Positions 1 through 23,255 of a stretch of 23,255 nucleotides of DNA are shown piece after piece. Source of the stretch: a virus; IMG/VR virus record IMGVR_UViG_3300012001_000271, positions 1 through 23,255 of that record. One strand, 5' to 3'. A program made the position numbers and the translations under genes. Under the pieces are notes generated by a model. It was given only the letters and a program-made list of their open reading frames with translations. It was not told where the DNA came from and did no database searches. How positions within the stretch are numbered: position 1 is the stretch's first letter; each line of letters opens with the position of its first letter.

Positions 1-240
1 AAGTGCCCCAAACCCTTTACCCAGTGACACGCCCTTGGTAATGTCTCCCTGCTTCATCAAGAAGAGAATCTCCCGAAGCACCGACCGCGATGTATACCCT
101 AGCTCGGGATCGCTGCGCTTAGCCTGCAGTTCTCGGATCACCACTCGCGGAATGACAACATCATCTTCCCCGAAGTTGGACAGTGCCTTCTTTCCCTCTG
201 CTAGAAGTACGCTGGTATCAAGAACCATGATTGCTGGCAT
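1..240 (-). CDS. PIN-domain N-terminus of a PhoH-like protein (partial, cut by window start)
   Basis: Eighty residues are readable before the window ends, so the C-terminal ATPase part is not visible. The start reads MPAIMVLDTSVLL, with the first PIN-domain aspartate in LDTSVLL, followed by DDVVIPRVVIREL and KRSDPELGYTSR. This order matches the N-terminal PIN domain of PIN-PhoH fusion proteins (YlaK/PhoH2 type), which pair a ribonuclease domain with a P-loop RNA helicase domain. PhoH-like genes are common in large phages, but their role there is not settled. The start at 240 is preferred; an internal ATG at 228 is also in frame. A TTGATG-18-TAAGAT promoter lies just upstream (273-302). Family assignment is strong for the PIN part; that a PhoH domain follows is inference. 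Confidence 0.75.
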   Translation of the reverse strand, partial: MPAIMVLDTSVLLAEGKKALSNFGEDDVVIPRVVIRELQAKRSDPELGYTSRSVLREILFLMKQGDITKGVSLGKGFGAL

Positions 241-272
241 ATTGTTCACTCACATCGGTAGGAACAGGAACG

Positions 273-302
273 ATCTTACAATATCCCATTCTACACCATC
301 AA
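273..302 (-). promoter_or_regulatory. Possible sigma70-type promoter of the PIN/PhoH gene
   Basis: Minus strand -35 TTGATG (297-302), 18-bp spacer, -10 TAAGAT (273-278). It would give a leader of about 26 nt, similar to other leaders in this window. Confidence 0.35.
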
Positions 303-319
303 GACAGGCTCTGTATACC

Positions 320-592
320 CTAGTTCTCGGAGCCCTGTGTGCGGTTCTCGATCAGGCGGTCAGCTTCGGTGTACCAGCTGAGCAGGATACCCTTGGCCTG
401 CATCTGCGGGCGGACGACATTGCCGTCGTGGTGGCAGAAGAGAAGCGATCCCGTGGAGATCACGGCCTCCACATAGGCCTGTGCCCCACACTTGTCACAG
501 CGGTGGGTAGTGTCGAAGCGGGGCTTATCCCCATCCTTCCAAGCAGGGATCACGGCTGTAAGAAACGGAGCTTCGGGGGTCAGGGTGGTCAT
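320..592 (-). CDS. DUF7455-type small zinc-binding phage protein
   Basis: A 90-residue protein with the signature RCDKCGAQAYV near residue 32 and LLFCHHDG near residue 51. These Cys and His residues could bind one zinc ion. The pattern is typical of DUF7455 proteins, which are widespread in actinobacteria and their phages and have no established function. The start is supported by the upstream AAGAGGAG ribosome binding site. The gene is its own transcription unit: a strong promoter lies at 656-684, and the terminator of the SPFH gene lies just before that promoter. No clear terminator follows the gene before the PIN/PhoH gene. Confidence 0.85.
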   Translation of the reverse strand: MTTLTPEAPFLTAVIPAWKDGDKPRFDTTHRCDKCGAQAYVEAVISTGSLLFCHHDGNVVRPQMQAKGILLSWYTEADRLIENRTQGSEN

Positions 593-631
593 GATGTCTC
601 CTCTTGTAGTTAGTCAATTATATCTCTACGA

Positions 632-670
632 GATACTGTGTTGGTTTGTACTACTAGAATACACAGTATC
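632..670. promoter_or_regulatory. Inverted repeat over the DUF7455 promoter (operator candidate)
   Basis: Perfect 10-bp arms GATACTGTGT (632-641) and ACACAGTATC (661-670), 19 bp apart. They span the -10 box and the expected transcription start of the 656-684 promoter. Confidence 0.45.
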
Positions 671-684
671 AAAGTGCTTGTCAA
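656..684 (-). promoter_or_regulatory. Strong sigma70-type promoter for the DUF7455 gene
   Basis: Minus strand -35 TTGACA (679-684), 17-bp spacer, -10 TATTCT (656-661) preceded by CTGTG. The expected start near 649 gives a leader of about 57 nt. Confidence 0.7.
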
Positions 685-704
685 CTAAAAAATATCAATA
701 CCGC

Positions 705-741
705 AGACAAAAACGGCCCAGCACTGGTGTGTGCTGGGCCG
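705..741 (-). terminator. Rho-independent terminator after the SPFH gene
   Basis: Perfect 11-bp stem (714-724 with 731-741, GGCCCAGCAC core) and a 6-nt loop. On the minus strand it is followed by TTTTTGTC. It lies 15 nt past the SPFH stop codon. Confidence 0.85.
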
Positions 742-756
742 CTCTGCTAGCTGCTA

Positions 757-1749
757 CTACTTCTTGGCGGGCACCGGGAGCTGGAGCATTGTGCTTCCGT
801 CGCTGACCACCATGTTGCCGTGGCTTGCTGCGTCCTTGAATGCGTCCTGTGCACGGATCTGCAGGATGTTCGGGGTCAGAGACGCGTCGAGAATTCGGTT
901 GGCGTCAGCGTCAGCCTGTGCCTGAACAACCTTCTGCTGTGCGGAGATCTTGGTGGACTCCAGCTCAGCCGTTGCGACCGTCTTCTGCGTGTTGGCGTTC
1001 TGGGCATCCGTGTACTTCTGCTTGATGCTGTCCGGCGGGCGGACGTCCTGAAGCTGTATCGACTCTACCTGTACGCCCTGCGACTCCCAACGAGTCTTGA
1101 GTCCATTGAGGATCTGGGCCTCAAGATCGGATCGCTTGGTCAGCATATCCAATGTGTTCATCCCGTTTGGGGCTGTCCGGACTACGTCGCGGATGTCCTG
1201 TGTGACCAGCTTGGCTTCGAAGGCCTTCTGATCTCCGAAGTGGGTGTAGATCGGAACAACTTGATCTGCGCGGATCGAGTACTGGACGTTGACATCCACG
1301 TTGGAGCTGACGCCGTCCTTGTCGATGACGGTGATTTCCCCGCCCTTGACGAAGTCCTTCTGGTCATCGTGGACGTTGGCCGGGTTGGAGAAGATGGCCT
1401 GCTGGTTCAGGATATCGTAGGTGATCCTGTCATCCCACGGTGCCTTGACGCCCATACCCGCCTTGTCATTGAACCCGACGATCTCTCCGGTGAAGGACTT
1501 GATGACGCTGGCCTCGCCGACACCCTGCGCGTAGAGCGTGGTGATGGCCAAGAATAGGAGGGTCAGGACTCCGAAGAGTCCGGCAGCCCCATAGCCGATG
1601 CGGTTGGGCAGCTTGTTCCGGGTCTTCTCCCCATCGGACTGCATGTTGCCGTAACGGTCTCGGGTCTTGTTGTCATTCTCCAGTACGAAGAATTTGGCGA
1701 ACCCCAGCGCGATCAGCGCGAGGATGAGGAAAATGATAATACCGGGCAT
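757..1749 (-). CDS. SPFH/band-7 (prohibitin/stomatin-like) membrane protein
   Basis: A 330-residue protein with two hydrophobic segments at about residues 4-22 and 52-74, then a band-7/SPFH domain (about 76-245) that includes GEIVGFNDKAGMGVKAPWD and SSNVDVNVQYSIRADQV. An Ala/Gln/Lys-rich coiled-coil stretch follows (about 245-290), as in prohibitins and stomatins. SPFH proteins oligomerise on membranes and organise protease or channel assemblies. Phage copies are known, but their role is unclear; protecting the infected cell membrane is a guess. It has its own promoter (1789-1817), a CCAACGAC leader box, and its own terminator (705-741). Confidence 0.9.
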   Translation of the reverse strand: MPGIIIFLILALIALGFAKFFVLENDNKTRDRYGNMQSDGEKTRNKLPNRIGYGAAGLFGVLTLLFLAITTLYAQGVGEASVIKSFTGEIVGFNDKAGMGVKAPWDDRITYDILNQQAIFSNPANVHDDQKDFVKGGEITVIDKDGVSSNVDVNVQYSIRADQVVPIYTHFGDQKAFEAKLVTQDIRDVVRTAPNGMNTLDMLTKRSDLEAQILNGLKTRWESQGVQVESIQLQDVRPPDSIKQKYTDAQNANTQKTVATAELESTKISAQQKVVQAQADADANRILDASLTPNILQIRAQDAFKDAASHGNMVVSDGSTMLQLPVPAKK

Positions 1750-1762
1750 CTTTTATCTTTCT

Positions 1763-1770
1763 GTCGTTGG
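1763..1770 (-). promoter_or_regulatory. CCAACGAC leader box of the SPFH gene
   Basis: Exact CCAACGAC on the minus strand, 13 nt before the ATG, followed by a weak AGAAAG ribosome binding site. Other exact copies are at 12905, 15080 and 15999. Confidence 0.55.
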
Positions 1771-1788
1771 TGTCTTGCTTATGTATTA

Positions 1789-1817
1789 ACTCTAACATAC
1801 ATGGCCGTACAGTGCAA
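1789..1817 (-). promoter_or_regulatory. Promoter of the SPFH gene
   Basis: Minus strand -35 TTGCAC (1812-1817), 17-bp spacer, -10 TAGAGT (1789-1794). The expected leader is about 33 nt. Confidence 0.55.
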
Positions 1818-1839
1818 ACTAGGCGCATACGAGTAGTAC

Positions 1840-1874
1840 ATAATGGTAGGGCATCATAGACACCCTACCACTAT
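1840..1874. other. Hairpin related to the DUF932 terminator, in a gene-free stretch
   Basis: The arms 1840-1851 and 1863-1874 share a GGTAGGG/CCCTACC core and form 12 bp with one G-U on the minus strand. There is no T run on either side. The stretch 1818-2010 contains no convincing gene. The outer stem matches that of the terminator at 2014-2048, so two related hairpins bracket about 145 nt. Confidence 0.4.
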
Positions 1875-2013
1875 AGATCAATCAAAGTCCATCGAGTCGG
1901 TACAAAGATCGGTATTAGGCAGGATCGCCACAGTCAAAATTGCTCTAGAAGAAGGCGTAAGTGTATCCTTTATTCTATCATGGACAAGCGCACACATATC
2001 ATACGGCACAAAG

Positions 2014-2048
2014 AAAAACGGTAGGACACCTTTAGTGGTGCCCTACCG
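2014..2048 (-). terminator. Rho-independent terminator after the DUF932 gene
   Basis: 12-bp stem (2019-2030 with 2037-2048, one G-U on the minus strand), 6-nt loop, then TTTTTCTTT on the minus strand. Confidence 0.8.
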
Positions 2049-2071
2049 CTCTTCAGCTATACTGCCCGATC

Positions 2072-3028
2072 CTAGCCGAGGGCGAGGATCTTGCTGTGTG
2101 CCTTGTCGCGCAGCTTCTCCGCGAATCCGGCGTAGACGAGGGACTTGAAGCGGGAGTCCGCCGTCTGGTAGTTGCGTACCCAGTCGGTCCAGTAGGTGAC
2201 GGCGTTGTATGCGCCCCAGCCGGTACCGTTGGCGGCGGTCTCGGTGACGGTTCGCTCGTTCTCGAACACATCCATGAGGCCGGAAACTGCCTTGTCGTGC
2301 TGGAACTTCGCAGCGGGGACAATGCCTTCGATGATCTTCTTGAACTGGTCCTTGTCGACCTGAACCTGCATCATCTTCTCCACCTCTGCTTCGAAGGCGT
2401 CCTTGTAGGTGTAGGACATCTTCAGGGACTCGCGGGCCTCGGTGACCTTGCCTTCGAGCGAAGACTTGTGGCGGATGGACCACTTGGTCTTCGCCGAGTT
2501 CAGACCGAGGGTAACGGTGTTGTTGCAGACGGCGCGGATGGTGGTGATTGCTGCAGTGAATGCCTGCGTACCGTCGTGGGAGTTGGTGATGAGCAGGTAC
2601 ATGTCGTGAGCATCCTGCCCTGCTACCGTGAACGTATCACCGATCTTGGCCGTCAGGAAGACCCGCTGACCGCCGAAGAGGGAGCCAGCTGCCGTGTACT
2701 GTGCTTCTCCGGTACCGTTGTCCGTAACAGCGTCGAAGAAGTCAAAGGCTTCGGTGTTCTGGAAGATGTGGTAGCCGTCGGAGACAATGCCGAGAGGCTT
2801 CTGGTCCGTGGCGCGTACGGTGGCGAATCGACCCGGGAAACCGGCTTTGTCCTCGCCGAAGAAGATCGGCTGCTTTTCGACAGCCCAGTCGAGCCCAGCG
2901 TATTCCAGTGCCTCAGCAGCGGTTGCCAGTCCTGTGATCACTTCGCCAAGTCCGTGCCAAGGGGTCTTTCCTTCGCCGGAGAACATGCTGCCGGTGCCGT
3001 CTGCTTTGATTTCTACCTGAGATGCCAT
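2072..3028 (-). CDS. DUF932 / TIGR03299-type phage-plasmid protein
   Basis: A 318-residue protein with the features of the DUF932 (phage/plasmid-like TIGR03299) family: TPWHGLG near residue 23, KPLGIVSDGYHIFQN near residue 77, LLITNSHDGTQAFTAA near residue 144, IRAVCNNTV near residue 163, and IRHKSS near residue 184. The family is common on phages and plasmids and has no proven function. Its length is typical. The start is supported by AAAAGGA upstream and a TTGACA promoter at 3072-3100. The plus strand opposite has a long open frame (2096-3070), which is a shadow of this gene. Confidence 0.88.
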   Translation of the reverse strand: MASQVEIKADGTGSMFSGEGKTPWHGLGEVITGLATAAEALEYAGLDWAVEKQPIFFGEDKAGFPGRFATVRATDQKPLGIVSDGYHIFQNTEAFDFFDAVTDNGTGEAQYTAAGSLFGGQRVFLTAKIGDTFTVAGQDAHDMYLLITNSHDGTQAFTAAITTIRAVCNNTVTLGLNSAKTKWSIRHKSSLEGKVTEARESLKMSYTYKDAFEAEVEKMMQVQVDKDQFKKIIEGIVPAAKFQHDKAVSGLMDVFENERTVTETAANGTGWGAYNAVTYWTDWVRNYQTADSRFKSLVYAGFAEKLRDKAHSKILALG

Positions 3029-3071
3029 GGTGTTTGTCCTTTTCTTGAGTGTTTGCCTTGCTCTTATTAAT

Positions 3072-3100
3072 AGCTTAGACCCTCAAGAATTTTCTGTCAA
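3072..3100 (-). promoter_or_regulatory. Promoter of the DUF932 gene
   Basis: Minus strand -35 TTGACA (3095-3100), 17-bp spacer, -10 TAAGCT (3072-3077). The leader is about 37 nt. Confidence 0.6.
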
Positions 3101-3106
3101 CACCTA

Positions 3107-3124
3107 TCGAAAAAATCTTTTCGA
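3107..3124 (-). terminator. Weak terminator-like palindrome after the glycosyltransferase operon
   Basis: An 18-nt near-palindrome TCGAAAAAATCTTTTCGA lies 12 nt past the last stop codon of the operon and just before the DUF932 promoter. The stem is AT-rich, so terminator strength is doubtful. Confidence 0.3.
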
Positions 3125-3136
3125 AGGCTATAAACC

Positions 3137-3382
3137 CTAAGCTGGATAGATGACAACCACGGGACGGAAGTGCTCCAGCGTAGCCTCATCTGGGTCCGAA
3201 GGGTCCACAAGGTCTTCCACATCAAACACCTCTTCGGTGCGGCCACCCTCGTAGTCCTTGAGTACATAAGCATGACTAGCCTCATCCAAAGAGGAGAAGC
3301 TGTTGCCCTCTGCGTCGGACGCTAGTAATACTTCGGCATCGGGATTCTTTTGCAGGAAGGCAATCAGATCTTCGGAGTTCAT
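3137..3382 (-). CDS. Small acidic protein of unknown function, last gene of the glycosyltransferase operon
   Basis: The protein has 81 residues, starting MNSEDLIAFLQ and followed by NPDAEVLLASDAEGNSFSSL. Small phage proteins with this pattern (leader helix, AEVLL strand, DxEGN turn) are common and uncharacterised. It is rich in Asp and Glu. The ATG at 3382 is chosen because it forms an ATGA overlap with the stop of the glycosyltransferase, which points to translational coupling; the open frame extends further upstream only inside that gene. No function is proposed. Confidence 0.75.
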   Translation of the reverse strand: MNSEDLIAFLQKNPDAEVLLASDAEGNSFSSLDEASHAYVLKDYEGGRTEEVFDVEDLVDPSDPDEATLEHFRPVVVIYPA

Positions 3383-4434
3383 GGCTGGGACTTTCTGTAG
3401 GCCAGTGCTTCGCACCAAGCAGCTACCCAGCTGGCAGCATTGGCTTCGTACGTCATTGACAATTGTACAGTATCGCGATATTGCTCCGCGTCCCGACGCC
3501 GCTCCTCTGGGCGGTCGATCCAGCGCTGCAGGTGTTTGCGCCACTCTCCCGGGTTTCGTGCTGTCTTACCCACACCATAGGCCTCAAGGCGGGCATACTC
3601 CTGTGTGGGGGTTGCAACAAACGGTATGCCGAGAGCCGCCATCTCCAGACCCTTCAACGCAGATTTTGCATGGTTGAAGGCGGACATCTCCAGCGGGACA
3701 ATACCGACCGTCATACCTGTCAAGTATTTGTGATACTCATCAATATCCACCCACCCAGTGATCTGGACACGACCTGTCCGGATGTCTAGGTTCCGTTCGA
3801 CAGATGCACCATCACCTACAACGTAGAAGTCGAGGCTGTTCTGTTCCAAGATCTGCCCGATCGAACGACCGGTGGCCTGAAGATCGTAGGGATGTGTCCC
3901 AACACTCCCTGTCCACCCGAGTACAGGGTCAATATCTTTGTGGAGGCTGTAGGATGCTGGCATATCAAACAACGATGCAGGCACGCAGTTCCTCAACACA
4001 CTGGCCCGCTTGTGTGGTGCGTACTTCAGCAACGCTGGTGTAGACACCGTGACGTGGTCAGCGGACTCGGCAGCCGCCCGTAACCACTTAGGTCCCATGT
4101 TGAATTTGCCGTTGACCTCAGGGTGGGCGATGTTGGCCGTACTGATGGTCTCATAGTCATCATCCATCTCGACAACGGTGGTGATACCTTGCCGCTTGGC
4201 CTGATGGATCAGCGAGGTAAAGGCATTGTCCAAGGGGCGCTGCATGACAATGACGTCAACGTCTTCAAGGATCTCGTGGACAGTCGTCAGTCCTTCCGAG
4301 TTCTGTGATGCATTGACCTCAATTGACTGCGCTACCCGGATATCCACCCCCAGCTGTGCAGCGACCCGGGCAGGCTCCTTGATACGGTAGAATTCGCAGC
4401 CGCCTGAGTCAGCAGATAATGCTAGTACTTTCAC
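3379..4434 (-). CDS. Glycosyltransferase, GT-B fold (GT4-like)
   Basis: A 351-residue protein beginning MKVLALSADSGGCEFYRI, a Rossmann-type N-terminal strand. It carries VDVIVMQRP near residue 59, VVEMDDDYE near residue 87, a domain switch near GWTGSVGTHPYDL (about 193), and the C-terminal donor-site stretch SALKGLEMAALGIPFVATPT (about 263-282). This order fits GT4-type enzymes that transfer a sugar from a nucleotide donor. Phage copies often glycosylate DNA, virion proteins or host surface sugars; the target here is unknown. The start is GTG, placed directly after the TAA stop of the upstream small gene. It is the third gene of a four-gene operon. Confidence 0.85.
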   Translation of the reverse strand: MKVLALSADSGGCEFYRIKEPARVAAQLGVDIRVAQSIEVNASQNSEGLTTVHEILEDVDVIVMQRPLDNAFTSLIHQAKRQGITTVVEMDDDYETISTANIAHPEVNGKFNMGPKWLRAAAESADHVTVSTPALLKYAPHKRASVLRNCVPASLFDMPASYSLHKDIDPVLGWTGSVGTHPYDLQATGRSIGQILEQNSLDFYVVGDGASVERNLDIRTGRVQITGWVDIDEYHKYLTGMTVGIVPLEMSAFNHAKSALKGLEMAALGIPFVATPTQEYARLEAYGVGKTARNPGEWRKHLQRWIDRPEERRRDAEQYRDTVQLSMTYEANAASWVAAWCEALAYRKSQP

Positions 4435-4653
4435 TTAGGACCCCAGTACCGGCTCGATGGAAATAATATCAAAGGTCGCGTCTTCAGGATTCAGGGCGAC
4501 GGTTGCTGTATCCAATACAGCGGCGAGGAACTTCTCCTCCAGTGCTGCCAGTTCGAAGACATCATCCGGATCCCCCTCGAAGACTTCACTGGACCACGTG
4601 AGCTCTATCGTGGCGCGGTATCGCTGCGGTTCTGTTGTATTCTCGATGGTCAT
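4435..4653 (-). CDS. Small acidic hypothetical protein in the glycosyltransferase operon
   Basis: The protein has 72 residues with YRATIELTWSSEVFEGD near the start and a helical ALEEKFLAAVLDTA centre. The alternating pattern suggests a small alpha/beta fold. I do not recognise the family. Its start overlaps the stop of the DUF3310 gene as ATGA, and its stop abuts the GTG start of the glycosyltransferase, so the genes are very likely translated from one mRNA. Confidence 0.75.
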   Translation of the reverse strand: MTIENTTEPQRYRATIELTWSSEVFEGDPDDVFELAALEEKFLAAVLDTATVALNPEDATFDIISIEPVLGS

Positions 4654-4931
4654 TTCTTTGTAGCCTTACGCTTGCGTTCCGCGATTTCGTCCCGAAGATA
4701 GAATTCAGCCTTCTCCAAGTCCTCGATGGCATCAAACTTGAGGTCTGCTCGCCAGATATACTTGAAAGCGTTTCCCAAGTTGAAGCCCATGTGTCGGGTA
4801 ATTTGGATGCATTCCACTCCAGAAGGGTGGGATTTGTAGTGTGGTGGGTGGTTCACCATATCAACCGTTGCAGGGGTTGATAGTGTTCCAGTAATTTGGG
4901 GGGATGTAGTTGTCAATGTCAAATTCGGCAT
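4650..4931 (-). CDS. DUF3310 phage protein
   Basis: A 93-residue protein with the DUF3310 signature: VNHPPHYKSHPSGVECIQI (about 26-44), GFNLGNAFKYIWRA (about 49-62) and AIEDLEKAEFYL. DUF3310 proteins are small, widespread phage proteins sometimes called nucleotide kinase-like; that function is not proven. The first 24 residues are a Thr/Ser-rich extension. The ribosome binding site is weak (AGGGTAG). It heads the operon and diverges from the plus-strand phosphoesterase gene across a 42-nt gap that holds an inverted repeat. Confidence 0.88.
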   Translation of the reverse strand: MPNLTLTTTSPQITGTLSTPATVDMVNHPPHYKSHPSGVECIQITRHMGFNLGNAFKYIWRADLKFDAIEDLEKAEFYLRDEIAERKRKATKK

Positions 4932-4942
4932 AGAAACTACCC

Positions 4943-4962
4943 TATCACATCAAAATGTGATA
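4943..4962. promoter_or_regulatory. Inverted repeat between divergent genes (operator or leader hairpin)
   Basis: Perfect 8-bp arms TATCACAT and ATGTGATA with a 4-nt loop, in the 42-nt gap between the DUF3310 and phosphoesterase genes. It sits next to the AAGG ribosome binding site of the plus-strand gene. Confidence 0.45.
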
Positions 4963-4973
4963 AGGTACCCAGT

Positions 4974-6338
4974 ATGACGAAAGAAAAATCGACACTGTTT
5001 GATTACCATTCACAGTGCATTACCTGCAATCTTCGAAACAGTATCGCAAATACCATTCACGATTGGTTTGATTCTGGCCTTGGGTATGCCGAGATCTCCC
5101 GGAACATGCGTACTGACTACAATATATCAATATCACCCGATGCTTTGTCAAATCACCTCAAGTTCCACAGCAAGCAGGACAGTGAGGGTCCCATAATCTC
5201 CTCCTACGCCAAGGCCCCCAAGGGCTGGGAAGCCCGCGTAGATCTCGATGGAGACACTGGGGAGGTCACTACAACACCGCAGAAGAGCGATAAGCTCACC
5301 GACTTCTCCCAGATACTCGAAGAATTCAACATCGATTCCGAAGAGTTTGAGATTGAAGGACCGGCCCGCCTATCCAAGTGGCAGACGTTCGACGGTGAGT
5401 ACCTTACAGCGTATAAGTTCCGGATCCGGAAGAAGAGCGAAAACAGCTTTGACCTGCCTACCATGTTGGCCGAAGTTAGGGCAGAAATCAGAATCAAAGC
5501 TGCTGAGCCCAAAATTCTCAGCGCTAAAAGAACGCTGGTTGTGCCGTTTGCTGATTTACAGGCCGGGAAGGTTGGGTCACGTGGTGACTCCAAGGACCTA
5601 GTTGAACGAGTCACCGAGAAGCGTTTCAAACTCGAAGAGTATGTCCAACAACAAGCGTGCTCCTCTGCACTCTTCCTTGACGGTGGGGACGTGGTCGAAA
5701 GCTTTGAAAACACCGCGCAGCAAGGTTTTACAAATGACCTAAGCATCATGCAACAGCTTGATCTTGCCGGTACTCTCGAACAAGAATTTATCTCTATGCT
5801 GTCGAAATACCACGATAGTGTGGAGGTTGCGGGGGTACCCTCCAATCACGGTGCTTGGCGGAAGGGTAAGGACATCCTTGGACGACCTTCGGATGATTGG
5901 GGTTTATTTTTGTTGAAACAGATTGAAAAAGCTTATGCACTCCATCCAGAGGCCTACGGAAACGTAAAGTTCACGTACCCAGATGAGTGGCGTAAGTCTC
6001 TGAACATCGAAGTCCAAGGAGTAGGTGTCGGACTTGTTCACGGAGAAGACTCCACACTAGCCCAGATGGAGAACTGGTGGGCAAAGCAGGTACATGGTGC
6101 GTCTCCTATCGCGGAGTCTGATATTTTGATCACCAACCACTACCACACTTTCGGGATCAAGCCCTCTGGCCGGTCAAGACGTACAGGTAAGCAGAAGTAC
6201 TGGATCGCCACCCCAACACTGGACAACGGTTCTGATTGGTGGGCAAATAAATCTGGGTCGGACTCTGACCCCGGACTAGTAGCGTTCGTAGTCGAAGAAG
6301 GTAAAGGCCTAGATCTGTCCAGCTTCACGGTTCTATGA
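4974..6338 (+). CDS. Calcineurin-like metallophosphoesterase with N-terminal Cys/HTH-like region
   Basis: A 455-residue protein. The C-terminal half carries a diverged metallophosphoesterase motif set: FADLQAGK (D194, with Gln where the usual His stands), LDGGDVVES (D239), GVPSNHG (N291, H292), LVHGE (H356) and ITNHYHTFG (H389, H391). These residues bind the two metals in enzymes such as Mre11/SbcD. The N-terminal region has CITC (C15, C18) and a helix-turn-helix-like stretch near 35-65 (YAEISRNMR, SPDALSNHLKFH), which suggests DNA binding. A DNA exonuclease or endonuclease role is likely but unproven. The start at 4974 has AAGG 8 nt upstream; an earlier ATG at 4896 would overlap the divergent gene. 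Confidence 0.75.
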   Translation: MTKEKSTLFDYHSQCITCNLRNSIANTIHDWFDSGLGYAEISRNMRTDYNISISPDALSNHLKFHSKQDSEGPIISSYAKAPKGWEARVDLDGDTGEVTTTPQKSDKLTDFSQILEEFNIDSEEFEIEGPARLSKWQTFDGEYLTAYKFRIRKKSENSFDLPTMLAEVRAEIRIKAAEPKILSAKRTLVVPFADLQAGKVGSRGDSKDLVERVTEKRFKLEEYVQQQACSSALFLDGGDVVESFENTAQQGFTNDLSIMQQLDLAGTLEQEFISMLSKYHDSVEVAGVPSNHGAWRKGKDILGRPSDDWGLFLLKQIEKAYALHPEAYGNVKFTYPDEWRKSLNIEVQGVGVGLVHGEDSTLAQMENWWAKQVHGASPIAESDILITNHYHTFGIKPSGRSRRTGKQKYWIATPTLDNGSDWWANKSGSDSDPGLVAFVVEEGKGLDLSSFTVL

Positions 6339-6976
6339 CCGGTCATCATCGCTATTTGATTTACGGACTACAGCTACGAAACACTACCAATATAAGATAC
6401 GTCGGGCTCACTACTGTCGGGGTGGTAAAGCGTCTCAAGCTACACAAAGGTAAAGTGTATACGGAGAAGTCCACATATCCTGTCCATAACTGGATACGAA
6501 AATACGGCTTCGAGAATATTGAGATGGTCGTTCTGGAACTGTGCCCGGAGGGGGACCTAGAGTATCTGTACGCTGCTGAAGCGCGGTGGGAAGGTATTCT
6601 CCGGGCACAGGGTGCTGACCTAAAGAACGCTGTCCCGTGTGGGCACCCAAACCCTAGGCTGTCCGGGCAGGACCACCCACTTTTCGGTGTGGGACATAGT
6701 CCCGAATCCAGATATAAAATATCCAAGAACCACGCGGATGTGTCCGGCACCAATAACCCCAATTTCGGTAGAGGCCTCAAAGGCTCCGCCAACCCGAATT
6801 TCGGTACTGTCACTTCAGAACAGAAGAAAATAAATATCCGTAACGGTCAGAGGGAGAGCGTTAAAGTCCATAAGAGACTGCATGAAGACCTATCTAGGTC
6901 GAGTCTCGACTGTGTTTGGTGTTGCTATTCGCTTCTATATGGCATAGACAGTATGTCCTCCTTTGCCACAAAATAG
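6335..6976 (+). CDS. GIY-YIG homing endonuclease with NUMOD3 repeats
   Basis: A 213-residue protein with the GIY-YIG core at the N-terminus (LIYGLQLRN, then RYVGLTTVGVVKRL) and the catalytic-type glutamate in EARWEGILRAQG. NUMOD3 DNA-binding motifs follow: DHPLFGVGHSPESRYKIS and NNPNFGRGLKGSANPNFG. It is free-standing, and its ATG overlaps the phosphoesterase stop as ATGA, so it is translationally coupled to that gene. A second GIY-YIG gene (9166-9819) is related: both have RYVGLTTVG, and the second also has CPEGD. The C-terminus ends with CVWCCY instead of the zinc ribbon seen in the paralogue, which may mean degeneration. Confidence 0.88.
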   Translation: MTGHHRYLIYGLQLRNTTNIRYVGLTTVGVVKRLKLHKGKVYTEKSTYPVHNWIRKYGFENIEMVVLELCPEGDLEYLYAAEARWEGILRAQGADLKNAVPCGHPNPRLSGQDHPLFGVGHSPESRYKISKNHADVSGTNNPNFGRGLKGSANPNFGTVTSEQKKINIRNGQRESVKVHKRLHEDLSRSSLDCVWCCYSLLYGIDSMSSFATK

Positions 6977-6991
6977 CCTATACTGTATTAG
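6963..6991 (+). promoter_or_regulatory. Possible promoter of the C39-like gene
   Basis: Plus strand -35 TTGCCA (6963-6968), 17-bp spacer, weak -10 TATTAG (6986-6991). It overlaps the end of the GIY-YIG gene. Confidence 0.3.
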
Positions 6992-6997
6992 TAATAC
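6985..6997. promoter_or_regulatory. Perfect 13-bp palindrome before the C39-like gene
   Basis: GTATTAGTAATAC is fully symmetric around its central G. It covers the possible -10 and start site, which suits an operator. Confidence 0.35.
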
Positions 6998-7015
6998 TCT
7001 AAAAGAAAGATACCC

Positions 7016-8080
7016 ATGCTCACTTTTGAAGATGTTGAACTGCCGATCGACGCCAATGTCAAGCTTGGGAAGCGCGAGCCTTCCAACAAGCCTGCCCTCA
7101 TGCTTCGCGAATTCCTGACCGGGACAACCCCGGCAGTTCCGACCTTCGTTGACCACTTCTCTCAGGCCACAGGCTGGGAGCTGGGGGCCAACGACAAATT
7201 CGGTACCTGTGGCCCTACCTCAGTTGCCAATCACCGCCGCCTTGTGACTTCAGCCCTGCTCGGGGCAGAGCAGGCACCGGCCCTCAACGACATTTTTGAC
7301 CTCTACCGTCGCTCTGGGAACCCGAAGTTTGATCCGAACCTCTCCGACACCGATCCTGCACAGGACGACAACGGCGTGGATATGCAGACCATGCTTGAGG
7401 CACTGATGAAGGATGGTATCGGTGGCGTAAAGCCGGTTGCATTTGCCAAAATTGCACCGGGCGATATGGATACACTGGACAAGGCCATCGCCCTCTTCGG
7501 CGGCATCCTCCTCGGCCTGACACTCAAGACCGCCCAGCAGCACCAGCAGGTCTGGGACTACGTCTCAGGCTCTGCTGACTGGGGCGGGCACGCTGTTATG
7601 GCCGGTAAGTACAACGACCCTGCAGGGACCGATGCAGACCGCGTAGACATCGTTACGTGGGCCAAGGACGTTGCCATGACACGCGGATTTATCAGTCAGC
7701 AAGAGGATGAGGCGTGGGTGGTTATCTGGCCGGAAATGCTCAAGGACAAGACGTTCCTCATGGGCGTCGACCTGCCGACGCTAGCGGGGCTCTTCAAGAG
7801 CCTGACCGGCAGTGACCTCCCTCTCCCTGTCGCCCCTCCTGTACCGGCTCCGGTGCCTGTACCAGCCCCCACACCGGCTCCTGCTCCGGCACCTACGCCC
7901 GTACCGGCCCCGGTGCCCACACCAATCCCAGCCCCTACACCCGTACCGGCTCCCGTGGTGGATCCGGTTGATCACGCACATAGGGGCCTCATTGCGGCAC
8001 TGGAACGGGCTCTCGCCCGCGCAAGCCTGCCCGCCTACCTGAAGAACGCAGCAAAGGCTTGGCTCGCCCTGCAGAAGTAA
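7016..8080 (+). CDS. C39/papain-like cysteine peptidase-type protein with Pro-rich linker
   Basis: A 354-residue protein. The likely catalytic cysteine is C65 in FGTCGPTSVANHRR and the likely histidine is H192 in WGGHAVMAGKY, the spacing and context of C39-like or other papain-fold domains. A PAPVPxP-type linker runs from about 273 to 315, followed by a helical tail (DHAHRGLIAALERALARA, AAKAWLALQK). The linker is built like those of the endolysin at 19886-21598. No signal peptide is seen. It could be a cell-wall enzyme, a virion-associated protease, or a protein-processing enzyme; the substrate cannot be read from sequence. AAGAAAG precedes the ATG, and a bidirectional terminator follows. Confidence 0.65.
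   Translation: MLTFEDVELPIDANVKLGKREPSNKPALMLREFLTGTTPAVPTFVDHFSQATGWELGANDKFGTCGPTSVANHRRLVTSALLGAEQAPALNDIFDLYRRSGNPKFDPNLSDTDPAQDDNGVDMQTMLEALMKDGIGGVKPVAFAKIAPGDMDTLDKAIALFGGILLGLTLKTAQQHQQVWDYVSGSADWGGHAVMAGKYNDPAGTDADRVDIVTWAKDVAMTRGFISQQEDEAWVVIWPEMLKDKTFLMGVDLPTLAGLFKSLTGSDLPLPVAPPVPAPVPVPAPTPAPAPAPTPVPAPVPTPIPAPTPVPAPVVDPVDHAHRGLIAALERALARASLPAYLKNAAKAWLALQK
7831..7962 (+). repeat. Low-complexity Pro/Ala/Val/Thr linker repeat
   Basis: Short GC-rich units coding PAP, PVP and PTP repeats. The same kind of linker is coded on the minus strand at about 19990-20065 and 20535-20625 in the endolysin gene. Confidence 0.7.
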
Positions 8081-8090
8081 TTAGGCATAG

Positions 8091-8127
8091 AAATACCCCG
8101 TTGAATTGGATTCAACGGGGTATTTTT
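8091..8127. terminator. Bidirectional terminator between convergent genes
   Basis: 16-bp perfect stem (8091-8106 with 8110-8125), 3-nt loop, T run on the plus strand and TATTTC on the minus strand. It overlaps the TAA stop of the minus-strand gene. Confidence 0.88.
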
Positions 8128-8551
8128 ATGAGAACTTCCAGCGGGACTCAGTGTCCTTGTAGAAGAGGATCGGGTCTTCGTCCTCCTCATAGAGCGAGTA
8201 TCCAAGGAACATCCCCCTAGGCCCGCTCACGTACTGCTGGATCCAGTCGAAGAATTTGCCGATCTCACCGCTGTAGTTCTTCAGGTCCGCGTTTACCAAG
8301 ACATCCCAGCCCGAGTATTTGTCATACTCTATGAAAGATGTGGCATGGCGCGGGAAATATGCGGAAGAGCAGTTGAAGATCCATCTGTACCGGCTGCACT
8401 CGAAGAATTCGTGCTCCGGAATTAGGGCCAGATGTTCGGGCATCTCTTCATCGAAATCTCCGGTGACGAGCAACTGTAGGAGCTCCACGACCTCCTCCGG
8501 GATGTCCTTCATCAGGGTTCCGCGAAAGAAGATCTCCGTGTACATACCCAC
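8126..8551 (-). CDS. MGMYTE-type hypothetical phage protein
   Basis: A 141-residue protein starting MGMYTEIFFRGTL. Phage proteins that begin MGMYTE are widespread and uncharacterised. It has many aromatic residues (HEFFECSRYRWIFNCSSAYF, GKFFDWIQQY) and an acidic turn EEDEDPILFYKD. The GTG start at 8551 is chosen because the family begins MGMYTE and because GAGG lies 7 nt before it; the ATG two codons later is too far from that site. The GTG shares one base with the TAG stop of the methyltransferase gene, so the two are coupled. Confidence 0.75.
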   Translation of the reverse strand: MGMYTEIFFRGTLMKDIPEEVVELLQLLVTGDFDEEMPEHLALIPEHEFFECSRYRWIFNCSSAYFPRHATSFIEYDKYSGWDVLVNADLKNYSGEIGKFFDWIQQYVSGPRGMFLGYSLYEEDEDPILFYKDTESRWKFS

Positions 8552-9060
8552 TAGGTGTCCTCAGGAATCTTCGTTGCAAAAATTGCAAACTGCCAACCAA
8601 CACCGCTGGTGATTGGCCACTGTCCGGACAGGAAGACCGGTCCGATGTCCGCCTCTGCTACATCAAATCCGCCATTCTGCAGAAGTTCGAGCATAGTGGA
8701 GCCACGACTGTGCCAGAGATGGGCGTCACCGGGCCAGCGGTGTGCGCCAGTTTTGATGGGCTCTACTTCATCTGGGTAACTCTCCTCGGCGCGGTCAAGG
8801 TCTGGCCCAACAACCAAAAGACCGCCAATAGGTGAGAGGACTCGACGGAATTCACGCAGGATTTCAGGCACCATGTCGAACTCGATGTGCTCCAGTACGT
8901 GTCCGGCGTAGAGGCGGTCAACCATCCCATCAGCAAACGGCAGGTTCTCGGCGGATGCGATGATGTCAGGCTTCGGTTGCCCTTCGCCGCCGCTGTAGAT
9001 GTCTACATTCAGCCAGCCTTCGGCGCGGAATTCTCCACAGCCTACGTTAATTTGTAGCAT
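8551..9060 (-). CDS. SAM-dependent methyltransferase (class I, type-11-like)
   Basis: A 169-residue protein that starts directly in motif I: MLQINVGCG. It continues with WLNVD (acidic residue for the SAM ribose), SAENLPFADGMVDRLYAGHV and LEHIEFDMV, then a strand LLVVGPDLDRAEE. This is the Methyltransf_11-like fold. The protein is short and has no recognisable substrate domain; small molecule, tRNA or DNA substrates are all possible. AGAGGA precedes the ATG at 9060. A longer open frame upstream runs through tRNA-Arg and is rejected. The neighbouring tRNA makes tRNA modification an appealing but unproven idea. Confidence 0.82.
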   Translation of the reverse strand: MLQINVGCGEFRAEGWLNVDIYSGGEGQPKPDIIASAENLPFADGMVDRLYAGHVLEHIEFDMVPEILREFRRVLSPIGGLLVVGPDLDRAEESYPDEVEPIKTGAHRWPGDAHLWHSRGSTMLELLQNGGFDVAEADIGPVFLSGQWPITSGVGWQFAIFATKIPEDT

Positions 9061-9088
9061 ATATGTTCCTCTTTCGTCATTTTGTACG

Positions 9089-9161
9089 TGCCCTTGGGGA
9101 GAATCGAACTCCCGACCCCGGTCTCCGGAGGACCGTGCTCTATCCACTGAGCTACAAGGGC
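9089..9161 (-). tRNA. tRNA-Arg (anticodon CCG)
   Basis: 73 nt. Acceptor GCCCTTG/CAAGGGC, D arm GCTC/GAGC, anticodon stem CGGTC/GACCG with loop CTCCGGA, T arm GGGAG-TTCGATT-CTCCC, discriminator A. CCA is not encoded. Confidence 0.95.
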
Positions 9162-9165
9162 GATA

Positions 9166-9819
9166 CTACATACTACTTTTTAGCCTACAATTATCAAAGT
9201 GCCAGACCTTCATACCAGCCTCTCCGCCCATCTTTTGGCAGTGTGGGCACTCAACAACTATTTTACCTCTTCCATACATAGGGTTACGTTTCCCACGCAT
9301 AGCCATAGAGAGATTATTTTTGGCTTCTTCGGTGTGGGGTATCCCGCGATTATGGGCGACTTGTCCTGCAGACCATGTATTCTTTCCTTTCAAGGACTGA
9401 CTGATTCGATTACGGTGCTCTACAGTAAATTTTCTGCCTTTACCCACATCAGACATCAATTTTCGTGTAGTTTCCGAAGCCACCCACCCAAGAGTGCCGT
9501 CGCCTCCGTCTGTGAGGTTTAGGCACTTATTAGGTTGGTTTGAATCAAATCGACCATACTTTTCTCTATAATAGGCTATCCAAAATCTTTCTCTACTTCT
9601 TAGATAGTCTATATCGCCTTCGGGGCAAACCTCAATAGTTTCACACACCACCATCCCGATATTCTTTTGTAGCCATTTAGATTTGGCTGTAGAATCTTTT
9701 GACGTCGTGTGAGATCCAAATCGTTTGACTATACCTACGGTGGTCAGACCGACATACCTATAGACGTACGGGTCCTTTACGTGCCTGAGCCCGTAAATAA
9801 CCCATAGTTCTGTAGACAT
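9166..9819 (-). CDS. GIY-YIG homing endonuclease with NUMOD3 and C-terminal zinc motif
   Basis: A 217-residue protein with GIY-YIG motifs WVIYGLRH and YRYVGLTTVGIVKRFG, the catalytic-type glutamate region RSRERFWIAYYREKYG, NUMOD3-like stretches (GKGRKFTVEHRNRISQSLKG, RGKRNPMYGRG) and a zinc ribbon CPHCQKMGG...HFDNC at the end. It lies in series with an HNH gene, between tRNA-Cys and tRNA-Arg. The HNH stop codon is 1 nt from its ATG. It is related to the plus-strand GIY-YIG gene (RYVGLTTVG and CPEGD in both). AT content appears higher than in neighbouring genes, which suits recent transfer. Confidence 0.9.
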   Translation of the reverse strand: MSTELWVIYGLRHVKDPYVYRYVGLTTVGIVKRFGSHTTSKDSTAKSKWLQKNIGMVVCETIEVCPEGDIDYLRSRERFWIAYYREKYGRFDSNQPNKCLNLTDGGDGTLGWVASETTRKLMSDVGKGRKFTVEHRNRISQSLKGKNTWSAGQVAHNRGIPHTEEAKNNLSMAMRGKRNPMYGRGKIVVECPHCQKMGGEAGMKVWHFDNCRLKSSM

Positions 9820-9820
9820 A

Positions 9821-10315
9821 CTATGCTCGTTTTTTCCGGGGCTTATTAGCTCTCAAATAAATACGCATTGGGATCGTGGGGGTGAACAGGAGCGGCATTC
9901 CGGCCTCTTCTGGCGTCCGGTCGCCCTTGCGGTTGTTGCACCGGCCACAGGCAGCGATGGCGTTCATCCACTCATCTTGCCCACCACGGGACTTAGGCAG
10001 AATGTGGTCGTGGGTATTGGCCAGACCGCCGCAGTAGCCACACTTCCGGCGGTCTCTTTCCAGCAGACCATCACGGGAGAAGTAGACCTCTGCAGTGTAG
10101 AACGGGACCTTGAGTGCGGAGAGTAGCCGGATGACCTTGGGGAGTGGGAAATCCACCCCCATGGACCGAACCATCCGTGAGTCGTCAGACTCTACGATAA
10201 CGGCTCGACCTTCGATGACAAGTGCCAGTGCGCGTGAAAGCTTAGCAGCCCCCAGAGGCTCATAGGTCGCGTTCATGACATCCACGCGTATTGCTGATGA
10301 TGTAATAGTACTCAC
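9821..10315 (-). CDS. HNH endonuclease
   Basis: A 164-residue protein with a complete HNH core: zinc cysteines C92 and C95 in CGYCGG, catalytic DH at 103-104 in THDHILPKSRGG, N118 region MNAIAAC, second zinc pair C123 and C126, and NNRKGDRTPEEAGM. The N-terminal part (VDVMNATYEPLG, KLSRALALVIEGRAVIV) is the usual form of actinobacterial HNH proteins of this class. Such genes are often mobile homing elements; a role in packaging is possible elsewhere but not supported here. The start is GTG with AAAGGA upstream, and a promoter-like element lies at 10346-10374. Confidence 0.9.
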   Translation of the reverse strand: MSTITSSAIRVDVMNATYEPLGAAKLSRALALVIEGRAVIVESDDSRMVRSMGVDFPLPKVIRLLSALKVPFYTAEVYFSRDGLLERDRRKCGYCGGLANTHDHILPKSRGGQDEWMNAIAACGRCNNRKGDRTPEEAGMPLLFTPTIPMRIYLRANKPRKKRA

Positions 10316-10345
10316 TTGTCATCCTTTCTTCGAATCGTTACGTCA

Positions 10346-10374
10346 ATCTTAACATAAAACACATAGTAGTAAAA
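10346..10374 (-). promoter_or_regulatory. Possible promoter of the HNH gene
   Basis: Minus strand -35 TTTTAC (10369-10374), 17-bp spacer, -10 TAAGAT (10346-10351). The leader would be about 24 nt. Confidence 0.35.
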
Positions 10375-10385
10375 CTACTGGTCAG

Positions 10386-10456
10386 AGGCGATTATCGGAA
10401 TCGAACCGATTTCTGTCCCTTTGCAGGGGAACGACTTGCCATTCATCCAAACCGCC
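10386..10456 (-). tRNA. tRNA-Cys (anticodon GCA)
   Basis: 71 nt. Acceptor GGCGGTT/AATCGCC, anticodon loop CTGCAAA, T arm ATCGG-TTCGATT-CCGAT, discriminator T. One anticodon-stem position is a T-C mismatch. Confidence 0.88.
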
Positions 10457-10460
10457 AAAA

Positions 10461-10496
10461 ACATATCTGTCACAGTATATCACGTGACAGGTATGT
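10461..10496. promoter_or_regulatory. 13-bp inverted repeat over the tRNA-Cys promoter (operator candidate)
   Basis: Arms ACATATCTGTCAC (10461-10473) and GTGACAGGTATGT (10484-10496) match at 12 of 13 positions and enclose the -10 box TATACT. Confidence 0.5.
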
Positions 10497-10520
10497 GTCA
10501 ATCCCACCAACCGCCGCCAT
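10470..10520 (-). CDS. 16-codon mini-ORF (leader peptide or gene remnant)
   Basis: Starts ATG at 10520 behind a good AGAGGAG ribosome binding site and reads MAAVGGIDTYLSRDIL. A TTGACA-17-TACCAT promoter at 10546-10574 would give a 19-nt leader, like other genes here. The stop lies over the tRNA-Cys promoter. It could be a real micro-protein, an attenuator peptide, or the surviving start of a gene displaced by the tRNA/endonuclease block. Confidence 0.35.
   Translation of the reverse strand: MAAVGGIDTYLSRDIL
10474..10501 (-). promoter_or_regulatory. Promoter of tRNA-Cys
   Basis: Minus strand -35 TTGACA (10496-10501), 16-bp spacer, -10 TATACT (10474-10479). The tRNA begins about 18 nt past the -10 box. 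Confidence 0.65.
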
Positions 10521-10545
10521 AGTGATCTCCTCTGTTCGTTCTTCT

Positions 10546-10574
10546 ATGGTACCGCCTACATACCCAGCTGTCAA
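10546..10574 (-). promoter_or_regulatory. Possible promoter of the 16-codon mini-ORF
   Basis: Minus strand -35 TTGACA (10569-10574), 17-bp spacer, -10 TACCAT (10546-10551), starting 3 nt past the stop codon of the permuted NlpC/P60-like gene. Confidence 0.45.
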
Positions 10575-10576
10575 TC

Positions 10577-11125
10577 CTAGAGCCTTGCGAGTACCGGGGT
10601 CCCTCGTGGCGAGCGCGGTATCAGGTCCGGGCGGGTCCACCAGCCATTTTGACGGTACAGTTTCTCAAAAGATCCCGGATATACAGTGCCCGGTGGTCGG
10701 TTGTCATCAAAGACGGTGATCTTGGCACCGTTGGTTAGGGCAGCATCCGCCAGTTGGGCGCACTCATAGGACTCGTCATTGTCATAGCGGTCGGTGATGA
10801 ATTTGGGGAAGATGATTCCGCTAATACACTGCACCCCGATCAGCCCGTCATCGATCCAGTTGTATGGTCGTCCCTCACGCGCAGCTGCCCATGCGGCGGT
10901 ATCACGCGCCTGTATGGCAGTAAGAGGGAACTGGGACCAGATCGCATTAGGGAACCGAGACAACGGACGGATGGTGGCACCGTTCGGCTCCGCGCCGATA
11001 CATTCGGTCTCCGAGATGGCTATGATGACGTGGTATACCGTGGACCGCGTGGCCCAGTCGATGAGGTCCGGGATGAACCCCTTGCCGTCCGGGATGAGCC
11101 CAACCTGTCCGATACGTTCCATCAT
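10577..11125 (-). CDS. Permuted NlpC/P60-like (YiiX/YaeF-type) papain-fold protein
   Basis: The protein has 182 residues. The likely histidine comes first (H32 in STVYHVIIAISE) and the likely cysteine later (C122 in ESYECAQLADAAL), which is the circularly permuted NlpC/P60 order. GAEPNGATIRPLSRFP and EGRPYNWIDDGLIGVQ fit the central strands of this family. Members act as amidases or peptidases on peptidoglycan or lipid-linked substrates; this substrate is unknown. No signal peptide is seen. The first of two tandem ATG codons is chosen because AAGG lies 7 nt upstream. Confidence 0.75.
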   Translation of the reverse strand: MMERIGQVGLIPDGKGFIPDLIDWATRSTVYHVIIAISETECIGAEPNGATIRPLSRFPNAIWSQFPLTAIQARDTAAWAAAREGRPYNWIDDGLIGVQCISGIIFPKFITDRYDNDESYECAQLADAALTNGAKITVFDDNRPPGTVYPGSFEKLYRQNGWWTRPDLIPRSPRGTPVLARL

Positions 11126-11187
11126 GAGAGACCTTAGAATTGCGAAAGATTATCGCCTAATTCTATCAGGAAACTGCACAGCACCTG

Positions 11188-11691
11188 CTAGCTGTCAATG
11201 AACGCGATCATCTGCTGGACATGCTTCGAGGTCAGCCCGTGATTCCTGTCGGGGTTGATTGCCAGCAGCCGGTCGCCCTGTTCCTTGACAAAGCCCTTAC
11301 CGCCGATGTCGTGTTTGATGTCGTCGTCCAGCCAGATAGCTTTTTCTGGTGTAGTATCTTCAATGTCCTTGCGAATCTCGCGGAGCTTCCACCACTTGGT
11401 GAGATCGTCCTGATCACCGTAGGACGCCAGAAAGGGCCAGTGTGTCCCGATGCCGACGACAGGGGCGAAGGACTCCACAGCCATCCCCTCCCATGACGTG
11501 AGCCACTTGAAGGCAACATCCTCGCGACTATCAAGGGCGTTGAGAGCATCGATGAGCTCCACGGACCAGAGCATCGAAAAGCCTGCTATGCGTTCCGTCC
11601 TCCACTCCCCTTTCCAGAGGGTGTGGTTTCTGGGCGCTCCTTTGGAGAAGGGGCTAAGTACACCGTCGATGTCCTGATAGATGTTGATCAT
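11188..11691 (-). CDS. HAD-like phosphatase (HAD domain of RNA-repair type)
   Basis: A 167-residue protein starting MINIYQDIDGVLSPF, with the HAD nucleophile pair D7 and D9. It continues through FKWLTSWEG (motif II-like Thr/Ser) and KAIWLDDDIKHD (acidic motif IV) to AINPDRNHGLT. This order fits the small HAD proteins annotated as HAD domains of Swiss-army-knife RNA repair proteins, which are common in actinophages. It probably removes phosphate from nucleic acid ends or small molecules. The start at 11691 is chosen over the longer frame because AAAGGA lies 6 nt before it and the longer frame would enter the upstream terminator. Confidence 0.78.
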   Translation of the reverse strand: MINIYQDIDGVLSPFSKGAPRNHTLWKGEWRTERIAGFSMLWSVELIDALNALDSREDVAFKWLTSWEGMAVESFAPVVGIGTHWPFLASYGDQDDLTKWWKLREIRKDIEDTTPEKAIWLDDDIKHDIGGKGFVKEQGDRLLAINPDRNHGLTSKHVQQMIAFIDS

Positions 11692-11710
11692 GTGATTCCT
11701 TTGTTGGTAT

Positions 11711-11750
11711 ATCAAAATGAAGGCACCGCCCATCGGGACGGTGCCTTCAT
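11711..11750 (-). terminator. Terminator after rIIB
   Basis: Perfect 12-bp stem (11717-11728 with 11739-11750, GAAGGCACCG core), then TTTTGAT on the minus strand. It lies 10 nt past the rIIB stop. Confidence 0.8.
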
Positions 11751-11760
11751 CATATCCTAG

Positions 11761-12891
11761 CTAGGACAGTTTTGTAAACTGTCCCCGGCTGTTGCGGACT
11801 GCCTTGACTGCGCTTTCCGGCGTGAACCGGCCCTTGCTGTCCCGGATGACCGTATTCTCTGCGTCCTGCTCTTCGAGCTGGGCCTCGGTCAGTCCCGAGT
11901 ACTGGTACTCAAGGTCTTCGCTGGTGAGCTTCCTCCGAAGTGCCTCCAAAGCATCCAGCTCCTCATCGGAGTACAGCGCTTCCTGCCCCTCAGCAACGAG
12001 GTCGTCATCCTCTGTATCCTCTTCGAACTGGGGGTCCTCATCGGAATAGTCGTCCTCTTCATCAGTATCAGCATCAGCAGCATCATTGTACCAAGCAGGG
12101 GTCACCCAGAGGCGGCTCTCCTGACGGGCCTCCACTACCTCATGCACCACGTAGCGGCAGACACGGAGCTTCTGGTCCGATGAGTCAGTGGGGACCGAGA
12201 CCACATCACGTGGGTTGATCTTCACCAGAATGGTGTCATCGTAGGCGAATCGGAAGGCGTAGGATGCAGTACCGGCGTGCAGACCAGTGGAGCATGCCGT
12301 CTGCTCATCATCATCCACGTCGGAGCGTGGCATCGTGACAACAGCGCCGTCCGGGTTGGGGATATATCCCTTGAACTCCTCGCCGTTGACAAAGGCCGTA
12401 CCAGTGCTGATGGAGGTGCGCAGGCCATCCAGCCCGGTGCGGGTGCCCTTATATGCAAGGAAGTCGCCGTCCTCGTGGATGATCAGGTCGCCCTTGGTGA
12501 TCCAGCGGTACAGGTCATCGATTGACTTGCCCGAGGGGTTGGTCGCGGCCTTCTCAAGGAAGTTGACGACCGGTCGCAGTGATTCTGGGTTGCCTGCTTC
12601 GAAGAGCTCAACAAGTACGTCGGAGAGCTCGCCGCGCAGCTGGTCGCCGTCGAAAAAGACCGAGCGGCCACGGATGCTGACGCGTTCCGAAAGCTGTTCG
12701 AGACGCTTGGTGACTGCCAGCATAACGTCTACGAGGTCACTGACCTCTCCGTCCTCTGCTCCGGAGAGCAGCAGGGTGACCAGTTCATCAAAACGACCGT
12801 GCGTTTCCGGTACGGTGGCGGTGTCGCCGGTACCGTAGATGATCGAAAGGGTGCGGTCGGGAGAAGTACCGGCCATGGAGAACATTGTCAT
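11761..12891 (-). CDS. rIIB: rIIB-like protein
   Basis: A 376-residue protein with the conserved rIIB-type region: FLEKAATNPSGKSIDDLYRW (about 109-128), GDFLAYKGTR (about 142), VVTMPRSDVDDD (about 183), and TACSTGLHAGTASYA (about 198), followed by ILVKINPRDVVSVP. The second half holds a very acidic stretch (DEEDDYSDEDPQFEEDTEDDD) and a basic tail with two RDSKGRFT/RNSRGQFT repeats. T4 rIIB works with rIIA at the membrane in resistance to RexAB and other exclusion. The gene follows rIIA, has its own promoter (12929-12957) and a CCAACGAC leader box, and ends at a strong terminator. Confidence 0.85.
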   Translation of the reverse strand: MTMFSMAGTSPDRTLSIIYGTGDTATVPETHGRFDELVTLLLSGAEDGEVSDLVDVMLAVTKRLEQLSERVSIRGRSVFFDGDQLRGELSDVLVELFEAGNPESLRPVVNFLEKAATNPSGKSIDDLYRWITKGDLIIHEDGDFLAYKGTRTGLDGLRTSISTGTAFVNGEEFKGYIPNPDGAVVTMPRSDVDDDEQTACSTGLHAGTASYAFRFAYDDTILVKINPRDVVSVPTDSSDQKLRVCRYVVHEVVEARQESRLWVTPAWYNDAADADTDEEDDYSDEDPQFEEDTEDDDLVAEGQEALYSDEELDALEALRRKLTSEDLEYQYSGLTEAQLEEQDAENTVIRDSKGRFTPESAVKAVRNSRGQFTKLS

Positions 12892-12904
12892 AATGGGTCC
12901 TTAT

Positions 12905-12912
12905 GTCGTTGG
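12905..12912 (-). promoter_or_regulatory. CCAACGAC leader box of rIIB
   Basis: Exact CCAACGAC, 13 nt before the ATG, followed by a TAAGGA ribosome binding site. Confidence 0.55.
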
Positions 12913-12928
12913 TGGTTGAGTAATTACA

Positions 12929-12957
12929 ATATTACCAGAAGTCTTATACATCTACAA
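12929..12957 (-). promoter_or_regulatory. Possible promoter of rIIB inside the end of rIIA
   Basis: Minus strand -35 TTGTAG (12952-12957), 17-bp spacer, -10 TAATAT (12929-12934). A nearby TTGACA is present but badly spaced. Confidence 0.5.
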
Positions 12958-15067
12958 GTGTCAACTGGTCGGTGTAGATCATGTTCATGTACTGGACGAC
13001 ATGTTCCTGTTGTGCCTCAGTGAGGTGGTTGTAGGTCAGGGCATCCAGAAGCGGGTAGGTGTTCCCGGTATCGGGTTCCTCAAAGTCATCTGCTTCAGGA
13101 AGCGATACCGAAACGTCGGACATGCCGAGGCTGCTGACTGCCCTAAAGATGTAAATTGCTTCCTCATTGAGCCCCTCGGCCTCATCACTCGTGGCGGAGA
13201 CGAGCGTGCGTACGTCCTCATCCAGAATACGGTCGATCATCTCCTGCGGGAGACCCTTCAGCCGTCGGTTGGCAGTGTGATCCAGTGACCGGTTCCGGTG
13301 GTGCAGCACCTCAGGTGTCATCAGGGCATCGATGCGTGCCTGAGCCTCAGGACCTATACTTGTCAGGCTACGCAGGCCAGCGATGTCCTTGGTCCGGGCA
13401 AGGAATGACTCCAAGGACCGCGTCTTCGGGATGAAGACAACAGAGGCACCGTCACCGAGAAGAAGCCGCAGACCGTCTACAAGGCTAGACGCCCCGTAAG
13501 ACTTGCCGTCGAAAGCCTCACGGAAAGGGATAGGCACAATCATCTGGGAAGCGTGGATGTAGTAAGAGTCAGCGGGAATCGCGTCATACGCGGTTCGGGC
13601 GATCTTGCCCTCATCAAGATCCAGTACGGCGTACTCCATCTTGGCGGGGCGGTCCCGGGTTTCCTTAGGCAGCAGGGCACGCTGGGCTGCCCGCTCGGCC
13701 TTGCGGTGATCCTTCACCCGCTGGATCATGTCATCGAAATCTTCGAAAGTGATGTGCGGGTGTTCGGTAACCCACTCGTTATCCAGTTCGTCCAATTCGG
13801 CACGGAAGTGGAAGACTACCGTACCAGACAGGTTCTCCATAAGCATGTAGTCCGAGATGTAGTTGCTGACACGCTTGTACTTGTCAAAGGACTGGCCGGT
13901 GACAATGATCCGCTGAGCCTTGGTAGCCAGCGACAGTGCGTAGGTGCTGCCGTGGGAGGACTTATCCCAAGAGGTGCGTTTGATTGTGCTTGAGGGGGTC
14001 GCGGTCTTAATCTCGGTGACGATGTCCTCACCACGCCACTGCAGCGTGATTCCAAGACGGTCGGACCAGCTCTTGGCCAGATCATAGACCTCAAAACGGC
14101 TCTCGACAGCATCCACGGCAGTCTGGGCAGTCTGCTTGACGGACTCCATGTACTCCTCGATCAGGAGATCGATCAGGGTATTGGTCTTGTCGTTGAACAG
14201 CAGGCCCTCACGGTTCGGGGTCAGATCGACAGCACCGATCGGGACCTTGAAGTAGACCGGAATGCTGCGGAGCTGGTAGGTGGACGAGATGCCGAGACGC
14301 TCTGACGCCTCTTCGATGTTCTCCGTCGTCAGGGCGTAGGCGACCTGACCCATGATCACATACGACGTACCGTAGGACCGAGAGATGTCTACGTAGGCAT
14401 CCACGCCGGGGGCTGAAATATCCTCCAGCTTGGTGACCGAGTCGAAGATGGAGGTGGGGGCGTAGCCGTCCACAAGCACCATGCCGGGATCCACGAAGCG
14501 GAAGAACTCACGGGCCTTGGAGTTGAAGGAGTAAGGATCATCGACCGGGATGGAAACCGTAACACCGTTGGCGTCTTCGGTCTCAAGGACGGAGACGACG
14601 GACATGGTGTTGATACCGGACGCTGACTTCTGGACCAGCACGGTCGCCTTGACGCCATCCTTGATGGTCACCAGCGTGAACTGGTTGGCAATGGCGAGGG
14701 CCGACTTGGCCCCGAGACCGAAGGCACCGATCTGGTCGTTGGAGCCGCGCTTGGTGGATGCACCGTACTGAGAGTAGATGTTGTTGATGTCATCGACACT
14801 CATGCCGACACCGAAGTCCTGTACAACATACATGTTGTTGTAGCTGGTGGGCAGGCTAACCTCTACAGGGGCGGTCTGTCCTGCCATCACGTGTGAGTCA
14901 AGGCCGTTGGTGAAGTATTCCCGGATCACGGCGAGCTTGGGGTCGTTGTACATGTTGGAGAGAGTCTTCATCAGGTGGGCCATGCCCTCCTTGCTGATCA
15001 CCATTTCGGTGGTAGCACCGACAGGCATGTTGGTGATGACGGTGGTTACATCTGCTTCAATGATCAT
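12944..15067 (-). CDS. rIIA: rIIA-like protein with GHKL ATPase domain
   Basis: A 707-residue protein. The GHKL (Bergerat) ATP-binding fold is clear: the N box is IREYFTNGLDSH (E50, N54, D57), the G1 box is QDFGVGMS (D84), then ASTKRG, and the glycine-rich loop is IGAFGLGAKSALA (about 113-125). RIIA proteins of T4-like phages have this domain followed by long poorly conserved parts. The ATG at 15067 is chosen because AAAGGA lies just upstream and the CCAACGAC box is in place; the longer frame from 15115 would start before the promoter. The rIIA-rIIB order is the same as in T4. Confidence 0.87.
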   Translation of the reverse strand: MIIEADVTTVITNMPVGATTEMVISKEGMAHLMKTLSNMYNDPKLAVIREYFTNGLDSHVMAGQTAPVEVSLPTSYNNMYVVQDFGVGMSVDDINNIYSQYGASTKRGSNDQIGAFGLGAKSALAIANQFTLVTIKDGVKATVLVQKSASGINTMSVVSVLETEDANGVTVSIPVDDPYSFNSKAREFFRFVDPGMVLVDGYAPTSIFDSVTKLEDISAPGVDAYVDISRSYGTSYVIMGQVAYALTTENIEEASERLGISSTYQLRSIPVYFKVPIGAVDLTPNREGLLFNDKTNTLIDLLIEEYMESVKQTAQTAVDAVESRFEVYDLAKSWSDRLGITLQWRGEDIVTEIKTATPSSTIKRTSWDKSSHGSTYALSLATKAQRIIVTGQSFDKYKRVSNYISDYMLMENLSGTVVFHFRAELDELDNEWVTEHPHITFEDFDDMIQRVKDHRKAERAAQRALLPKETRDRPAKMEYAVLDLDEGKIARTAYDAIPADSYYIHASQMIVPIPFREAFDGKSYGASSLVDGLRLLLGDGASVVFIPKTRSLESFLARTKDIAGLRSLTSIGPEAQARIDALMTPEVLHHRNRSLDHTANRRLKGLPQEMIDRILDEDVRTLVSATSDEAEGLNEEAIYIFRAVSSLGMSDVSVSLPEADDFEEPDTGNTYPLLDALTYNHLTEAQQEHVVQYMNMIYTDQLTLVDV

Positions 15068-15079
15068 TTCTTGTCCTTT

Positions 15080-15087
15080 GTCGTTGG
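15080..15087 (-). promoter_or_regulatory. CCAACGAC leader box of rIIA
   Basis: Exact CCAACGAC, 12 nt before the ATG, running straight into AAAGGA. Confidence 0.6.
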
Positions 15088-15104
15088 TATGTCTTGTAGT
15101 AACT

Positions 15105-15133
15105 ACTATACACACCTAAGCATGGGCGTGCAA
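15105..15133 (-). promoter_or_regulatory. Promoter of rIIA
   Basis: Minus strand -35 TTGCAC (15128-15133), 17-bp spacer, -10 TATAGT (15105-15110) preceded by TGTG. The leader is about 31 nt. Confidence 0.6.
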
Positions 15134-15140
15134 CCCTTGA

Positions 15141-15392
15141 CTACTTTTCCGGGAAGAGTTTCAAAAATATACGGGCGTGAAGATGGACAGCGCTAGTCCT
15201 CTTGCTGGGCATCCCTCCAGTGCACTTCTCCCAGTTCACGGCCATGGTGGGTGTGTCATGGCCTAAATACATGCGAGAGCTGAACTCCGCCACAGTTCCG
15301 ACCCTAACCTGTTCTTCCCTGAAAACCACGACAACCCTGTCCCCAACGGAGACAAGGTTGCCGAGAAAATCAGGTACTTGCTGATCAGGCAT
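15141..15392 (-). CDS. Small beta-rich hypothetical protein
   Basis: An 83-residue protein starting MPDQQVPDFLGNLVSVGDRVVVVFREEQVRVGTV in two adjacent pieces of beta-strand pattern. VGDRVVV and VRVGTVAEF resemble the SH3-like barrels of small phage proteins; I do not recognise a family. The ATG at 15392 overlaps the end of the VWA gene by 8 nt, so it is coupled to that gene. The ribosome binding site is weak. The rIIA promoter starts 8 nt past its stop. Confidence 0.65.
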   Translation of the reverse strand: MPDQQVPDFLGNLVSVGDRVVVVFREEQVRVGTVAEFSSRMYLGHDTPTMAVNWEKCTGGMPSKRTSAVHLHARIFLKLFPEK

Positions 15393-15987
15393 TAGTGAAG
15401 CTGGCGATCCCACCACTACGGGTCGTAGTGGCGTAGTTGGATAGCAGCGTCGATGCGTTCGCAACGCCAATGGTGGAAGCGTCGTAGGTCAGCGACGCGC
15501 CTTTACGGAGCCCGAAGGACTCCCCGGCGAGGACGGCGTCCTGATTGGCACCAAGGAATACGTAGCTCCAGTTGTAGGTGTCCTGCTGCTCGGTGATGAG
15601 CGCCTTGACGTCTGCCTTGGTGGCTTCTCGGCTGGAGTTTTCGTGGCCGTCTGTGACGATGACTGCCATGACTGTGCCGGGGCGCTCATCTTCGGGAAGT
15701 GCGGAGAGTGTCTCACCAAACTTACTGGTGGCCTGTACGATGGCATCGTGCAGTGATGTCCCGCCTTTGGGCACGATCTTGATGTCGGCATCCGCTGCAG
15801 CGACCAAGGAGGTCGGGTAGCGGAAGTTTGTATCGAAGTAGGCCACGTCCACGGTCAGCTTGCCGGGTAGCTTGGACTGTTCTTCGAGGAGTGTGTTGAT
15901 TCCGCCTTCCATGTCCTTGGCAATGCTGTACATGGAGCCGGATTCATCGATGATGAAGAGAAGAGCAGTGTAGTTAGGGTTCGTCAT
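15385..15987 (-). CDS. VWA (von Willebrand factor A) domain protein
   Basis: A 200-residue protein that is almost only a VWA domain. The MIDAS metal-binding motif is DESGSM at residues 14-19, with the second ligand in PKGGTSLHDAI and the third in VIVTDGHEN. VWA domains bind partner proteins through a divalent metal; phage copies are found near rII-type and stress genes, with no settled role. The ATG at 15987 has AAAGGA and an exact CCAACGAC box upstream. The longer open frame to 16134 runs through tRNA-Tyr and is rejected. Confidence 0.88.
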   Translation of the reverse strand: MTNPNYTALLFIIDESGSMYSIAKDMEGGINTLLEEQSKLPGKLTVDVAYFDTNFRYPTSLVAAADADIKIVPKGGTSLHDAIVQATSKFGETLSALPEDERPGTVMAVIVTDGHENSSREATKADVKALITEQQDTYNWSYVFLGANQDAVLAGESFGLRKGASLTYDASTIGVANASTLLSNYATTTRSGGIASFTNA

Positions 15988-15998
15988 TGGTATCCTTT

Positions 15999-16006
15999 GT
16001 CGTTGG
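15999..16006 (-). promoter_or_regulatory. CCAACGAC leader box of the VWA gene
   Basis: Exact CCAACGAC, 11 nt before the ATG, running straight into AAAGGA. Confidence 0.55.
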
Positions 16007-16027
16007 GCTATCTGAAAAACTTGGTGC

Positions 16028-16064
16028 AGGATCCTTTCACTTAGATCATAAGTGAAAGGATCCT
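16028..16064 (-). other. Long hairpin at the 3' end of the tRNA cluster
   Basis: Perfect 16-bp stem (16028-16043 with 16049-16064) and a 5-nt loop, just past tRNA-Tyr. No T run follows directly; TTTTT comes 9 nt later on the minus strand. It could be a terminator or an RNA processing stem. Confidence 0.6.
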
Positions 16065-16067
16065 TCG

Positions 16068-16154
16068 TGACGGCAGAGGGAATCGAACCCCCGGGGGACA
16101 TTACATCGCCAGATTTACAGTCTGGTGCCACCAACCAACAGTAGCCCTACCGCC
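16068..16154 (-). tRNA. tRNA-Tyr (anticodon GTA), long variable arm
   Basis: 87 nt. Acceptor GGCGGTA/TGCCGTC with wobble pairs, anticodon stem CCAGA/TCTGG with loop CTGTAAA, long variable arm, T arm GGGGG-TTCGATT-CCCTC, discriminator A. Confidence 0.92.
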
Positions 16155-16242
16155 TTGGTATGGGCACCTTGCGGCGGCTAATCCCATCTTGAGTGGAGAG
16201 CTCCCTCTACCCTTAGCTGGGTCGCAGAGTGGGTTCCACTTG
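16155..16242 (-). other. tRNA spacer, 88 nt, no clear gene
   Basis: It contains a D-arm-like AGCT...AGCT fold and a loop CTCAAGA, but no T arm or acceptor stem. I cannot support a tRNA. Confidence 0.3.
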
Positions 16243-16325
16243 GGTGATTGACGGGACTTGAACCCGCATGTCCTTGGACACTAGGACCACAACCTAGCGC
16301 GGCTACCAATTTCGCCACAACCACC
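16243..16325 (-). tRNA. tRNA with His anticodon (GTG) on a class II Leu-type body
   Basis: 83 nt including an encoded G-1. Acceptor GTGGTTG/CAATCAC, with G-1 facing C73, the bacterial tRNA-His identity pair. Anticodon stem CTAGG/CCTAG with loop TTGTGGT. The core TGGCGAAATTGGTAG, the 12-13 nt variable arm (TGTCCAAGGACAT) and TGCGGG-TTCAAGT-CCCG are typical of tRNA-Leu, not of tRNA-His. Confidence 0.85.
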
Positions 16326-16329
16326 ATGA

Positions 16330-16420
16330 GGTGTAGAGTCCGGTCTGCTGTAACGAACCGGCGACCGATTCGCCAACTTCGGAAGGGCTACAGCCTGCCG
16401 AGAAGGTAACGATCTACACC
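16330..16420 (-). ncRNA. 91-nt folded element of tRNA size, identity unknown
   Basis: Outer 8-bp stem GGTGTAGA/TCTACACC, an inner GGCGA-ATCGG-TCGCC hairpin, a GGC-TGTA-GCC hairpin, and a GCCGG-TTCG start of a T-arm-like part that is not closed by a normal 7-nt loop. It lies between tRNA-Asp and the His/Leu tRNA. It may be a degenerate or interrupted tRNA, or a different structured RNA. Confidence 0.35.
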
Positions 16421-16423
16421 ACG

Positions 16424-16498
16424 CGCCTACGAAGGGATTTGAACCCTCGACCTCATCCGTGACAGGGATGCGAACACTCCAGACTGTTCTACGTAAGC
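16424..16498 (-). tRNA. tRNA-Asp (anticodon GTC)
   Basis: 75 nt. Acceptor GCTTACG/CGTAGGC, D arm GAAC/GTTC, anticodon stem CATCC/GGATG with loop CTGTCAC, T arm GAGGG-TTCAAAT-CCCTT, discriminator G as expected for Asp. Confidence 0.92.
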
Positions 16499-16579
16499 AA
16501 GTGCCGGTCCTAGCGGCTGTGCGAATTGGGTCCGCCACTCCTGTTGGGATGATTAACGTCGTCGCCGAGTTATATTGCG
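16499..16579 (-). other. tRNA spacer, 81 nt, nothing assigned
   Basis: GC-rich, with short inverted repeats (GCCG/CGGC), but no cloverleaf or ORF that I can support. Confidence 0.3.
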
Positions 16580-16652
16580 TGGAGCCTGTGGGTTACGATC
16601 CCACTGCCTCCTGCTTGCAAAGCAGGCGCTCTTCCGATTGAGCTAAGGCCCC
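16580..16652 (-). tRNA. tRNA-Ala (anticodon TGC) with unusual T loop
   Basis: 73 nt. Acceptor GGGGCCT/AGGCTCC (one G-U), D arm GCTC/GAGC, anticodon stem CCTGC/GCAGG with loop TTTGCAA, T stem GTGGG/CCCAC. The T loop is ATCGTAA, not TTCGANN. Confidence 0.92.
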
Positions 16653-16822
16653 AGTTGCTCTCTTGTCAGAGAGCCGGGTTCACGGTTCTTTCCCGTGTGT
16701 CATTCCATATTACATTGGACATGCTGTCAGTTGTGAACTCTGACACTTTTGATTCAATACATTGATGATTGGGTCATCAGCCTGTTGTGCATGATTGACA
16801 TAGGATGCCTCCCTGTGAATCG
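16653..16822 (-). other. Largest tRNA spacer, 170 nt, with processing-type hairpins
   Basis: Hairpins GCTCTCT-tgtc-AGAGAGC (16657-16674) and CACGG-7 nt-CCGTG (about 16681-16697). A 15-codon ORF starting near 16803 (MSIMHNRLMTQSSMY) has a good GGGAGG site before it, but nothing else supports it. Confidence 0.35.
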
Positions 16823-16906
16823 CTCTCACGGTAGGAATCGAACCTACGGTGTCTTTCGAAACAGATTAACAGTCTGTCGCACCCAGCCAACAGGTGCCCC
16901 GTGAGA
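16823..16906 (-). tRNA. tRNA-Asn (anticodon GTT) with long variable arm
   Basis: 84 nt. Acceptor TCTCACG/CGTGAGA (T1-A72), D stem GCAC/GTGC, anticodon stem ACAGA/TCTGT with loop CTGTTAA, 13-nt variable region TTCGAAAGACACC, T arm GTAGG-TTCGATT-CCTAC, discriminator G. The D loop and anticodon arm resemble the tRNA-Tyr at 16068. Confidence 0.88.
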
Positions 16907-16967
16907 ATATGAATTTTCGCCCTACAGGCAGGTACCGACCCTCTCGGGTATCCAACGGCAACTTTCG
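16907..16967 (-). other. tRNA spacer, 61 nt
   Basis: A small ACCC-GAGA-GGGT hairpin is the only structure seen. Confidence 0.3.
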
Positions 16968-17041
16968 TTACGGAGATCGGATTTGAACCGATGATCTTCG
17001 GGTTATGAGCCCAACGGGATACCGAACTTCCCCACTCCGTG
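16968..17041 (-). tRNA. Initiator tRNA-fMet (anticodon CAT)
   Basis: 74 nt. The first acceptor pair is a C1-A72 mismatch (CACGGAG/CTCCGTA), and the anticodon stem ends in three G-C pairs around loop CTCATAA (TTGGG/CCCGA). Both are hallmarks of the bacterial initiator tRNA. T arm ATCGG-TTCAAAT-CCGAT, discriminator A. Confidence 0.93.
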
Positions 17042-17053
17042 CTGTGTATATCT

Positions 17054-17083
17054 ATAGTACCATACACAAAGACACCGTGTCAA
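17054..17083 (-). promoter_or_regulatory. Promoter of the tRNA cluster
   Basis: Minus strand -35 TTGACA (17078-17083), 18-bp spacer, -10 TACTAT (17054-17059). The -35 box is built from the arm of the preceding terminator. Transcription would start about 6 nt before tRNA-fMet. Confidence 0.55.
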
Positions 17084-17101
17084 CTACCCGACACGGTGTC
17101 T
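17065..17101 (-). terminator. Terminator after the lipoprotein gene
   Basis: Perfect 12-bp stem AGACACCGTGTC/GACACGGTGTCT (17070-17081 with 17090-17101), 8-nt loop, then TTTGTG on the minus strand. Confidence 0.75.
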
Positions 17102-17112
17102 CCGTGTAGCGG

Positions 17113-17676
17113 TTATTTCAATTGGCCTGCCGTGTTGGAAGGCTTGGCATTGGCGTCAATGGTGATGAGCGGCTTGGAGGTTAGGCTCACGGGGGCATCG
17201 GAGTATTGGATGAGTCCGTTCCACGTGATCATCTGGCCGGTCGTGGTGAAGAAGAAGACACCGGGCTCAGACGGTCCAGAGGATCCGTCGTCGCCCATCG
17301 ACTCTGTGACGGGGTTCCCGGTGTAGCCGGTGTTGATGTTCTGGGTGTTGGTCAGCTGTGAGGCGTTGGATGAGACCTTGCCCTTGATGACATAGCTGGC
17401 AATGATCTGGCCGTTCTGGGTCAGCTCGTTGACGTAACCGATCTTGTTGGGGTCGTTCAGGCGCAGTAGCTTCTCCCGCAGGTTGGCACGCTCCGCCGAA
17501 TCGTTCATCTGTGACAGCGGATACGGCTCGGCATTGCTGAGCTTCTGTGCATACTGCTCAGTTACTTTTTGATTGGCTTCCTGCGAGCTAGGGGTACTGC
17601 CACATGCAGAAAGGGCAACAACGGCTACAGCTGCAACAGCAGCGGCTGAAAGAGCCTTAAATCGGGTAATTTTCAT
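17113..17676 (-). CDS. Phage-encoded lipoprotein
   Basis: A 187-residue protein with an n-region MKITRFK, a hydrophobic segment (about 8-22), and a lipobox VALSAC with the modified cysteine at residue 25, followed by a Ser/Pro-rich linker. The mature part contains SAERANLREKLLRLNDPNKI, then GYVNELTQNGQIIASYVIKG and KVSSNASQLT. This LNDPNKI/GKVSS pattern is known from proteins of many unrelated phages; their function is unknown. A surface lipoprotein made by a phage suggests superinfection exclusion, which is inference. It is co-transcribed with the membrane protein upstream (28-nt gap) and ends at a terminator. Confidence 0.85.
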   Translation of the reverse strand: MKITRFKALSAAAVAAVAVVALSACGSTPSSQEANQKVTEQYAQKLSNAEPYPLSQMNDSAERANLREKLLRLNDPNKIGYVNELTQNGQIIASYVIKGKVSSNASQLTNTQNINTGYTGNPVTESMGDDGSSGPSEPGVFFFTTTGQMITWNGLIQYSDAPVSLTSKPLITIDANAKPSNTAGQLK

Positions 17677-17704
17677 GATCTTCTTTCGTCGTTTTGGTTG
17701 GTAA

Positions 17705-18214
17705 TTACGGTGCTGGTGGTGCTACGGGCAGGCTTATCGGGCTGTCACAGGCTGTAGGGTCGTAACCCCACGGGAGCTGCGAGTCTTTGAACTTGGCAGA
17801 CGTGTAAGCCTTGGAATCGTTGTTATACTGGGCTACATTGGCTCGGCAGAGTTGAAGAGGGCCGTTGTAGTTGTTCTGGAGGCTCGTCCGCTGCTCCGAG
17901 ATGTTGAAAGGCTCATCCTTGGAGATCGGCATGGCCTTGTTGAAGTCATCCAGCTGCTGTTTGGCCGTTGCAACGTTCTGTGACTGCGAACGGATGTCCT
18001 TATCCAGCGTCCAGAAGTGGGTATACTGGTCGATCCGGTTGGTACCCGAGTTGATCTGCTGGATCGCGTCGCCTTGACCCCGAATATCACTGGTGGCCAC
18101 CGAAACACCCCAAATTACCGCACCGATGGCCATAAATCCGAGGATGACGGCGAGGATGATCCCAAACCCGCCACCAAGAATCTTCGCGCCGTCTTTTACA
18201 TCTTGTCGAGACAT
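17705..18214 (-). CDS. Membrane-anchored hypothetical protein, partner of the lipoprotein
   Basis: A 169-residue protein with one strong transmembrane segment at about residues 13-39 (GGGFGIILAVILGFMAIGAV and onward). The rest, about 130 residues, has mixed charged and polar sequence with NNYNGPLQLCRANVAQYNN and a second cysteine in DPTACDSPI, a possible disulfide pair outside the cell. The end is Pro-rich. No family function is known to me. It is first in a two-gene operon with the lipoprotein, with AAAGGA before the ATG and a strong promoter at 18250-18278. Confidence 0.8.
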   Translation of the reverse strand: MSRQDVKDGAKILGGGFGIILAVILGFMAIGAVIWGVSVATSDIRGQGDAIQQINSGTNRIDQYTHFWTLDKDIRSQSQNVATAKQQLDDFNKAMPISKDEPFNISEQRTSLQNNYNGPLQLCRANVAQYNNDSKAYTSAKFKDSQLPWGYDPTACDSPISLPVAPPAP

Positions 18215-18249
18215 TTTCTTCCTTTGTTTTGTGGAAACCTTATGTAATT

Positions 18250-18278
18250 ACTATACACAGAGTTGTTTTCGGTGTCAA
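18250..18278 (-). promoter_or_regulatory. Strong promoter of the membrane protein/lipoprotein operon
   Basis: Minus strand -35 TTGACA (18273-18278), 17-bp spacer, -10 TATAGT (18250-18255) preceded by CTGTG. The -35 box contains the TGA stop of the exonuclease gene. Confidence 0.72.
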
Positions 18279-18994
18279 ATGTTGTTATTGACCGTCATAA
18301 CGGGCCATTCCTGATTGATTACGGCCTCGGGATCCTTTTCCTTGCGCAAATAGCTCTGGAAGCTCCGTGCTTGGGAGGCTTTCCAGCCAATCTGCAGCAG
18401 CTGAACCTCTTCGATGGTGGTATCCGGGGTGAAATTCTTCTCGCAGATGGCTCTGGCGATGTGGAGGGCAGCCTTGCAGTCAGCATCCGCAGAGTGTGCG
18501 TTAGTCAGGTCGTAACCGTAGTGTGCAGCGGTGTCGGTCAGTTTACGGCTGCCTTTCCGGAACTTGTCCGTCGCCTTGTCGATGACTAGAGGGTCTATGA
18601 CGCGGTTGAAGGTCGGCCTCCAGTGTTGGTCCACACCAAAGCGCTTGAACTCGGCAAGAAGCAGTGTCAAGTCGAATGGTGCGTTGTAGACGACCAAAGG
18701 CACCCCAGCTTCCACCATGTCGCAGAGTGATCTGGCAATACTGAAGATACCCTCGCGGGCGTCGGTACCGTCTCGCTGGGCGATCTCAGTGGTTACTCCG
18801 TGGACATCCGAGGCTCCAGTAGGGATGTCGATGCCGGGATTCATGACCCAGTTACGTTCCTGCTGGTTTCCGTATCCATCATCATAGACCATCGAACAGG
18901 TGACGATTCGGTCGTTGAAGGAGTCTACCCCTGTCGTCTCGGTGTCGAGCGCGAGCATAGGCTTTTTCCAGAATGGTGTCATTATATCGTTCAC
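18275..18994 (-). CDS. DEDDh 3'-5' exonuclease (DnaQ/RNase T-like)
   Basis: A 239-residue protein with all DEDDh motifs: Exo I LALDTETTG (about 15-23), Exo II region VVYNAPFDLTLLLAEF (about 99-114), and Exo III HSADADCKAALHIA (about 162-175, with the His and Asp). These enzymes trim 3' ends of DNA or RNA; phage copies act in proofreading, repair or RNA turnover. The start is the GTG at 18994 or the ATG at 18982; neither has a well-spaced ribosome binding site. A small hairpin (19004-19020) lies just before the start and could affect translation. Confidence 0.85.
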   Translation of the reverse strand: MNDIMTPFWKKPMLALDTETTGVDSFNDRIVTCSMVYDDGYGNQQERNWVMNPGIDIPTGASDVHGVTTEIAQRDGTDAREGIFSIARSLCDMVEAGVPLVVYNAPFDLTLLLAEFKRFGVDQHWRPTFNRVIDPLVIDKATDKFRKGSRKLTDTAAHYGYDLTNAHSADADCKAALHIARAICEKNFTPDTTIEEVQLLQIGWKASQARSFQSYLRKEKDPEAVINQEWPVMTVNNNI

Positions 18995-19003
18995 GTACCT
19001 GTC

Positions 19004-19020
19004 CGGGGTAACGATCCCCG
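19004..19020 (-). other. Small hairpin just before the exonuclease start
   Basis: CGGGG-TAACGAT-CCCCG, 5-bp GC stem, 9 nt upstream of the GTG start, in the mRNA leader. Confidence 0.4.
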
Positions 19021-19076
19021 CTAGAGCTCCTTATGAGAGAGTTCCGGTCCCTGACACGACAGGCAATACTAATTGT

Positions 19077-19105
19077 ACTATAGATATTTACAGCTGTCTA
19101 TCCAA
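19077..19105 (-). promoter_or_regulatory. Promoter of the exonuclease gene
   Basis: Minus strand -35 TTGGAT (19100-19105), 17-bp spacer, -10 TATAGT (19077-19082). The -35 box touches the stop codon of the NlpC/P60 gene. Confidence 0.5.
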
Positions 19106-19766
19106 TGTGGATGAACTGATGTCCTGTTCCAACATTGACCGAGAAGATAACGGTCGAATTGCCGTTGAACCCGCCGTGAACAGCCTTGCCGCCGCCAATG
19201 TATACAGCGATATGGGCCATTCCGGACCCGCCGTTGGCGTAGTAGATCAGGTCTCCGGGCTGTGCAGCCGACTCAGGGACGATATGTCCAAGAGAGATGT
19301 AGTCTGCGGGCCATCCGTGGAAATGGATGCCGACGGCAGCGAGGGAGTTGGTGACCAGCATGGTGCAGTCTTGAGCCCTCCCGAGCTGTGCGAGAGCTGC
19401 AGCTGCGATGGCGTTGCCGGAGACAGGTGTAGATGTTTGTAGCGCAGGAACCGCTACGGCTGGTGCAGCAACTGTCTTAGCTACAGGGGATACTGATTCA
19501 GAGGTCTGGGGCTGAACAATCTCCGCCGCAGCATAGGCGACAGGTGTGGGTACTACGGCGGCGACAGGCGCGGCGGTAGTGGTGACTGCAGTCCGCTCGA
19601 AGGCGAAAGTGACCGGGGCGGCTGTAATCTCAGTAGTTGATGATGCTTGAACTGGTTCTGCGATGGAGATGGTAGTAGGGGCTGAGGCATGTGCTGGGGT
19701 GAGGCCTGTGATGGCCAAACCAATTGCCATCGTAATTGTAAGGACACTATTTTGTAGGTTCTTCAT
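19098..19766 (-). CDS. Secreted NlpC/P60-type peptidoglycan hydrolase
   Basis: A 222-residue protein. MKNLQNSVLT and a hydrophobic core end in THAHA-like TPAHA at residue 27, a Sec signal peptide. An Ala/Thr/Val-rich linker (about 28-115) leads to an NlpC/P60 domain: catalytic Cys C134 in GRAQDCTMLVTNSL, PGDLIYYANG, and catalytic His H185 in GMAHIAVYIGGGKAVHG. Such enzymes cut peptide bonds in peptidoglycan. A signal peptide on a phage hydrolase is unusual beside a separate endolysin; it may act from outside, for example on released debris or neighbouring cells. The ATG at 19766 is chosen over 19817, because the best promoter (19794-19822) overlaps the latter. Confidence 0.82.
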   Translation of the reverse strand: MKNLQNSVLTITMAIGLAITGLTPAHASAPTTISIAEPVQASSTTEITAAPVTFAFERTAVTTTAAPVAAVVPTPVAYAAAEIVQPQTSESVSPVAKTVAAPAVAVPALQTSTPVSGNAIAAAALAQLGRAQDCTMLVTNSLAAVGIHFHGWPADYISLGHIVPESAAQPGDLIYYANGGSGMAHIAVYIGGGKAVHGGFNGNSTVIFSVNVGTGHQFIHIG

Positions 19767-19793
19767 ATTCCGATTTCTGTTGTGTTTACGCTG

Positions 19794-19822
19794 TCTATAT
19801 TTAGACCGCTTGGACATAACAA
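19794..19822 (-). promoter_or_regulatory. Promoter of the secreted NlpC/P60 gene
   Basis: Minus strand -35 TTGTTA (19817-19822), 17-bp spacer, -10 TATAGA (19794-19799). It gives a leader of about 21 nt to the ATG at 19766. Confidence 0.5.
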
Positions 19823-19837
19823 CCAACTGTAACAGAA

Positions 19838-19866
19838 GAGGCAGAGGTTGACAAAACCCCTGCCTC
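19838..19866 (-). terminator. Terminator after the endolysin gene
   Basis: 10-bp stem (19838-19847 with 19857-19866, GAGGCAG core) with one pair that is G-U only on the minus-strand RNA. It is followed by a weak T-rich TTCTGTT. Confidence 0.6.
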
Positions 19867-19885
19867 AACAGTGTGTTACAGATGA

Positions 19886-21598
19886 CTATTTTTGTAGGTA
19901 CTGCTTCCAAGATTCCAACTGCCAACTCTGGAACGCAGCAATCACCTTCAGTGCCTGTTCCGTTGTCAGATCAACGTTTACAGGTGTGGGGGTAGGTGCC
20001 GGGACTGGAGTTGGGGCAGGAGCCGGGGTCGGTGTGGGCACTGGCGTTGGTGCTGGTGCCGGGGCATCAATCTGGTAGTTGTCTAGATTGATAAGTGCGC
20101 CACAGTTGGTGACACACTGTGGGACATCCTTGTGGCGGATCGGGATGAGGGTGTACCCGTACTTAGCCTTCAATGCTCTCTGGAGCTTGTTGACTGATGC
20201 GATGGTCTCTGGATCCTGATGTGGGTCGGTCTCAATGCCGACATAGTCGTTGCCAACGACGTAGGCATGGTATGCGCGGTCACTTAGTGATACCATTTGA
20301 ACAATACGTGTTCCGGAAACCACGAAGTGCGCCGAAACGGCCTTAGCCCCTAGGCTCGGGTCATGGAACTGGTTGATTGTGCTGCCGATTGTGTCAACAC
20401 CCGGGGTACCGAACTGGTGGATAACATCATGAGTCGGCTGTGCTGGGAAACGTCCGCGCTCAATGTTGTTGATATTTGCTGGTACGTACTCAACAAAATC
20501 GAAGTCAGGCTTGAACGTGTAAGTATCCGTTACAGGTTCGGGTGCCGGTGTAGGTGCCGGTACTGGCTGAGGGGCTGGTGCAGGTGTGGGCACTGGCTGA
20601 GGGGTTGGTGCAGGCGTCGGAGTCAGATCTGCCAGACCGTTTGTGGAGGGGTCAGTGAAGCCACCGGACCAGAAGTAGGTAGGAGAGTAGGCCCCGACAA
20701 ACCAGATATCGTTGCCGTCAACATTTTCGCCGTGCACGAAACCCTTGAAGTCCAAGATGACATCGGCATCGAAGGTCTTCAGAAGTGTACCACTACGTGT
20801 GGCTGCGTCCCGCTGGTTTGCAGGTGCGGCGGTAATGCGCTGGTTCGGGTTTACGGCAGGGGCAGCAGGAGCCGGGGTGAGGTCTGGGAGGCCCGTAGTA
20901 CTTCCGTCATCGAACGCTGAGGCAGAGAAGTATCCGCCGCTGTACTTACCGACGAACCAGACATCTGTACCGTTGGCCAGCTCTCCGTGGACGAATCCGC
21001 CGAAGTCGAGCGTCACGCCAGCTGGGAAGTTGTCCACGACGGCAGCCGACTGGTTTGAGTCCGCACGCTTGTTGACACCATACTGGCCAACGATTCGCTG
21101 ATAAGGCTGCAGTGTTGTGTCGGTAGATGCAGGTGTTACAGAGCCGATGATCTTCTCTTCACGGGGCCGCAGCCAACCAATCATCGAGCCCGTACCGCGC
21201 TGCGAATAGGCTAGGCGCATAATACCTGCAGGCAGGTCAGGGGTGTTGCCGTTCTCTTGCATTACGGTGACACCGTTAGTGTCAGCATCCATGGTCACAG
21301 CTGTATGACCAAAAGCATTTAGGTCATCCCCACCGTATACAACTACGTCACCGCGCTGCGGTATAAGGTTCGGGTTATTAGGGTCATTGTCAATGCGGGT
21401 CCAATACGCATCCGGTACCGCGTCGAGTAGTTGGTTAGCTCCTCCAACACCACCGACGGCGGTCTGCCACGTTACCCCGAAGATATCCTGCGCATACTGG
21501 TCTACAAGATCTACACACTGATTGCCGAAAGCCCCGTCGGGGTTCATGGCAACGCCGTTAGCGTTATTGAGCCAGTCTTCGATTACCGGATTAGTCAT
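19886..21598 (-). CDS. Modular endolysin: CHAP, two SH3-like repeats, amidase
   Basis: A 570-residue protein. The CHAP domain is at about 20-145: C28 in FGNQCVDLVDQYA, PQRGDVVVYGG, H98 in AFGHTAV, and ENGNT. Two related SH3-like wall-binding repeats follow at about 167-232 and 253-316; each holds a GFVHGE and a DVWFVG/DIWFVG motif. After a Pro-rich linker comes an amidase_2-type domain (about 385-505) with likely zinc ligands H394 (VIHQFG), H489 (RHKDVPQ) and a cysteine near 495. A second Pro-rich linker and a short helix end the protein. It would cut peptidoglycan at two bond types. The ATG at 21598 is chosen for its TGGAG site. Confidence 0.92.
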   Translation of the reverse strand: MTNPVIEDWLNNANGVAMNPDGAFGNQCVDLVDQYAQDIFGVTWQTAVGGVGGANQLLDAVPDAYWTRIDNDPNNPNLIPQRGDVVVYGGDDLNAFGHTAVTMDADTNGVTVMQENGNTPDLPAGIMRLAYSQRGTGSMIGWLRPREEKIIGSVTPASTDTTLQPYQRIVGQYGVNKRADSNQSAAVVDNFPAGVTLDFGGFVHGELANGTDVWFVGKYSGGYFSASAFDDGSTTGLPDLTPAPAAPAVNPNQRITAAPANQRDAATRSGTLLKTFDADVILDFKGFVHGENVDGNDIWFVGAYSPTYFWSGGFTDPSTNGLADLTPTPAPTPQPVPTPAPAPQPVPAPTPAPEPVTDTYTFKPDFDFVEYVPANINNIERGRFPAQPTHDVIHQFGTPGVDTIGSTINQFHDPSLGAKAVSAHFVVSGTRIVQMVSLSDRAYHAYVVGNDYVGIETDPHQDPETIASVNKLQRALKAKYGYTLIPIRHKDVPQCVTNCGALINLDNYQIDAPAPAPTPVPTPTPAPAPTPVPAPTPTPVNVDLTTEQALKVIAAFQSWQLESWKQYLQK

Positions 21599-21672
21599 AG
21601 GGCACTCCAAAAGTAGGTGATGTATTTCCATTCTACCTTGTGTATTTTGGCGAATGTCGGTACAATACCTAC

Positions 21673-22269
21673 TTAGCCGACTGGAACCACCGAGGCAGCT
21701 GTACGTGCGGCTTGCTGCTTCAAAGCCTTGTTGTGCTCTATGTCGAGCACATGGCGGGCCTCAGCACACGCAGCTGCAGACTGCAGGACAGTTAGCTCAT
21801 TATCCTGAAGTGTCTCCCCGGATGTGGACCAGTTGGTGGATCCCGAGATTCTCCATAGTCCATCAACGATTACCATCTTACGGTGCATGATAGCGCCCTT
21901 TTCAGATGTTCCGATGGCGACGGAGTTGGAGTCCATCTCGTGCTTGAACTTCTCCAGCAGGGTGCGCTCGTGCACACCGCCAGCCTGCGACTTGTCTAGA
22001 GTGATCTGGACATAGATGTTCGGGTTATCGATAATGTGGGCGATCAGTTCCGCCAGTTCATCATCATCCCAGCCGTACATCGCGATGACCAGAGACTGGG
22101 TCGTCGCCCCGATGATAGCCTTGAGTGCCCCATGGACGTCGTCAATGGGGGAGTAAAAGGTGCGCAGATTGGTTGGGTATGTTGGGTCGTTACTTGCGAC
22201 ACGCTTGAAGGCATCGAGATCCGTGATCGCGAGCGGTGCTGTAGGTGGTGCGGGAGTTTCGACAGTCAT
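21673..22269 (-). CDS. Phospholipase D-like nuclease (single HKD motif)
   Basis: The protein has 198 residues. The HKD motif is IMHRKMVIVDG (H129, K131, D136) followed by ISGSTNWSTSG, as in the PLD/Nuc endonuclease family. SLVIAMYGWDDDELAELI near residue 59 matches the usual upstream strand and helix. With one HKD motif, two subunits would be needed for one active site, as in bacterial Nuc nucleases. It could cut DNA or RNA or act on lipids. The N-terminal 20 residues are Pro/Thr-rich. The ATG at 22269 is chosen because AGGA lies 7 nt upstream; the frame extends further upstream only through a hairpin. Confidence 0.85.
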   Translation of the reverse strand: MTVETPAPPTAPLAITDLDAFKRVASNDPTYPTNLRTFYSPIDDVHGALKAIIGATTQSLVIAMYGWDDDELAELIAHIIDNPNIYVQITLDKSQAGGVHERTLLEKFKHEMDSNSVAIGTSEKGAIMHRKMVIVDGLWRISGSTNWSTSGETLQDNELTVLQSAAACAEARHVLDIEHNKALKQQAARTAASVVPVG

Positions 22270-22281
22270 GATAAATCCTGT

Positions 22282-22303
22282 AATAGAGGTGTGTACCTCT
22301 ATT
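22282..22303 (-). other. Hairpin in the leader of the PLD-like gene
   Basis: Perfect 9-bp stem AATAGAGGT/ACCTCTATT with a 4-nt loop, just before the AGGA ribosome binding site. No T run on the minus strand. Confidence 0.45.
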
Positions 22304-22306
22304 TTA

Positions 22307-22501
22307 TCATAATGTATTGTCAATCAACCATTGTAATTTTTGCAATAGTACATCATCTTCGACGTAGTAAAGCGTATCCTCGGGGAAGTCGAGGAGGTAG
22401 GGGAGATTGCAGACGAACTGGAGGAAACGCTGGTCCGGTTTCGTGGCCCACAGCTTCCAGAAGGCCGTGAGTATTGGCCACATGCGGGCAGGGTTACGCA
22501 A
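22307..22501 (-). CDS. Small hypothetical protein
   Basis: The protein has 64 residues. It starts MRNPARMWPILTAFWKLW and continues with FLQFVCNLPYLL and EDTLYYVEDDVLLQKL. Small phage and bacterial proteins with a start like MRDPxRI and an end like FYVEDxxLxxxL are common and uncharacterised; this looks like one of them. Its start overlaps the end of the 2H phosphoesterase gene by 8 nt, so it is likely co-translated. A second in-frame Met at residue 7 is a possible start. Confidence 0.65.
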   Translation of the reverse strand: MRNPARMWPILTAFWKLWATKPDQRFLQFVCNLPYLLDFPEDTLYYVEDDVLLQKLQWLIDNTL

Positions 22502-22946
22502 TGTGCTCGTCGCCCCACCAGAGCTCAGCAGGGCCGAGCTTGATGAAGGCCGGTACTGGGTAGTTGGCCATCTTGGTCACACCGGGAACGTAGTCCTCTG
22601 TGGTGACGTGCGGGACGTAGGTGGTGTACTCGCTGGGAGACTTGATGTTCCGGTCCTCCAGAGCACCAGCAATCTTGTCTCGCAGGGCCTGCAGAGAGCC
22701 GTCCTCGTCATCCAGTGGCAGTACAACGACTCGTTCATCATCCTTGCCGAAGATCTTGGGTGGCAGGGCTCTGTATTCGGCGTTGGGGGTGTAGTCGAAG
22801 GCCGAGAGGACTTCCAGCAGCTCGTCCTTGGTGAAGTTGACGGTATCTGTTTCGCCCAACCAGATCAGGGTGCAGTGTGCATCGGCCTTGTCCTCCGGGT
22901 AGTTTGCCGGGAACATAATTGCGATGGAGTGCGGGAAATCTGACAT
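22494..22946 (-). CDS. 2H phosphoesterase (2'-5' RNA ligase/cyclic phosphodiesterase fold)
   Basis: A 150-residue protein with two HxT motifs, H24-C-T26 in HCTLIWLG and H113-V-T115 in VPHVTTEDY, the catalytic pair of the 2H superfamily. The length fits the single-domain members. Known functions include opening of cyclic phosphates, tRNA-end processing, hydrolysis of 2'-5' linkages, and anti-CBASS cleavage of cyclic signal nucleotides by Acb1 in T4. Which one applies is unknown; tRNA-Val just upstream and the tRNA cluster make RNA processing possible. The start has AAAGGA upstream. Confidence 0.82.
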   Translation of the reverse strand: MSDFPHSIAIMFPANYPEDKADAHCTLIWLGETDTVNFTKDELLEVLSAFDYTPNAEYRALPPKIFGKDDERVVVLPLDDEDGSLQALRDKIAGALEDRNIKSPSEYTTYVPHVTTEDYVPGVTKMANYPVPAFIKLGPAELWWGDEHIA

Positions 22947-23058
22947 GGCGTCCTTTAGTAATTGAGAGTGGGCGTTACGGTATCGAACCGCTCGTCAAAA
23001 GTGCCTCTCCGACTTTTCCAATGGGTACGTCTACCCTGCCCTGATGGAGCTACCATCG
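22947..23058 (-). other. Leader/spacer between tRNA-Val and the 2H gene, possible tRNA remnant
   Basis: It holds a T-arm-like GCGG-TTCGATA-CCGT, a GGGTA-GACG-TACCC hairpin and an AAAAGT/ACTTTT stem with a 9-nt loop, but only four acceptor-type pairs. It may be a decayed tRNA. No ORF is supported. Confidence 0.3.
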
Positions 23059-23131
23059 TGTCCCCACACAGACTTGAACTGTGGGCCTCCTGCGAGTCAT
23101 GCAGGCGCTCTACCAACTGAGCTATGGGAAC
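23059..23131 (-). tRNA. tRNA-Val (anticodon GAC)
   Basis: 73 nt. Acceptor GTTCCCA/TGGGGAC, D arm GCTC/GAGC, anticodon stem CCTGC/GCAGG with loop ATGACTC, T arm CACAG-TTCAAGT-CTGTG, discriminator A. Confidence 0.93.
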
Positions 23132-23255
23132 GTGGCGAGCGACGGGAGCATATCCGGCTCCCGCCGCTCTTATATGAGTGTTTAATGCCACATTTTACTA
23201 CCGTCTGCACGTTTAAGTATACACATCAATTTAAGAAGTTTGCGCAATACCATTA
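23132..23255 (-). other. Upstream region of tRNA-Val with hairpin and -10-like box
   Basis: An 11-bp hairpin (23138-23148 with 23158-23168, one G-U on the minus strand) lies directly before the tRNA. A TGTG-TATACT box (-10 at 23216-23221) lacks a well-spaced -35. No gene is seen to the window end. Confidence 0.4.

Follow-up and report, generated by a model that had tools for sequence, protein, structure and literature searches.

A phage tRNA-His with a leucine-type class II body and its probable origin by alloacceptor remolding

Introduction

A long variable arm is the textbook trait of class II tRNAs, which in bacteria are limited to those for Leu, Ser, Tyr and Sec. The locus described here raises the question of whether a His tRNA can also carry such an arm and how it might have acquired it. 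We analyzed a 23,255-nt stretch of viral DNA (record IMGVR_UViG_3300012001_000271; hereafter, the window) with an 83-nt tRNA gene on the minus strand at 16243-16325 that combines the anticodon GUG, an encoded G-1 and C73 with a 13-nt variable arm and a tRNA-Leu core. The initial annotation interpreted the gene as a tRNA-Leu remade to be charged with His.

Structure of the tRNA-His gene

ARAGORN called a tRNA-His(gtg) on the minus strand (16242-16324) and the Rfam model RF00005 matched positions 16243-16324 with 47.9 bits (cut-off 29), placing a 10-nt insertion in the variable region. These results and a position parse confirmed the class II arm, GUG anticodon and G-1:C73 pair described in the initial annotation, and its coordinates were right. 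The gene and its parts are:

16243..16325, minus strand: class II tRNA-His(GUG) with a Leu-type core and G-1 facing C73 (ARAGORN, Rfam, position parse)
16325..16325, minus strand: encoded G-1, facing C73 (sequence)
16318..16324, minus strand: 5' strand of the acceptor stem, GUGGUUG, pairing with 16250-16244 (position parse)
16298..16317, minus strand: positions 8-26 and D arm, TGGCGAAATTGGTAGCCGCG, of tRNA-Leu type (core comparison)
16281..16297, minus strand: anticodon arm CTAGG-TTGTGGT-CCTAG, with the anticodon GUG at 16288-16290
16268..16280, minus strand: long variable arm TGTCCAAGGACAT, 13 nt (Rfam, position parse)
16251..16267, minus strand: T arm GCGGG-TTCAAGT-CCCGT with a five-pair stem (position parse)
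16243..16250, minus strand: 3' strand of the acceptor stem, CAAUCAC, and discriminator C73 at 16243 (position parse)

The acceptor stem (16324-16318 with 16250-16244) has seven pairs, one of them G.U, and the D stem of the class II tRNA-His has three. The gene carries the GUG anticodon and G-1:C73 pair of a tRNA-His on a body other than the class I type (variable loop of ~5 nt), its 13-nt variable region being within the range of class II tRNAs (>=10 nt). The variable arm is 15 nt, with a longer stem, in the homologues of the cultured phages Talia1610 and Racecar. Because the sequence after C73 reads C-A-A, the full CCA is not encoded in the window; it is encoded in the Talia1610 homologue. 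The predicted RNA fold was unusually stable (z = -3.7; 0/200 shuffles as stable), its minimum-energy form differing from the cloverleaf. A class I fold, which the initial annotation had named as the outcome that would count against it, was ruled out by the Rfam match, since RF00005 accommodates the gene only with the insertion in the variable region. The division of the acceptor and T stems into 7 and 5 pairs, plus the -1:73 pair, similarly ruled out an allo-tRNA.

Class I and class II genes at a shared locus

The relatives of the window are Arthrobacter globiformis phages of ~194 kb (Talia1610, Mimi, Racecar and Atuin) and two contigs, G001 (37.6 kb) and G002 (153 kb), whose proteins are 92 and 37% identical in amino acids, respectively, to the 723-aa HATPase-domain protein of the window. 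All of them share with the window the tRNA gene order Met-Asn-Ala-Asp-His, which in the window includes the following syntenic neighbours of the tRNA-His:

16424..16498, minus strand: tRNA-Asp(GUC) (ARAGORN, Rfam)
16580..16652, minus strand: tRNA-Ala(UGC) (ARAGORN, Rfam)
16968..17041, minus strand: tRNA-Met(CAU) (ARAGORN, Rfam)

The His gene at this syntenic position belongs to class II in the window, G001, Talia1610 and Racecar, whereas Mimi, Atuin and G002 carry a class I gene with 5-6 nt in the variable loop. In Talia1610 and Mimi, the tRNA-His genes are 56% identical between flanks that match at 92.3% over 1 kb on one side and 98.3% over 0.9 kb on the other, and the neighbouring tRNA-Asn and tRNA-Asp are identical. 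The dissimilar stretch is the tRNA alone, bounded by common ends (GGTGG and CACC(C)); the GGUGG...CACC ends of the window tRNA are also found in the class I tRNA-His of the relatives. The class I and class II genes are, therefore, alleles of one locus in two lineages, and this provides the strongest indirect support for the class II gene doing the job of a His tRNA.

Conservation pointed in the same direction. The tRNA-His of the window and G001 had 0/83 changes, against 38/594 (6.4%) in the intergenic DNA between tRNAs, and compensating stem changes keep the fold in the Talia1610 and Racecar homologues. The absence of changes relative to G001 and the intact stems ruled out a pseudogene. A sequencing error, which the initial annotation had allowed for if close relatives carried a Leu anticodon, was ruled out by the identical gene in the independent contig G001 and by the homologues in cultured Talia1610 and Racecar; the close class II homologues all keep GUG. 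G001 encodes 28 tRNAs for all 20 amino acids, with this class II gene as its only tRNA-His, and the four Arthrobacter phages encode 30-32 tRNAs for 20 amino acids, each with exactly one tRNA-His. Hence, the original tRNA appears to have been replaced, as expected of remolding: there is a single His tRNA per phage, and it is class II where relatives have class I.

Potential RNA repair functions are encoded as well. An RNA ligase gene directly adjoins the tRNA-His in Talia1610 (L015 6109-7077), Mimi (L016 3716-4690) and Racecar (L017 2623-3591), which suggests repair of cut tRNAs. In the window, a protein encoded on the minus strand (11188-11733) matched the HAD_SAK_2 domain of Swiss Army Knife RNA repair proteins with 28.7 bits (cut-off 27.5).

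Identity elements of the acceptor end

The determinants of His identity in bacteria are G-1, C73 and the anticodon, whereas Leu needs A73 and Ser G73 (PMC9976931). Consistent with this, the His synthetase (HisRS) charges minihelices carrying G-1:C73 and contacts mostly the -1 region and the anticodon (PMC9976931). In our parse of phage tRNAs, C73 was present in all His tRNAs and A73 in 38/38 tRNA-Leu, while a G at -1 was found in only 6/348 non-His tRNAs. Both G-1 and C73 were present in 9/9 class II His tRNAs, and G-1 in 12 of the 13 His tRNAs with a Leu body or class II arm.

How these counts can be read depends on how the genes were retrieved. Our first pattern scan demanded a CACC 3' end, so that in its six viral contigs only G-1, and not C73, is independent of the search. 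A second scan that used the D arm and anticodon only and left the acceptor end unconstrained repairs this bias in part; it recovered C73 in every callable match and G-1 in all but one. L029, L034, L110, L111, L112 and L114 had G-1 and C73 (L112 is the G001 contig, cut at its end, and its C73 was taken from the separate G001 parse), L109 had U-1 and C73, and L113 was broken. Among the 13 class II or Leu-body His tRNAs, all but a small minority of stem positions held standard pairs, and most stem positions occurred as two to five different pair types; in this count, the variable and T arms of the L110 row were shifted by one base. Pairs were counted by position because the MAFFT alignment misplaces the acceptor in several rows. 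Across phage tRNAs, the anticodon covaries with the acceptor end.

Leucine origin of the tRNA body

We scored the kinship of the tRNA body on the core, with the acceptor, anticodon and variable arm excluded. The window core scored 40.4 of 51 against Leu(GAG) and 40.0 against Leu(UAG), compared to <=33.8 for any other amino acid and 27.4-33.8 for the class I tRNA-His of the relatives; its nearest cores were the Leu(GAG) of actinobacteria, Atuin and G002. Aligned to the actinobacterial Leu(GAG) (TGGCGGAATTGGTAGACGCG-CTAGG-TTGAGGG-CCTAG), the window sequence (TGGCGAAATTGGTAGCCGCG-CTAGG-TTGTGGT-CCTAG) had four differences in 37 across positions 8-43 and, apart from the anticodon change A35U, 33/36 positions matched. 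The core is thus of the Leu type, yet the discriminator is C73 instead of the A73 of a tRNA-Leu isoacceptor. We also built the tree of tRNA cores proposed in the initial annotation, using 78 phage and actinobacterial sequences and 51 columns. All of the class II His tRNAs fell inside class II Leu (support 97/80, 99/87 and 96/84), although an AU test on these few columns did not reject a single clade of all His tRNAs (p = 0.31). A near-identical donor tRNA-Leu was sought in the phage and none was found; the donor could have been a tRNA-Leu of the host or of a phage.

Recurrence in other phages and search of bacteria

Class II tRNA-His genes were also found in the viral contigs G003, G004, G005, G006, G008 and L114, with a further candidate (L033/G007), and in the cultured Brevibacillus phage Jenst, whose annotated tRNA-His is 91 nt long. 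The variable arm in these other class II His tRNAs is 13-19 nt. The class II tRNA-His therefore recurs in unrelated phages. In G003 and G004 the bodies are class II but not clearly of the Leu type. Three more genes (L109, L110 and L111) combine D and anticodon arms of the Leu type with a 5-6-nt variable loop; the arm may have been shortened at a later stage. BLAST searches against cultured phages returned no match for the G008 and G003 versions and tRNA-Leu only for the L114 version. As a side observation, several tRNAs of the Streptomyces phage Sham (L087 2001-2075) are labelled by reading the anticodon as a codon; its "tRNA-Val(gtg)" is a tRNA-His by ARAGORN and lacks G-1.

The same searches in bacteria gave a different picture. 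Across 84,980 species genomes, the first pattern matched 51 stretches, none of which was a class II tRNA-His (50 overlapped no tRNA call and the remaining one overlapped an adjacent tRNA-Leu). The pattern of a Leu body with GUG was absent (0/398 genomes each) from two phyla sampled around Bacillota and alphaproteobacterial genomes and present in 1/396 genomes sampled around an actinobacterial genome, or 1 of about 1,190 overall; a control Leu(GAG) pattern matched 79/100 genomes in the actinobacterial sample. The single match, in an Actinomycetota genome (L122 1454-1538, minus strand), has GUG on a tRNA-Leu body with a Leu acceptor and A73, lacks G-1 and pairs poorly in the anticodon stem; gene decay or misassembly is the probable explanation. 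A bacterial origin of the remolded form was, accordingly, not found in the pattern scans of species genomes and phylum samples.

Other tRNAs that cross the class boundary

The window contains a second tRNA with a class II body and a class I identity, next to a conventional tRNA-Tyr:

16823..16906, minus strand: class II tRNA-Asn(GUU) with a Tyr-like core and G73 (ARAGORN, parse, core score)
16068..16154, minus strand: tRNA-Tyr(GUA), normal class II (ARAGORN, core score)

The core of the tRNA-Asn is nearest to that of the tRNA-Tyr of the same phage (41.0 of 53; next best, 33.4), and their anticodon loops (CTGTTAA and CTGTAAA, respectively) are one base apart. From these similarities, the donor of the tRNA-Asn body was likely related to this tRNA-Tyr. 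The discriminator is, however, the G73 of Asn, whereas Tyr has A73. At the corresponding position, the tRNA-Asn of Talia1610, Mimi, Racecar, Atuin and G002 is class I, and the tRNA-Asn of the Streptomyces phage Wofford has the same acceptor stem (TCTCACG) with a short loop. The four GUN-anticodon tRNAs (Tyr, His, Asp and Asn) are all present in the window array (16067-17041, minus strand), and two of them have been rebuilt on foreign bodies. In bacteria, GUN-anticodon tRNAs carry queuosine, and they are cut by colicin E5.

Other huge phages encode class II candidates for Trp, Asn, Lys, Met, Asp, Val, Thr, Pro and Arg, each with the discriminator normal for its anticodon; most of them are calls by ARAGORN and the position parser (loci L101 in G003, L102-L103 in G004 and L106-L107 in G007). 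Crossings in the reverse direction were observed in several phages as tRNA-Leu genes with a 5-6-nt class I variable loop yet A73:

L101 177788-178470 (record coordinates), L104, L086 and G001 10752: short-loop tRNA-Leu

Long tRNA-Asn genes were noted as well in two cultured phages, the T4-like Erwinia phage Vettismorki (L118 578-658; ~80 nt, class II in ARAGORN, with the same BLAST match in Serratia phages) and the T5-like Salmonella phage GEC_vB_N3 (L121 379-458; ~80 nt).

A remolding model and its alternatives

The sequence and fold of the gene, its conservation, the kinship of its core, the covariation of anticodon and acceptor end and the alternation of class I and class II genes at one locus are the observations that any explanation must accommodate. 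The alloacceptor switch proposed in the initial annotation is the reading they support best, as the core is nearest to Leu(GAG), the tree places it inside class II Leu, and G-1 and C73 are His determinants. We consider it highly probable, judging from these comparisons, that a tRNA-Leu was remolded to a functional His acceptor that replaced the class I gene in the phage array. The tRNA-Leu, most like Leu(GAG), would have acquired the A35U change (GAG to GUG) and also G-1 and C73, the acceptor end of a His tRNA, which may have come from the resident tRNA-His by recombination. The remolded tRNA would then have displaced the class I tRNA-His at its array position with the long variable arm retained, if the direction of the exchange is as we propose. 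RNase P is known to leave G-1 on the eight-pair acceptor helix of tRNA-His, and it would presumably do so here. The host would add CCA, and its HisRS would charge the tRNA via G-1:C73 and the GUG anticodon, while C73 would take it out of the reach of the Leu synthetase (LeuRS). The charged tRNA may then read CAC and CAU codons alongside the other members of a nearly complete phage tRNA set, which could aid translation when host tRNAs are scarce.

The alternatives differ in which part of this history they dispute. It is very improbable that the tRNA is instead charged with Leu, or with Ser via the long arm, and thereby mistranslates His codons in infected cells. The gene has retained a Leu core and a long variable arm, and the listed determinants for bacterial LeuRS and SerRS include no anticodon base. 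But Leu needs A73 and Ser G73, and the presence of C73 in all class II His tRNAs makes mischarging with Leu unlikely, as G-1 is also found in 12 of the 13 class II or Leu-body His tRNAs; further, each phage has one His tRNA, and mistranslation at every phage His codon is hard to square with its conservation. We assign a similarly slim chance to the convergent gain of a long arm by a class I tRNA-His that does not descend from Leu. The AU test is compatible with this history and so are the acceptor ends, which resemble those of the class I tRNA-His of the relatives; however, the D and anticodon arms of the window, Talia1610 and Racecar genes are of the Leu type, the tree places these genes inside Leu, and Leu-type D arms with a His anticodon recur in other phages. 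Least credible is the reading of the gene as a tRNA-Leu that has decayed or lost its function and whose anticodon mutated by chance. The actinobacterial gene in L122 shows that such cases occur (1/396 genomes), with its Leu acceptor, A73, missing G-1 and poor anticodon stem. The phage gene has, by contrast, a His acceptor end, intact stems, compensating changes, no substitution relative to G001 and syntenic conservation, so that this reading is in effect already refuted.

A separate matter, which would add to the remolding model rather than replace it, is why the long arm persists. We lean clearly towards the arm being tolerated rather than selected, because the contacts of HisRS are concentrated on the -1 region and the anticodon (PMC9976931). 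It is nonetheless conceivable, if doubtful, that His (and Asn) tRNAs on other bodies resist host anti-phage tRNA nucleases and that the arm was selected for this reason. The tRNA-Tyr of phage T5 resists retron-Eco7 via its distinctive variable loop, and Septu cleaves the variable loop of tRNA-Tyr (PMC13096335); phage tRNAs have also been proposed to dodge tRNA-cleaving defences by anticodon-loop changes (PMC10264068). The rebuilding of two of the four GUN-anticodon tRNAs in the window, its RNA-repair-type HAD domain and the RNA ligase beside the tRNA-His in relatives are in line with such a pressure. Against it, the anticodon loop of the class II tRNA-His has a normal sequence, the arm is only 5-6 nt in L109, L110 and L111 and is therefore not always retained, and sister phages manage with a class I tRNA-His. 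More speculative still is the generalization that crossing the class I/II boundary is a routine way of rebuilding tRNAs in large tRNA-rich phages, the acceptor determinants switching with the anticodon, because the altered bodies or arms escape host tRNA-cleaving defences. The amino acids involved would be His, Asn and Trp and perhaps Lys, Asp, Val, Thr, Pro and Arg.

Comparison with known systems

These findings suggest that, by all indirect evidence, a long variable arm does not prevent a His tRNA from working and that viruses, in re-assigning tRNAs, can cross a structural boundary apparently kept in bacteria. The genes can also be arranged as a natural series that starts from Leu, continues with a Leu body of His identity that has the long arm and ends with one in which the arm is short, and the close cultured phages Talia1610 (class II) and Mimi (class I) represent a natural swap of alleles. 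Together, the series and swap make testable the tolerance of HisRS, elongation factor Tu and the ribosome for the arm and the change of tRNA body as a means of nuclease escape.

GenBank labels the Talia1610, Racecar and Jenst genes as tRNA-His with no comment on class, and our search of open-access papers returned no account of class II tRNA-His or class-crossing remolding in phages. Among the better known tRNAs, the gene resembles the class I tRNA-His of Mimi, Atuin and G002 in its GUG anticodon, G-1:C73 pair, locus and acceptor ends and differs from it in lacking the short loop and non-Leu core. Conversely, it has the core, anticodon-stem type and long arm of tRNA-Leu(GAG) but not its GAG, its A73 or its lack of G-1. 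Allo-tRNAs likewise have a long arm and unexpected anticodons and were found by sequence mining, yet they split the acceptor and T stems 8/4 or 9/3 (PMC7609411), compared to 7/5 plus the -1:73 pair here. The yeast mitochondrial tRNA-Thr(UAG), as cited in PMC7609411, is also a working tRNA of alloacceptor origin, but the change ran in the opposite direction (from tRNA-His) and, as far as that citation goes, the codon was reassigned, whereas the phage code is presumably unchanged. The closest parallels are the alloacceptor remolding of metazoan mitochondria (PMC4783518) and the anticodon shifts of eukaryotes (PMC3923123), in which a donor tRNA gene whose anticodon was a single substitution away likewise took over the identity of another amino acid's tRNA and replaced it. 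Mitochondrial tRNA identity depends mainly on the anticodon (PMC4783518). The remolding we propose here differs in that it took place in a phage, carried a class II body to a class I identity and switched the acceptor determinants (G-1 and C73) together with the anticodon.
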